NCBI RefSeq assembly: GCF_024399475.1
Contig: NZ_CP101620.1
Span: forward strand, 2,585,608-2,649,607
DNA length: 64,000 nucleotides
From: Allocoprobacillus halotolerans
GTDB taxonomy: Bacteria; Bacillota_I; Bacilli_A; Erysipelotrichales; Coprobacillaceae
Direction: 5' to 3'
A model generated the notes under the pieces. That model searched no databases. It was given only the letters and a program-made list of their open reading frames with translations, and was not told the DNA's origin. Positions 1 to 64,000 of this stretch are shown one piece after another (position 1 is the first letter of the stretch; each line of letters opens with the position of its first letter). The position numbers and the translations under genes were made by a program.

Positions 1-941
1 GCCAAGACTAAAACAATATTTTCTTCATCTATTCCTGTCAAACCAACTAAAGCATCACTTTTATGAATACCTTCTTCTTTTAAAATATTTTCATCACTAC
101 CATCACCTTCAATAATGATTGAATAAGGTAAAAGTTCTGATAATTGAACACAACGTTCATGATTTTTTTCGATAATTTTTGTTTTAATACCGTGAACAGA
201 TAATTGTCTAGCCAAATAATAAGCAATTTTACTACCACCAATAATCATGACGTTTTTAATTTTCTGTGATGCAAAACCAGTTTCTAAACAAAATTTTGTT
301 AAATCCTTATGTGAACCAATAACACAAATATGATCTTGAGCCTTTAAAATGAAATCTCCATCAGGAATAAAAACTTTATCTTCTCGCTTGACAGCACAAA
401 TTAAAACTTGTGAATGACACACACTTGAAAGTTGATTTAAAACCAATGAATCTAAAGGCATCCCATTAGCAATACGCAATTCAACAATTTCTACCCTACC
501 TTTATCAAACGTATCAATACGCATTGCTGATGAAAACATAATTGTTCTTCTAATATCATTCGCCGCCTCTAATTCAGGATTAATTAACATTGAAAAACCT
601 AACTGTTCTTTTAAAATTTGACTCTGTAAAGAATAATCTGGATTTCTAACACGAGCAATGATATGTTTCGCTCCAAGTTGTTTGGCTAACAGACAAGAAA
701 GTATATTCAATTCATCAGAAGTTGTCACTGAAATCACAACATCTGCCTGCTCAACACCAGCTTCCTGTAAGACATGGAAATTGGCACCATTTCCACTAAT
801 ACCTAAAACATCGTCCTGATTCACAACATTTTCTACTTTTTGATTATTTTGATCAATAACGACAACATTATGCCCTTCATTAGATAAATAACGCGTTAAC
901 ATCTGGCCAACTTTCCCCAGACCAATAATAACAATATTCAT
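1..941 (-). CDS. trkA: Trk potassium uptake system NAD-binding protein TrkA (C-terminus cut by window edge)
   Basis: About 313 residues are readable and the end lies beyond the window start. The N-terminus reads MNIVIIGLGKVG, a Rossmann GxGxxG motif. A TrkA_C (RCK_C)-type segment follows around residues 140-220, then a second Rossmann domain starts at VMIIGGSKIAYYLA, the classical duplicated TrkA_N-TrkA_C layout. In the family this cytoplasmic ring binds NAD(H) or other nucleotides and gates the TrkH/KtrB-type potassium channel. The channel gene is not in the window. The ATG at 941 follows a GGTGGAG ribosome-binding site. The next gene upstream ends 11 bases before it, so co-transcription is likely. 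Confidence 0.9.
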   Translation of the reverse strand, partial: MNIVIIGLGKVGQMLTRYLSNEGHNVVVIDQNNQKVENVVNQDDVLGISGNGANFHVLQEAGVEQADVVISVTTSDELNILSCLLAKQLGAKHIIARVRNPDYSLQSQILKEQLGFSMLINPELEAANDIRRTIMFSSAMRIDTFDKGRVEIVELRIANGMPLDSLVLNQLSSVCHSQVLICAVKREDKVFIPDGDFILKAQDHICVIGSHKDLTKFCLETGFASQKIKNVMIIGGSKIAYYLARQLSVHGIKTKIIEKNHERCVQLSELLPYSIIIEGDGSDENILKEEGIHKSDALVGLTGIDEENIVLVL

Positions 942-952
942 AATTTCTCCAC

Positions 953-2511
953 CTATTTATAGCTTTTTAAAATATTTTCAGCACACATAATACCATCAAT
1001 CGCTGATGACATAATACCACCAGCATACCCAGCACCTTCGCCAATAGGATATAATCCTTTGAACGTAGATTGATAATTTTCATTTCTTAAAATACGAACA
1101 GGTGCACTACTTCTCGTTTCAATACCCGTTATAATAGTATCTTCATCAATAAAACCAGGCATTTTTTGATTCATTAATTGTAAACCAGTATGCAAAGCCT
1201 GATTGATAAACTCAGGAAAAAGTGCATTCAAATCACAAATTTGATAACCGGGCTGATAAGTCGGTTTAATTTTCCCCAATGGCTGTACTTCATGATGAAA
1301 ATAATCGACAACTCTTTGCACAGGAGCTTGATAGTTGCCACCACCTAGCAAGAAAGCTTTATGCTCCAATTCTCTTTGAAATTCAATACCGGCTAAAGGA
1401 TGATCACTTGCAAAATCATCAGTTGAAATAGTAACCAAAATAGCACTATTAGCATTTTGACCATCACGTGCATAATAACTCATTCCATTAACACAGATTG
1501 TTTTGTCTTCATGATGTGATGGAACTACCACACCACCAGGACACATACAGAAAGTATAAACACCTCTTTTACCACTTTGAACAGCCAGTTTATAACTAGC
1601 CGCCTTTAAATAAGGTGATGAAGCACTTTTCTTATATTGAATCTGATTGATTTTTTGTTGTGACTGTTCAATACGAACACCTATCGCAAAAGCTTTTTGG
1701 TCTAAAGGAACACCTTTTTGATACAACATTTCATAAGTATCTCTAGCACTATGACCAATCGCAAGAACAAGCAAATCTGTATCCAATTTTTGAATGTGTT
1801 GATGCTGTGAAACTGTCACTTGATAGCCTGAATCTAAGACTTCAAAATCAACCATTTTGGTTTCAAATAGAAAAGTGACACCCTTTGAAACCAAAAATTG
1901 ACGCATGTTTTGTATCACTTGACGTAAATAATCTGTTCCAATATGTGGTTTATTTAAATACAAAATATCTTTTGGTGCACCAAATTGTACAAATGTTTCT
2001 AAAATATAGCGAATACGCTCATTTTTAACACCAGTTGTCAATTTACCATCAGAAAATGTTCCAGCGCCTCCTTCCCCAAAAGCAATATTACTCTCATTAT
2101 GCAAAATTCCATGTTCCAGTAAATCATTAATAGCTTTTTCACGTTGATGAATTACCTGTCCTCTTTCAATCACTGTTACTTTTTGACCACTCATTGCCAG
2201 CACATAGGCACAAAAAAGACCAGCCGGGCCACTTCCAACAATCAAAACGCTTTGATTATTGGATGGCAAATATTGATAATGATAAGGTATGACTTTTTGT
2301 AGTTGTGGAAATTTTCTTAAAAAGCCTCTTCATCTTTCACTGTGAAATCAAAACTACAAATCAAATGTACATTTTGTCGTCTTGCATCAATAGATTGTTT
2401 GACTAATGCCACGTTTTGAATTTCTTTTTCACGCACATTTAAACTCTGTGATATGATTTTAGCATAGCGTTGTTCACCAAGTTTAACTTTGATATTATGA
2501 ATTCTTAACAT
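953..2511 (-). CDS. COG2509-type FAD-dependent dehydrogenase, interrupted by a one-base deletion
   Basis: Two frames make one protein. Bases 2511-2317 encode an N-terminal domain of about 64 residues (MLRIHNIKVKLGE). Bases 2269-953 encode the FAD domain with the dinucleotide motif VLIVGSGPAGLFCAY and the GEGGAGTFSDGKL motif. The break is at a run of five A at 2319-2323. One extra base gives a continuous reading through KKFPQLQKV-type linker sequence and 519 residues, the usual size of this family. The reaction is unknown; members are annotated as uncharacterised FAD-dependent dehydrogenases. The start lies inside the end of the upstream flavoprotein gene, with ribosome-binding site GGGAAAAG. 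A -1 slip on the T run would also restore the frame, but a sequencing error is more likely. Confidence 0.8.
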
Positions 2512-3652
2512 ACTTTTCCCTCTCTATCGCTTCTACAACATGACAAGCACTTGCTAAAGCAAAATGTAAATTATAACCGCCACACATTCCTGCAACATTT
2601 AATATTTCCCCTATTGCATAAATATGTGGATATTGTTTTAACTCTAAATCTTCTGTCACATTATCCAAAGATAATCCACCTTTCATAACTTGAGCATAAC
2701 TTGCCTCTCTCACGCCTTGAATATTTAATGGATAATGTTTTAATAAAGAAGCCAGTTTTTCAATAGAAAGATGCTGATATTTTTGAAAGTACACAGCAAG
2801 TTTATGATTGATAAGTCCCTCTAAAAATAAAGAAGTTTGATTGGATAATAACTGACATAATTGATTGTGACTGATTTCGTCAAAAAAATCAATATATAAT
2901 TGATAATTATGATGTTTTTTATAAAAAGATGATAATTGCATAACGGCAATTCCACTAACCCCATAGTCTGTAAATAATAATTCTCCTTTTTCCTTATGAA
3001 TACATTGTTGATTTTCGATAAGTGAAAACGTTCCTTTGACCCTGACTCCTTTTAAAGATTTTATCGCAGGAGAAGTATAGAACTGGACAAGTGATGGCAT
3101 GGGTTCAATAATCTTTAATTGAAGTTGCTTTAAAAGATCATAACGTGAGTGATTCATGCCAGATAATTTACCAGCTTCACTTCCCATAGCTAAAACAATA
3201 GCATCAGCTAAAATTTGTTGAGATGTTGTCGTTATCAAATATTGGTGTTTGTGTTTTTGAATTTGAGTAACCTCTTGGTCATAGGCAAAAATAACACCCT
3301 TTTCTTCACTACGTTGCATGAAAACATTTTTAACGGTTAAAGCTTGTTCACTTTTAGGATAAAGTAAATCTCCTTGATATGTACAATAAAGACCTATTTT
3401 TTGCATTTGTTGAACCATATCAAAGTCTTGAATAATAGATTGTACAAGTTCTTGATTATCGCTTTGGTAATATTTTGAATTCATCTTTTGATTTGATAAA
3501 TTACAACGCCCATTACCAGTTGCAAGTAACTTTTTTAAAGGCGCTTTATTTTGTTCTAAAACAATAACTTCATAACAAGGATTTTTTTGTTTTAATAAAA
3601 TAGATAGATAAACACCTGAAGCCCCAGCTCCAATAATGACTATTTTCTTCAT
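2495..3652 (-). CDS. NAD(P)/FAD-dependent oxidoreductase, BaiN/HI0933 family
   Basis: This 385-residue flavoprotein begins MKKIVIIGAGASGVYLS, an FAD-binding dinucleotide fold. It carries the family motif LATGNGRCNLSN near residue 45 and a C-terminal CGGYNLHFALASACH-type FAD contact. HI0933/BaiN relatives are flavin oxidoreductases, some implicated in bile-acid dehydroxylation, but this one cannot be assigned a substrate from sequence. I chose ATG 3652, preceded by AAGGGAG at proper spacing. A TTG 18 bases upstream is in frame but has no separate ribosome-binding site. The 3' end overlaps the start of the COG2509-type flavoprotein by 17 bases, so the two are translationally coupled. Confidence 0.85.
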   Translation of the reverse strand: MKKIVIIGAGASGVYLSILLKQKNPCYEVIVLEQNKAPLKKLLATGNGRCNLSNQKMNSKYYQSDNQELVQSIIQDFDMVQQMQKIGLYCTYQGDLLYPKSEQALTVKNVFMQRSEEKGVIFAYDQEVTQIQKHKHQYLITTTSQQILADAIVLAMGSEAGKLSGMNHSRYDLLKQLQLKIIEPMPSLVQFYTSPAIKSLKGVRVKGTFSLIENQQCIHKEKGELLFTDYGVSGIAVMQLSSFYKKHHNYQLYIDFFDEISHNQLCQLLSNQTSLFLEGLINHKLAVYFQKYQHLSIEKLASLLKHYPLNIQGVREASYAQVMKGGLSLDNVTEDLELKQYPHIYAIGEILNVAGMCGGYNLHFALASACHVVEAIEREKYVKNS

Positions 3653-3709
3653 GTTTTCTCCCTTCTTCAATTTCTTTATGATGAAATATAGTGATTATAC
3701 CATTTTTTA

Positions 3710-3738
3710 TTGAAAAATCACTAAAAAATGTTTATAAT
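3710..3738 (+). promoter_or_regulatory. Sigma-A-type promoter for the YebC-family gene
   Basis: A TTGAAA box at 3710-3715 and a TATAAT box at 3733-3738 are separated by exactly 17 bases. They lie 33 bases before the AAGGAGG ribosome-binding site of the yebC-like gene. Confidence 0.8.
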
Positions 3739-3770
3739 ACAAAAGGAATTTTCAAAGGAGGAGTTTTATC

Positions 3771-4511
3771 ATGGGTAGAGCACATGAAGTGCGTAAAGTC
3801 GCTATGGCAAAAACAGCGGCAAAAAAAGCAAAATTATATTCTCGATATGGAAAAGAAATTTATTTAACAGCGAAAGCTGGTGGACCTGAATTAGATGGAA
3901 ACTTAGCATTAAGACGTTTAGTTGATAAAGCAAAAAAGGAACAAGTTCCTGCAGATGTTATTAAACGTGCTATTGATAAAGTCAAAAGTGGTGTCACTGA
4001 AAACTATGAACCTATTCAATTTGAAGGTTTTGGTCCTGGTAATTCAACATTAATCGTTAAATGTTTAACTGATAATATCAATCGTACAATTTCTCAAGTT
4101 CGTCCTGCTTTTACAAAATCAAAATCTAAATTAGGTGCTGAAGGTTCTGTTGCTTATTTATATAATGTAGAAAGTACTGTTATTTTAAATGGTATGAGTG
4201 AAGATGAAGTGTTAGAAGCTTTAGTAATGGGTGATGTTGATGCTAAAGACATTACAACATTAGAAGATGGACGTATTAAAATCACTGGTGAACCAACTGA
4301 TTTAAATAAAATCAAAACAGCTATTGAAACCATGAAAGAAGATATTGAATTTGACGTAGATGATATTACAACAACACCTCAAGAATATGTTGAACTGAAT
4401 GATGAAGATATGGCAATGTTTGAAAGATTAATGGGATTATTAAATGATTGTGATGATGTTGATGATATTTACCACAATGTTTCAAATTATGATGATGGAG
4501 AAGAAGAATAA
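3771..4511 (+). CDS. YebC/PmpR family protein, YeeI/YeeN subgroup
   Basis: The 246-residue protein starts MGRAHEVRKVAMAKTAAKKAKLYSRYGKEIY, the conserved N-terminus of the YebC/TACO1 family. This second Firmicute paralogue type begins MGR rather than MAGHSKW. The acidic C-terminus (DDCDDVDDIYHNV) is also typical. Family members were first described as DNA-binding regulators and are now linked to ribosome function, helping translation of proline stretches; which role applies here is unknown. Translation starts after a strong AAGGAGGAG site, and the gene has its own promoter upstream. Confidence 0.9.
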   Translation: MGRAHEVRKVAMAKTAAKKAKLYSRYGKEIYLTAKAGGPELDGNLALRRLVDKAKKEQVPADVIKRAIDKVKSGVTENYEPIQFEGFGPGNSTLIVKCLTDNINRTISQVRPAFTKSKSKLGAEGSVAYLYNVESTVILNGMSEDEVLEALVMGDVDAKDITTLEDGRIKITGEPTDLNKIKTAIETMKEDIEFDVDDITTTPQEYVELNDEDMAMFERLMGLLNDCDDVDDIYHNVSNYDDGEEE

Positions 4512-4536
4512 CATGTAATCATGTTATCTCTTTTTT
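4508..4536 (+). terminator. Possible terminator after the YebC-family gene
   Basis: An 8-base-pair stem ATAACATG/CATGTTAT with loop TAAT is followed by TCTC and six T. It overlaps the yebC-like stop codon and ends 3 bases before the likely start of the MBL gene. The stem is AT-rich and may only attenuate. Confidence 0.45.
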
Positions 4537-4538
4537 AT

Positions 4539-5204
4539 ATGAAAGTTACACATTTGTATCATAGTGGCTGTCTTATTGAATTAGAATATCATCAACTTCT
4601 CTTTGATTACTATCAAGGAGAACTTCATCTTAACAATGACAAACCACTCTATGTCTTTGTTTCCCATCGTCATTATGATCACTACAATCCTGAAATTTTT
4701 CAATTCAATCATCCTCAAATCACTTATATTTTATCCAATACATTACGTCATAAACATGATGCTTATTATGTTGATGTGCATCAAACATATCAAATTGATG
4801 ATTTATCTATTTCAACATTATTATCGACCGATGAAGGTTGTGCTTTTCTAGTGCACGTAGAAAATCAGACTATTTATCATGCTGGTGATTTAAATTGGTG
4901 GCATTGGCAAGGTGAACCACAAGCTGATAATGACTATCAACGTAACACCTACCTTCAAGAAATTCAATCTATCAATGAACCCATTGATTTAGCCTGTGTC
5001 GTTGTAGATATTCGTCAAGAAAAAGATTATCTTTTGGGATTATCAGCTTTTTTAAAGCATGTACAAACAAAGTATATTTTACCAATTCATTATTTTGACC
5101 GTTATGAAACAACCCAACTTTTATTAAAAGAAACTTTAGATAATCCTTATCATGCAAAAATATTACCTGTCATACAACAAAATCAAAGCTTTGAAATTGA
5201 ATAA
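4539..5204 (+). CDS. MBL-fold metal-dependent hydrolase
   Basis: About 221 residues from ATG 4539. The zinc site signature SHRHYDHYNP (HxHxDH) appears near residue 43, followed by YHAGDLNWWHW and a late histidine in LPIHYFDRY, all ligands expected of a metallo-beta-lactamase-fold hydrolase. The short form with no accessory domain resembles UlaG/RomA-like proteins, but the substrate cannot be told. The start is uncertain: an in-frame ATG at 4521 exists, and neither has a convincing ribosome-binding site. A terminator-like hairpin sits just upstream, so expression may be low or by read-through. Confidence 0.8.
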   Translation: MKVTHLYHSGCLIELEYHQLLFDYYQGELHLNNDKPLYVFVSHRHYDHYNPEIFQFNHPQITYILSNTLRHKHDAYYVDVHQTYQIDDLSISTLLSTDEGCAFLVHVENQTIYHAGDLNWWHWQGEPQADNDYQRNTYLQEIQSINEPIDLACVVVDIRQEKDYLLGLSAFLKHVQTKYILPIHYFDRYETTQLLLKETLDNPYHAKILPVIQQNQSFEIE

Positions 5205-5231
5205 ATTATTAAAAAATGGTGTCAAAAAATA

Positions 5232-5258
5232 AAAAAGGCTGAAAAAATCAGTCTTTTT
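5232..5258. terminator. Bidirectional terminator between MBL and glyoxalase-family genes
   Basis: The stem AAAAAGGCTGA/TCAGTCTTTTT with a five-A loop has T-rich tails on both strands. It serves the convergent MBL gene (plus) and the glyoxalase-family gene (minus), and overlaps the latter's stop codon. Confidence 0.85.
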
Positions 5259-5625
5259 ATTTCTTTGGTACAATTTCAATCCAATAGTCATCAGGATCAT
5301 GAATGAAATATAATCCCATTGCTTCGTTTTCAAAACAAATACAATCCATTTGTTGATGCAATTGATGATAAGCCTCATAATCATCTACAACAAAACATAT
5401 ATGGCTTTCATTTTCACCTAAGTCATAAGGCTGAGGATGATCTTTAAGCCATGTTAATTCGATTTGAAATGGTGAAATTCCATCTCCTAAATAAACAAGT
5501 TTAAAACTACCATCACTCGCCTCTTTCTCTCTAACAATTTGCATACCTAATGCTTCTTTATAAAAAGCGATACTCTTTGATAAATCAGTGATATTAATAT
5601 TACAATGATTTAATACTGCTTTCAT
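5257..5625 (-). CDS. VOC-superfamily protein, glyoxalase I (lactoylglutathione lyase)-like
   Basis: The 122-residue protein has two paired beta-alpha-beta-beta-beta modules typical of the vicinal-oxygen-chelate fold. The first is NHCNINITDLSKSIAFYKEALGM and the second SHICFVVDDYEAYHQ, ending in GLYFIHDPDDYWIEI. The metal-ligand pattern H, E, H, E (the last in WIEI) fits glyoxalase I. Detoxification of methylglyoxal is likely but unproven, since Bacillota often lack glutathione. It follows the DUF6440 gene by 9 bases and has an AGGAGG site, so the two form an operon. Confidence 0.8.
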   Translation of the reverse strand: MKAVLNHCNINITDLSKSIAFYKEALGMQIVREKEASDGSFKLVYLGDGISPFQIELTWLKDHPQPYDLGENESHICFVVDDYEAYHQLHQQMDCICFENEAMGLYFIHDPDDYWIEIVPKK

Positions 5626-5634
5626 AGAATCCTC

Positions 5635-5829
5635 CTATTCATCATCTGGAAACACTGTTGTAATGACTGGTTTCCCTTCTCTATCAACAAGTACTGTCAA
5701 TCCTGACCCAACTGAATTACTGTGAAAAAAATAATTCACACCAGTCTCTTTATCAACCCATATTTCAGAAATTTGAAAAAATTTATCTGAACCATAAGTT
5801 TTTATAAATCGTTCATCTTTTTTTGCCAT
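5635..5829 (-). CDS. DUF6440-like small protein
   Basis: A 64-residue protein starting MAKKDERFIKTYG. It has the pattern IWVDKETGVNYFFHSNS and GLTVLVDREGKPV, which resembles the DUF6440 group as I remember it. The function is unknown. The ATG is preceded by GAGGAG at normal spacing. It is the first gene of a two-gene operon with the glyoxalase-family gene. Upstream begins the insertion-sequence region, so its native promoter may be affected. Confidence 0.7.
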   Translation of the reverse strand: MAKKDERFIKTYGSDKFFQISEIWVDKETGVNYFFHSNSVGSGLTVLVDREGKPVITTVFPDDE

Positions 5830-5868
5830 AACATTTCTCCTCGTATAATATGTATAGAAGTTTGAATT

Positions 5869-5921
5869 AAGGATTTCTCTTTTTAAACAACTGAGATATC
5901 TCAGTTGTTTAAAAAATCCTT
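5869..5921. repeat. 36-bp perfect palindrome within a longer dyad
   Basis: Bases 5880-5897 and 5898-5915 are exact inverted arms with no loop (centre GAGATATCTC). Outer AAGGATTT (5869-5876) and AAATCCTT (5914-5921) add another arm pair. No T tract follows on either strand, so it is not a standard terminator. It lies between DUF6440 and the insertion sequence and may be an older inverted repeat or the IS target site. Confidence 0.7.
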
Positions 5922-5953
5922 GCTTCTACACTCTCTTTTAAGATAATAGTTTC

Positions 5954-6136
5954 GTTTTGAATCAAGGTTTTATTCTTTTCTCCTGCGGCCATCTTGTTAT
6001 GTTCGCTTCTAAAAGACTTAATCCTCTGTTCAAGGCGTACTTTATACCCGAATGAGTTTGTTGCAGCAGTGTATTCTCACTTGTCTCCGCATTTACGAGG
6101 TTGCGTTTGTCTTGATTTAGAGGTGCAATTCAAAAC
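5954..6136 (+). ncRNA. Candidate structured leader RNA of the IS110-family element
   Basis: About 183 non-coding bases upstream of the transposase, visibly richer in G+C than the flanks. GTTTTGAAT (5954-5962) is complementary to ATTCAAAAC (6128-6136), and AATCAAG (5960-5966) to CTTGATT (6111-6117), so the segment can be closed by a long-range stem. IS110-family recombinases use a bridge/seek RNA encoded beside the gene, and the length resembles known bridge RNAs. The assignment is inference; guide loops could not be identified. Confidence 0.35.
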
Positions 6137-6169
6137 CATTTACATACTTTAGAAAGAAGGTCATTTTTT

Positions 6170-7573
6170 ATGAAAAATTACAATTACAATCTTTATGTTG
6201 GCATTGATGTCTCTAAAGGCAAGGCTGATGCTGCTGTTCTGGCTGTCCCTGAATTAAGATCGGTCAAACCTCATTTCCTTAGAAAAAAATTATCTTTTAA
6301 GTTTATTAAATCTGAAGTTGTTGAGTTTTTAAATACTGTTAGAAAGTATTCCAGTGATCAGTACTGTCTCCACACTTATTTTGCTTTGGAAGTCACTGGC
6401 ATATATTCTACTAATATCTACACCTTTATTAAACAAAACTGTAATAGCGATGAAGAAATCCATCAGCTTAATACGGATTTCGTTAATAAATGGAGAGAAA
6501 GCCATAATATATCTAAATCTGATCCTTTGGATGCTCAAACCATCTGTTCCATTATCGGTACTGATGATCAGGTCAAATATGTTTCAGATTCTGTTTTTGA
6601 AAACAAAAACGGATATCAAGATCTTAAGGCTCTCGTTCACAGACACTATCAGATTAAAAAACTCTATTCTCAGGAAACTAACCGTCTCATTGCCCTTTGT
6701 GATTGTTATTTCCCTGAACTTCAGTATGTTTTTGAACCTAAATCAGCTGCTTTCCTGGCTGTCTTATCTCAATATCCTACTTCGCATGATATCATAAATG
6801 CTTCCAAAAATGAAGTGTTTCATCTTGTTTACGAAGCAACTAAACATCGCTGCAGTATGGATAAGATTGATAAGCTTTTCAATTATGCTCAGGATACACT
6901 GGTTCCACATGTATCCGATCATATGAGATATGTTATTTCCAACACTGTTGAAAGCATCATCCATATTCGTACACAATTGAAACTGATTGAAAAAGATATC
7001 AGAAAGCTTGCTGCCACTTTTAATGTTTACAGTCTGCTGTTGACCATCACTGGCTGTGGTCCTTTGACTGCCGCTGTTATCATCGCTGAAACCGGAGACA
7101 TCTTCAGATTCAAAAATGCTGATCATTATGTCTCTTACAGTGGTTCATCACCACGTAACAAGCGTTCTGGCAAGTCTGTGGAAATCATGGGCAAGATTTC
7201 CAAGAAAGGCTCAAAATACCTGAGACACGCTCTTTACATGATTGCCGAATTTGCCAGACGACATAATCCTGTTCTTAAACACTTATTTGAAAGAGTGAAG
7301 AACGGAAATAAAAAGCGTCATAAATTAGCGGTCATTGCAGTTGCCAATCGCATTGCCAGATATATCTATTCAATCATGAAAAACGAAAGCAGTTTTATAA
7401 TCATGCATGAAAATATCATGCGATTACCAGAAGAAACCCGAAATACGTTCTTCAATTCAATATCTTTAGATTTTCCAAAGAATACCAGAAAACAGATTTA
7501 TCAGTATTCTGATATCAATGGTGAAATCCATCGCTTTGTTTATAGGAACGAAGCAACGGAATCAGTAGCTTAA
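6170..7573 (+). CDS. IS110-family transposase (DEDD recombinase)
   Basis: The 467-residue protein starts MKNYNYNLYVGIDVSKGKADAAV, the N-terminal DEDD/RuvC-like domain with the first catalytic Asp in GIDVSK. Next come ALEVTG near residue 85 and KSDPLDAQTI near residue 120, supplying the remaining acidic residues. The C-terminal Transposase_20 domain contains ITGCGPLTAAVIIAETGDI and YSGSSPRNKRSGKS, with the catalytic Ser region of the family. It is full length and uninterrupted, unlike many neighbours. Codon use is richer in C/CTT/CTC than the surroundings, consistent with transfer. An AGAAGG ribosome-binding site lies just upstream. In this family the enzyme works with an element-encoded guide RNA. 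Confidence 0.92.
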   Translation: MKNYNYNLYVGIDVSKGKADAAVLAVPELRSVKPHFLRKKLSFKFIKSEVVEFLNTVRKYSSDQYCLHTYFALEVTGIYSTNIYTFIKQNCNSDEEIHQLNTDFVNKWRESHNISKSDPLDAQTICSIIGTDDQVKYVSDSVFENKNGYQDLKALVHRHYQIKKLYSQETNRLIALCDCYFPELQYVFEPKSAAFLAVLSQYPTSHDIINASKNEVFHLVYEATKHRCSMDKIDKLFNYAQDTLVPHVSDHMRYVISNTVESIIHIRTQLKLIEKDIRKLAATFNVYSLLLTITGCGPLTAAVIIAETGDIFRFKNADHYVSYSGSSPRNKRSGKSVEIMGKISKKGSKYLRHALYMIAEFARRHNPVLKHLFERVKNGNKKRHKLAVIAVANRIARYIYSIMKNESSFIIMHENIMRLPEETRNTFFNSISLDFPKNTRKQIYQYSDINGEIHRFVYRNEATESVA

Positions 7574-7600
7574 AAACAAAGAAAACCTAAAATGTAAGAG

Positions 7601-7660
7601 CTTTCAAACACTGAGTTTTGAGAAGTTGTTTTTAGTGCACCCAAAAATCCACTAAAAACA
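7601..7660 (+). other. Two consecutive stem-loops in the IS right end
   Basis: Downstream of the transposase, an imperfect hairpin (CTTTCAAAC against GTTTTGAGAAG, 7601-7625) is followed by an 11-base-pair perfect hairpin: TGTTTTTAGTG at 7627-7637, CACTAAAAACA at 7650-7660, with a 12-base loop. In IS1111-type elements the guide RNA lies downstream of the gene, so this is an alternative location for it. Neither stem has a U tract. Confidence 0.5.
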
Positions 7661-7813
7661 TCAAAGAACATCGGATTGCTCCTCTAAATCAGGACAAACA
7701 CTATTAAAATCATTTTTTTAAATTAATTATTGACATTTAATAGTTTGTCTTTATGAATCAATTATAACAAAAAGAAGTCTAAACAAAAATGATTTTCATA
7801 TAATTTAATGATT

Positions 7814-7840
7814 TTAGCACTACATTTATAAAAGTGCTAA
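7814..7840 (+). promoter_or_regulatory. CIRCE operator 1 (HrcA binding site)
   Basis: TTAGCACTA, nine bases, AAGTGCTAA: the 9-9-9 dyad of the CIRCE element, differing from the consensus only at the inner arm bases. It lies upstream of a TATAAT box at 7869-7874. HrcA would repress groESL through it; hrcA is not in the window. Confidence 0.85.
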
Positions 7841-7882
7841 AAGTTCATAATGAGTTCATATATCAGGTTATAATAGAAGTTG

Positions 7883-7909
7883 TTAGCAAACAAGATATAT
7901 GAGTGCTAA
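7883..7909 (+). promoter_or_regulatory. CIRCE operator 2 overlapping the groE start site
   Basis: TTAGCAAAC, nine bases, GAGTGCTAA: a second 9-9-9 dyad with a perfect right arm and a degenerate left arm. It begins about 9 bases after TATAAT (7869-7874), the usual position over the transcription start. The groES ribosome-binding site AAGGAGGA follows directly. Confidence 0.8.
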
Positions 7910-7926
7910 AATAAGGAGGAATATAA

Positions 7927-8186
7927 ATGTTAAAACCATTACATGATTATGTGATATTAAAAAAGAAAAAGCTGAAACACAAACAGCAAGTGGTATTATT
8001 TTAACGAGTCCAAAGGAACAAGCCAGTAATCAAGCAACTGTTGTATCTGTTGGACCTAAATGTGATGATCATTTAAAAGCAGGCATGACAGTTATTTTTA
8101 AAGAATACTCTGGAACAAAATTTAAAGATAATGATGATGAATATATGATCTTAGAAGAAGAAGATATTTTAGCTATTGTTGAATAG
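7927..8186 (+). CDS. groES: Co-chaperonin GroES, one-base deletion
   Basis: The first frame reads MLKPLHDYVILKK and stops early. Adding one A to the six-A run at 7959-7964 gives an 86-residue GroES continuing KAETQTASGIILTSP and ending DDEYMILEEEDILAIVE. The mobile loop (TASGIILTSP), which docks to GroEL, and the C-terminal IVE are intact. It forms the lid of the cytoplasmic GroEL folding chamber. As groES is essential in most bacteria, I read the break as an assembly error. The ATG follows AAGGAGGA, groEL follows by 12 bases, and both lie behind two CIRCE sites. Confidence 0.9.
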
Positions 8187-8195
8187 GAGGAATAA

Positions 8196-9818
<1,623 letters not shown>

Positions 9819-9825
9819 TTTTATA

Positions 9826-9863
9826 AAAAACACAAAGGATGTATTAATGTCCTTTGTGTTTTT
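9826..9863. terminator. Bidirectional terminator between groEL and yjdF
   Basis: A 14-base-pair stem AAAAACACAAAGGA/TCCTTTGTGTTTTT with a ten-base loop, T-rich on both exits. It ends groESL on the plus strand and overlaps the stop codon of yjdF on the minus strand. Confidence 0.92.
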
Positions 9864-10259
9864 CTTTTTTCTTTTGCTGTTTTTGTTGATAATGTCTTTC
9901 TTTTAACTCTGCTTTCACTTGATGTTTACAATGTTTTTGCATCTTTTTTGTCTGTTCATATTGCAAAGTCAAAGCCATCTGTGATTTTGTAGACATACGA
10001 ATTTGAGAAACTTCCTGATGAATCATTCTTTGTCTTTTTTAGGATTCACTTTACAACTCTTAACAGCATAATCAATGGATGGACTAAAAGCAAAAGATTG
10101 ATAATGTTTTAAAATCATTTGATAAATATCTTGATCTTGTGGTTCTAATCCAAAAGTGATTTTGTAGACAGAAAGTTGTTGATTTTCTATTCTTTCAAAA
10201 ACACCTACCCAAAAAGGTTCTTCATAATAAACCTTTAAAGTTATAGAAATAGAATCCAT
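9844..10259 (-). CDS. yjdF: YjdF/DUF2992 family protein, one-base deletion
   Basis: Two frames combine. Bases 10259-10023 encode MDSISITLKVYYEEPFWVGVFER, the conserved YjdF start. Bases 10026-9844 encode the highly basic tail ending KKKEKHKGH, typical of DUF2992. One extra base in the six-T run at 10035-10040 joins them into 138 residues with the family motif VNPKK at the joint. The function is unknown; the family is widespread in Bacillota and lies behind a riboswitch responding to azaaromatic compounds, suggesting a role with such toxins or metabolites. I chose ATG 10259 because AAAGGAGGG sits 6 bases upstream and is itself part of the predicted switch. Confidence 0.85.
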
Positions 10260-10264
10260 TGATA

Positions 10265-10377
10265 CCCTCCTTTCTTTCAATAAACAAAGAACGGACGACC
10301 AAAGGAGGAAGGTTACTGATAAGTTGAAAACTTACGTTTGGACTACCAACCAAACTGTGTTTTTATCTTTGCCAAAT
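10265..10377 (-). ncRNA. yjdF riboswitch (azaaromatic-sensing)
   Basis: On the minus strand the leader contains hairpins GTTTGG-loop-CCAAAC and TAAGTT-TTC-AACTTA. Then come CAGTAACC, a CCTCCTTT element (10308-10301) and GGTCGTCCG, in the order I recall for the yjdF motif. CCTCCTTT is perfectly complementary over 8 bases to the ribosome-binding site AAAGGAGG (10273-10266), so the RNA can hide or expose the start of yjdF. The adjacent gene being yjdF supports the call strongly. No terminator is present, so control is likely translational. Confidence 0.8.
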
Positions 10378-10378
10378 C

Positions 10379-10407
10379 ATCATAATATAATTAAAAAAGG
10401 CTGTCAA
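10379..10407 (-). promoter_or_regulatory. Promoter of the yjdF leader
   Basis: On the minus strand TTGACA (10407-10402) and TATGAT (10384-10379) are 17 bases apart, just upstream of the riboswitch. The -35 box lies in the loop of the preceding gene's terminator. Confidence 0.8.
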
Positions 10408-10416
10408 TAGCCTTTT
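10393..10416 (-). terminator. Terminator of the BlaI/M56 operon
   Basis: AAAAGGCT, six-base loop, AGCCTTTTTT on the minus strand. The loop contains both the TGA stop of the last operon gene and the TTGACA box of the next promoter. Confidence 0.85.
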
Positions 10417-10967
10417 ATAAGTGTTTCATCTTCATATTCCTTTTCTTTTTTAGAATATTGAAACAAAACGTAACATAGCCAAATTGTCACAAATATATGA
10501 AATAAAGTAATGATAATTTTCATATATTGAATAATGAGCCAATAAGTAGGAAATACAACTAAAGTTATAGAAATAACTTGCATTGTTCTTAAAATCAAAA
10601 AACGTTTGGCAAAGTCATCATGGTGATGGAAAGAGGCAATTTGAGAAATATTCGTTAATAACTGAAATTGAAAATAAATAGAAATAATCGCAATGAATAT
10701 TTGTAATAATGTCATTGATTCTAAAGATATGCCAATAATCTGTAAAAGCCATGCAATCCCTTCATATACACCTAATATAAGTGCAAAAGGTCTTAATAAA
10801 CTTGCACTTTTTTCATATTTTTCAATGACGAAAATGGCTTGATAGTAAAGATAATAACCAATCCAATCAGGTAGAAGATTGATTGTATTTATATTGAGAT
10901 GAAACAAAATAATAAGTTGAGCCAAAGCAATTTTTTCAATAGTAGCTGATAAATTCATTTGTTTCAT
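10404..10967 (-). CDS. Small integral membrane protein of unknown function
   Basis: About 187 residues from ATG 10967 (MKQMNLSATIEK). Four to five hydrophobic helices are visible: ALAQLIILFHLNINTINLL, FALILGVYEGIAWLLQIIG, LLQIFIAIISIYFQF, TLVVFPTYWLIIQYM and ITLFHIFVTIWLCYVLF. I do not recognise a family. The start overlaps the end of the M56-protein gene by 32 bases, a sign of translational coupling, so it is the third gene of the BlaI-M56 operon and may act with the sensor. An ATG 9 bases further in is an alternative start. The C-terminus is charged and cytoplasmic in style. Confidence 0.75.
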   Translation of the reverse strand: MKQMNLSATIEKIALAQLIILFHLNINTINLLPDWIGYYLYYQAIFVIEKYEKSASLLRPFALILGVYEGIAWLLQIIGISLESMTLLQIFIAIISIYFQFQLLTNISQIASFHHHDDFAKRFLILRTMQVISITLVVFPTYWLIIQYMKIIITLFHIFVTIWLCYVLFQYSKKEKEYEDETLIKGY

Positions 10968-12917
10968 ACCATTCACCATCCTCCACATTGATTTTGATAA
11001 TTTCTTTCTTTCCATTGATGATGATTTGTAAAGCGTAGGCTCCAGGTAAATTAATTTTGTAAGTATCATCATAAGCAGAAATATGCTGTAATGTCATCTC
11101 TTCTTCATATTTTAGACTTTCTGATCCTATCAAGACATGACTTTCTTCATTACTACTTCCACCACTTCTTCCATAATGATATTCTGTATCATCAAAAGGG
11201 GAAATTCCACTTTATCATCCATATCATCTAAATTTTGAATACACATATAAATATATTTGTTTTTTTCTTGAGATGTATAAAATTCTTCATTTTCATAAGT
11301 CACTTCAATATATTGATAACCACTATTAAACTGTGCACGTGGGTTTAATTCATAAGCATGATAAGAAGGCATATCATCAACGCTATCAATATTGTTCACT
11401 TGATAACCGTTTCTTATTGTCATATTGATTTGTCCATCATGATAAGGAAAAGACATTGTTTGATAAATAGGTATTTCATAAACTTCACTATTCATAAATG
11501 TTTGGATGTAATTCGCATCACCTTTTAAAATATCACCTATTTGTTGCACTTTCCAGTCGCGCTCTTTTATAATTTGAATAGGAATAATTGTATAATGAGC
11601 AATCACACGTTCATTTTCTACATCAAAATGATCACTTTTATCATAAAAACATAATTTTGCCTGATATTCATCTTTACTGATTTTTTCTAAATGTGTTACA
11701 TCATATAAATAGCCTGGTTGATTAGAAACAATCCCATCCGGTCTTTGACTTAAGACTGTTTGATAATTGACATAATATTTTTGTGGCATAACTGATAATA
11801 AAAACTGTTCATCATTGGAGAGAATTCCTTTGGCATAAGCGTCAATAGCTCCGGCTACTGTTGGATATTCTACTATTCTTGCTGAGGCAAGAGAAAGCTG
11901 ATAAGAAAAATTATCATATTCATAGGGATTACCTATTAAGCTATAAGAATGAAAATATCCTATTGATAAAGGTGCTAATAAAACACATATACACACTGAA
12001 ACAATAGCCATGCCTTGAGGATATTTTTTAAATCTAGCAATCGCTTCAATACGTTTTTTTATATTTTGTGCACCATTAGAAAGAGAAGTTGTTCCAAAAG
12101 CATGAGGATATTTTTCATTTGTCATTTGCAGCAAGATCTTACCATATTCTCTTCTTTGTACTCCTTCTAGTCTTTCTAAAACTCTTTGATCACATAGACT
12201 TTCCATATCATTATTAATTTGATCAAAAACATATTGTAAAAAAGGATTACACCAATGTAGACATCTCAAACAAGACCACATCACACAATGAAATGAATCT
12301 TTATATTTCAAATGCAATAATTCATGTAAAATAATTTTATCATCTAATAATGTTTGACTAGGTAAAACAAGAACTGGTTTAAAAATACCAAATACAAAAG
12401 CTGATGGTATGCCTTCTAAAACAATTGCTTGACATGGTGAAAAATGATATTGTCTGATGACTTGTTCTATTTGTGTCATTAGGTGATTACTTGGTTTTTG
12501 ACCATATTGTAATATTAATTTTTTTAGTTGGAAATACTGAATCAAATATCTGCCTATCCAAAAGATAACACCACAGACATAAACAACAAATAAAACATCT
12601 GTTACACTGCTAGGTATATCTTTAATCAATGGGAAAAAGGTATAATTTTGAATAGGAAGATATATGTCTGTATAAGATGATTGCCACATTTTTTCAACAA
12701 TTGTCTTGATTGCTTCAATAAAAACACGTAAGGAAGGAAAAAGCGTATAAGCCAGTAAACCTGTTGGTATCAATAATGAGAAAAGAAAAACAATCCAAAC
12801 GCCATATTGCCATCTTGGTGATAATTTGTCTTGAAATAATCTTTTTAAAATTAATAAAACAACCGCAATAAGAGATACTTCTATTGTTTGAACAAGAAAG
12901 CCCCAAATATTTATCAT
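10936..12917 (-). CDS. M56-family membrane metalloprotease/signal transducer (BlaR1/MecR1-like), one-base deletion
   Basis: The reconstructed protein has 660 residues. The N-terminal half has helices near residues 5-23, 38-58 and 110-130, and the zinc-protease motif LHELLHLKYKDSFH around residue 200, as in BlaR1. A further helix (MAIVSVCICVLLAPLSIGYF) precedes a large extracellular part from about residue 320. That part is not a recognisable penicillin-binding domain. The frame breaks at CCCCTTTT (plus 11195-11202), and one extra base adds 66 C-terminal residues ending NEFISYY. The family cleaves its cognate BlaI repressor after sensing a signal outside the cell. It follows blaI by 2 bases. 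Confidence 0.85.
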
Positions 12918-12919
12918 AA

Positions 12920-13285
12920 TTAGACCTCCATTTCATCAAGAATTTGATTCAATTGTTCTTTTTCTTCTGGTGTTATTTTTGAATCCTTTAAAAAAGCACT
13001 CATTAAATCAGTGACTGATCCTTGATAGACCTTATTTAATAAACGACTTCTTTCTTCTTTTTGATAATCTTCTAGAGTCAAAGCATAACGATAGCGATGA
13101 GGTTCGAGATTTCTATCAATCTTGACTAAGTTTTTCTTTTCCATCCTCGTTAAATAAGTATGAACAGTATTACGACTCCAATGATTCTTAGCTTTTAAAG
13201 CATCAACAAGTTCTCCTAAAACAAAGTCATCACCACTCCATAAAACTTCCATCACTGATAATTCAGCATCAGATAACTTTTGCAT
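12920..13285 (-). CDS. BlaI/MecI/CopY-family transcriptional repressor
   Basis: 121 residues: a winged helix-turn-helix starts LSDAELSVMEVLWSGDDFVLGELVDALK, with the recognition part WSRNTVHTYLTRMEKKNLV, and a C-terminal dimerisation region follows. BlaI-type repressors bind TACA/TGTA dyads as dimers and are inactivated by cleavage by the partner M56 protease encoded just downstream. Two such dyads lie in its own promoter, so the operon is autoregulated. No beta-lactamase gene is nearby, so the stimulus is unknown. AGGAGAT precedes the ATG. Confidence 0.92.
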   Translation of the reverse strand: MQKLSDAELSVMEVLWSGDDFVLGELVDALKAKNHWSRNTVHTYLTRMEKKNLVKIDRNLEPHRYRYALTLEDYQKEERSRLLNKVYQGSVTDLMSAFLKDSKITPEEKEQLNQILDEMEV

Positions 13286-13296
13286 ACTTTCATCTC

Positions 13297-13350
13297 CTAC
13301 ACTTGTAGTCTTTCTATTATTATACTACAGCTGTAGTCATTGTTTGTCAA
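13297..13350 (-). promoter_or_regulatory. blaI operon promoter with two BlaI-type operators
   Basis: CTACACTTGTAG (13297-13308) and the perfect palindrome CTACAGCTGTAG (13325-13336) match the TACA-N-TGTA operator style, with centres 28 bases apart. A minus-strand TATAAT lies between them and TTGACA at 13350-13345, so binding would block polymerase. Confidence 0.8.
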
Positions 13351-13384
13351 TAAAATATGCGATAACAAAATTATTTTTAAAAAG

Positions 13385-13405
13385 AAAAAAGGCTTTAAGC
13401 CTTTA
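13385..13405 (-). terminator. Terminator of the malic enzyme gene
   Basis: On the minus strand AAAGGCTTAAAGCCTTT followed by TTTTC overlaps the stop codon of the malic enzyme gene. Confidence 0.8.
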
Positions 13406-14578
13406 TTTTGCAAGTCCTTCTTCCTTTGCTTTTTGTGCCACAGCTTTTGCGACCACTTCGCTAACACGTGGATCTAAAGCATGAGGAATGACATAAGTTG
13501 GTGATAATTCTTTTTCATCAACAAGTGAAGCCAAACCATAAGCTGCAGCTAATTTCATGCCTTCACTGATTTTTCTTGCTTTGACATTCAAAGCACCTCT
13601 AAACAATCCAGGAAAAGCCAAAACGTTATTAATTTGATTTGGATAATCAGAACGTCCAGTTCCCATGACTGCCACTCCAGCATCAATAGCATCTTGATAA
13701 GGAATTTCAGGTTCTGGATTTGCCATTGCAAAAACAATTGGATTTTCTTTCATACTACGAATCATGTCAGGTATTAAAACACCTGGTGCAGACACACCAA
13801 TAAAGACATCTGCTTCTTTCATAGCTTCAGCCATTGTCATGCGTTTGGCCTGAGAATTTGTAATTTCTGTTAATTCTTGTGTTAAAAAATCATACTGATC
13901 ATAATCTTCTTTTGTGACAATACCATTGATATTGAAACCATAGATTTCTTTAACGCCTAAAGCATGAATCATCTTAATAATTGAACTTCCAGCTGCCCCT
14001 GTTCCACTCACAACAACAGTAATATCTTCAATTTTTTTGTTGACAACTTTTAAGGCATTGAGTAAACCTGCTGTAACAACAATTGCTGTTCCATGCTGAT
14101 CGTCATGGAATACAGGAATATCAAGTTCATCAATTAATGTTCTTTCAATTTCCACACAACGTGGTGCACTAATATCCTCTAAATTAATACCACCAAACGA
14201 TGGTGCAATCGCTTTAACAATGCGGATGATTTCTTGAGGATCTTTCGTATCTAAACAAATCGGAACTGCATCTATTTGCCCAAACTTTTTAAACAAAATA
14301 GATTTTCCTTCCATAACTGGCATGGCTGCTTCAGGACCAATATCACCTAAACCTAAAACGGCAGTCCCATCACTAACAACAGCAACACTGTTTTGTTTCC
14401 ATGTATATTGATAAACAGCATCCTTATTTTTCGCAATCTGACGACATGGTTCAGCCACACCTGGTGTATAAGCCAATGATAAATCATGGCTTTCGTTTAA
14501 TGGTACTTTTAATTGAACTTCTAATTTTCCTTTTGCTTTTTCATGCATTTCTAATGCTTCTTGATATATATCTTTCAT
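13403..14578 (-). CDS. NAD(P)-dependent malic enzyme (oxaloacetate-decarboxylating)
   Basis: 391 residues, the short bacterial malic enzyme without the phosphotransacetylase-like extension. The N-terminal domain has [17 protein letters not shown] and [35 protein letters not shown] and [12 protein letters not shown] supply metal- and malate-binding residues. The NAD domain has [15 protein letters not shown]. It converts malate to pyruvate and CO2 in the cytoplasm, feeding the pyruvate pool used by NifJ. Cofactor preference (NAD or NADP) cannot be settled by eye. It is monocistronic, with its own terminator. Confidence 0.92.
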
Positions 14579-14625
14579 CTTTTTCCCTCTTTCCCTATTT
14601 ATTATGACATAATTATGAACAAATG

Positions 14626-14647
14626 AAAAGCAGATGTTTCCATCTGC
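14626..14647 (-). terminator. Terminator of the manA operon
   Basis: On the minus strand GCAGATG-GAAA-CATCTGC is followed by TTTTCATTTG, directly after manA. A GNRA-type tetraloop caps the stem. Confidence 0.8.
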
Positions 14648-14654
14648 CCTGTTT

Positions 14655-15590
14655 TTATAGTGTTGTAATCATAACAGTCATGACACCATCATACGTTACT
14701 TCTTTTTGATCGCTACATACAATAAAATGATCACCTTTTTTAACTTCCATATCTTCAAGTGTTCCTTCTCCTTCTAAAACACTGACTAATTGGAAAGGTT
14801 TATCATTTGCAATTGTATTTACCCCTTCCATTCTATAACAATCTACTGTAAAGAATTCACTTTCTACATATCTTGTTTTAGAACCATGATCCAAATGACT
14901 ATTTGTAAATAATTTGTTTGTTGTTAAATCTGCAGGTACATTTGTCACATCAATAGACTGTTGAACATGTAACTGTCTTTCATTTCCATCTTTATCTTTA
15001 CGATGGTAATCATATACACGATAAGTAATATCAGATGATTGTTGTGCTTCATATATCAATGAACCACTACAAATCGCATGTAAAGTTCCTGAAGGAATAT
15101 AGAAAAAATCTCCTTTATTGATTTCAAAAGAATTTAACAATTGATCATAATCATCATTTTCAATTGCTTGAATAAATTCTTCTTTTGTTTTGGCATGATG
15201 TCCCATTACCATTTTTGTTCCTTCATCAGCTTGTAAAACATACCAACATTCTGTTTTTCCTAATGAATTTTCATGTTTTGCAGCATATTCATCATTAGGA
15301 TGAACTTGTACAGATAAATCATTTTTCGCATCAATAATTTTAACTAATAGAGGGAACTGATCCCCTTGAATATCACCAAAAAGTTCACGATGGTTTTGCC
15401 ATAATGATGAAACAGTTTGTCCTTGATATTCACCATTTGCAATCATACAATCACCATTTTGATGACCTGAAATAGCCCAGCATTCTCCAGTCTGATCACT
15501 AGGAATATCATATCCATAAACATCTCTGAGTTTATGTCCACCCCAAATCATTTCTTTAAATACCGGTTGAATCTTTAAAATATGTCCCAT
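14655..15590 (-). CDS. manA: Mannose-6-phosphate isomerase, class I
   Basis: 311 residues, the size of short Firmicute ManA enzymes. The cupin core carries the zinc site: QVHPNDEYA and KTECWYVLQ (Gln, His, Glu) and GTLHAI (His). The start region IWGGHKLRDVYGYD is also characteristic. It interconverts mannose 6-phosphate and fructose 6-phosphate in the cytoplasm. I chose ATG 15590 (MGHILKIQP), with AAGGA just upstream; two earlier in-frame ATGs are poorly spaced from it. It overlaps the DUF523 gene by about 35 bases and ends a run of three genes. Confidence 0.9.
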   Translation of the reverse strand: MGHILKIQPVFKEMIWGGHKLRDVYGYDIPSDQTGECWAISGHQNGDCMIANGEYQGQTVSSLWQNHRELFGDIQGDQFPLLVKIIDAKNDLSVQVHPNDEYAAKHENSLGKTECWYVLQADEGTKMVMGHHAKTKEEFIQAIENDDYDQLLNSFEINKGDFFYIPSGTLHAICSGSLIYEAQQSSDITYRVYDYHRKDKDGNERQLHVQQSIDVTNVPADLTTNKLFTNSHLDHGSKTRYVESEFFTVDCYRMEGVNTIANDKPFQLVSVLEGEGTLEDMEVKKGDHFIVCSDQKEVTYDGVMTVMITTL

Positions 15591-16050
15591 AATCATCATC
15601 CTTTCCTATATATTTTAAGAATTCTTCTATCTGATTTTCATGAAAAAGTTGAATGCCGTGTTCTTGACACATTTTCGCAAAAACACCTTGTCCTTCAATG
15701 AGACGATGTTGAAAAGTGCCATCATAAACACCATCACAGCCACAGCTTGGACTTCTAAACTTCAACAATGCGACTGTTATATCATTTTGAATAAATATAT
15801 CTAAAGCTTTTTTAGCTCCTGTCAAATATTCCTGAGTCACATCCTGATGATGAATAGTTTTGACAATCAATGGATCATTGGATTGAATCTCTGCTGGATC
15901 ACGTGGGATAGGAAGTCCCCCTAATACCTCTGGACATACAGGTATCACTTGATTATTTTTATTCATTTCAATGATGACATGAACAGGATGACTTTTTCCA
16001 TTATATGTACATTGTACACCTAATAAACATTGACTGACACCAATCTTCAT
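15556..16050 (-). CDS. DUF523 protein
   Basis: 164 residues as read. It has the DUF523 signatures: MKIGVSQCLLGVQCTYNGKS at the start, VCPEVLGGLPIPRDPAEI, and the cysteine motif KFRSPSCGCDGVYDGTF. Conserved cysteines suggest metal or Fe-S binding, but the function is unknown. Its start overlaps the stop of the preceding HAD gene (ATGA). The C-terminal 15 residues overlap manA in another frame; one missing A in the AAAA run near 15616 would give an earlier natural stop, so this end may be wrong. Confidence 0.8.
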   Translation of the reverse strand: MKIGVSQCLLGVQCTYNGKSHPVHVIIEMNKNNQVIPVCPEVLGGLPIPRDPAEIQSNDPLIVKTIHHQDVTQEYLTGAKKALDIFIQNDITVALLKFRSPSCGCDGVYDGTFQHRLIEGQGVFAKMCQEHGIQLFHENQIEEFLKYIGKDDDYGTYFKDSTGI

Positions 16051-16690
16051 TTTTCGATAATCTCCATAATTTGTTTAGGTTCATCAACAATATAATCAGC
16101 ACCTGCTGCTTCTAATTCCTGACGACCACGAAAGCCCCATGTTACACCTACAGAATCCATACCGCAAAATATCCAGTATCAATATCAACTTGACTATCAC
16201 CAATAAATAAACAATCTTTTTTATCTAGTTTCATAGCCATTAATGCATAATATGTTGATTGTGGATCAGGTTTAACAGGATACAGTTCTTGTTGCCCACA
16301 TATAGCAACAAATGTATCAGGAAACAATGTTTCAACGATTTCGATTGCTAAAGCATGTGGTTTATTTGTCACAACAGCCATTTTTATCTCTTTTGTTTTT
16401 AAATTTTCAATCAATTCTTTCATTCCTGGGTAAGGACATGTATGATCTAAACAATGTTGACGATATATTTGTTGAAATTCTTCAAGACATTCATCAAGCA
16501 AATGTAAATGATCTTGCCCTAATGCTCTTTCCATTAATTTTTTAACACCATTTCCAACAAACATACGATATTTAGAAATATCATGCATTGGTAAATGATG
16601 TAATTTTAAAACTTCATTTGTTGAAAATGCTAAATCTTCTATAGAATTTACTAAAGTTCCATCTAAATCAAATAAACAACCTTTTTTCAT
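16047..16690 (-). CDS. HAD-superfamily hydrolase, phosphoglycolate phosphatase-like, one-base deletion
   Basis: The reconstructed protein has 214 residues. HAD motif I is FDLDGTL near residue 7, motif II is VVTNKP, and motif III/IV is K-PDPQSTYYAL with IGDSQVDIDT. The frame is lost at the AAAA run (plus 16166-16169). One added base continues GMDSVGVTWGFRGRQELEAAGADYIVDEP, the classical Gph C-terminus. It probably removes phosphate from 2-phosphoglycolate or similar small phospho-compounds. It is the first gene of a three-gene run with DUF523 and manA. Confidence 0.85.
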
Positions 16691-16771
16691 AGAAACCCCC
16701 TTGATATTATAACAGTATTGAAAAAATAATAAAAGATGTTATAATGATTTTATGTCAAATGGGGTGAATTT

Positions 16772-16968
16772 ATGCAAAATAATCAATCAAGAAAATATAC
16801 TGATATTTTTACATTTATTGGTTATACATTAGGCTTTTTATGTATTATCTGGTATTTTGTAGCTGGTGGAAGTCCATTCTTACCACTAATTGGTGTCATT
16901 ATTATTTTTATTGGACGTTTTATTGGTTATGGAATTGATCGTATGATTGATTTAAAACAAAAAAATAA
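16772..16968 (+). CDS. Small two-helix membrane protein
   Basis: Residues 1-65 read MQNNQSRKYTDIFTFIGYTL, then hydrophobic helices FLCIIWYFVAGG and FLPLIGVIIIFIGRFIGYGI, and a basic end. As given, the frame runs through a terminator and into the antisense of the next gene, which is implausible. One extra A in the seven-A run at 16959-16965 gives DLKQKK and a stop directly before the terminator. That correction is my inference from the pattern elsewhere. No family is recognised. A GGGGTGA site precedes the ATG. Confidence 0.6.
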
Positions 16969-16969
16969 A

Positions 16970-17007
16970 GTGATAGATTCTTATGAACCTATCACATTTT
17001 TATTTTT
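16970..17007. terminator. Bidirectional terminator
   Basis: The stem GTGATAG/CTATCAC (16970-16976 and 16989-16995) has T-rich tails on both strands, ending the small membrane-protein gene and the convergent carboxypeptidase gene. Confidence 0.8.
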
Positions 17008-18211
17008 GACTTCTTTTTCTTTTCACAACTACAAGTACTGTTATCATTCCACCCACAATCACAACAATACTACCATAATAAGCTACTCTTTCTAACATGG
17101 AAAATGACAAATCTTGTGATAAATGCATATCAAAAGTATAGAGTAATTGTTGGTTATCATAAATTGAAATAGTTCCAATCTTCTCTCCTTTTTCCATTGG
17201 TGCAATCAAATAAGAAGATGTATCTATCTCAAATTGAAGATCATTGACAGAAAGATTTTTATCAACAATCAGTGAAATCGTTTCAGGTATCTGATACTGA
17301 TAATGAAATTGAAAGGATTGGAAAACCCAGTAATCAGCAATATCTTCATCTTTTTTATAAACAATCACCTCATGATAATTGTCATGAAGATACTGACAAA
17401 CAGTAATCGCATCACGAACATGATTTTGAGTATACTGCCCTTTTGCATATGCTGTAACTAAAATAAACTGATGTCCATCAACTGTCATTGAACTTGCCAG
17501 TGTTAATTGGGCTTCATCAGTAAACCCACTTTTTGCGCCATCAATTTGTGAAATATCAAGATTATAACTGTTTTTTCCTCTCTGCAGCGAAGATGCCCAT
17601 GTGTGATTTTCCATCGAACTTGTATAAGTACGGGCATTAAAAACTTCTTCAAAAACTTGATTTTCTAAAGCATGATGTAAAATCATAGCCATATCATAAG
17701 CAGTTGTATAATGATTATCATCATGAAGTCCAGTTACATTTGTAAAATGTGAGTTTTCCAGTTCCAATTGATTGACTAATTGATTCATCGCTGTGACAAG
17801 ACCATCAGTTGAACCATATGTCAAACGCGCTAAAGCATTACAGGCATCAGCCCCTGATGGAAGTAATGCCCCATATAATAAATCTTCATATGTAACCTGT
17901 TCGCCTGCATAAAACCCCGCTACAGAAGCTCCAGCTTCATATAATCCTTTTAAATCTTCATCACTGATACGTACTTTTTCATGCACATCTTCAATCTGAT
18001 CAAGTGCCAAACTCACGGTTAAAATCTTTGTCATACTGGCCGGATATATTTTTTCTTGACTGCCTTGATCTAAATAGACAATCTGTGTTGCTTGATCATA
18101 TAAATAAGCATAGTTTGAATGTAAGGACAACTGTATATCATCACTGGCAGATACAGGAACAATCTGTATCGCAAACAGAAAGGCAACAAGAATACCTATG
18201 ATTTTCTTCAT
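17000..18211 (-). CDS. D-alanyl-D-alanine carboxypeptidase, S11 (DacA/DacF type)
   Basis: 403 residues. A signal peptide (MKKIIGILVAFLFAIQIVPVSA) is followed by the S11 peptidase domain with nucleophile motif ASMTK and third motif KSG in DGAKSGFTDEA. A PBP5_C-like region comes next, and a C-terminal membrane anchor (YGSIVVIVGGMITVLVVV) ends in a basic tail. The second motif reads SGAD where SxN is usual. It trims the terminal D-Ala of peptidoglycan stem peptides outside the membrane. The ATG overlaps the stop of the DMT transporter gene (ATGA), so the two form an operon. Confidence 0.9.
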   Translation of the reverse strand: MKKIIGILVAFLFAIQIVPVSASDDIQLSLHSNYAYLYDQATQIVYLDQGSQEKIYPASMTKILTVSLALDQIEDVHEKVRISDEDLKGLYEAGASVAGFYAGEQVTYEDLLYGALLPSGADACNALARLTYGSTDGLVTAMNQLVNQLELENSHFTNVTGLHDDNHYTTAYDMAMILHHALENQVFEEVFNARTYTSSMENHTWASSLQRGKNSYNLDISQIDGAKSGFTDEAQLTLASSMTVDGHQFILVTAYAKGQYTQNHVRDAITVCQYLHDNYHEVIVYKKDEDIADYWVFQSFQFHYQYQIPETISLIVDKNLSVNDLQFEIDTSSYLIAPMEKGEKIGTISIYDNQQLLYTFDMHLSQDLSFSMLERVAYYGSIVVIVGGMITVLVVVKRKRSQK

Positions 18212-19089
18212 TTCACAATTCCTTTCTTTAAAAAACTCAATTTCGTTTCAGAAATAATAATCGCTACAAAAATCAAGATAAAGCCTAGTAAAATTTTAAA
18301 TGTTAAAACTTCACCATAAAAAGCGATTGAAAAAGCGACACCAAAGACAGATTCTAATGATAAAATAAGTGATGCATTACATTCACTTGTATATTTTTGT
18401 CCAGTCGTTTGACAAAACATTGTTAATGCCGTTGCAAACACAACAAGATAAAGAATCTGTAGATAAATAGATGGTTGAATATTTGAAATAATACCAATGT
18501 TTTCTGTTGTTAAAGCTAAAATCAAAGCGACTATTGCTCCACCAATAAACTGTAATGAAGTAAAAGCACCCCCATCAATACCTTCTGAAAACTTTTTAAT
18601 CAATAAAATATGTCCAGCGTATAATAGTCCTCCACATAAGGTTAGAAAATCACCAATATTCATTGTTAAATTGCCATCTAAAGATACACAGCCAATTCCT
18701 AAAATACAAATAAAGGCAGCTATAAAATTATAAATATCAGGTCGTTTATGGTAAAACAACCAGACAAGAAAAGGAACGATTGCGCAATAAACAGCTGTTA
18801 AAAAAGCATTTTTACCAGGCGTTGTATAATTCAATCCCCATGTTTGGACATAATAAGCTCCAAACAAACAACTTCCAGTGATTAAACCACCTTTGATTTG
18901 TTGAAAATTTAATGTTTTTATCTTTTTGATAAATAGAAGTGATAATAAGATGGCAGCTAAAGAAAATCTTAAGAAAAGTAAAACTGCAGGTGTTAAAAAA
19001 TCAACAGCACTTTTCATAACAATAAAAGAACTTCCCCAGATTAAAGCTGCTAAAAGTAATAATAAACTTCCTTGAATATTTTTTCCCAT
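18208..19089 (-). CDS. DMT-superfamily (EamA) transporter
   Basis: 293 residues with about ten hydrophobic helices in two EamA repeats. The first begins LLLLLAALIWGSSFIVMKSAV, the second around residue 150 (IGDFLTLCGGLLYAGHILLIKK). ESVFGVAFSIAFYGE is the conserved end of the second repeat. Relatives export amino acids or metabolites, or are of unknown substrate. It is the first gene of an operon with the D,D-carboxypeptidase. AAGGAGAT precedes the ATG. Confidence 0.85.
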   Translation of the reverse strand: MGKNIQGSLLLLLAALIWGSSFIVMKSAVDFLTPAVLLFLRFSLAAILLSLLFIKKIKTLNFQQIKGGLITGSCLFGAYYVQTWGLNYTTPGKNAFLTAVYCAIVPFLVWLFYHKRPDIYNFIAAFICILGIGCVSLDGNLTMNIGDFLTLCGGLLYAGHILLIKKFSEGIDGGAFTSLQFIGGAIVALILALTTENIGIISNIQPSIYLQILYLVVFATALTMFCQTTGQKYTSECNASLILSLESVFGVAFSIAFYGEVLTFKILLGFILIFVAIIISETKLSFLKKGIVK

Positions 19090-19133
19090 TTCAATCTCCT
19101 TTCAAAAAGAAATGGTACAAATTGTACCATTCT

Positions 19134-21869
19134 TTATTTATCATTAATCACATCATGGCAGCGATGGCATAATTCGCCTTCCATTTGAGATTCTTCATAA
19201 TAATTCCAGCATCTTGGACATTGTACACCATTGAATTTTTCACTATGGATATATGCTGTTTCATATTCTTCAAGGTTTGTTGTATCATTGACAAGAACAA
19301 CCTTTGCAACAATAAATAATTGTTTTAAAACATCTTTTAATGCATCCATATCTTGATATGATTCTTTTAAACAAATTGTCACTTTAGCTTCCATATTTGA
19401 TTTGATGACTTTTTCATTTCTTAATTCTTCTAATGATTTTAAGACATCTTTTCTTAATAATAAGAAACGATCATAATATGCTTTGATTTCTGTTTCATTT
19501 TCAATTGGCAATAATTCAGGTTTTGCTTCTAAGAAAATAGATTCAGCTTTGTTATCATCACAATGGAAATGATCATGTAATTCTTCACTTGTAAAGACAA
19601 GAATTGGTGATAATAATTTCATCATTGTTTTGGCATAGTGATAAAGCACCGTCTGAACTTGTCTTCTTCTTAAGCTATCAGCTTTTTCAATATAAAGAAT
19701 ATCTTTTGTAAAGTCCATATAGAAAGCACTTAATGTATTTGTAAAGCAATTTAAAATCAATTGGTTAGCTTCTGAAAAATCATAACGATTCATCGCTTCT
19801 TCATAAGCTTTCATCAAACGATTTAACTCAACTAACATATATTGGTCTACACCTTCAAGTTTTGATACTTCTACAACATTACTTGCTTTAAAATCAGCAA
19901 GATTTCCTAATACGAAACGCATTGTATTTCTAATCTTACGATAGTTTTCAGCAATCTGTTTCATGATTTCATCAGAAATACGGACATCTGACTGATAAGC
20001 CACAGATGTTGCCCAAAGTCTTAAAATATCTGCCCCATATTGATTCACAAGTTTAATTGGATCAACTGTATTTCCTAAAGATTTAGACATCTTGTTTCCT
20101 TTACCATCTAAAACAAAACCATGTGATAAAACTGTTTTATATGGCGCTTTGTCATAAACAGCTGTTCCAATAATCAATGATGAGTTGAACCATCCACGAT
20201 ATTGGTCACTACCTTCAAAGTATAAATCAACAGGATAACGATAACCTCTTTCTCCCATACATCCTGTATGTGATGATCCTGAATCAAACCAAACATCCAT
20301 AATATCTTTTTCTTTCTTAAAGATACCATTTGGTGAATGTTCATTTGTATATCCTTCAGGTAATAAGAATGTTTCATCTTTTTCAAACCAGATATTTGAA
20401 CCATATTGTCTAAATAAATCAGAAATATGTTTAAAGACTTTTTCTTCCATAATTGGAGTTCCATCTTCACAATAGATAATAGGAATTGGGACACCCCAAC
20501 TTCTTTGACGTGAAATACACCAGTCACCACGATCTTTAATCATATTATAGATTCTAATATGACCCCATTCATTTAACCATTCGACTTGATCAATTTCATC
20601 TAATAATTTTTGTCTGATTTTATCAATTGAACAGAACCATTGATCAGTAGCTCTAAAGATAATTGGTTTCTTTGTACGCCAATCATGAGGATAGCTATGT
20701 GTAATAAATTCAAGTTTTAATAAAACACCTAATTCATCAAGTTTTAATGTCACTGTTTTATTCGCATCATCAACATATTGACCAGCTAACCAGTCTCCAC
20801 AATCTTCCATCATACATCCATGTTCATCTACATTACAATAAATATCTAAACCATATTTTTGTCCGACAATAAAGTCATCCATCCCAAATCCAGGTGCTGT
20901 ATGAACGCATCCTGTTCCGGCTTCAGCTGTAACGTGATCACCTAAAATAACTAATGATTCACGATCATATAATGGATGCTTACAAGTGATCATTTCTAAT
21001 TCTTGACCTTTAAATCTTTGTAAGATTTCTTTTTCTTGTAATTCAAATTTTTCCCATAAAGTATCAACTAATTCTTCTAAAACAATTAATTTTCCTTTTT
21101 CACTTTGTACCAAAGCATAAGTGTAATCAGCATTTAAACAGATTGCTAAGTTTGCTGGAATTGTCCAAGGTGTTGTTGTCCAAATGACAAAACTTGTATC
21201 TGTATCTAAGATACCTTTACCATCTTTAACTTGGAATTTTACAAAGATAGTTGGACTCTTGACATCATGATATTCTACTTCAGCTTCTGCTAAAGCTGAT
21301 TCACTTGATGGTGACCAATAAACAGGTTTTAACCCTTTATAAATTAAACCATCCATTGCCATTTTAGCAAATACATCAATTTGATTGGCTTCAAATTCAG
21401 GTAAAAGAGTTAAATAAGGATGATCATAATCAGCAAATGTTCCAACACGAATACATTGTTCTTTTTGTTTGGCAACTTGTTCTAAAGCATATTCATAACA
21501 TTTCTTTCTAAATTCTGCCGTACTTAATTCTTTACGATTGACACCTAATTTTTGAATAGCATTTTCAATTGGTAAACCATGTGTATCCCATCCAGGTACA
21601 TAAGGTGTATAGAATCCCTGTAAATTTTTGTAACGACAAATCACATCTTTAATAATTTTGTTTAACATATGTCCAACATGCATATTTCCATTAGCATATG
21701 GCGGACCATCATGGAAAACAAAATCATCATGTCCTTGATTTTGTGCAACAACTTTTTCATACATTTTGTTATCTTGCCATCTTTGAACATAACCTGGTTC
21801 CTTTTTAGGAAGATTTCCACGCATTTCAAAATCTGTTTTTGGCATTAATAATGTGTCTTTATAATTCAT
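19134..21869 (-). CDS. ileS: Isoleucyl-tRNA synthetase
   Basis: 911 residues from ATG 21869 (MNYKDTLLMPKTDFEMRGNL). The class I motifs are DGPPYANGNMHVGHMLNK (HIGH) and GNKMSKSLGN (KMSKS). The editing domain lies between them (TTTPWTIPANLA). The C-terminus carries the zinc finger CPRCWNYYE and CHRCHD. It charges tRNA-Ile in the cytoplasm. An AAGGAAGGAAT site lies just upstream, and the gene is preceded by a T-box leader, so it is induced by uncharged tRNA-Ile. A longer in-frame reading through the leader is not credible. Confidence 0.96.
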   Translation of the reverse strand: MNYKDTLLMPKTDFEMRGNLPKKEPGYVQRWQDNKMYEKVVAQNQGHDDFVFHDGPPYANGNMHVGHMLNKIIKDVICRYKNLQGFYTPYVPGWDTHGLPIENAIQKLGVNRKELSTAEFRKKCYEYALEQVAKQKEQCIRVGTFADYDHPYLTLLPEFEANQIDVFAKMAMDGLIYKGLKPVYWSPSSESALAEAEVEYHDVKSPTIFVKFQVKDGKGILDTDTSFVIWTTTPWTIPANLAICLNADYTYALVQSEKGKLIVLEELVDTLWEKFELQEKEILQRFKGQELEMITCKHPLYDRESLVILGDHVTAEAGTGCVHTAPGFGMDDFIVGQKYGLDIYCNVDEHGCMMEDCGDWLAGQYVDDANKTVTLKLDELGVLLKLEFITHSYPHDWRTKKPIIFRATDQWFCSIDKIRQKLLDEIDQVEWLNEWGHIRIYNMIKDRGDWCISRQRSWGVPIPIIYCEDGTPIMEEKVFKHISDLFRQYGSNIWFEKDETFLLPEGYTNEHSPNGIFKKEKDIMDVWFDSGSSHTGCMGERGYRYPVDLYFEGSDQYRGWFNSSLIIGTAVYDKAPYKTVLSHGFVLDGKGNKMSKSLGNTVDPIKLVNQYGADILRLWATSVAYQSDVRISDEIMKQIAENYRKIRNTMRFVLGNLADFKASNVVEVSKLEGVDQYMLVELNRLMKAYEEAMNRYDFSEANQLILNCFTNTLSAFYMDFTKDILYIEKADSLRRRQVQTVLYHYAKTMMKLLSPILVFTSEELHDHFHCDDNKAESIFLEAKPELLPIENETEIKAYYDRFLLLRKDVLKSLEELRNEKVIKSNMEAKVTICLKESYQDMDALKDVLKQLFIVAKVVLVNDTTNLEEYETAYIHSEKFNGVQCPRCWNYYEESQMEGELCHRCHDVINDK

Positions 21870-21891
21870 TTTATTCCTTCCTTTCTCAAAT

Positions 21892-22076
21892 AAAAAACGT
21901 CCTGTTAAAGGACGTGATGACATGATACCACCTTTATTCATATCACATGATATGCTCTCTATATCTTAACGCGATGAACGTCTTATCCTACTCATTTCAG
22001 ATAAGCTACTCTCAGGATGATTCATTATAAGTTCCACTTATTTGCTTTTCACCAACCGCAAACTCTCTACAAGCTT
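21892..22076 (-). ncRNA. T-box leader of ileS
   Basis: On the minus strand the leader has a long stem I region and a possible ATC (Ile) specifier in GAATCATCC. The T-box core variant AAAGGTGGTATCATGTC is followed by a terminator ACGTCCT-TTAAC-AGGACGT and TTTTT. The terminator is overcome when uncharged tRNA-Ile binds. The specifier position was judged by eye. Confidence 0.9.
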
Positions 22077-22079
22077 TCC

Positions 22080-22562
22080 TTATAAACTGTCCTTGTCATT
22101 GTATTTGTTTTCTTGTTCCTCTTTAATTAAACTGAAAATTTCTGATTTGTCAATAGTTTCTAACATTTCTTTACTCATTTTCACAACATTTGTTCTAAAA
22201 TCAATGGCTTCTTGCTTAAATGTATCCATATCTTTAGACAAACCACGAACATATTCCATAGATTCTTTTAAAATCATGTTAGCATTTCTTTTCGCTTTTT
22301 CTATCAATTCACTTGCCTCTTTTAAAGCAAGTCTTGCAATTTCTTCATTCGTTTTTTCATGAACTGATATTTGCTTTGTAAGTAAAGTGTTTTGTTCTTT
22401 TAAATCAGTCATTTCTTCTTTCATAGACTGAATCAATGCTTTTTGTTTATCAATTTCTTGTTTCAATTCTTGAATACGATCATCTACTTCAGCCTTGTTA
22501 TAACCTCGAAATTGTTTATCAAATTGTTCCAATCCTTCCACCTCACTTATAAAAATATCCAC
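22080..22562 (-). CDS. DivIVA-domain protein
   Basis: 160 residues, mostly coiled coil. The DivIVA start is recognisable as LEQFDKQFRGYNKAEVDDRIQELK, followed by long heptad regions up to about residue 115. DivIVA-type proteins bind curved membrane at poles and septa and recruit division or sporulation factors. The position after ylmH and before ileS is the conserved Firmicute order. Its start overlaps the ylmH end by 20 bases. The C-terminal 40 residues differ from classical DivIVA and are not assignable. Confidence 0.88.
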   Translation of the reverse strand: MDIFISEVEGLEQFDKQFRGYNKAEVDDRIQELKQEIDKQKALIQSMKEEMTDLKEQNTLLTKQISVHEKTNEEIARLALKEASELIEKAKRNANMILKESMEYVRGLSKDMDTFKQEAIDFRTNVVKMSKEMLETIDKSEIFSLIKEEQENKYNDKDSL

Positions 22563-23295
22563 TCACCACATAATTTCCTTGCCTTGTTTGTCGATTTTCA
22601 TCAACAATTTTGACACGACCATGATGTTTAAAAGATATCATATCACTATTATGACACAAATAACTGACTTCTTCAACAATTTTATAATTGACTTTCACAT
22701 GACCACTACGAATTGCATCACTAGCTAATTGACGTGAAACTTTAAACATAGCTGATACAATTTTATCCAAACGCATACTTGATAAAATAAATGAACGTGA
22801 TGTAAAATCATGTACAATTTCAATATCCTCATGACATTCAACCAAGCGTACTTTTGCTTTTTTAATTTGTTTTAACGTTTGAATGATATAGGGATATGTT
22901 TGTTGAGTACAGGCAAAAAAGCAACGCTCACCATCATCAATATCGCCAATACACTCTCTTTTAATACCTAAATTCATTAAAGCACCTAAAATATCTTTAT
23001 GTTTAATTCGACCAAATTGTTGATGGTATACAATTTCTACAACCTTTATTTCGAAATCCTCTTTATCAATCATATAAAAATCAGGACAGATAATCATTCG
23101 TTGACTTTCAGCATTCACAAAGCCACCAAAACTTTCTACTTTTAATTCTTTCCCTATCACACTTTTAACAATATCTTGTTCATGAGGATTATAGAAAGGT
23201 GTTAAAATCATACGCTGATGATGTAATGCCTGAAATTGATAATCTAAAATTTTCTTAACAAAAACTTCGTCGCCTTTAAAATGTTCTAACATCAT
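22543..23295 (-). CDS. ylmH: S4-domain RNA-binding protein YlmH
   Basis: 250 residues. The N-terminal two thirds are the YlmH-specific region (HFKGDEVFVKKILDYQ, LTPFYNPHEQDI). The C-terminus is an S4 RNA-binding domain (SSMRLDKIVSAMFKVSRQLASDAIRSGHVKVN). Family members act on stalled or dissociated 50S subunits in ribosome quality control and sit in the division cluster. No clear ribosome-binding site precedes ATG 23295; instead a hairpin with a T tract ends six bases upstream. The start itself is supported by alignment with the usual YlmH N-terminus. Confidence 0.88.
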   Translation of the reverse strand: MMLEHFKGDEVFVKKILDYQFQALHHQRMILTPFYNPHEQDIVKSVIGKELKVESFGGFVNAESQRMIICPDFYMIDKEDFEIKVVEIVYHQQFGRIKHKDILGALMNLGIKRECIGDIDDGERCFFACTQQTYPYIIQTLKQIKKAKVRLVECHEDIEIVHDFTSRSFILSSMRLDKIVSAMFKVSRQLASDAIRSGHVKVNYKIVEEVSYLCHNSDMISFKHHGRVKIVDENRQTRQGNYVVSGYFYK

Positions 23296-23335
23296 TCAAA
23301 AAGAAAGTATTAGCAAGTCAATACTTACTAATACT
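23296..23335 (-). terminator. Hairpin with T tract between sepF and ylmH
   Basis: AGTATTAG-C-AAGT pairs with ACTT-A-CTAATACT around loop CAAT (23306-23335). On the minus strand it is followed by TTTCTTTTTG, right before the ylmH ATG. It looks like a terminator or attenuator inside the cluster. Confidence 0.6.
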
Positions 23336-23338
23336 TGT

Positions 23339-23772
23339 TTATTCTTCGCCTTCAGATTCATCCATTGTAATATTGCCAGATACGCCAATATTTTTAGGAG
23401 TACATAAGAAAATTTTAGGTCCGATTTGTTGAATATCTCCTTCAATCGCAAAAATCACACCACTTAAGAAATCAATAACACGTTTAGATTGTTCTTTTTG
23501 TAAACGATGTAAATTGACAACTGCTGCTCTTTTTTGTTTTAAATAAGTTGCAATTTCCTGTGTTTCACTATATGCACGAGGTTCAAATAAAATCAAATGA
23601 CTATCTTTATTTGCACTCAATGCTTTCATTGCATCAGTTGTTTTTGTAGATTTTGCTTTTTCAAACAAACTTGTAGATTTTACATCTTCTTCAGCATCTA
23701 TTTCTTCATTTTCATAAACGTCTTCATCGTCTTCTTCAAAAACCATTTTTTTACTTTTTCACCGTATCCCAT
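23339..23772 (-). CDS. sepF: Cell division protein SepF, one-base deletion
   Basis: The reconstructed protein has 144 residues. ATG 23772 (MGYGEKVKK) follows a perfect AAGGAGG site. The frame breaks at seven T (plus 23746-23752), and one extra base continues MVFEEDDEDVYENEE. The SepF core is intact: LILFEPRAYSETQEIATYLKQKRAAVVNLHRL and VIDFLSGVIFAIEGDIQQIGPKIFLCTP. SepF anchors FtsZ filaments to the membrane through its N-terminal amphipathic helix, which only the corrected reading contains. It follows ylmC. Confidence 0.9.
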
Positions 23773-23865
23773 GAGGTAACCTCCTTACATCTATACATCA
23801 TTATACCATATAATGTGTATGAAAAAAAGAGAAAAATAAGCGAAATATCATGTTGTCAACAGCTT

Positions 23866-24108
23866 TTAATGACATTCGACATGAACAAGAATCACATCCT
23901 CGCCTATTGTAATGATATGTTGAATAGGAATAATGATAGCTGGTGGACCTTTAAAAAAGCAGATGAATTTAAAAGCAGAAAAACGTTCAACAATTAATGC
24001 CTGTATGCATTGACAGAGTGTATCAATTTCTAAATCAACAACATAACCAATTTTACATCCTGACGAGGCATCAATAACATCTTTACTTTGCAACGCTAAA
24101 AAACGCAT
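23866..24108 (-). CDS. YlmC/YmxH-family PRC-barrel protein
   Basis: 80 residues: FLALQSKDVIDASSGCKIGYVVDLEIDT is the PRC-barrel start of the YlmC/YmxH family, and PPAIIIPIQHIITIGEDVILV its end. Family members are found beside sporulation sigma genes in Bacillota and are of unknown biochemical role. The gene lies between sigG and sepF, in the standard order. GGGGGTGATAG precedes the ATG. Confidence 0.85.
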   Translation of the reverse strand: MRFLALQSKDVIDASSGCKIGYVVDLEIDTLCQCIQALIVERFSAFKFICFFKGPPAIIIPIQHIITIGEDVILVHVECH

Positions 24109-24134
24109 TCTATCACCCCCTACAATATATGCTT

Positions 24135-24917
24135 TTATCCGCTCATATATTTCTTTAATTGGGATAAAGCTTGTTTTTCAATACGTGAAACCTGTGCCTG
24201 TGAAATCATTAAATCCTTGGCTATTTCACGTTGTGTCAAGCCTTTAAAATAGTGTTCATGAATAATCTGCATTTCTTTTTGATCTAAATAGCGCATCGCT
24301 TTTTGTAAATCAATCGATTTTTGAATATCCATCATCTCACTACGGCGATCAGGTATTTGACTTTCTAAATCTATTGGACCGTTTCCATCATTTTGTACTT
24401 CTTGAGATAGAGATGTCACATTATGCGTTGACGACAAAGCTTCAACCAATGTGTATTCATCAATATCAAGAGATTTTGACAATTCTTTAAAAGTCGCTTC
24501 ACGATTATATTTTTTCATATACTCTTCATTCATCAACAAAGCCTTATATGCAATATCACGCAAAGAACGTGGAATACGCAAGGGAGAACTTTCTCTTAAA
24601 TAACGTTTTATTTCTCCTGATATCAAAGGAACAGCGTATGTTGAAAAACGCACATCTAAAGATGTATCAAAGTGATCAATAGCTTTCATTAAACCTATGA
24701 CTCCAACTTGAAATAAGTCATCTAAATTATTGACACGTTGTTGATATTTTTGTACAAGCGATAAAACGAGTTTTAAATTCGAAAGGACTAATCTTTCTTT
24801 TATCTTTAAATCATGATTTTGTTGATATAATTCCAATAATTCCATTGTTTGTTGATGAGATAATTTCTCATATTCTTCAATGTTATTTCCATTTAATTCT
24901 ACTTTATATTTTGACAT
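24135..24917 (-). CDS. sigG: Forespore sigma factor SigG
   Basis: 260 residues with sigma region 2 (LDDLFQVGVIGLMKAIDHFDTSLDVRFSTYAVPLISGEIKRYLR), region 3 and region 4 (LTQREIAKDLMISQAQVSRIEKQAL). The phrase RESSPLRIPRSLRDIAYKAL and the position behind sigE identify it as SigG rather than SigF. It directs late forespore transcription during sporulation. It has a short intergenic gap of about 43 bases after the corrected sigE stop. The N-terminus is shorter on the anti-sigma-binding motif than in Bacillus, as far as can be judged. Confidence 0.9.
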   Translation of the reverse strand: MSKYKVELNGNNIEEYEKLSHQQTMELLELYQQNHDLKIKERLVLSNLKLVLSLVQKYQQRVNNLDDLFQVGVIGLMKAIDHFDTSLDVRFSTYAVPLISGEIKRYLRESSPLRIPRSLRDIAYKALLMNEEYMKKYNREATFKELSKSLDIDEYTLVEALSSTHNVTSLSQEVQNDGNGPIDLESQIPDRRSEMMDIQKSIDLQKAMRYLDQKEMQIIHEHYFKGLTQREIAKDLMISQAQVSRIEKQALSQLKKYMSG

Positions 24918-24960
24918 GGATTCAACTCCTCATATCAGAGTTTCTCCATTTTATTTGACA

Positions 24961-25652
24961 TTATTCATCATCTTTCAATTTATTTCTTAATTTTCTAATA
25001 ATCTTTTTTCTAATCTGGAAATATAAGATTGTGATATACCTAATATTTCCGCAACATCTTTTTGTGTCAATTCATCATGACCAATCAAACCATATCGCAT
25101 CATTAAAATCTGTTGTTCTCTTGGATTTAAATAATGCAGGGCACGATAAAACTTTTCTTTTTGATCATTATGTTCAATTTCATCCTGAACAATATCTTTA
25201 TCCGTTCCAATAATATCTGACAACAACAACTCATTACCATCATAATCAACATTTAATGGTTCATCCAATGAGATTTCTTGTCTCAATTTATTGTTTTTTC
25301 TTAAAAACATTAAAATTTCATTTTCAATACAACGTGAAGCATAAGTTGCAAGTTTAATATTTTTATCCATATTAAAAGTATTGACAGCTTTCACAAGTCC
25401 AATCGTTCCAATACTAATCAAATCTTCAATACTGCCATTTTGCATAGAATCATATTTTTTCGCAACATATACAACCAATCTTAAATTATGTTCAATTAAT
25501 AAATCTTTAGCTTTTTCATCACCATTTTGTAATTGGATCAAGGCTTCTTTTTCCTCTTTCCCTTTTAAAGGCGCTTTTAAGACATCATGCCTACCAATAT
25601 AAAAAAGAGATTTCTTTTTCCATAACCATTCTTTAATTGTTAATAAAATCAT
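24961..25652 (-). CDS. sigE: Mother-cell sigma factor pro-SigE, one-base deletion at the 3' end
   Basis: The reconstructed protein has 230 residues. Region 2 reads [45 protein letters not shown], diagnostic of SigE, and region 4 ends [19 protein letters not shown]. The given frame stops early; one extra base at the four-T run (plus 24991-24994) restores the tail [13 protein letters not shown], matching other SigE C-termini. The pro-sequence before FYIG is only about 16 residues ([16 protein letters not shown]), shorter than in Bacillus subtilis. It overlaps spoIIGA by four bases (ATGA). Confidence 0.92.
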
Positions 25653-26367
25653 AATAATCCTCCCATTAACTGTTGATTTAAAATACAATCATATTGTGTT
25701 GAAGTGATAATACCTACATAAACATCATGTAATTGATAATGATGAATTGTTATATCTGGTAAAAGAATTAAATCAATTCTTTCTTGTTGACTGGCTGTTT
25801 CAATCCATATCTGATCAATCACTGGATAATCTTTCACTAATTTTTGATTCAAAAAATAACTGGATAACCATGATAAGTCACTTGATTGCCATTATCAATA
25901 AACCCATAACATGATTTATCTTCAAAACTCACTTTTACCATTGAATGGTGAATACGACGACGACAGAGCTCAATATAAAAATAACTTATCACAATAGTGA
26001 ATATGGCTATGAGTAGTAACGAGTGTAAATGGTACCCTTCTATCAATAAAACACCCTGAAAAATAATTGATGAAGGCAATAGCCATTGTATAAAAGAAAG
26101 AATTGAAAAATAAATAAAAAGAAAAACAGGATAATAAATATAAATCAGTCGTCTAAAATAAAAAAGCGTTAAAACAAAATCATATAAAAAAAGAAATCCA
26201 ATAAACAAATCAACAAATAAAAAAACAATCGAAATATTATATGTGAAAACATATAAAAATAATTTTCTCTTTGTCATTTGAATATTTAATAAAAACGATA
26301 GTATTTCAAAACTAAATAATAAAATAAATGCATTCATCACATATGTGATTTCAATATAGACTTTCAT
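25649..26367 (-). CDS. spoIIGA: Sigma-E processing peptidase SpoIIGA, one-base deletion
   Basis: The reconstructed protein has 239 residues. Five hydrophobic helices fill residues 1-130 ([20 protein letters not shown] onward). The C-terminal aspartic protease half begins with the motif [16 protein letters not shown], where the catalytic Asp is kept but the usual DTG/DSG reads DNG. The frame breaks in six A (plus 25851-25856). One extra base continues [12 protein letters not shown]. It cleaves pro-SigE at the sporulation septum membrane. GAGGGTGG precedes ATG 26367; it is first in the spoIIGA-sigE operon. Confidence 0.85.
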
Positions 26368-26417
26368 TATTTTTCCACCCTCTTTCATTATAGAGAAGTT
26401 AGAATAAAAATGATGTC

Positions 26418-26452
26418 AAAAAAAGATCGAAAGCGCATCACTTTCAATCTTT
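26418..26452 (-). terminator. Terminator of nifJ
   Basis: On the minus strand AAAGATTGAAAG and CTTTCGATCTTT pair with one mismatch around a seven-base loop and are followed by TTTT. Confidence 0.8.
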
Positions 26453-26460
26453 CATTTTCA

Positions 26461-29400
26461 TTATTCACTTGCCATGACATCAAGACGACGACGACGTTTC
26501 ATCGCATCTTTTTCACATTTATCCATTAATCCTTCAGCATGTTCTGGATTGACTTTAGATAATTGTGCGAATCTGTTTTCACTCAATAAGAAATCTTTGA
26601 ATTTTGTGAAATCAGGTTCTTTAGAATCAACTTGTAATGGATTCTTTCCTTGTTCTTCTAAACGAGGATCATATCTTAATAAGTTGAAGTATCCACATTC
26701 AACAGCACGTTTTTGTTGTTGTTGATGATTTGCTAAACCACCTTTAATACCATGTTCCATACATGGAGAATAAGCAATAATTAATGATGGTCCATCATAA
26801 GCTTCAGCCTCTTTAAATGCTTTAATTGTTTGCATTGGATTAGCCCCCATTGCTACTTGTGCAACGTAAACATGACCATATGCCATCGCAATTTGTGCTA
26901 AATCTTTTTTCGCTACTGTTTTACCACCAGCTGTAAATTTAGCGATAGATCCAGCTTGTGAAGATTTAGAAGATTGTCCACCAGTATTTGAATAAACTTC
27001 TGTATCAAGAACTAAGATATTGACATTTTGATCATTCGCAAGAACATGGTCAACACCACCGTAACCGATATCATAAGCCCATCCATCACCACCAATGATC
27101 CATTGTGATTTTGTCACAAGCTCACCTTTCATATCTAATAATTCTTTAATACCTTCACATGTTGAAGCTTCAACTAATGATACTAATTGATCATATAATT
27201 TTCTTTCTTCAACTCTTTGTCCTTTCACAGAAGCATATTGTTCTAAGACAGTTTGAAGTTCAGGTTCACAATCAGCTTTATTCGCTTCAATGATTTCTAA
27301 GATACGTTTTGCCATATAGTTTTCAGCTAATTTCATACCAAAACCATATTCAGCATTATCTTCAAATAATGAGTTAGCCCATGCAGGTCCTTGTCCATTT
27401 TCATCAATTGTACATGGCGTTGAAGGTGTAGAAGCACTATAAATAGAACTACATCCAGTCGCATTAGCAATTCTCATATCAGCTCCAAATAACTGAGAAG
27501 CTAAACGATAATATGGTGTTTCACCACATCCACCACAAGCTCCAGATACTTCAAAATATGGACGCATAAATCCAACACCTTTAACTGTTGTTGTAGGATA
27601 ACGATCAGCTTTATATGAAACTTTTGAATACATATGATCAGCTAAAGAAGCATGTGGTAATTCTTCTTTAACAGGTACCATAGATAATGCTTTTTTACCA
27701 GCTTTACCTGGACATTCAGTCACACATAATCCACAACCAACACAGTTGTCAGGAGAAACTTGGATACGATAAACTAATCCATCAACATTTCTACCAATTG
27801 GTTTTAATACATCATTAGAAATGTCTTCTGGCATAGCTTTCATTTCTTCTTCGTCAATTAAGAAAGCACGAATTGTCGCATGAGGACATACCATCACACA
27901 GTTATTACATTGAATACAGTTTTCTTTTTCCCAACGTGGTACATCAATTGCAATCGCACGTTTTTCTTTAATAGCTACACCTGATTTCATAGAACCATCA
28001 AGTTTATCCATGAAAGCAGAAACAGGTAAGTCATATCCATCTAAAGCATTGATTGGTGCGACAAAATTATCGAAGTAATCATCACCAGTTCTTGTTCTTG
28101 TACTTGTCACAGTTAAATCAGACCAGCTTGCATCAACTGGAACTTCAACAATCGCATCTTTACCAGCATCAATAGCTTTATAGTTCATTTCAACAACAGC
28201 GTCACCTTTTTTACCATAAGTTTTCTTAGCCATTGCTTTCATGTATTCAACCGCTTTATCAACTGGTAAAATTTGTGGGTTTAAGGCAAAGAATGCAGAT
28301 TGAAGAATTGTATTTGTATGTCTTCCCATACCAATTTCACTGGCAATCTTTGTCGCATTGATAATATAGAATTTTGCGTTTTTATCAGCTAATTGTTTCT
28401 TTAATTTATTTGGTAAATAATCAATAACTTCTTTTTCATCAAACTCTGTATTTAATAAGAATGTTCCACCATTCTTTAAGTTTTTCAACATATCATATTT
28501 TAAAACATAGTTATCTAATGAACATGAAATAAAATCAGCATTATTGACATAATATGTTGCACGAATTGGTGTATGACCAAATCTTAAATTAGAACGAGTC
28601 GCTCCACCAGCTTTTTTACTATCATAAGCAAAATAAGCTTGTGAATATAAATCAGTATGATCTCCAATAATTTTAATAGATGATTTATTGGCAGAAACTG
28701 TACCATCTGATCCTAAACCATAGAATAAGCAAGATGTATAATCAGCATCAACATTGAAGTTTTCATCTTCTTTTAATGATAAATGAGTCACATCATCATT
28801 GATACCAATTGTAAATGATGTAAATGGATCATCTTCTAATAAATGATCGTAAACAGCTTTGATTTGACGTGGAGTTGTATCTTTAGAACCCATACCATAA
28901 CGTCCGCCAATCACTTTGATGTCAGTTTCTTTTAAGACTGAACATACATCTAAGTATAAAGGTTCACCAGTTGCACCCATTTCTTTTGTACGATCTAAAA
29001 CAGCCACTTTTTTCACTGTTTCTGGTAATACTTCTAATAAGTATTTTGGTGAGAATGGACGATATAAATGAACTTTAACCAAACCAACATGTTCACCATG
29101 TTTATTCATTTCATCAATTGTTTCTTTAATTGTTTCTGTTACAGAACCCATAGCGATAATCACACGTGTAGCATCGCTTGCTCCATAATATGTAAATGGT
29201 GCATAATGACGACCTGTAATTTTTGAAATCTTTTTCATGTAATCAGCGACAACTTCCACAACAGCTTCATAATGTTTATTTTGTGCTTCTCTACCTTGGA
29301 AATAGATATCATCGTTTTCTGCTCCACCACGTTCAATTGGATTAATATGTGGATTTAATGCTTGAGTTTTAAATTTCTTTAATGCTTCTTTATCTAATAA

Positions 29401-29979
29401 GCTTTCTAATACATCATAATCCATCACTTCTACTTTTTGAATTTCATGAGAAGTTCTAAATCCATCGAAGAAATGAATAACAGGAACACTTGCTTTAATA
29501 GCTGTTAAATGAGCAATCCCTCCTAAATCCATAACTTCTTGAACACTATGGGAACAAATCATAGGTGCTCCTACTTGACGACATGCATAGATATCTTGAT
29601 GATCACCAAAAATATTTAAGGCACGTGTTGCTAAAGCTCTGGCAGCAACGTGGAATACACCAGGTAATAATTCACCTTGTATTTTATACAAGTTTGGTAT
29701 CATCAATAATAAACCTTGTGACGCCGTAAATGTTGTTGCTAATGCACCACCTTGTAAAGCACCATGAACAGCTCCAGCAGCTCCAGCTTCTGATTGCATT
29801 TCAATCACATTGACTGCAGAACCAAAGATATTTTTCTTTCCTTGTGCAGCCCATGTTTCAGCATTTTCAGCCATTGGAGAAGATGGTGTAATTGGATAGA
29901 TACTTGCAACTTCACTAAACGCATAAGCGACATGTGCAGCAGCTGTATTTCCATCCATTGATAAATACTTTTTAGACAT
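26461..29979 (-). CDS. nifJ: Pyruvate:ferredoxin (flavodoxin) oxidoreductase
   Basis: 1172 residues, the usual single-chain PFOR length, uninterrupted. Domain I starts MSKKYLSMDGNTAAAHVAYAFSEVASIYPITPSSPMAE. Two [4Fe-4S] clusters are seen in CIQCNNCVMVCPH and CVGCGLCVTECPGK. The TPP and proximal cluster region includes ACGGCGETPYYRL and GGDGWAYDIGYGG. It oxidises pyruvate to acetyl-CoA and CO2 while reducing ferredoxin or flavodoxin, the central anaerobic reaction here. I chose ATG 29979 with AGGAGGAAAG upstream; the longer in-frame extension lacks homology. It is monocistronic. Confidence 0.96.
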   Translation of the reverse strand: MSKKYLSMDGNTAAAHVAYAFSEVASIYPITPSSPMAENAETWAAQGKKNIFGSAVNVIEMQSEAGAAGAVHGALQGGALATTFTASQGLLLMIPNLYKIQGELLPGVFHVAARALATRALNIFGDHQDIYACRQVGAPMICSHSVQEVMDLGGIAHLTAIKASVPVIHFFDGFRTSHEIQKVEVMDYDVLESLLDKEALKKFKTQALNPHINPIERGGAENDDIYFQGREAQNKHYEAVVEVVADYMKKISKITGRHYAPFTYYGASDATRVIIAMGSVTETIKETIDEMNKHGEHVGLVKVHLYRPFSPKYLLEVLPETVKKVAVLDRTKEMGATGEPLYLDVCSVLKETDIKVIGGRYGMGSKDTTPRQIKAVYDHLLEDDPFTSFTIGINDDVTHLSLKEDENFNVDADYTSCLFYGLGSDGTVSANKSSIKIIGDHTDLYSQAYFAYDSKKAGGATRSNLRFGHTPIRATYYVNNADFISCSLDNYVLKYDMLKNLKNGGTFLLNTEFDEKEVIDYLPNKLKKQLADKNAKFYIINATKIASEIGMGRHTNTILQSAFFALNPQILPVDKAVEYMKAMAKKTYGKKGDAVVEMNYKAIDAGKDAIVEVPVDASWSDLTVTSTRTRTGDDYFDNFVAPINALDGYDLPVSAFMDKLDGSMKSGVAIKEKRAIAIDVPRWEKENCIQCNNCVMVCPHATIRAFLIDEEEMKAMPEDISNDVLKPIGRNVDGLVYRIQVSPDNCVGCGLCVTECPGKAGKKALSMVPVKEELPHASLADHMYSKVSYKADRYPTTTVKGVGFMRPYFEVSGACGGCGETPYYRLASQLFGADMRIANATGCSSIYSASTPSTPCTIDENGQGPAWANSLFEDNAEYGFGMKLAENYMAKRILEIIEANKADCEPELQTVLEQYASVKGQRVEERKLYDQLVSLVEASTCEGIKELLDMKGELVTKSQWIIGGDGWAYDIGYGGVDHVLANDQNVNILVLDTEVYSNTGGQSSKSSQAGSIAKFTAGGKTVAKKDLAQIAMAYGHVYVAQVAMGANPMQTIKAFKEAEAYDGPSLIIAYSPCMEHGIKGGLANHQQQQKRAVECGYFNLLRYDPRLEEQGKNPLQVDSKEPDFTKFKDFLLSENRFAQLSKVNPEHAEGLMDKCEKDAMKRRRRLDVMASE

Positions 29980-30156
29980 AATTTTCTTTCCTCCTATATC
30001 ATATAGTATACTCTTATTGATAAGAAATTTCCATATGAAAAATTTATTTTCATTATAAACAATAGAAAACTTCAATATTTTCTATTTCTTCTAAAATCCA
30101 CTTTTTTTAACTATAAAAAATGATAGAATAGTGTCGAAAAACGAAAGGAGAAACAC

Positions 30157-31397
30157 ATGAAAAAAGAAACTGTTTTATTGGTCAATCTGGTGGTCCAACG
30201 GTTGCGATTAATGCATCACTAGCTGGTATTATTCATGAATGTATTGAAACAAAACAATACGAACATGTTTATGGAATGATAAATGGTGTTATGGGATTAT
30301 TGGAAAGCCGTTATATAGATTTATTGGAACTTTTTAGTGAACAGGAGGCTTTAAATCAATTAAAACATTCTCCTGCCATGTATTTAGGATCATGTCGTTA
30401 TAAATTACCTGATGTTCAAGATGATCCACAAACTTATGAAAGATTGTTTCATACTTTTGAACAACTTCAAATCACTGATTTTTATTATATTGGTGGTAAT
30501 GATTCAATGGATACAGTTGCCAAATTATCGTCGTATGCACGTTCAATTTCATCTTCTATTCGCTTTATTGGTATTCCTAAAACAATTGATAACGATTTAA
30601 TGGGAACAGATCATACCCCTGGCTTTGGTTCAGCTGCTAAATATGTTGCGACATCAATGCTAGAAATCGCTTATGATAGTTCTATTTATAAATTAAACGC
30701 AGTCACAATTGTTGAAATCATGGGAAGAAATGCAGGTTGGTTAACAGCTGCCAGTGCGCTTGCAAGAACACAATGCAATGAAGCTCCAGACTTAATTTAT
30801 CTACCTGAAGTGCCATTTTCAACTGAAAAATTTTTAGAAGATATTCGTCAAGTTTTCCGTCATAAGAAAAATATTATTATTGCTGTAAGTGAAGGGATTA
30901 AAAATGAAAATGGAGATTATTTAGATTCTGATTCTAAATATACAAAACGTGATGCTTTTGGTCACATTCTCCATTCAGGAACCGGAAAAGTGCTTGAGAC
31001 TTTGGTTTATCAGGAATTTAAATGTAAAGTCCGCAGTATTGAATTAAATGTTTTACAAAGATGTGCTATGCATATTGCTTCAAAAGTTGATTTGGATGAA
31101 TCTTTCCAAATTGGACAGGCCGCTGTCCAAGCAGCATTGTCAAATCATACGGGTGTTATGATGACTTTTAAACGTAAACAAAATTATCCTTATCAAATTG
31201 AATGTACATATAAAGATGTCAGTGAAATTGCTAACTTGGAACAACGCATTCCAGTTGAATGGATCAATAAAGATCATAATGATATTACCCAAGAACTATA
31301 TGATTATTTAATTCCTTTGATTCAAGGCGAAGTCACTATTCAATATGAAAATGGTATTCCATGTTATAGCAATATTTCTCATTTACGTTATAAATAG
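30157..31397 (+). CDS. 6-phosphofructokinase, PPi-type signature, one-base deletion
   Basis: The reconstructed protein has 413 residues. ATG 30157 follows AAAGGAG. The frame is lost at four T (30173-30176); one extra base gives IGQSGGPTVAINASLAG, the phosphate-binding loop. The nucleotide/PPi discriminating positions read GGNDSMDT (Asp at the second position) and PKTIDNDL (Lys), the combination of pyrophosphate-dependent enzymes rather than ATP-PFK. The catalytic base lies in TIDND, and the substrate loop in IVEIMGRNAGWLTA. It catalyses the committing glycolytic step reversibly with PPi. It is convergent with tgpA. Confidence 0.87.
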
Positions 31398-31399
31398 GC

Positions 31400-31437
31400 A
31401 AAGAGATTGAGATTCATTGAATCTTCAATCTCTTTTT
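31400..31437. terminator. Bidirectional terminator between phosphofructokinase and transglutaminase genes
   Basis: AAAGAGATTGA and TCAATCTCTTTTT form the stem, and the inner GATTCATTGAATC extends it. T tracts exist on both strands. Confidence 0.88.
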
Positions 31438-33547
31438 ATTTGTACCCTAAAACATATCTAAAAATGAGTTTTTGATACCATTTTAAACTTCGATCATATT
31501 CTTGAATCCATTGTTGATACAACTCATAAAAACGTAGCCATTCTTCATCACTGATTTTATGTGATGAATATTTTGCTTTATAAGCAATAGCTTTGCATTC
31601 ATCATCTATTTGATGTTGTGGTGTTAATTTCCATCTTTGTTGATAATAAGTTAAAACTTTTTGATTATTATTCATACACCTTGTTTTCAACATCAACCAA
31701 TGAGTTGTTATATAACGATAAACAATGATAAAAATCAAAATAACAGCTACTTGTACAATGATTTCAATATATGGATATGATGATGTTGATTCTTGTGGTA
31801 TAAAAGGATTATCTGTTGTATTTTGTGGTATTTCTTGATCAGATTGAATCGTTGGTGTTTGGCTATTATTTGAAGTTTGTTGATTTTGACTTACAGTATC
31901 ATCAAGTAACGTGCTAATACCTTCAATGTTGCCCGTTAGTGTCATTTCATAAGGTATCCATCCTTTCCCTTCTTCATAAACCTCTATCCAGGCATGTGAG
32001 CGATATTGTGGTATCTTGGCTACACCGTTATCAAAATCACTAGCCAACATTGTATAACCACGTACAAAACGTGTTGGAATACCTAACTCCCTTAACAACA
32101 AAGCTCCAGCTGTCGCAAAATGCGTACAGCTTCCTTTACGATTTTCAAATAGAAAATATTCTACAAAATCTTTATCATTGGGTAGTGTACCGGCATTTAA
32201 ATCATATTCCGCTTGACTTGCTAAAAGATTGCGTATACTTTCGACTGCGCTCAGCGCATCAAAACGAATGGAATCATCAATACCATTGTCGGCTAAAAAA
32301 TCAGATAACTGTATGCTTAATTCCTCAGGAACATCTAAATAATGACGTTTCACATATTCTTCATAGTCATCATCATAACCAACAAAATAATAGCCATCGC
32401 CATAATAATATACATTTTGATAAATAACTTCCAAGGGATAATTTGTGTGTTCTATATAGGAATCATAAAGAACAGGATATTGTTGTTCTCGATCCATCAA
32501 ATAATAAGGAACAAATTGAAAATCATACTGACGTTGAGTTGTGATTTCTACATTTTGAGTTGGAAGTGAAGAATTCAATCTTAAAAATTCACTGTATATT
32601 GTAAGTGAATGACTATTTTCATAGTTTTCAGTCACTTCATGCCATTCATTATCACTATAATTAGCTAGTGAATAAGCTCTTAAATAAGAAGAAAATGGAA
32701 TATCTGCTTTCACTGTCACTGCCAAACTACGACTTAATTGTATGTTACCCGTTGGCAATGATCCATCAACATCCCCACTCATTCCAGTTCGCAAAAAGTT
32801 TCCAAAAGGATTCCCCTTTCCATGAGAAAACCAGTCTGTAATCTGTGAAAGAACAGAAGACGTTTCTTGTTGAAAAATGGGATTACCTTCCATATAACTA
32901 GAAGCCAATAAAGACATAACACATAATAGTGATAAAATCATTCCTTTGAAAGTATAAGTATAGGTATATTTTAAAGCAACTGTAAATAAAAATTGAAAAC
33001 AGATAAAAATAATAAAACAATAACTATTCAAAGACGTTAATTCATGTCTAATAAAGATAGGAAACATAAATAGAAAAATCATACTTAATATTTTCATAAA
33101 TGAAAAACGCATTGAACAGATGGATGATACAATCAAATAAACAATTGGTAAACCAATGAATAAGAAAACCATTTGAAAGAATAAAGAACGACTGTACATA
33201 TCAGTTGGCAATAATTCATCAAAATTTAAAAAATAATCTCTTTCAATAACTGTTTGAAGTGCGTCTATAAAATAAGTCAATTCATTTTGAAATAATAAGA
33301 TCATCCCTAATAATAAAACAATTATAATAATCATTGCTAGTTTTTTAGGCATGATTTGATATTTAACAAAATAACAATAAAAGCCAATACCCATCATACA
33401 TAAAATAAATAAACTTATCAAAACAGATTCAGGAAAACCAAGGGAATGATAATAATTTCCAACAAGTCCCAAACTTCCTAAAATAATCATTATGATATTG
33501 ATAATATGTCCACTATAATTTTTCAAAAAGTGTAAATTTCTTTTCAT
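31436..33547 (-). CDS. Membrane-anchored transglutaminase-like protein (TgpA type)
   Basis: 703 residues. Seven or so N-terminal helices occupy residues 15-215, an extracellular region follows, then the transglutaminase-like core at about 430-540 with catalytic Cys in KGSCTHFATAGALLLRELGIPTRFVRGY and His in QYRSHAWIEVYEEGKGWIPYE. A Gln/Ser/Thr-rich linker leads to a final helix (YIEIIVQVAVILIFIIVYRYI) and a cytoplasmic tail. It is last in the moxR-DUF58-tgpA operon, a common arrangement of unknown surface-protein function. The start overlaps the DUF58 stop by four bases. Confidence 0.88.
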   Translation of the reverse strand: MKRNLHFLKNYSGHIINIIMIILGSLGLVGNYYHSLGFPESVLISLFILCMMGIGFYCYFVKYQIMPKKLAMIIIIVLLLGMILLFQNELTYFIDALQTVIERDYFLNFDELLPTDMYSRSLFFQMVFLFIGLPIVYLIVSSICSMRFSFMKILSMIFLFMFPIFIRHELTSLNSYCFIIFICFQFLFTVALKYTYTYTFKGMILSLLCVMSLLASSYMEGNPIFQQETSSVLSQITDWFSHGKGNPFGNFLRTGMSGDVDGSLPTGNIQLSRSLAVTVKADIPFSSYLRAYSLANYSDNEWHEVTENYENSHSLTIYSEFLRLNSSLPTQNVEITTQRQYDFQFVPYYLMDREQQYPVLYDSYIEHTNYPLEVIYQNVYYYGDGYYFVGYDDDYEEYVKRHYLDVPEELSIQLSDFLADNGIDDSIRFDALSAVESIRNLLASQAEYDLNAGTLPNDKDFVEYFLFENRKGSCTHFATAGALLLRELGIPTRFVRGYTMLASDFDNGVAKIPQYRSHAWIEVYEEGKGWIPYEMTLTGNIEGISTLLDDTVSQNQQTSNNSQTPTIQSDQEIPQNTTDNPFIPQESTSSYPYIEIIVQVAVILIFIIVYRYITTHWLMLKTRCMNNNQKVLTYYQQRWKLTPQHQIDDECKAIAYKAKYSSHKISDEEWLRFYELYQQWIQEYDRSLKWYQKLIFRYVLGYK

Positions 33548-34509
33548 GAATGAGACACCTCCAAATTCTGACCGTGAATTTGATAAAAACTCTTCGGCAT
33601 CAAAGTACTATTGAAAGTCTGAATAGGATTTTTCATAAGCCATCTGGTTGTTGTTATGACTTCTTCAAGAGAATGAATAGATTCTATATGTAATTGTTGT
33701 AAATCGCATACTGTCACAACATCAAAAACAATATTTTTCTTAACCAATAATAAACACAATGAATAGAAACAATCAAACTGCAAATCATAAAAAGCATTGT
33801 TTGTTTTATATTCCATTGCTAAAACAAGTTTATGTTGAATAGGTTGACTTCCTACTTTCACAAAAAGATCCTGAAACTTCGATGATACATTCCAATGAAT
33901 ATGTTTTAACGCATCTCCCTCACGATAAGATCTAATTTCAAAAACTTCACTATAGTCATCACCTTTTTGATTTGCTAAATAGCTCTGTCCCTCTTCATCA
34001 AATTGATAAGCCTGTTCAACAGAAGTTTCCATCTCTTGATAATGAGGCATAACATCAAATGCTTGTTCTAAAGTAATAGATTGAGAAAAAGAGAAACATT
34101 GTAATAAATCATAACATTTTATTTTTTGAACTTGAATGATATAATGACCACAATGTGAACAAGGAATTTGAATTTCTACTTGTTGTTCTAACAAACATAC
34201 ACTTTGGCTCAATACCATATGTGAAAAAACATCCATCACCTGATATTCGATCACAATTTGACCACATGGAATATACGTTAAGTTTTGTCGAGAAAAAGTG
34301 ACTAATATTGTGTCATCACGTGTACAATAATCTTGAGAAAGCGACATGGATACAGTTGTTTTTCGCATGGAAATAACACTTAATAAAAAACATATCACAA
34401 TTAAACAAAAAAACATAAAGAATAATAAAAATGAAAAGTATCCTAAAACGATATACCAAAGTCCATATAAAAATGCCAAAAAAGCTATGTATTTGAATAA
34501 ATTTTTCAT
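33544..34509 (-). CDS. DUF58 protein
   Basis: 321 residues. Two N-terminal helices (FKYIAFLAFLYGLWYIVL, FSFLLFFMFFCLIVICFLL) precede a beta-rich region and the DUF58 hallmark YREGDALKHIHWNVSSKF near residue 195, followed by a von Willebrand A-like fold. DUF58 proteins accompany MoxR ATPases and transglutaminase proteins, probably as adaptors. The gene overlaps both neighbours by four bases (ATGA), strong evidence of one operon. Confidence 0.87.
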   Translation of the reverse strand: MKNLFKYIAFLAFLYGLWYIVLGYFSFLLFFMFFCLIVICFLLSVISMRKTTVSMSLSQDYCTRDDTILVTFSRQNLTYIPCGQIVIEYQVMDVFSHMVLSQSVCLLEQQVEIQIPCSHCGHYIIQVQKIKCYDLLQCFSFSQSITLEQAFDVMPHYQEMETSVEQAYQFDEEGQSYLANQKGDDYSEVFEIRSYREGDALKHIHWNVSSKFQDLFVKVGSQPIQHKLVLAMEYKTNNAFYDLQFDCFYSLCLLLVKKNIVFDVVTVCDLQQLHIESIHSLEEVITTTRWLMKNPIQTFNSTLMPKSFYQIHGQNLEVSHS

Positions 34510-35440
34510 ACTTTTAATTGAGGTTCCCCAACTGTTTCTAAAATTTCATCAACCAGCTGATATGGAGAAATTTTATCCATTTTGGCGTCATATGTCAAAA
34601 TAAAACGGTGAGCTAAGATCATTGGGGCAACATATTGGACATCTTGAGGAATTACATAATCTCGTTCATTTAAGAAAGCATAGGCTTTGGCTGTTTTCAT
34701 AAGGGCTAGAGAACCACGTGGTGATGCACCTTGTTCAATATGAGGATGCTCTCTAGTAGCGGTAATGATTTGCATAATATAATCATAAATATCATCATGT
34801 ACATAAACTTGATCAATCTTTTTTGAAATTCTAAAATCATCTCTGGTGATAATATAGCTTGTATTTCATCTAATGGATTAGATGTTTGACGTTTTTTCAT
34901 TATTTCAATTTCTTCATGAAATTGAGGATAACCTAAGCTTAAACAGCTCATAAAACGATCCATTTGAGAATCAGGTAATAATTGAGTTCCAGCTGAACCA
35001 AATGGATTTTGAGTAGCAATGACACAAAAAGGCTGTGGTAAAATATATGTTTTACCATCTACTGTCATTTGTCCTTCCTCCATTAATTCTAATAAAGCTG
35101 ACTGTGTTTTGCTTGAAGTACGATTCATTTCATCGGCTAATAAAAGATGACAAAAGGCTATTCCTTCTTTATATTCAAATTTTTGTGTTTGAGGATTATA
35201 CATGGTAAACCCAATAATATCACTAGGCATAATATCCGGTGTCAACTGAATACGATGATAGTCAAGCTGTAAGCTTCTTGATAAAGCTAAAGCCAGATTA
35301 GTTTTTCCAACACCAGGAATATCTTCTAATAATATATGTCCTCTAGAAAGAAGAGTCACTAATATTTTTGTAATGACTTCATCCTTTCCAATAACTGCTT
35401 TTTTGATTTCATTGATTGTCTGTTTGATTTCTTGATTCAT
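34506..35440 (-). CDS. MoxR-family AAA+ ATPase, one-base deletion
   Basis: The reconstructed protein has 311 residues. Walker A is EDIPGVGKTNLALAL, Walker B LLADEMNRTSSKTQSALLE, and sensor 1 IATQNP. The frame shifts at six T (plus 34819-34824). One extra base restores the lid domain with ITATREHPHIEQGASPRGSLALMKTAKAYA, the MoxR sensor 2 region. I chose ATG 35440 after GAGGTGG rather than the GTG nine bases earlier. It is the first gene of the operon with DUF58 and the transglutaminase protein, presumably a chaperone-like ATPase for them. Confidence 0.9.
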
Positions 35441-35503
35441 TTCTTCCACCTCATTCTTTCTTTTAGTATAACAGATATACAGTTATTTCAAAATAGACAA
35501 TAA

Positions 35504-35536
35504 AAAAAGGAATCTATTTTTCATAGATTTCCTTTT
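35504..35536 (-). terminator. Terminator of the tex-arsC-like operon
   Basis: AAAAAGGAATCTAT pairs with ATAGATTTCCTTTT (G-T and A-T pairs) over a five-base loop, overlapping the end of the ArsC/Spx-family gene. Confidence 0.8.
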
Positions 35537-35855
35537 GATAACCAATAAAAATATGTTCTTCATCAATAAGTAATGGACGTTTAATCAGCATTCCATTTTG
35601 TGACAACAATAAAGCCGCTTCATTTTCATTCATGTCTTGAATTTTATCTTTTAAATTCATTTCACGATAAAGTTTTCCTGATGTATTGAAAAAAGGTTTA
35701 ATGCCTTTTCCATTCTTTTGAATCCAATGAAGTAATTCTGCTTGCGTTGGTGTATCTTTGACAATATCTCTTAATTGAACTTCTATACCCTGTTCTTTTA
35801 ATTTTTTTAATGCTTTTAAACACGTACTACAACGTGGATAATAAATAAATTCCAT
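35514..35855 (-). CDS. ArsC/Spx/MgsR-family thioredoxin-fold protein
   Basis: 113 residues with thioredoxin-like fold: MEFIYYPRCSTCLKALKKLKEQG carries a CxxC pair near the N-terminus. Then come RDIVKDTPTQAELLHWIQ, KPFFNTSGKLYREMNL and LIKRPLLIDEEHIFIGYQ, the standard Spx/ArsC pattern. The CxxC suggests a redox-sensing regulator or an arsenate-reductase-like enzyme; the shortness and the lack of an RNA-polymerase-contact motif that I can judge leave this open. Its ATG overlaps the corrected tex stop by one base (TAATG). Confidence 0.85.
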   Translation of the reverse strand: MEFIYYPRCSTCLKALKKLKEQGIEVQLRDIVKDTPTQAELLHWIQKNGKGIKPFFNTSGKLYREMNLKDKIQDMNENEAALLLSQNGMLIKRPLLIDEEHIFIGYQKEIYEK

Positions 35856-38005
35856 TAAGCCACCTCCAGCAAAGATAAAGCAACTCTTTTTTCTTTAAAT
35901 CAATATCATAAACATAAACATCTAAAATATCTCCAACATTACATACATCCAAAGCGTGTTTAACTTTATGAGTAGACATTTTAGAAATATGCACAAGCCC
36001 ATCATTTTTTAATCCAATGTCAACAAATGCACCAAAGTCAACAACATTTCTAACAACACCTTGTAATTTCATTCCCTTTTTCAAATCTTCAATTTTTAAG
36101 ACATCTTTTCTTAAAACAGGAACGTTATATTCATCACGTGGTGAACGATGCGGAGAAACAAAAGCTTGTATTAAATCATCAACAAGATATGAATCTAAAT
36201 GTAAATCATCTTGAATCTGGCTTGATGGTGTTTCTTCAATGACATCTCGAGCCTGTTTTGAACCTATATCTTCTTTATGTAAATGTAAATATTCTAAAAG
36301 ATTCATAGCATCCTGATAATTATCAGGGTGAATACTTGTTTCATCTAATTTTTCATTTCCTGATAAGATTCTTAAGAATCCTACTGCCAATTCATAAGTC
36401 TTATCACCTAATTTTTTGACATTTTTAATTTGTTCACGAGAAGTGAATTTTCCATGTTCCTCACGATATTGTACAATGTTTTTGGCTGTCGCCATAGAAA
36501 GACCTGAAACATATTGTAATAAGGATGGTGAAGCCGTATTGATATTCACCCCTACTTGATTGACAACTTTTTCTACAACAAAGTCTAATTGTTCAGTGAG
36601 TTTCTTTTGATTCATATCATGTTGATATTGTCCTACAGATATCGCCTTTGGTTCAATTTTAACAAGTTCAGCTAATGGATCTTGTAAACGTCTGGCAATA
36701 GATACAGCAGATCTTTCTTCTACCTGATAATCAGGAAATTCTTCTTTAGCAATTGAACTTGCTGAATAAACACTAGCACCAGCTTCAGATACAATAACAT
36801 ATTGTACATCTAATTGATATTTCTTAATCATTTCAGCAATAAAGTTTTCGGTTTCACGACTAGCTGTTCCATTGCCAATCGCAATAATTTCAATTTGATA
36901 TTTTTGAATCATTGATAATAAGACTTTTTCATCTTTTGTATAATCTTTTTTAGGAATTGTGATAAAGACTTTATCAATATCTAATACCTTTCCTGTTGGA
37001 TCAATAGCGGCTAATTTACATCCTGTTCTAAAAGCGGATCAACACCTAAGACAAATTTATCTTTCATAGGTGCTTGTAATAAAAGACTTTCTAAATTGAT
37101 AGAAAAGACTTTTAATGCCTGTTCTTGCGCTTTTTCAGTTAATTCATGACGGACTTCTCTTTCTACTGAAGGGAAAATCAAACGTTTAAATGCATCTTTA
37201 ACTGTTTCTTCAATAAAAGGTCCTAATGATGATTCACGTCTATGCATCACACCATTATAGATATATTGAATAAAACGATCTGTATCAATGTCAATGGAAA
37301 CAGTTAAAACTTTTTCTTTTTCAGCACGATTGATTGCTAAAATACGATGTGAAGCAATATACTGTACTTTTTCTTGATAATCATAATACATTTCGTAAAT
37401 ACCATCTTCTTCATCTGGATTATTTTTCTTGACATGTGATGATACCATTCCTGTTTTATAAATCATATCTTTTGTATATTTACGATAACGTGGTTCATCA
37501 CTGACTTGTTCAGCAATAATATCTCTTGCACCACTGATAGCTTCTTCAATGGTTAAAACTTGCTCATTTAAATATTTTTGAGCCTCTTTTTTAAATCAAA
37601 AGTTTTAGGTAATTTTAAAATAGCTTGTGCCAAAGGTTCTAATCCTTTTGCCTTTGCCATTGAAGCTTTGGTTTTCTTCTTCTCTTTAAATGGTCTATAA
37701 TAATCTTCTACTTCACTTAATTGAGAAGCTTTTAAAATGTTTTGTTTTAATTCTTCTGTTAATAATCCCTTTTCATCAATTAAACGAATAACATCTTCTT
37801 TACGTTGTTGAAGATTTAATTGATATTCATAAACTTTTGAAATTTCTCTAATCTGATCTTCATTTAATCCACTTGTTTTTTCTTTACGATAACGAGCAAT
37901 AAAAGGAACTGTTGCCCCTTCTTCTAATAAAGTTAATACATTTTGAATTTGTTGATTTGAAATAGACAATTCTTCTGTCATTTTTTGTATAATTTCCTGA
38001 TTCAT
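35855..38005 (-). CDS. tex: RNA-binding transcriptional accessory protein Tex, three one-base deletions
   Basis: Reading across frames gives 717 residues, the normal Tex length. The parts in order are: N-terminal MNQEIIQKMTEELSISNQQIQNVLTLLEEGATVPFIARYRKE; VEDYYRPFKEKKKTKASMAKAKGLEPLA; the YqgF-like core with VLGVDP; helix-hairpin-helix INTASPSLLQYVSGLSMATAK; and the S1 domain MKLQGVVRNVVDFGAFVDIGL ending in LSLLEVA. Frames are lost at six T (37587-37592), four A (37030-37033) and six T (35887-35892). Tex binds nucleic acid and RNA polymerase. Three collapses in one gene could mean true decay, but each is in a homopolymer like the rest. Confidence 0.87.
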
Positions 38006-38052
38006 AAAATCCTCCAATAATAAAAAACACATTGATAAACAATGCATAAAAT

Positions 38053-38139
38053 TGGTGCATCTGATGAGACTCGAACTCACACGGAAATACTTCCACTACC
38101 GCCTGAAGATAGCGTGTCTACCAATTCCACCACAGATGC
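38053..38139 (-). tRNA. tRNA-Leu (anticodon CAG)
   Basis: A class II tRNA with encoded CCA. The acceptor arm is GCATCTG/CAGATGC. The anticodon arm CTATC-TTCAGGC-GGTAG gives CAG, and a long variable arm (TGGAAGTATTTCC) and T arm GTGAG-TTCGAGT-CTCAT follow. Confidence 0.93.
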
Positions 38140-38225
38140 ATCAAAATAAAAATAGTGTTGGTAATAAAATGTAAACCAAACACTTCGTTTTTTCAAATAA
38201 CCATGCATAAATCTTTGCACAAAAT

Positions 38226-38254
38226 ATTCTAGCATAATTCTTATCAAATAGCAA
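38226..38254 (-). promoter_or_regulatory. Putative promoter of tRNA-Leu(CAG)
   Basis: On the minus strand TTGCTA (38254-38249) and TAGAAT (38231-38226) are 17 bases apart, about 87 bases before the tRNA. Confidence 0.5.
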
Positions 38255-38264
38255 ATCATTTAAA

Positions 38265-38301
38265 ACTAAAGGTCATAAATAGTTATATCATCTATGACCT
38301 A
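38265..38301 (-). terminator. Terminator of the polysaccharide deacetylase gene
   Basis: AGGTCATA and TATGACCT form the stem around a 15-base loop, followed on the minus strand by TTAGTTTT. Confidence 0.65.
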
Positions 38302-38311
38302 TACATCAAAG

Positions 38312-39522
38312 TTATAGTATATTCATGTAGGATTGTAATGAACCATCTCCTAGAACACGTACTCTTTTTAATTTGGTCGGATCATCACCCTTTTTCACTT
38401 TACCATATTGAGTTGTAAAGGCACATAAGATATTAGCTTTTTTGATAGCAACTTGTGCCTGTGATGTGACATCTCCATAAGGATATGCAAAAGCCTCACT
38501 ATTTTGAACAATTTTTTGAGCTTTCAATAAATCCTCTGTAATTTGTTCAGTATTTAATGCACTGATAATACCTCCATGTCCGATTGTTCCACCTCCTTTA
38601 TGCATATCATAGGAATGTGATTGAAAACTAATATATTCACTCGCATATCTTAATATTGTTTTATCTCCATCTTTTGAAGAAATAAGAAAGGATGTTGCTG
38701 GAATTTGATATTTTTCTAATAAAGGAATTCCATACTCTAAGAAACCTTTTTGTCCATCATCAAAAGTCAAGATAACACTTTTTTGAGGAAGATCTATTTT
38801 TCCATGAATATAAGCAGAAAGTTCTTGATAAGATGGGAAGTAATAATTTTCTTGTTTTAAATATTTTAATTGCTCTTCTAATTTGGTATCTTCAATATAA
38901 TTTGTATTTAATTGCTTAGGAAGATCATTTTTTGTATAAACATAATGATACATCAAAACAGGTATTCCTTTTGTATTAGGTATAAAATCCTTCTCACCTA
39001 CAACATGAACTATTCGTTTTTTGGCACATATGATATGATTCTTATTTTCAACAGTATATATAATTTCATAATCACCAATTTTCGATGTGTCTACTTCTCC
39101 TTTTATTTGCACCTCTTTTGTCAAGTCTCCATCATCTTGATCAATGACATGACATCCTGATTCAATATAAGGTTGTCCTTGTTTAACATATGTATTTTGA
39201 TCACCATTTAAATTCATCACTATTTGTTGATTATCCAAAACTTCCACTTCACGTACTACATTTTGATGTTGATATGTATAATGTATTTGATATTGACCAG
39301 CCTTATTTGTATTAACCTCACCTTCTATTTTTACATCTTTGATATTCGTCCCATATTCAATATAAGGCGAATGCAACATGAGGGTCATTTTTTGATCTCC
39401 TAATATTTCTAATTTTTCTTGAAAAATAAAGGATATACCTTTATAAACACAGATGAATAGAGCAATTAATATAGCTAATGTTATAATACAATGTTTCTTA
39501 TTGATTTTTCTTTTTTCTTCAT
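38312..39522 (-). CDS. Membrane-anchored polysaccharide deacetylase with Ig-like DUF5011 domains, one-base deletion
   Basis: The reconstructed protein has 403 residues. ATG 39522 begins MKKKRKINKKHCIITLAILI, a signal-anchor helix, after GGGGAG. The frame breaks at six T (plus 39511-39516). Two bacterial Ig-like repeats follow (each ends with G-Y-I-YTV patterns such as KIGDYEIIYTVENKN). The NodB-type deacetylase has VILTFDDGQKG (two Asp) and SHSYDMH (HxxxH metal site). It would remove acetyl groups from surface glycans outside the membrane. The gene lies alone between two tRNA-Leu genes. Confidence 0.85.
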
Positions 39523-39581
39523 ATGTCTCCCCTTCAAACCCTAATTATTACCATAAAACAAAAATCATTTATATCACTAAT

Positions 39582-39607
39582 AAAAAATGCCCTGTTAAAA
39601 TACAGGG
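39582..39607 (-). terminator. Terminator of tRNA-Leu(GAG)
   Basis: On the minus strand CCCTGT-ATTTTA-ACAGGG followed by CATTTTTT, just after the tRNA. Confidence 0.85.
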
Positions 39608-39618
39608 TTGATTTCATT

Positions 39619-39703
39619 TGGTGCAGGCGATGAGATTTGAACTCACACGGAAACACTTCCACTACCCCTCAAGATAGCGTGTCTACCATTCCACCACGCC
39701 TGC
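39619..39703 (-). tRNA. tRNA-Leu (anticodon GAG), anticodon loop one base short
   Basis: A class II tRNA with encoded CCA and acceptor GCAGGCG/CGCCTGC. The anticodon arm reads CTATC-TTGAGG-GGTAG, a six-base loop. One extra G in the GGGG run (plus 39665-39668) gives a normal TTGAGGG loop and anticodon GAG. The D loop is also one T shorter than in the CAG isoacceptor. It is probably functional with an assembly error. Confidence 0.85.
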
Positions 39704-39765
39704 AACTAGCTAATATATTATAACAAAAATCACATTTGTATGCAATAAGGAATAGAGAATTCACT

Positions 39766-41136
39766 CTATTCCTTAATTAGATCGTAAAGTGCTTTTGCAT
39801 AGATTGCTGTTGCTTTCATTAAATCATCAATAGATATTTCTTCATTGTTTTGATGTATTTTATTATCACCACCAGGAAATTCCACACCAAAGGCAACACA
39901 ATTTGGCATTGTTTTAGCATAAGTTCCTCCCCCAATAGCTTGTGGCTGATGAACATTATCACTAGTAAATTCTACATAGGCATTGTGTAATTTTTGAATT
40001 AATTCACTTTGTGGATCAACGTATAATGCCTTACCTAATTCATGTGTTTCTTTTAATTGATAGAAATCAAGGCTTTGATGCATTTTCTTAGTTAATTGCT
40101 CATCAGTCACTTCATGAGGAACACGCATATCAACAATCATACTGACATTTCCATTTTTATAATTTAAGACACCCAGATTAACAGTGAGTTGACCCATTAA
40201 TCCTGTATAAGCAATCCCAAGTTTTTCTCCATAGCAATCATTATAAAAATACTTATCAATAAATTCAACCAATTGATTTTGGGAAACAGTTCTTAAATAA
40301 TGACACATATAAACTGCACCATTGATACCTAATTCCGGTGTAGATGCATGTGCTGATTTTCCAATTAAAACAAGTTTTGTATGATTGCCTTCTTCTTCCA
40401 CATGTCCTTCTAAATGATGTTTCGATAAATAAGCTAAAAACGATTCTCTATATTGTTTATATGAACCAGTTAAATAAGCTTCACAAACCTCAGGAACAAT
40501 ATTAGCTCTTGTCCCAGAGTATAAACCTATCAAATTATCATTATCTACTGTTCCCGTAATTTTAAAATTCACACCGGCTTTTTCTCCATAAACAACTGGA
40601 AATTCTGCATCAGGAGTAAATCCCATTGCTGGATATGGTTTTTTTGTGAAATAATACTGCATACATTTTGAGCCATTTTCCTCATTGCATCCAAAAATAA
40701 TTCTTGTTTTCATTCGAACTGGTAAATTTAATTCATGAATAATTTTAGCAGCATAATATCCAGCAATCAAAGGTCCCTTATCATCAGCTACACCACGCCC
40801 ATATAGTTTTCCGTTTTCTAAAGTTGCTCCATAAGGTTCAGTATTCCATCCACTTGCATTGCAAGGTACAACATCTAAATGTCCCAAGATACCAAAAGTT
40901 TCTTCATGATCACCTATATCAATATGTCCAGCATATCCATCTACATTTTCACAAACAAAACCATCTCTTTTGCCAATCTCTAACATTGCTTCTAGAGCTT
41001 CACGACATTTTATACCAAAAGGTTGTCCTTCATTAGTCGTTGTTTCATCTAAAACTGAAGGTATTTGGCATAATGTTTGAATATCCTCAATCATTTCATT
41101 TTTTCTTTTATAAACCTCTTCTAAAAAATCAATCAT
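39766..41136 (-). CDS. pepV: M20-family dipeptidase PepV-like
   Basis: 456 residues, the PepV length. The first metal motif is FGILGHLDVVP, the second YGRGVADDKGPLIAGYYAA, and the catalytic Glu region IIFGCNEENGSKCMQYYF. A lid domain occupies about residues 180-330, and QAIGGGTYAKTMPNCVAFG near the end supplies the last metal-site residues. It hydrolyses dipeptides with an N-terminal hydrophobic residue in the cytoplasm, using two zinc ions. It is a single gene with a GAGGTGATT ribosome-binding site. Confidence 0.93.
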   Translation of the reverse strand: MIDFLEEVYKRKNEMIEDIQTLCQIPSVLDETTTNEGQPFGIKCREALEAMLEIGKRDGFVCENVDGYAGHIDIGDHEETFGILGHLDVVPCNASGWNTEPYGATLENGKLYGRGVADDKGPLIAGYYAAKIIHELNLPVRMKTRIIFGCNEENGSKCMQYYFTKKPYPAMGFTPDAEFPVVYGEKAGVNFKITGTVDNDNLIGLYSGTRANIVPEVCEAYLTGSYKQYRESFLAYLSKHHLEGHVEEEGNHTKLVLIGKSAHASTPELGINGAVYMCHYLRTVSQNQLVEFIDKYFYNDCYGEKLGIAYTGLMGQLTVNLGVLNYKNGNVSMIVDMRVPHEVTDEQLTKKMHQSLDFYQLKETHELGKALYVDPQSELIQKLHNAYVEFTSDNVHQPQAIGGGTYAKTMPNCVAFGVEFPGGDNKIHQNNEEISIDDLMKATAIYAKALYDLIKE

Positions 41137-41235
41137 AGTTAATCACCTCGTAAAAATATTATAACAAACATTTTCAATATTACGATACTTTTTATAAAAA
41201 AATGATATGATATATAAAATGGAGGAAATAAATAT

Positions 41236-41658
41236 ATGGAAAATATCAGATTTCATATTACTGTTAAAGCAATTGTTATTTATCGTCAAAAAATACTTAT
41301 TCTTAAAAGAGTACGCCCTTCAAGCGATGGTCTAGGTTATTGGGAACTTCCTGGCGGTGGATTGGAATATGGGGAAACACCACATGAAGCGCTTATTAGA
41401 GAACTCAAAGAAGAAACTAATTTAGACATTAAAATTATTAAACCTATCTATACTTTTACGGCTATTCGACCTGACTATCAAACTGTTGGTATTGGATTCT
41501 TAACAATTCCAACAAATGATCATGTGAAATTATCTGAAGAACACACTGATTATCAATTTGTATCAAGCGATAATTTATTGAATTATGTTGATCAAAAAAT
41601 TTATGATGATATTATTACAACTCTTAAAGAATATGAATCAATGAATATTGAGGACTAA
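41236..41658 (+). CDS. NUDIX hydrolase
   Basis: 140 residues. The Nudix box GGGLEYGETPHEALIRELKEETNLDI (Gx5Ex7REUxEEx) lies near residue 40 and matches the family signature with all catalytic Glu residues. The fold is complete with strand VKAIVIYRQKILILKR ahead of it. The substrate (a nucleoside diphosphate linked to another group) cannot be told. GGAGGAAAT precedes the ATG. It is monocistronic and convergent with the surface-protein locus. Confidence 0.9.
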   Translation: MENIRFHITVKAIVIYRQKILILKRVRPSSDGLGYWELPGGGLEYGETPHEALIRELKEETNLDIKIIKPIYTFTAIRPDYQTVGIGFLTIPTNDHVKLSEEHTDYQFVSSDNLLNYVDQKIYDDIITTLKEYESMNIED

Positions 41659-41660
41659 GC

Positions 41661-41689
41661 AAAAAAATCAAGGTTACCCTTGATTTTTT
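41661..41689. terminator. Bidirectional terminator between NUDIX and surface-protein genes
   Basis: AAAAAATCAAGG-TTAC-CCTTGATTTTTT, a 12-base-pair stem with T tails on both strands. The corrected stop codon of the surface-protein gene lies in it. Confidence 0.9.
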
Positions 41690-43043
41690 CTTTCATAATA
41701 ATCTTTAATTGCTGAAATTGACTTTTTCTTAAAACTTAAGTATAAATATCCCATAACTGCTGTTGATACAACAAATACAGCAGTTGTACCTATAAATACA
41801 TAAGTTAATGTATTATCTCTTTTTCTTCAACTGGTGTATATTTTTGTAATGTACCTTCAGTATCTTCATAAGTGTATAAACCTGATTCACCTACATCATT
41901 CATTAAATAAACAAGTGAATAATGAGATAATGCTTCATTTTCAAATTGCCATCCACTTAACTCAATATCGCCAATCTTAATTGTGCTTGATTTTAAATCT
42001 TCAACACCTTTTAATGAATCAGGAGCATTAACAATAACATATGTTTTCCCATTAACAGTCAAAGTTTGATATTTGCTAATAACTTTTTCATCAGATACTA
42101 TATAAAAATCTTCATTTCCTTTATCATCAGTTAAATACACTAATGATAAATTTAAATCTTTATTAATAAAAGCATCCACTTCTTGACCATCTAATTTTGT
42201 TGTTCCTTTTTCAAAATTTTTAGGCGCTTTAACATCATCTAAAATCCTAACAACACCTAAACTCACATCATTATATTCTGTATATATAAGTGGTGTTTCA
42301 TCGACATGAAAAGTTAAAGTATAAGTTTTCGTGCTTCCATTTTCAGCAGTACAAACCACTTTATATGTAGTATCGCCTACTTTTACACTTTTCGTTCCAG
42401 TACCAGACACTTTTGCTTTACTATCATTTGCTTTTGCACTAATCTTTACCTCAGTTACTGTTCCTGATAAATCAATGTCATATTTAGTTTTACTTGAACT
42501 AAATTTTGGAGATAATGTTCCTTCAGAAACTGATAAACTTGATAAAGTATTATCTTTCGATCTTGTATCTTCAGTAGTAGTATTCGTTTGGTTTGAATTA
42601 CTACTAGAATTATTACTTGATGACGAATTACTATTTGAGGAACTGTTATTACTTGATGAAGAATTGCTTGAAGATTTAATAGTTACAGTTTTACTTACAC
42701 TACTTGTAACTAAAGTTCCATCAATTGTTGCTGTATCAGTAGAAGTATCAGGTGAAACCGTTATTTTTACATTACCTGAACTTCCAGCTTTAATTGATAT
42801 TGTTTGACTAGAAGATCCATTAGCAAAGAAACTACTAGGTGAACAACTACCATTTTCTACACTCACATAAAATTTTCCTCTAATATTAGCTAAACCTGTT
42901 ACGGTCACATTAAAACTTGAATTTGGCGAAACTGAACTTGCACCAGAAATTCCTAATGCATCAGCATTTTTTAAATTTATACCAATTAACAAAGTGAATA
43001 TAGTTATAACTAAACTAAATTTATAAATTAATTTTTTTAACAT
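41674..43043 (-). CDS. Membrane-anchored surface protein with cadherin-like beta-sandwich domain, one-base deletion
   Basis: The reconstructed protein has 456 residues. A signal peptide (LIYKFSLVITIFTLLIGINL) leads to an N-terminal Ig-like beta-sandwich (about 30-115). A Ser/Asn-rich low-complexity linker (about 120-160) follows, then a cadherin-like domain (NTLSSLSVSEGTLSPKFSSSKTKYDIDL). Next is a beta-rich region, and after correction of the five-T run (plus 41820-41824) a C-terminal helix TYVFIGTTAVFVVSTAVMGYLYL with a basic tail. The anchor exists only in the corrected frame. It is 11 bases behind the dockerin-bearing glucosaminidase gene, so the two products probably act together at the surface. 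Confidence 0.8.
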
Positions 43044-43054
43044 CCTATTCTCCT

Positions 43055-44845
43055 TTAAAACAATAATTTTCTTCCCATAATGTGATTTTCAATTGCTATA
43101 TAATCTAATGTAGATACCTTGCCATCTTCATTCACATCTGCTCTTTTTAACTTATCACCTGATAATTTAGAACGTTCCATAATATGATTTTCTATTGCAA
43201 TATAATCTAATGTAGATACCTTACCATCTCCATTCACATCACCTTTTTTATATGTAGGAGTCGTATTATCAGTTGTAACATCAATAGATGAAGAATTACT
43301 TCCCTTAGAAATAATAACAACATTTTTATTACTTATATAAGCATAATTCTTAGAAAATGAATATTCAGATTGTGTTACAATTCCTGTTCTATTAGCATTT
43401 ATAACTGCATCACTTTGAATTTTATAAAAACCATTTGATGAAGAATTGTTTAAATTAATAAACGCATAATTTGATAATACGCCATCTTTCTCAGCTTTGT
43501 ATAAAGTCGTACTACTATTACTAGAACTACTTTTTATATTAGCTTGTGTAAACTGATAATTATAAACATCTTTGATCCCAATTGTATATTTAAAAGAATC
43601 CTTATATCCAAAATATTCATCTAATTTCCATGCATAATGAGCAGCTTTTTCTCCCCAATATGGATCAGAAGCATATTTCAAATTAACACCACTTGCTTTA
43701 TCACCTAAGTAATTTCCATGATATTTCCAATTAGTTGGATTAGAATACTGTTTAGACATAAAAGAACTAGTATGATAATAGATACTAAATGATGGTGTAG
43801 AATATTTGTTAGCACTTCCATTAGGATCACTATCATAAGCCTCATGTCCAAATAAATTATTTTTATTTTGGGCAATACTACTCGTTCCCCATGCACTTTC
43901 ATTAATAGCTATTCCTAAAGTCATCATAGCATTTACACCATATTTATTTTGATTTTCTATTAAACTTTGACCAAGATTACGTAATTTTGAATTAGAACTA
44001 GTATTTTTGTTAATAAATTCATTAAGTTGATTAGCAGTATATACCGATTGACTTCTCTGTGGTAAATATTGATAATAATTATAATATGGATTATTAGGAT
44101 TTACAGAATTTTTTCTTGTATCATTTCTATAATCGTTTAACATAACAATGTATCCATTTGTATTATCATAATCATAAAAATAATGTCCATCATAGCTGTA
44201 ATATTGTTTACCCTCTTTTAAATAAGATGGTTTTGGTCCTACATCTAAATTAGATGAATAATTTTTACTTGACAAATTTGTCACAATACCATGATACAAT
44301 CTTCCATTTTTAACATAGTATTTACTCAATGTTTGAACAGCGGAATCACTGAAATCTAAAACTTGAACTTCACTTGCATTTACCCATCCAATCACTCCTG
44401 CAAGCATAAATTTAACTTTTGTTCTATCACTATTATGTCCTAAATAAGCCGCATCCGCAGCATATGTTCCATTTGTATAACCCTCACGACCTGTACTATC
44501 TTCAACATAAAGTGTATTAGAACCAGAAGATTTTGTTCTAAAATTAACTACTCCTCTTTCTTTTAATATATCATCTCTTGAAACAGCTGATCTAAATTTA
44601 TATTTTAAAGGTTCTTCAACGATAATTCCTGATTCTTCTAATTCTTCATCATCAACGATGACAGTATTTCCATTTTCATCAATTTTTGTAAAAATTGCAT
44701 TCTCAGATAACTGTTCAGTAGCGTATGTATTTTCACCCTCATCCTCAGCCTCTACCTGATTTTGATTAGATATATTTATAAATAACCCCATAACTAATGT
44801 TAAAGAGATAACTAACATGCTTAATTGAAAAAATTTTTTCCTCAT
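43055..44845 (-). CDS. Secreted glucosaminidase (GH73) with C-terminal dockerin
   Basis: 596 residues from ATG 44845 (MRKKFFQLSMLVISLTLVMG, signal peptide), with AAGGGGTG upstream. An SH3-like region lies at about 80-170. The GH73 N-acetylglucosaminidase core has the catalytic Glu in GIAINESAWGTSSIAQNKNNLFG near residue 315. A Ser-rich spacer follows. The last 65 residues are a type I dockerin: two calcium-binding repeats GDVNGDGKVSTLDYIAIENH and ADVNEDGKVSTLDYIAIENH. The enzyme cleaves peptidoglycan glycan strands, and the dockerin should tether it to a cohesin-type partner. First gene of a two-gene operon. Confidence 0.9.
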   Translation of the reverse strand: MRKKFFQLSMLVISLTLVMGLFINISNQNQVEAEDEGENTYATEQLSENAIFTKIDENGNTVIVDDEELEESGIIVEEPLKYKFRSAVSRDDILKERGVVNFRTKSSGSNTLYVEDSTGREGYTNGTYAADAAYLGHNSDRTKVKFMLAGVIGWVNASEVQVLDFSDSAVQTLSKYYVKNGRLYHGIVTNLSSKNYSSNLDVGPKPSYLKEGKQYYSYDGHYFYDYDNTNGYIVMLNDYRNDTRKNSVNPNNPYYNYYQYLPQRSQSVYTANQLNEFINKNTSSNSKLRNLGQSLIENQNKYGVNAMMTLGIAINESAWGTSSIAQNKNNLFGHEAYDSDPNGSANKYSTPSFSIYYHTSSFMSKQYSNPTNWKYHGNYLGDKASGVNLKYASDPYWGEKAAHYAWKLDEYFGYKDSFKYTIGIKDVYNYQFTQANIKSSSSNSSTTLYKAEKDGVLSNYAFINLNNSSSNGFYKIQSDAVINANRTGIVTQSEYSFSKNYAYISNKNVVIISKGSNSSSIDVTTDNTTPTYKKGDVNGDGKVSTLDYIAIENHIMERSKLSGDKLKRADVNEDGKVSTLDYIAIENHIMGRKLLF

Positions 44846-44978
44846 TTCAACACCCCTTCTTTCATTGCATTTCATCAAAATTATATATGAAGTACATCCA
44901 AAATTCAATTCATTTTCTTCTATTTTCATACAAAAAAATGAATTTTATAACAAAATTCCCATAATATGTTATAAAATG

Positions 44979-45911
44979 TCATCTTTCTGTTAAATCATCC
45001 AAATTATATGGTGTTTGTTGATAAACATAGTAATTCAACCAGTTTGCAAAGATTAAATAAGCGTGTGAACGCCACTTCACTTGTATTTCATTATGAATAT
45101 CATCATTTAAATAATAATTCTTAGGCATTTCACTAACAATATCCGGATTAGCTAAATCTCTTTTATATTCTTTATCCAAAGTATCAGGATCATATTCAGG
45201 GTGTCCTGTCACAAAAAATCTTGATCCATCCTTAGATGCAACAATATAAACTCCGGCATCCTGTGACTCAGCTAAAATATCTAAATCATCAATCTTTTCT
45301 ATGTCTTCTCTAGAAACACTTGTATATCGTGAATGAGGAGCATAGAATTGATAGTCAAATCCTCTTAATATTTTTCTTTGCATCTTTTCTACATTGGTAT
45401 GGTGTAAATATACACCCGTTAATTTATGTGGTAATAAATATTTAGAAACCCCATAAAAATAATGTAATGCTGCTTGTGCTGCCCAACATATAAAGAAAGA
45501 ACTAAAGACATGGGTTTTTGACCATTCTAATAAAGTTGTCAATTCATTCCAATAATCAACATCTTGAAAATCCAACTTTTCTACTGGAGCCCCTGTAATA
45601 ATCAATCCATCGTATTTATTGTCTTTAATATCATCAAATGTTTTATAAAAAGCAAGTAAATGTTCTTTTGATACATTTTTTGATTCATGACTCGCCATAT
45701 GTATCCAATCGACTTCGATTTGTAGAGGAGTATTGGATAATAGTCTTAATAATTGTGTTTCAGTAACAATTTTTGTTGGCATAATATTTAAAATCAGAAG
45801 TTTTAACGGACGTATTCTTTGTGTTGTCGCACGTGTTTCATCCATAATAAATATATTTTCATCTTTTAGTATTTTTGCAGCCGGTAAATTATCAGGTATC
45901 TTTATTGGCAT
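44979..45911 (-). CDS. metA: Homoserine O-acetyltransferase MetA
   Basis: 310 residues. The nucleophile is Cys in [18 protein letters not shown], and His/Glu are in VTGHPEYD. The specificity motif reads GAPVEKLDF: Glu at this position is associated with acetyl-CoA, whereas Gly goes with succinyl-CoA, so this is likely an acetyltransferase. It starts methionine synthesis by activating homoserine. The start [15 protein letters not shown] is the conserved family start. No T-box or S-box was seen upstream in the 59 bases to the dGTPase-family gene. Confidence 0.93.
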
Positions 45912-45970
45912 AATTATCCCTCATTTCATTGAACATTGTATCATATTTTGTCAAAGACTTGAATATGCTT

Positions 45971-47195
45971 TTAAAAAGAAATCAGTTCATTAAAAACTTG
46001 AATAATAAATGCATCACTCATACCTGCTAAATAATCTATAATACTTTTTTCTAAGGCTTGTTGATCATGATGAAAATCATAAATGATTTGATTTTTATAT
46101 ATATTTTGTCTAGGATATTGAGGAATATCAGCATATTTTTCTAACCAAGTTAAATAATGTCCGATTAGTTTTGGATATTGTTTTAAATCTTGTTTTAAAG
46201 CTTGGATAAAATCATCATGCTCTTTATAGTCATATAAAAATTCAAATATAGAATGTAAAATCAAGGAAACATATTTTTCATGAATCTGTACTCTTTTAAT
46301 TAAATAAATGTTTTGATAATTAAATTTCATAATCACTTTCATTTTATCAAATGCTTCTTGTGATAAGCCAATCCCTTTTTCTACTGATGAATTTTCAACG
46401 ACATCATGAATAAAATAATTGACAACAGATCCATTATTAATCGCATGAAACTGATAAGAACCCATTTGATTCAATTCATTTCTTAATTCATCAATTTGTG
46501 ATTGAGATAATACATTTAGTCTCAAAGCATCTTCAATATCTCTAGCTAAATAAGCAATTTTATCTGCCATTTTTACAACACACCCTTCATATGTCCAAGG
46601 GTTATATTCTCCAGCATATTGATAATCATTGAGATTAATATAATTATCTCTTTTTTGAATATATTTTTGGTTCATTTCACCACAATGAGAAATAATACCA
46701 TCACGTACAGCATATGTTAAATTGAGATTATGTTGATTATGATTGTTATCTTCTAATAATTCAATGTGATCAACAAAATGCAAACTATTTTTTTCATGCC
46801 AGAATTTATGTAAATGATGAGTTTTAGCTATTTCTGTTAAAATTTTTTCACCACCATGACCAAAAGGAGCATGGCCTAAATCGTGTCCTACTGCAATAGC
46901 TTTTGTTAATTCAGTATTTAATCCAAGTTGATGAGCAATTGTATAAGAAATAGATTCAACCAAATTGACATGTTCACTACGTGTACAAACATGATCATCT
47001 TCTACTGCAAAAAAACTTGTGTTTTATGTTTTAAACGTCGATATGCCTGAGAAAAAATAATACGTGTATAATCCCTAGCAAAATCACTTCTTAAATCATA
47101 TCTTCTTTGATATATATCTTCATTTCGTTGAATAGCTTTTTGATAATCTGGATGTTCTTCAAACATTCCATAACCTTCAAATTTCTTTTTTCCAT
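45971..47195 (-). CDS. dgt: dGTP triphosphohydrolase-family HD protein, two one-base deletions
   Basis: The reconstructed protein has 408 residues. ATG 47195 (MEKKKFEGYGMFEEH) follows AGAGGT. Frames break at six T (47186-47191) and seven A (47009-47015). The corrected text reads [44 protein letters not shown], then the HD metal motif GHDLGHAPFGHGGE. DKIAYLARDIEDA is the second metal-binding part. The family removes triphosphate from dGTP or related dNTPs, as hexamers. Both breaks lie in homopolymers near the 5' end. Confidence 0.85.
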
Positions 47196-47252
47196 TTTTG
47201 TTACCTCTTATCTATGATATACTTATGTTATAATAAAAAAGAGGTGAAAGCA

Positions 47253-47705
47253 ATGGATACACAATTATTTTTACAACAAGCTTATGAGCTTGTCAAAGAT
47301 GAGGAAAATGTTGTTGCTAATTTAGCAAATATATCAGCATTTCTAAATGATATTCTTTCTGATATCAACTGGGTAGGGTTTTATTTATTAGAAGATAAAG
47401 AGCTTGTCTTAGGCCCTTTTCAAGGTAAAGTTGCTTGTTTAAGAATTCCTGTAGGTCAAGGTGTCTGTGGAAAAGCTGCTTTATTGCATCAAACGATATG
47501 TGTTGGTGATGTTCATCAGTTTAGTGGACATATTGCCTGTGATGCACGTAGTAAAAGTGAAATCGTTATTCCTATCATCGTCAATCATCAGCTCATTGGT
47601 GTTTTAGATGTTGATTCTCCCTATTTCAATCGCTTTACTGTTGATGATCAAAAGTTTTTAGAAAAAATGGCACAGATTGTTGCGAAGATATCTTCCAAAA
47701 GGTAA
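47253..47705 (+). CDS. msrC: GAF-domain free methionine-(R)-sulfoxide reductase
   Basis: 150 residues from ATG 47253 (MDTQLFLQQAYELV), after AAGAGGTGAAAG. It has a single GAF domain with the fRMsr cysteines in VACLRIPVGQGVCGKAA and GHIACDARSKSEIVIPI, and the binding motif INWVGFYLL. It reduces free methionine-R-sulfoxide in the cytoplasm. An in-frame upstream ATG at 47214 has no ribosome-binding site and lies in the promoter region (TTATAAT nearby). Confidence 0.9.
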   Translation: MDTQLFLQQAYELVKDEENVVANLANISAFLNDILSDINWVGFYLLEDKELVLGPFQGKVACLRIPVGQGVCGKAALLHQTICVGDVHQFSGHIACDARSKSEIVIPIIVNHQLIGVLDVDSPYFNRFTVDDQKFLEKMAQIVAKISSKR

Positions 47706-47732
47706 TGCCTAAAGAAAATATACCTAAAATAT

Positions 47733-47782
47733 AAAAAGACAATGTATCATTTCAATTTATTGAATATGTAACATTGTCTTTT
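47733..47782. terminator. Bidirectional terminator between msrC and ptsI
   Basis: AAAAAGACAATGT pairs with ACATTGTCTTTT, with an inner stem TTCAAT/ATTGAA in the long loop and T tracts on both sides. Confidence 0.85.
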
Positions 47783-47798
47783 CTTTGTTATGAATTTG

Positions 47799-49514
47799 TT
47801 ATTTTTTAATCACTTTTTCAACCAATTCAACAACTTCTTCCATTGTTGTACAGTTGATTGCTTGATTAGCTAAATCAGCCATTTCTTTTTGAGATAATTC
47901 TCTAATTAATTTTCTTTGAGCTAAAATTGAAGTTGCAGACATTGAGAATTCATCTAAACCTAATCCTAATAATAATGGAGCAGCCATTGGTTCTCCTGCC
48001 ATTTCTCCACACATTCCAGCCCATTTTCCTTCTTTATGAGCAGAATCAATAACATGTTTTACTAAACGTAAAATTGATGGGTTAAATGGTTGATATAAGT
48101 AAGATACACCAGAAGACATTCTGTCAGCTGCAAATGTATATTGAATTAAATCATTTGTTCCAATTGAGAAGAAGTCTACTTCTTTAGCAAACTGATCAGC
48201 TAAAACAGCAGCTGCAGGAATTTCAATCATAATACCAACTTGTAATGTATCAGATACTTCTACACCTTCAGCAATTAATTTTTCTTTTTCTTCCATTAAG
48301 ATACATTTAGCTTTTCTAAATTCACCTAAAGCAGCAATCATTGGGAACATAATTCTTAAATCACCGTAAACAGATGCTCTTAATAATGCTCTTAATTGAG
48401 TTCTAAAAATATCTTCTCTTTGGAAACATAAACGAATTGCACGAACACCTAAGAATGGATTCATTTCTTTAGGTAAATCAATAGCTTCGATTTCTTTATC
48501 TCCACCAATATCTAATGTTCTTACAACAACTGGTTTACCAGCCATTCCTTCTAAGATTTCTTTATAAACTTCAAATTGTTTATCTTCACTTGGTAATTCA
48601 GCAGATTCCATATATAAGAATTCAGTTCTAAATAATCCAACACCTTCTCCACCATTTTCTTTAACACCTTCAAGGTCTTTTGGTGAACCGATATTTGCTA
48701 CTAATTCAACATGATGTCCATCTGTTGATACAGTTTTTTCGTTAACTAATTTCTTTAATTCTTCTCTATAAGCAATATATTCATCGCGTTTTTGAGTATA
48801 TTCTTTAATAGTTTCTTCATCAGGGTTAATCATGACAACACCTTCAATACCATCAAGGGCAATTATGTCACCATCTTTCACTTCATCAGTAATTGTTTTA
48901 CAAGCAACAACAGCAGGAATTTCTAAACTTCTAGCCATAATAGCTGAATGTGAAGTTCTACCACCAATATTTGTTGCAAATCCTCTTACAAGATTTTTGT
49001 TTAATTGAGCTGTATCAGAAGGTGTTAAATCATCAGCAATAATTACAACTTCTTCATCAATTAAAGCAGGGTTAGGTAATGATTTACCTAAAAGATTTGC
49101 TAAAAGACGACGAGAAACATCTTTAATGTCAGCAGCTCTTTCTCTAAAATATTCATCACCCATTGATTCAAACATTGCAACGAAAGTATTAGCTACTTCT
49201 TCTAAAGCAGCAGCTGCATTACATTTTTCATTTTTAATTTTGTCTTCAACTTGAGTTTTTAATTCAGGATCAGATAAAACTAATGCATGTGCATCAAATA
49301 CAGCAGCTTCTTCAGCAGATAAATTTTTTGAAGCAGCTTCTTTGATAGCTTCTAATTGCTTACTTGTGCAATCCATTGCATCTTCATAAGATTTAATTTC
49401 TTTTTCAACATCATCAACAGTTTCTTTTGTTACTGTTAAATCAGGCATAACTAATTTGTATGCTTTCGCAATTGCAATACCATTAGATGCCGCAATACCT
49501 TTAATCATTGTCAT
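47799..49514 (-). CDS. ptsI: PTS enzyme I (phosphoenolpyruvate-protein phosphotransferase)
   Basis: 571 residues, the standard EI length. The N-terminal HPr-binding domain comes first, then the phospho-His motif [20 protein letters not shown] near residue 190. The PEP-binding barrel has [23 protein letters not shown] and the [19 protein letters not shown] and GMCGEMAG motifs. It transfers phosphate from PEP to HPr, driving all PTS sugar uptake. GGAGGTAGG precedes the ATG. ptsH is not adjacent, unlike in many Firmicutes. Confidence 0.96.
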
Positions 49515-49688
49515 TTTGACCTACCTCCATATAGGTTTATTTTACCTTATTTTCCATATAAAATAAAGATTAAAGTTCTTTATTTAATAAATTTTAAATG
49601 TTGGGTTAATTGTAAAAGGAAATTATACTTTCATAAAAAAGCAGAATTTAGTCTAAAAAAAGAATTTACTTTTCAAAAACAAGTCAAA

Positions 49689-49705
49689 TTTTCAAAATAT
49701 GAAAA
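49689..49705. promoter_or_regulatory. Short dyad upstream of nagB, possible operator
   Basis: TTTTCA-AAATA-TGAAAA lies in the 252-base gap between ptsI and nagB. TTGACA and TATAAT boxes are nearby (about 49720-49740) but badly spaced. The region is otherwise very AT-rich and shows no other structure. Confidence 0.35.
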
Positions 49706-49766
49706 TATAACTTTTCATTTGACAATGCATGTTATATAATAAAAGTATATTATAGGAGGGACAAAG

Positions 49767-50498
49767 ATGAAAGTCATTATTGTAAAAGATTATGAAGAAG
49801 CAAGTCATAAAGCTTGTGAAATTATGTTGGATGTTATCAAAAACAATCCATCTGCAAATTTAGGTTTAGCTACGGGATCTACACCTATTAGGCTTTATGA
49901 ATTAATGAGAGAAGACCATAAAACAAATGGAACTTCATACAAACAAATCAAATCATTTAATCTTGATGAATATTTTGGTTTGGATCAATCTCATCCACAA
50001 AGTTATCATTATTTTATGTGTCAGAATTTATTTAACGAATTAGACATAGATATGAATAATGTTCATGTACCAAAGGGAAATGGTGATATTGATGAAGAAT
50101 GTAAAGCATATAACCAATTATTAGAAGAAAACCCTATTGATATTCAATTATTAGGTATTGGTTCAAACGGGCATATTGGATTTAACGAGCCAGGAACTGC
50201 TTTTGATTCTGTAACTCATAAAGTTGATTTAAAGCAATCTACTATTGAAGATAATGCACGTTTATTCTTCAACGGGAAAATTGAAGATGTACCTACTCAA
50301 GCAGTTAGCATGGGGATTGCCAATATCATGAATGCAAAAAAAGTGCTTCTTATTGCTTCAGGTGAAGGAAAAGCAAAAGCTATTCAAGCTACTGTTGAAG
50401 GACCTAAAACAACTGAAGTTCCTGCTAGTGCATTACAGGATCATCCAGATTGTATCCTTATTGTTGATGAAGCCGCTGCTACTTTGTTAAAAAAATAA
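49767..50498 (+). CDS. nagB: Glucosamine-6-phosphate deaminase
   Basis: 243 residues. LGLATGSTPIRLYELM binds phosphate, FNLDEYFGLDQSHPQSY carries the catalytic Asp, and GIGSNGHIGFNEPGTAF carries the catalytic Asp/His pair. It converts glucosamine 6-phosphate to fructose 6-phosphate and ammonia. The length is the short Firmicute form without the allosteric C-terminal extension of E. coli. TAGGAGGG precedes the ATG. nagA is not in the window. It links amino-sugar use to the glycolytic genes nearby. Confidence 0.95.
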   Translation: MKVIIVKDYEEASHKACEIMLDVIKNNPSANLGLATGSTPIRLYELMREDHKTNGTSYKQIKSFNLDEYFGLDQSHPQSYHYFMCQNLFNELDIDMNNVHVPKGNGDIDEECKAYNQLLEENPIDIQLLGIGSNGHIGFNEPGTAFDSVTHKVDLKQSTIEDNARLFFNGKIEDVPTQAVSMGIANIMNAKKVLLIASGEGKAKAIQATVEGPKTTEVPASALQDHPDCILIVDEAAATLLKK

Positions 50499-50516
50499 AA
50501 TATTTATTTGAATAAA

Positions 50517-50547
50517 AATGCCACCAGTTTTCTGGTGGTTTTCTTTT
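50517..50547 (+). terminator. Terminator of nagB
   Basis: CCACCAG-TTTT-CTGGTGG followed by TTTTCTTTT, 20 bases after the stop codon. Confidence 0.9.
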
Positions 50548-50566
50548 ATAGGGAGAAAAAGAGAAT

Positions 50567-50603
50567 AAAAAAAGGGAAGGAAACAGAAGAACTGAACCTT
50601 CCC
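50567..50603 (-). terminator. Terminator of the rRNA operon
   Basis: On the minus strand GGGAAGG and CCTTCCC flank a 16-base loop and lead into TTTTTTT, just after the 5S gene. Confidence 0.88.
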
Positions 50604-50607
50604 GAAT

Positions 50608-50720
50608 GGACTGGCAGCGTGCTATTGTCGCAGTTGCCCACTATCTTCGCCGCTATGATGCTTAACTTCTGTGTTCGGCATGGTTACAGGTGTGTCCATC
50701 ATGCCTTCGCCACCAGATCC
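50608..50720 (-). rRNA. rrf: 5S ribosomal RNA
   Basis: Minus-strand sequence with the universal 5S block CCGAACACAGAAGTTAAGC and closing helix GGATCTGG/CTGCCAGTCC. About 113 bases; the ends were set from the terminal helix. Confidence 0.95.
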
Positions 50721-50739
50721 CCTTAGAGCACGAACGCTC

Positions 50740-50752
50740 AAAACTGAACAGC
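50740..50752. repeat. Inverted copy of the rRNA spacer element (23S-5S spacer)
   Basis: AAAACTGAACAGC on the plus strand, the exact reverse complement of the element in the 16S-23S spacer. In the transcript it can pair with that copy across the 23S gene. Confidence 0.75.
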
Positions 50753-50771
50753 TTTTCCTTTCACACTTCCC

Positions 50772-53653
<2,882 letters not shown>

Positions 53654-53861
53654 TAAAGTGTTCAAGTTCTCTTTCGTGCTTTCTTAGTTTGCAACTAGAT
53701 GATTTCGACCTTCTTCTTTTCTTTCCTGATCTCTTTCATCTTTCGTTTCTTCGCTTTCTTTGTAGAAAGTTTGCTGTTCAGTTTTCAATGTTCCTGCCTT
53801 GAATGCATCTTTACAGATACACTCAAAACCAAACAGTATCCACATCTTCTCTCTTCTCCCT
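53654..53861 (-). other. 16S-23S internal spacer
   Basis: About 208 bases with no tRNA gene that I can fold. It holds one copy of CTGTTCAGTTTTCAATGT (53774-53791, plus strand sense), an element also found in the 16S leader. The rest is pyrimidine-rich on the plus strand. Confidence 0.8.
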
Positions 53862-55384
<1,523 letters not shown>

Positions 55385-55456
55385 GTCTCTATCTAAAGAC
55401 AACTTCCTGTCTTCTTGACTCTTCTTTCTTTTCTTTATCTTCTATTGACGTGTTTA

Positions 55457-55474
55457 CTGTTCAGTTTTCAATGT
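55457..55474. repeat. rRNA leader copy of the spacer element
   Basis: CTGTTCAGTTTTCAATGT (plus strand) is identical over 18 bases to the copy in the 16S-23S spacer. It probably takes part in rRNA processing or antitermination. Confidence 0.75.
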
Positions 55475-55503
55475 CCCTGTCGCCCTCTCTCGAGTGCCCA
55501 TCT

Positions 55504-55532
55504 ATAATACCATCTCTATCTCCCCTTTGCAA
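55504..55532 (-). promoter_or_regulatory. rRNA operon promoter
   Basis: On the minus strand TTGCAA (55532-55527) and TATTAT (55509-55504) are exactly 17 bases apart, about 120 bases upstream of 16S. A long A/T tract upstream (55535-55570) could act as an UP element. Confidence 0.85.
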
Positions 55533-55611
55533 GTCTTTTTTTAATTTTTTTAAAAAAATTTTTTTCAAAGCATAAACTTATTGCATTTCACAATAAAAAC
55601 AGTCAAGATAT

Positions 55612-56064
55612 TTATTTACAAATTTCTTGACTATCTAAAAGGATTGTGACTGGACCATCATTAACAAGTGCAACTTTCATATCTGCACCAAAAATTCCTG
55701 TCTGTAAATGAACTCCATGTTCTCTAATCTTTTCATTAAAATAATCATAAAGCGGAATCGCCAAATCAGGTTTAGCTGCACTTATAAAGCTTGGACGTCT
55801 ACCTTTTATACAATCTGCGTAAAGCGTAAATTGTGAAATAGATAAAATACTTCCATTGACATCTTGTAAAGATAAATTCATTTTTCCATTTTCATCTTCA
55901 AATACACGAAGTCCTATCACCTTGTCTACCATCTTATCAACGATTTCCTTTGTATCATCTGGGCAAAAACCCACCAAGACCATAAATCCTTTTTGAATAC
56001 TTCCTTGCACACAACCATCTATCGTTACAGAACTTTCACTCACTCTTTGTACAACGACTTTCAT
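55612..56064 (-). CDS. dtd: D-aminoacyl-tRNA deacylase Dtd
   Basis: 150 residues. The conserved motifs are SISQFTLYADCIKGRRPSF (SQFTL) and NDGPVTILLDS (Gly-cisPro), the DTD catalytic pair. It removes D-amino acids (and glycine) mischarged on tRNA. I chose ATG 56064 (MKVVVQRVSES), with TAGGTG upstream; a GTG nine bases earlier is in frame but badly placed. It is divergent from rarA. Confidence 0.94.
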   Translation of the reverse strand: MKVVVQRVSESSVTIDGCVQGSIQKGFMVLVGFCPDDTKEIVDKMVDKVIGLRVFEDENGKMNLSLQDVNGSILSISQFTLYADCIKGRRPSFISAAKPDLAIPLYDYFNEKIREHGVHLQTGIFGADMKVALVNDGPVTILLDSQEICK

Positions 56065-56138
56065 AACTTTCACCTACCCATATTCTGATAAATTTGTTAT
56101 AATCATTATATCAAATTTATGAAAAAAGGAAAGATTTT

Positions 56139-57422
56139 ATGGCAACAACATTAGCACACCGTATGCGCCCAACATGTCTAAATGAAGTTCTTGGGCAAAA
56201 ACATATTATTGGAGAAAATGCTTTATTCACCCAATTCGTTAAAAAGAAGCATCCCATGTCGACCATTCTTTATGGTCCCCCTGGATGTGGAAAAACTACT
56301 TTAGCTTCTGCTTTAGCCAATGATTTACATATACCTTATAGACTCTTCAATGCCTCTACTGGAAATAAAAAAGAAATGGACATCATTATCGAAGAGGCTA
56401 AAATGTCTGGGGAACTTTTTGTCATTATTGATGAAATACATCGTTTAAATAAAGATAAGCAAGATCACTTACTACCACATATAGAAAATGGTTTAATTAT
56501 TATCGCTGGATGCACAACAGCTAATCCTTATCATTCTATCAATCCAGCCATTCGTTCACGCTGTCAAATCATTGAAGTCAAACCGTTAAATCAAGAGGAT
56601 ATTATCAAAGGACTCCATCTTGCCTTGAATTCTCCAAATGGGTTAAATAATGAATACCAAGTTGAAGAAGGTGTCTTCCAATATATTGCTCAATTAAGTA
56701 GTGGTGATATCCGCTATGCCTACAATTGTTTAGAAGTCGCATCTATTTTGGCTCAAGATTCACTGATTACACTCAATACTATCAAGCAATCCTTACCAAA
56801 AGCAAATGTGCAATTTGATAAAGACGAAGATCAATATTATGATACTTTAAGTGGATTACAAAAATCCATTCGTGGCAGTGATCCCAATGGAGCTATGTAT
56901 TATTTAGGAAAATTGATTGAGGCTAATGACCTTGAATCATTAGAACGCCGTGTCATAACAACTGCCTATGAAGATATTGGTCTAGCAAATCCCAATGCCT
57001 GTATGCGAACAGTCATAGCTTTTCAAGCTGCAAAAACAATTGGTTTTCCAGAGGCACGTATTCCTATTGCTAGTGCCATTATCGATTTATGCTTATCACC
57101 TAAATCAAAATCATCAGAAACGGCGATTGATGCAGCATTAGAATCGTTGAAAACACATCCTTATCCTGCACCTTCTTATTTAAGATTAACTCCTGTAGGA
57201 TTAGAAGAAGATGAAAGATACAATTACAATCGTCCTGAACTTTGGGAATATATTCAGTATCTTCCCGATGCCATTAAAAACGAACAATTTTATATTCCGT
57301 GGATGACAAGTTCCTATGAAAAAGCTCTAGCCGAAAATTACCGACGCATTCTTAAACACGGACGTACAAATCAAATGAAAAAGTTAAATCAAAAAAGTAA
57401 AAACATTTATTCTCGTTTCTAA
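56139..57422 (+). CDS. rarA: Replication-associated recombination ATPase RarA (MgsA)
   Basis: 427 residues. Walker A is YGPPGCGKTTLASALA, Walker B FVIIDEIHRLNKDKQDHLLP, and sensor 1 AGCTTANP. The C-terminal tetramerisation/clamp-loader-like region includes SIRGSDPNGAMYYLGKLIEA and YEDIGLANPNA, unique to RarA/MgsA/WRNIP1. It acts at stalled replication forks. The start MATTLAHRMRPTCLNEVLGQ is the family start, after AAAGGAAAG. Its end overlaps a strong terminator. Confidence 0.95.
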   Translation: MATTLAHRMRPTCLNEVLGQKHIIGENALFTQFVKKKHPMSTILYGPPGCGKTTLASALANDLHIPYRLFNASTGNKKEMDIIIEEAKMSGELFVIIDEIHRLNKDKQDHLLPHIENGLIIIAGCTTANPYHSINPAIRSRCQIIEVKPLNQEDIIKGLHLALNSPNGLNNEYQVEEGVFQYIAQLSSGDIRYAYNCLEVASILAQDSLITLNTIKQSLPKANVQFDKDEDQYYDTLSGLQKSIRGSDPNGAMYYLGKLIEANDLESLERRVITTAYEDIGLANPNACMRTVIAFQAAKTIGFPEARIPIASAIIDLCLSPKSKSSETAIDAALESLKTHPYPAPSYLRLTPVGLEEDERYNYNRPELWEYIQYLPDAIKNEQFYIPWMTSSYEKALAENYRRILKHGRTNQMKKLNQKSKNIYSRF

Positions 57423-57438
57423 AGAATAAATGTTTTTT
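57399..57438. terminator. Bidirectional terminator between rarA and the hexosamine kinase gene
   Basis: AAAAACATTTATTCT pairs with AGAATAAATGTTTTTT around a nine-base loop that holds the rarA stop codon. Both strands have T-rich tails. Confidence 0.9.
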
Positions 57439-57448
57439 GATTTATATA

Positions 57449-58558
57449 TTAAGACATATATTTAGCCACAATACGATTCATCTCATCCCATTTCTCTTCC
57501 ATGTCTGCAACAAGTTTAAACTGTGTACGACAACGATCAAGATTATGAGTAGGATATTGCGTTTTGAAATAAGTATCTCCTTGAAGATAGTCTGTTAAAA
57601 AACGCATTCCACATTCAAATGTCATCACTTTTGCACCAATTGGTAAAGCCTTGATTTCAGCCAATGATAATTGACCCTGACATCCTTCAATAAATCCCTT
57701 CGTATAGACTTCAAAAAGATGCATATCACATGAAATTTTAGATAAATCTTTTTCGTCTTCAGCCCCTGTACTTGCTCCAAAACGAATTGAATCACCAAAA
57801 TCATTTACTGCTAACCCAGGCATAACTGTATCTAAATCGATAATACATAATCCCTGATGAGTTTTATCATCAATTAAAATATTATTGAGTTTTGTATCAT
57901 TATGTGTCACACGTAATGGAAGTTCTTTAGATTCTTGCATATCTGTTAAAATATTAGCTACATCTTCTCTATGTAAAACAAATTGAATTTCTTCTTGAAC
58001 ATCTTTGGCACGTCCCATCACATCTTCTTTCACCGCTTTTTTAAATACTTCTAAGCGTGCTTTTGTATTATGAAAATCTGGAATTGTTTCATATAAACTT
58101 TCAGCTGGGAAATCACTTAATAAACTTTGAAACCTTCCAAAAGCCAATCCACTTTGATAAAAATCTTCATCCGTTTTGACTTCATCATAGCTTGTTGCTC
58201 CAACAATAAAATGATATCCTCGCCAATAATTGCCTTCACTATCTTGGCAATAAGGTTTCCCATTTTTATTTAAAATCACAGTCAATGTTTCACGTTCAGG
58301 ATTACCACCATATTGAATAATCTTTTCTCTTAAAAAAGTTGTAACATTTAAAATATTCTCCATTAACTGCTCAGGATTTTTAAAAATACTGGTATTCATA
58401 CGTTGTAATATAATGGGCACAACACCCATATGTTTAATTTTAAATTCAATCAAATAAGTATCATTAATATGTCCACTTCCATATGGTCGCATTTGAACAA
58501 GAGCCCCAGCAAAATCAAACTGCTCAATGACTTCATTTAAAAGTTTATCATTATTCAT
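57449..58558 (-). CDS. N-acetylhexosamine 1-kinase-like phosphotransferase (NahK type)
   Basis: 369 residues of the aminoglycoside-phosphotransferase/choline-kinase fold. The N-terminal loop is PYGSGHINDTYLIE. The catalytic motif LRVTHNDTKLNNILID (Asp) near residue 210 and the metal motif CIIDLDTVMPGLAVNDFGD follow. In LNB/GNB operons this protein phosphorylates GlcNAc or GalNAc at C1, after GH112 has released it. I chose ATG 58558, with GGGGTGA upstream, giving an eight-base overlap with the nucleotidyltransferase stop. Last gene of the operon. Confidence 0.85.
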   Translation of the reverse strand: MNNDKLLNEVIEQFDFAGALVQMRPYGSGHINDTYLIEFKIKHMGVVPIILQRMNTSIFKNPEQLMENILNVTTFLREKIIQYGGNPERETLTVILNKNGKPYCQDSEGNYWRGYHFIVGATSYDEVKTDEDFYQSGLAFGRFQSLLSDFPAESLYETIPDFHNTKARLEVFKKAVKEDVMGRAKDVQEEIQFVLHREDVANILTDMQESKELPLRVTHNDTKLNNILIDDKTHQGLCIIDLDTVMPGLAVNDFGDSIRFGASTGAEDEKDLSKISCDMHLFEVYTKGFIEGCQGQLSLAEIKALPIGAKVMTFECGMRFLTDYLQGDTYFKTQYPTHNLDRCRTQFKLVADMEEKWDEMNRIVAKYMS

Positions 58559-59477
58559 CACTCTCACCCCATAACTTTGATGTATAAATACCTTGCTGTT
58601 TCATATTTTCAATAGCCTTTTCAACAACAGGTTTATCTTCTTTATATGTCACACCATACCACTTTGCAGTTGTTTTCAAAACTTGAACTGTTGCTTTTTG
58701 ATGGAGTAATAACTGACTAACAACACTTGGAATAAAATATTCACATTTTAATGGATTGTCTTTAACTTGTTCATCTAAAAACAATGGGAATCCTTTGATA
58801 ATTTCTTCGATAATGCCTTGACTGAATCCCCAAAGGTTCATTGACACAATTGTTCCTTTGTTGAGGGCATGCCATTGTCCATTATCTTCATAAGCAATGC
58901 CATTTTGATTTCCTTTGATTTTTGTACGTTCAGTAATATCAACCAAATATCCTTGTTCATCAACTTCACAGATACCTCTTGCTACGGTTCCATTTTCAGT
59001 TAAAGTCTTTTCAATATGATAACCAACCATTGCTAAACGATAATACTTGTCATCTTGATGCGTAGATAAATAATCATAAATCATTTGAAAGGATTCTACC
59101 CCATAGTAATCATCAGCATTAATCACGGCAAAAGGACCATGAATCCATTGACGACAACAATAAATTGCATGAGCTGTTCCCCATGGTTTTTCACGACCTT
59201 GAGGAACACTATATCCCTCTGGTAAGTCATTTAATTCTTGAAAAGCATAATGAACAGTCATAATCTTTTCAATACGTTTACCAATGACTTCTTTAAAAAT
59301 CTTTTCATTTTCTTTTTTAATGACGAAAACAACTGTTTCAAAACCAGCGCGCTTAGCATCAAAGAGTGAGAAATCAATGATGATATGCCCTTCTTTGTCA
59401 ACAGGATCAATTTGTTTTAAACCACCATAACGACTCCCCATACCAGCAGCCATAATAATAAGAATTGGTTTTTCCAT
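58551..59477 (-). CDS. Sugar-1-phosphate nucleotidyltransferase
   Basis: 308 residues from ATG 59477 (MEKPILIIMAAGMGSRYGGLKQ), a GT-A nucleotidyltransferase start with the GxGxRxG-type loop. AVINADDYYGVESF holds the metal-binding Asp pair near residue 110, and KPWGTAHAIYCC contacts the base. Its place between the GH112 phosphorylase and the hexosamine kinase suggests that it makes UDP-GlcNAc or UDP-GalNAc from the kinase product. That assignment is inferred from context. AAGGAGGG precedes the ATG. Confidence 0.83.
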   Translation of the reverse strand: MEKPILIIMAAGMGSRYGGLKQIDPVDKEGHIIIDFSLFDAKRAGFETVVFVIKKENEKIFKEVIGKRIEKIMTVHYAFQELNDLPEGYSVPQGREKPWGTAHAIYCCRQWIHGPFAVINADDYYGVESFQMIYDYLSTHQDDKYYRLAMVGYHIEKTLTENGTVARGICEVDEQGYLVDITERTKIKGNQNGIAYEDNGQWHALNKGTIVSMNLWGFSQGIIEEIIKGFPLFLDEQVKDNPLKCEYFIPSVVSQLLLHQKATVQVLKTTAKWYGVTYKEDKPVVEKAIENMKQQGIYTSKLWGESDE

Positions 59478-59490
59478 TGTCTCCCTCCTT

Positions 59491-61644
59491 TTAAATTTCA
59501 ACCCAACGTAATTCCATTGGTTCAAGGTCTAATGTTTCCACTTTTTGTCCTTGGATATATAAATCAGTTGATAATGAATCTGTTGTATTATTAATAACAG
59601 CAATTTTTCCAACTTTTTCAAAGGCAGCAACTTCTGTATTGACATTGCTGACATAGAATTTTTTCATTTCACTTTCTTTACCAGCTGCCCAATAAATCGT
59701 ACGAAGTAAAAGACGACAATTTTGTGGTGAATATGGTAAACCTGCTAAATAAACACTACGTCCTTTGCCATAAGTATTTGTCACAAGTTGAGCATAACCA
59801 TGATATTGACTCAAAATTTGATAATTCTCACCATGGGCATAAATACCATCCATTCCTTCACCAAAATCAATTGTATCTTCAATATCTTCTAATAAGAAAT
59901 GTTTAGAGTTCACTTCATTATATTTATCGTGACTTAAAGTAAAGCCAATTTCTTTATCAACACCTAAAACATCACTTAATTGGAAGAACTGTCCTTGATG
60001 TTGATAAGCTGTTGGATCTCCAACACCAATAAATCCTCCACCTTGGTCTACCCATTGTCTGACTCTTGTCACAACATCTTCATCAATCCAGTTTTGAGCT
60101 CCTGACCATGATGTATATTGTGCCCCAGCATTAATAACAACTTTATACTGATCTAAAGCACCATTTTTTACATCTTCAAAATTAATGAAATCAATATCAA
60201 TAGGCATCCCACTTAAACATTCAATAATTCCAACATATGAATAGATTTCACGATACCATATCGCATGATGAACTTGATTATTCATCCAACGACGATTAGC
60301 ACCCCAACAGTTTAAAATAGCAACTTTAAAAGGTGAAACATAGGCCTGTGTTCCTTGAATTGTTTCATGAATATCTCTAAATTCATCAATCACATGACGA
60401 ATTGTATCAATAAATCCTGGCCATTCTAAAGCTAATTTTAAATATCCACCATAGCCAATACGATCTAATGGACTCCTTAAAATCGCACGACGAGCTTTTA
60501 ACCAATTGGTATGTGCCTCTCCAATAGGATCGCCTCCTTCACAGAAAACATCTGGGAAGAAATAAGGAAGTAGACGTCCTTCTGTATATTTGACACCCTT
60601 GATATCAGAAATCATACGCATAGTTACCCCATCACCAACAGAACCAACCACTGCATCTAAACCAATTGTTTCAAAATATGGTCCATAAGGTTCTGTTCCA
60701 ATCCAATGATCCCCTAAAAACATCATGGCTTCTTTACCATAGCTATGCACAATATCAACAAGTTCTTTAGCTAAGTGACAAACTTCCTGTTGTTGGAAAT
60801 CAATAAAATCTTTAAATTCTTTGGATGGTACTCTAAAGAGTGAGTTATGATAGCCTTGATCAACAATAAATTCAGGACGGAATTTATAACCTGCCCATTT
60901 TTCAAATTTCCTTAAAATATATGGAGAAACACTGGCGCTGTAACCAAACCACTCAACAAATTTTTCTCTTTTTCGATCATCAAATGTCAAAGTAAATTGA
61001 TGGAAAAAAGTTGTAAAACGAATCACATCAACATGTGGATGTTCTTCACAGAATTTTTTTAATTTTTCTTTAACATAAGCTTGAGTTTTAGGTTGACGCA
61101 CATCATATGTTAATTGATGTGGTGCATCCTTCCAGTCATTCGTAATAAAATTATACATGTGTACTGGATCCCAAATTAAAAAGGCTAAAAAGCTAACTGT
61201 ATAAACATGATAAGGCATTGTCTGAATTGTGACTGTTCCTTTTTCTTCACTATAATCCCATTTATCAACAGGTACAATATCTCCCGTTGTACGGTCAATA
61301 ACTTCCCACCATTCTTTTGGATCATCAATAAAATTTGGTTTTAATTGTTCAGTATGAAAACCTTTCATCAATTCAATTGTTAATGATGTTTCTCTAGCAG
61401 TATAACGATCAGTTATTAAATATTCTTGTTGTATTTCTTCTGGATTAGCCAATGCCCATTCATTATCTTTTCGAGTTGTATAATAAGTTGCATAAACTTT
61501 TGCATCTAAATTCAATAATTCTTCTGGCATTTGTGTACCATCACAATCTCTAATTGCATCTGCTCCTAAACTTTCTTTGAGTGCTATTGTTTCATCAATA
61601 ACATCTAAATCAGTAGGAAGCGTGAGTCTTCCATAATTTTTCAT
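59491..61644 (-). CDS. 1,3-beta-galactosyl-N-acetylhexosamine phosphorylase (GH112)
   Basis: 717 residues, the GH112 length. It starts GRLTLPTDLDVIDETIALKESLGADAIRDCDGTQMP, typical of the family. The conserved MMFLGDHWIGTEPYGPYF contains the general-acid Asp. The glutamine-amidotransferase-like domain follows (QYKVVINAGAQYTSWSGAQNW, GGGFIGVGDPTAY). It splits lacto-N-biose or galacto-N-biose with phosphate into galactose 1-phosphate and GlcNAc/GalNAc in the cytoplasm. The start overlaps the transporter ATPase stop by four bases, and the nucleotidyltransferase gene follows by 13. Confidence 0.95.
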   Translation of the reverse strand: MKNYGRLTLPTDLDVIDETIALKESLGADAIRDCDGTQMPEELLNLDAKVYATYYTTRKDNEWALANPEEIQQEYLITDRYTARETSLTIELMKGFHTEQLKPNFIDDPKEWWEVIDRTTGDIVPVDKWDYSEEKGTVTIQTMPYHVYTVSFLAFLIWDPVHMYNFITNDWKDAPHQLTYDVRQPKTQAYVKEKLKKFCEEHPHVDVIRFTTFFHQFTLTFDDRKREKFVEWFGYSASVSPYILRKFEKWAGYKFRPEFIVDQGYHNSLFRVPSKEFKDFIDFQQQEVCHLAKELVDIVHSYGKEAMMFLGDHWIGTEPYGPYFETIGLDAVVGSVGDGVTMRMISDIKGVKYTEGRLLPYFFPDVFCEGGDPIGEAHTNWLKARRAILRSPLDRIGYGGYLKLALEWPGFIDTIRHVIDEFRDIHETIQGTQAYVSPFKVAILNCWGANRRWMNNQVHHAIWYREIYSYVGIIECLSGMPIDIDFINFEDVKNGALDQYKVVINAGAQYTSWSGAQNWIDEDVVTRVRQWVDQGGGFIGVGDPTAYQHQGQFFQLSDVLGVDKEIGFTLSHDKYNEVNSKHFLLEDIEDTIDFGEGMDGIYAHGENYQILSQYHGYAQLVTNTYGKGRSVYLAGLPYSPQNCRLLLRTIYWAAGKESEMKKFYVSNVNTEVAAFEKVGKIAVINNTTDSLSTDLYIQGQKVETLDLEPMELRWVEI

Positions 61645-62771
61645 GATTCATTTTCTCCATTTTCTAATATATTTTGTTCATTATCAATATCAAAGAAATG
61701 TGCTTTATTCATAAGATACGTAAATGAACCTACATCTCCTGAACGAAGTTCTGTACTTCCAGGTACTTTTACAACAAATGGTTGTCCATCTTTTGTCATA
61801 TGCACAAAGCTTTCTGCACCCATTAATTCCACAACATCAACTGGACTTTGGAAAGAAGATTCAGGATGTGACATGAAATAATGAGGATGCGTTGAAATAT
61901 CTTCAGGACGAATACCCATTGTAATTGTTTTTCCAATATATCCTTTATCTTTTAAAATTTTAGCTTTTTCATCTGGTACTTCTAAAGTCATATCTGAAAG
62001 CTGAAGTTTGACTTTTCCTTCACTTTCAATAAGTTCACCATTTCTAAAGTTCATTTGTGGACTTCCAATAAATCCAGCCACAAATTTATTAATAGGATGT
62101 TCATACAAATATGTTGGTGGAGCAACTTGTTGAATACGTCCATCTTTCATAACAACAATTCGTGTTCCCATTGTCATGGCTTCTGTTTGATCATGTGTGA
62201 CATAAATAAAAGTTGTTCCTAACTGTTGATAAATTTTCAAAATTTCTACACGCATCTGGACTCTTAACTTAGCATCCAAATTACTTAGAGGTTCATCCAT
62301 TAAGAACACTTTTGGTTCACGAACAATTGCTCGTCCTAATGCCACACGTTGTCTTTGTCCTCCTGATAAGGCTTTAGGTTTACGATTCAAATATTCTTCA
62401 ATATCGATTGCTTTTGCTACTGAACGAACACGACGATCAATTTCATCTTGAGGCACTTTGGCGATTTTCAATCCAAAAGCAATATTATCATAAACGCTCA
62501 TATGAGGATATAAAGCATATGATTGGAAAACCATTGCTATATCACGATTTTTAGGTGCGACATCATTCATTAACTGGTCATCAATATATAATTCTCCAGC
62601 AGAAATTTCCTCTAATCCTGCAATCATTCTTAAAGTTGTTGACTTTCCACATCCTGAAGGTCCAACAAAAACAATAAATTCTTTATCAGCAATATCTAAA
62701 TTAAAATCAAAAACGGCTTGTACTTGATTATCATATATTTTATCAATATGTTTTAAAGATAGTGTTGCCAT
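61641..62771 (-). CDS. Sugar ABC transporter ATP-binding protein (UgpC/MsmX type)
   Basis: 376 residues. Walker A is VGPSGCGKSTTLRM, the signature LSGGQRQRVALGRA, Walker B VFLMDEPLSNLDAKLR, and H-loop YVTHDQTEAMTM. A C-terminal TOBE/regulatory domain (GIRPEDI) follows from about residue 240. It powers CUT1-type oligosaccharide import with the two permeases upstream. Having its own ATPase in the operon suggests a dedicated system. AGGAGGAAT precedes the ATG, and the gene is coupled to the phosphorylase (ATGA overlap). Confidence 0.94.
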   Translation of the reverse strand: MATLSLKHIDKIYDNQVQAVFDFNLDIADKEFIVFVGPSGCGKSTTLRMIAGLEEISAGELYIDDQLMNDVAPKNRDIAMVFQSYALYPHMSVYDNIAFGLKIAKVPQDEIDRRVRSVAKAIDIEEYLNRKPKALSGGQRQRVALGRAIVREPKVFLMDEPLSNLDAKLRVQMRVEILKIYQQLGTTFIYVTHDQTEAMTMGTRIVVMKDGRIQQVAPPTYLYEHPINKFVAGFIGSPQMNFRNGELIESEGKVKLQLSDMTLEVPDEKAKILKDKGYIGKTITMGIRPEDISTHPHYFMSHPESSFQSPVDVVELMGAESFVHMTKDGQPFVVKVPGSTELRSGDVGSFTYLMNKAHFFDIDNEQNILENGENES

Positions 62772-62781
62772 ATAATTCCTC

Positions 62782-62949
62782 CTACTTATATTTTCTATTA
62801 TAGAGATATAACAAAACCAATAGTCCTGCCAACCCTACTAACTCCATTGCTAAACCGGCATAGCCAACTTGACTTTGTCCAAAGCAGACCAAACCAAATG
62901 AAACAATGAAAACAATCCCTGCAATAATATTTTTTGTCATTTGATTCAT
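62782..62949 (-). CDS. 55-residue two-helix membrane protein (DUF6903-like)
   Basis: A short frame between permease and ATPase genes, below usual length cut-offs. It starts MNQMTKNIIAGIVFIVSFGL, has a second helix LVGLAGLLVLLYLYNRKYK and a polar turn GQSQVGYAG. ATG 62949 follows GGAGTGTG, and its stop lies just before the AGGAGG of the ATPase gene. Spacing (12 bases after the permease, 10 before the ATPase) shows real coding. I recall similar small proteins (DUF6903) next to sugar transporters, but cannot verify this. Function unknown. Confidence 0.72.
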   Translation of the reverse strand: MNQMTKNIIAGIVFIVSFGLVCFGQSQVGYAGLAMELVGLAGLLVLLYLYNRKYK

Positions 62950-62961
62950 AATTTCACACTC

Positions 62962-63834
62962 CTAATCTTTCAAACCACCAAGTGTCATACCTTGAGTGAG
63001 TTTCTTTTGAACCATGATATATAAAATCAATGTTGGTAACATAACAATGACAAGCCCAGCATACAATTGACCATAATTGGCAGCTGCCATTTGTCCTTTT
63101 GATAATGTCACAAGACCTACCGGTAATGTCTTGGAAGCCCCTGGCATCAATGTCAAAGCAATAATATATTCATTCCAAAAAGCTAAGAAATTAAATAAAA
63201 TAACAGTAATAATACTTGGTTTTGCCATTGGTGCCATGACTTTGACTAAAGTTTTAAAATAACCACAACCATCAATATAAGCTGCTTCTTCATAAGCCTT
63301 TGGTAAAGTTTTGAAATAGCCACTCAACAAATAAATTGTAAAAGGTAAAGCTGTTGACGCATAAACAATGGCTAAAACAACAATATTATCCAAGAAAAAG
63401 CTTTGACCAAAAATACTATAGAAAACATCATCCCAATCCAACAACATTAAGAAAATAGGCACAACAATATAGTTTACATTAATAAACAACCCTGCCATAA
63501 ACAAAGTATTAATGATTTTTTTACCTTTAAAATCAAATCTTGCTAAAACATAAGATGCTGGCAAAGCAATAATAACAAGCAAAAATAATCCTAAAGCTGT
63601 TACAATCACTGAATTTAAGAAATATTCAGCCATTCTAGCTTTTTCAAAAGCATCAATAAAATTCTGAAAATAGAAACTCATTGGTAAAGTCCATGGACTT
63701 CCTTGAAATTCTTCGTTTGTTTTTAATGATGAAACAAACACCCATGCAACGGGTACGATAATAGAGATAGCTAAGGAAATCAAAGCAACATAAACGAATA
63801 TTTTATATAATTTTTCTGTACTTAATTTTTTCAT
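62962..63834 (-). CDS. Carbohydrate ABC transporter permease, MalG type
   Basis: 290 residues with six helices, starting MKKLSTEKLYKIFVYVALISLAISIIVPVAW. The EAA loop that docks to the ATPase reads EEAAYIDGCGYFKTLVKVMAPMAKP near residue 190. The end GMTLGGLKD is the typical MalG-like tail. It forms half of the import channel for the LNB/GNB-type disaccharide. I chose ATG 63834; a TTG six bases upstream is in frame. GGGGG lies ahead of it. Confidence 0.92.
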   Translation of the reverse strand: MKKLSTEKLYKIFVYVALISLAISIIVPVAWVFVSSLKTNEEFQGSPWTLPMSFYFQNFIDAFEKARMAEYFLNSVIVTALGLFLLVIIALPASYVLARFDFKGKKIINTLFMAGLFINVNYIVVPIFLMLLDWDDVFYSIFGQSFFLDNIVVLAIVYASTALPFTIYLLSGYFKTLPKAYEEAAYIDGCGYFKTLVKVMAPMAKPSIITVILFNFLAFWNEYIIALTLMPGASKTLPVGLVTLSKGQMAAANYGQLYAGLVIVMLPTLILYIMVQKKLTQGMTLGGLKD

Positions 63835-63844
63835 ACGCAACCCC

Positions 63845-64000
63845 CTAGAACTCTAAATCATCACGTTCAGTAATCTTATTAATGACAGCACTTAATAAGA
63901 AAGAGAATAAGAATGTGATAGCCCCAATTGCCATTCCATATCCATAACTGGCATTATTATAAGCTTGATCATACAAATAGAATAGTAAAACACGACTCGC
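63845..64000 (-). CDS. Carbohydrate ABC transporter permease, MalF type (C-terminal end only)
   Basis: The last 51 residues are readable: VLLFYLYDQAYNNASYGYGM, a final helix AIGAITFLFSFLLSAVINKI and a charged end. The rest lies beyond the window. It is the partner permease of the MalG-type protein, whose start follows by 10 bases. The substrate-binding protein gene would be expected further upstream. Confidence 0.85.
   Translation of the reverse strand, partial: ASRVLLFYLYDQAYNNASYGYGMAIGAITFLFSFLLSAVINKITERDDLEF

Follow-up and report, generated by a model that had tools for sequence, protein, structure and literature searches.

Allocoprobacillus halotolerans carries a secreted glucosaminidase that ends in a dockerin, a module that needs a partner. 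The question raised by this locus is where that partner is encoded. The window analysed here is the whole stretch of 64,000 nucleotides from contig NZ_CP101620.1 (positions 2,585,608 to 2,649,607 of the forward strand), and all coordinates refer to it. The evidence points to the product of the adjacent gene, the N-terminal domain of which is very likely a small and strongly diverged cohesin.

The enzyme and its dockerin

Gene 1 has the following features.

43055-44845, (-) strand: gene 1, 596 aa, secreted GH73 glucosaminidase ending in a type I dockerin (scores for Pfam Glucosaminidase and Dockerin_1 well exceed the cut-offs)
43628-43969, (-) strand: GH73 catalytic domain, residues 293-406 (Pfam Glucosaminidase, 59.6 bits)
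43079-43246, (-) strand: type I dockerin, residues 534-589 (Dockerin_1, PF00404, 53.3 bits against a cut-off of 22.9)

The two Pfam matches bear out the preliminary description of this protein as a GH73 enzyme ending in a full, two-repeat type I dockerin. An alternative start, an in-frame ATG, lies at 44929. The candidate catalytic residue, Glu316 in the motif context INESAWG, is aligned with a LytB-type enzyme and is almost invariant in an alignment of 74 dockerin-bearing neighbours of gene 2 homologues. The best solved relatives of the protein are GH73 enzymes, including 4q2w and 7pj3, and the alignment spans the catalytic-Glu motif and the region preceding it. With its GH73 domain and conserved catalytic Glu, the protein belongs to the GH73, LytB-like enzymes.

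The dockerin consists of two calcium-binding loop-helix repeats, DVNGDGKVSTLDYIAIENHIM and DVNEDGKVSTLDYIAIENHIM, which fit PF00404 and make it a type I dockerin. Asp occupies positions 1, 5 and 12 of both loops, and the same recognition helix, STLDYIAIENHIM, is present in both repeats. An identical helix in both repeats permits two binding orientations in known dockerin systems (PMC5429695), and by analogy two-way binding is predicted for the gene 1 dockerin.

The neighbouring anchor gene

The second gene follows on the same strand, and its features are listed in the order of transcription.

43044-43054, (-) strand: 11-base spacer between gene 1 and gene 2, counted from TAA to ATG, containing the ribosome-binding sequence AGGAG
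41805-43043, (-) strand: gene 2, encoding the surface anchor protein; a frameshift shortens the annotated frame to 412 aa; single copy in the genome
42957-43043, (-) strand: signal peptide, about residues 1-29, MLKKLIYKFSLVITIFTLLIGINLKNADA (from the sequence; hydrophobic segment conserved in 23 aligned homologues)
42678-42956, (-) strand: N-terminal beta-sandwich (N-domain), residues 30-122, proposed compact cohesin (AlphaFold, profile link, dockerin linkage)
42558-42677, (-) strand: flexible linker rich in Ser and Asn, about residues 123-162 (from the sequence; length varies among homologues)
42306-42545, (-) strand: cadherin-like beta-sandwich, residues 167-246 (PF12733, 38.8 bits)
41832-42296, (-) strand: conserved C-terminal extracellular region, residues 250-404 (no Pfam match; conserved among homologues)
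41674-41820, (-) strand: membrane-spanning helix with a short, basic tail in the cytoplasm, DNTLTYVFIGTTAVFVVSTAVMGYLYLSFKKKSISAIKDYYERKNQG, shifted to the -1 frame with respect to gene 2 (in frame in the homologues L027, L028 and L029)
41668-41692, (-) strand: probable terminator, ATCAAGG GTAA CCTTGAT followed by a T run (read from the sequence; absent from the automatic terminator matches)

The gap between the genes is exactly 11 bases, as had been reported, and the order of parts previously read from gene 2 (signal peptide, N-terminal beta-sandwich, Ser/Asn linker and cadherin-like domain) agrees with the sequence, the AlphaFold model and Pfam.

Dockerins, cohesins and related loci

A search of the genome for cohesins and further dockerins, proposed in the preliminary description, gave a simple inventory. 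The single-contig genome (2.93 Mb) contains one Pfam dockerin, one gene 2 and one N-domain of the gene 2 kind; a Pfam cohesin (PF00963) is found nowhere in it, nor in 15 of the 16 family genomes that carry the gene pair. This inventory is not that of a cellulosome, which was rejected because there is no scaffoldin. The suggestion that the pair acts outside the cellulosome context thus agrees with the absence of a multi-cohesin scaffoldin and the presence of only one dockerin in the genome, where a cellulosome would have several dockerin-bearing hydrolases of plant polysaccharides.

Homologues of gene 2 were gathered from genomes of the family and of the order and from a named collection of genomes; Massilimicrobiota, Longibaculum, Stoquefichus, Merdibacter, Traorella and Breznakia are among the genera represented. 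Linkage was counted over 96 distinct homologues, all with an N-domain and with sufficient sequence upstream. A dockerin-bearing gene lies directly upstream on the same strand in 88 of them. Five more have an adjacent dockerin gene: in L065-L068 it is directly downstream, and in L180 it is upstream and encodes a divergent dockerin, missed by the dockerin model used for the count. At the remaining three loci (L082, L096 and L104, from Lachnospiraceae) a dockerin was not detected and the cohesin-like N-domain is kept, which counts against the pairing. The N-domain protein of these three stands beside an SH3/cadherin-like protein, and the dockerin is either lost or unrecognisable. On the best reading, the dockerin/gene 2 unit is widespread in Erysipelotrichales.

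The constant element of the upstream partner is the dockerin, while the type of enzyme changes. Among the 74 partners scanned, 33 are GH73 enzymes, four are GH25 enzymes, four have a metallo-beta-lactamase fold, and the others are unassigned. The metallo-beta-lactamase group, found beside the gene 2 homologues L032, L035, L041 and L043, consists of secreted, ComEC-tail-like proteins fused to a dockerin, and represents an unusual client. Some anchors have more than one dockerin protein in their vicinity. An M6-peptidase-like protein with Big domains is encoded just downstream at L033 (9087-11999), and its dockerin and the one on the GH73 enzyme next to it are near-identical, so that this anchor may serve two enzymes. 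A GH25 lysozyme with a dockerin (L036, 1229-2425) lies about 5 kb from a GH73-dockerin/anchor pair and probably uses that anchor as well.

Three gene 2 homologues (L045, L046 and L047) lack the N-domain, and none of these few has a dockerin gene nearby. Two of them, L045 and L046, occupy the same syntenic place as the pair in the window, after dgt and metA; at this orthologous locus, then, a gene 2 homologue has either both the N-domain and a neighbouring dockerin gene or neither of them. As partner of the dockerin, the C-terminal region of the gene 2 protein was considered and rejected, because the homologues that keep this region without the N-domain have no dockerin gene.

Relationship of the N-domain to cohesins

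The N-domain is longer in distant homologues, and 24 of 26 such domains match the Pfam Cohesin family PF00963 (best E 1.3e-9). A profile built from these distant cohesin-like N-domains retrieves cohesins of the PDB. The short N-domain of the window has no significant direct match to PF00963; when gene 2 alone was compared with Pfam, NCBIfam and PDB sequences, the cadherin-like domain was the sole match, and a profile of short N-domains gave only weak, chance-level matches in the PDB.

The short and the long forms are connected by profile comparison. Their N-domain profiles align with a probability of 97.6% over 96 columns (hhalign), and the controls, for which the cadherin-like domain and the C-terminal domain of these proteins were taken, stay below 8%. 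An iterated search was started from the cohesin-like N-domains in a database of 1609 ORFs that included other Ig-like domains, and matches at E < 0.001 were added in each round. The first cohesin-like profile scores the window domain only at E 3.5. By the fifth round the profile reaches it, with a final E of 1.2e-11 over residues 29-122. Stray matches among the 1609 ORFs were zero: every match falls on one of these N-domains, including one that belongs to a truncated homologue. Homology of the window N-domain to cohesins is therefore well supported by the sequence profiles, via a chain of intermediates only.

Structure models describe the same domain from another side. The AlphaFold model of the N-domain is an eight-stranded sandwich (pLDDT 95.4, pTM 0.85), and the structure prediction suggested earlier accordingly gave a confident fold; the PDB structures that match it best have generic Ig folds and are not cohesins. 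Foldseek and VIA-align place generic Ig-like folds first (the chaperone FimC, MSP and GH2 domains) with Z of about 9-10; cohesins are not among the matches listed, and their absence there is no evidence against a cohesin fold. The model has eight strands versus the nine of the cohesin sandwich. In our reading the N-domain is a cohesin from which a central portion of the fold has been lost, something that the fold comparison alone does not prove. The earlier term 'Ig-like' is thus correct as a description of the fold, but the equivalent slot in distant relatives is occupied by a Pfam cohesin.

The preliminary description had also called for a model of the complex. As a proxy for docking, a single chain was modelled from the dockerin and the N-domain of the homologue L026, the stop codon being read through. 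Compared with the window, L026 has a gene 2 that is 57% identical and a nearly identical dockerin. Each domain of the fused chain is folded, but the alignment was shallow and included a signal peptide, the relative placement of the domains is not confident, and with a pTM of 0.44 no docking pose can be claimed.

Co-variation of the dockerin and the N-domain

For 88 pairs, and for a close set of 43 homologues, distance matrices were compared between the dockerin and two parts of gene 2, the N-domain and the C-terminal part. Shared ancestry inflates such statistics; the control is the comparison with the C-terminal part. Once this part is controlled for, N-domain and dockerin show a partial correlation of 0.53 over all 88 pairs and of 0.64 in the close set, values that none of 999 permutations reaches. 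In the close set the dockerin has a partial correlation of 0.64 with the N-domain versus 0.11 with the C-terminal part given the N-domain.

These results bear on the main alternative, which makes the N-domain a generic Ig-like module for spacing or wall binding and lets the dockerin find its partner elsewhere: in the C-terminal region of gene 2, in an unrecognised receptor or in cohesins of other gut bacteria. It would account for the ordinary Ig-like folds among the best structural matches, for the lack of a Pfam cohesin match by the window domain itself and for the failure of the fused model to dock. It is nevertheless unlikely, since the dockerin co-varies with the N-domain and hardly with the C-terminal part, since homologues with the C-terminal region and no N-domain have no dockerin gene at the same locus, and since the iterated cohesin profile reaches the window domain specifically. 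The identification of the neighbour's beta-sandwich as a divergent cohesin, proposed in the preliminary description, gains support from the profile chain, the linkage to dockerins, their joint absence and the co-variation. The outcome to be set against it was a canonical cohesin elsewhere in the genome and a neighbour without cohesin likeness; the genome has zero Pfam cohesins, and the profile chain leads from the neighbour to cohesins.

The membrane anchor and the frameshift

The annotated frame of gene 2 stops at 41805 after ...PVEEKEIIH, and the -1 frame runs on through the membrane helix to a stop at 41674. This -1 frame tail matches the intact C-termini of three homologues from the same genus. 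It had been noted that the anchor appears only after frame correction; the helix is indeed out of frame here, but the shift is probably an assembly or sequencing indel, because tex (in three ORFs, 35827-38080) and dgt (in two, 45971-47166) are also broken by frame changes in the same window. The assembly seems, from these breaks, to carry many single-base indels. A MoxR-type ATPase ORF (34706-35449) has an unrelated-looking tail, probably from a further frame change.

Alternatively, gene 2 could be a true pseudogene here, or it could be subject to phase variation, the protein and its enzyme being set free in the out-of-frame state; either would be compatible with the tether proposed below. The one-base shift lies in an A-rich stretch just before the membrane helix, and the frame downstream of it is undecayed, as such a switch would have it; yet the A run at the shift has only five A, the anchors of relatives are intact, and the breaks in tex and dgt point to assembly indels, so that this explanation is very unlikely. 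Programmed frameshifting at the anchor was rejected, given that the relatives are in frame and other genes of the window are broken too.

Apparent joint exchange of dockerin and N-domain

Individual pairs of loci illustrate how the two domains vary together. L027 and L028, from the same genus, are 87% identical in the catalytic part and 86% in the C-terminal part, versus 44% in the dockerin and 36% in the N-domain. The reverse is seen between L028 and L034, which belong to different genera: the dockerin and the N-domain are 58% and 57% identical, the catalytic part 43% and the C-terminal part 50%. The difference between L027 and L028 is, judged by these identities, an apparent block swap of the dockerin plus the N-domain.

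At the level of residues, co-variation with the N-domain exceeds that with the C-terminal part chiefly at positions 10, 11, 17, 18 and 22 of the dockerin, which we take to be the usual type I dockerin recognition set. The p-values for this excess (0.0001 for all pairs, 0.008 for the close set) are only indicative, because the set was fixed after a first look at the ranking. Contacts of the dockerin helix have been described at positions 11 and 15 (PMC5429695), and recognition residues have been predicted at 10 and 17 (PMC5590126).

That the two genes merely form a co-transferred block or share an operon, their co-variation arising from linkage and not from physical contact, is very unlikely: the two domains are neighbours on the DNA, coded about 100 bp apart, so that block transfer could yield part of the co-variation, and the swap between L027 and L028 is of this kind, but the signal peptide encoded between them does not follow the dockerin (partial correlation -0.12 in the close set), which makes simple block transfer less plausible as a sole explanation, and the excess sits at positions that contact cohesins in known complexes.

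A proposed surface tether

The two genes probably encode a minimal surface tether, of one cohesin and one dockerin, for peptidoglycan hydrolases. The GH73 enzyme would be secreted, and its C-terminal dockerin would bind the N-terminal beta-sandwich of the gene 2 protein, taken to be a small cohesin that has diverged strongly; as it does for known dockerins, the binding may depend on calcium. The Ser/Asn linker, the cadherin-like domain and the further conserved domain would hold this socket off the membrane, in which the protein would be fixed by its C-terminal helix. The enzyme would thereby be kept at the cell's own wall, the partner protein taking the place of the wall-binding repeats of LytB-type enzymes. 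Peptidoglycan is the presumed substrate of the GH73 domain, and a role in wall turnover or in the separation of daughter cells can be envisaged.

A more general proposal, which we consider fairly likely, is that the N-domains form a class of compact, Ig-like cohesins of about 90 residues that are invisible to Pfam. They would form one-to-one pairs with dockerins in gut Erysipelotrichales, hold peptidoglycan hydrolases and other enzymes on the bacterium's own membrane, and repeatedly switch specificity by joint exchange of dockerin and cohesin at a fixed chromosomal locus.

Comparison with known systems

The gene pair is filed here with the cohesin-dockerin systems, as neither a cellulosome nor a direct match to the Pfam cohesin. 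It shares with the cellulosomal type I pairs of Clostridium, Acetivibrio and Ruminococcus the canonical two-repeat dockerin, a secreted beta-sandwich partner related to Pfam Cohesin, and co-variation at the same dockerin helix positions. Unlike cellulosomes, it has one cohesin per anchor, no multi-cohesin scaffoldin and no cellulose-binding module, and its clients are predicted to be mainly peptidoglycan hydrolases. The cohesin has about 93 aa and no Pfam match, whereas those of cellulosomes have about 140.

The structure 4q2w, presumably that of pneumococcal LytB, is similar to gene 1 in its GH73 domain with the same catalytic-Glu context and in the region preceding this domain, which aligns as well. 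LytB holds the wall through its own choline-binding repeats; the enzyme described here would instead use a dockerin and a separate anchor.

Lachnoclostridium sp. MSJ-17, presumed to be non-cellulolytic, has single-cohesin proteins with a C-terminal transmembrane helix (PMC11557425). Common to both systems is one cohesin on a membrane-anchored protein of Bacillota; Lachnoclostridium differs in that its cohesins are recognised by HMMs, that it has up to 39 dockerin proteins and that no dedicated adjacent partner gene is described (PMC11557425). That survey would miss proteins of the gene 2 type because multi-cohesin proteins and HMM hits were required. Assembly by cohesins and dockerins on substrates other than cellulose is reported from gut bacteria for the Limousia mucinolysome (PMC12997984) and the Ruminococcus bromii amylosome (PMC9112005); these are multi-enzyme complexes that act on mucin or starch, unlike the single pair found here. 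No earlier description of a two-gene unit of a dockerin enzyme and its anchor was found in the freely available literature that was searched.

If the proposal is true, it would explain the 'orphan' dockerins of non-cellulolytic gut Bacillota that have no recognisable cohesins. Cohesins could then shrink to Ig-like domains that are overlooked by family models, and the cohesin-dockerin system would extend from the digestion of plant fibre to regulating the wall of the cell itself. The pairs swapped in nature would offer a ready set of small, orthogonal binding pairs, the specificity of which is directly testable. The canonical two-gene layout, with adjacent dockerin and cohesin ORFs that are both recognised by Pfam, is seen in other genomes of the family (G011:C9:45430-46038 and G012:C5:75649-76260).
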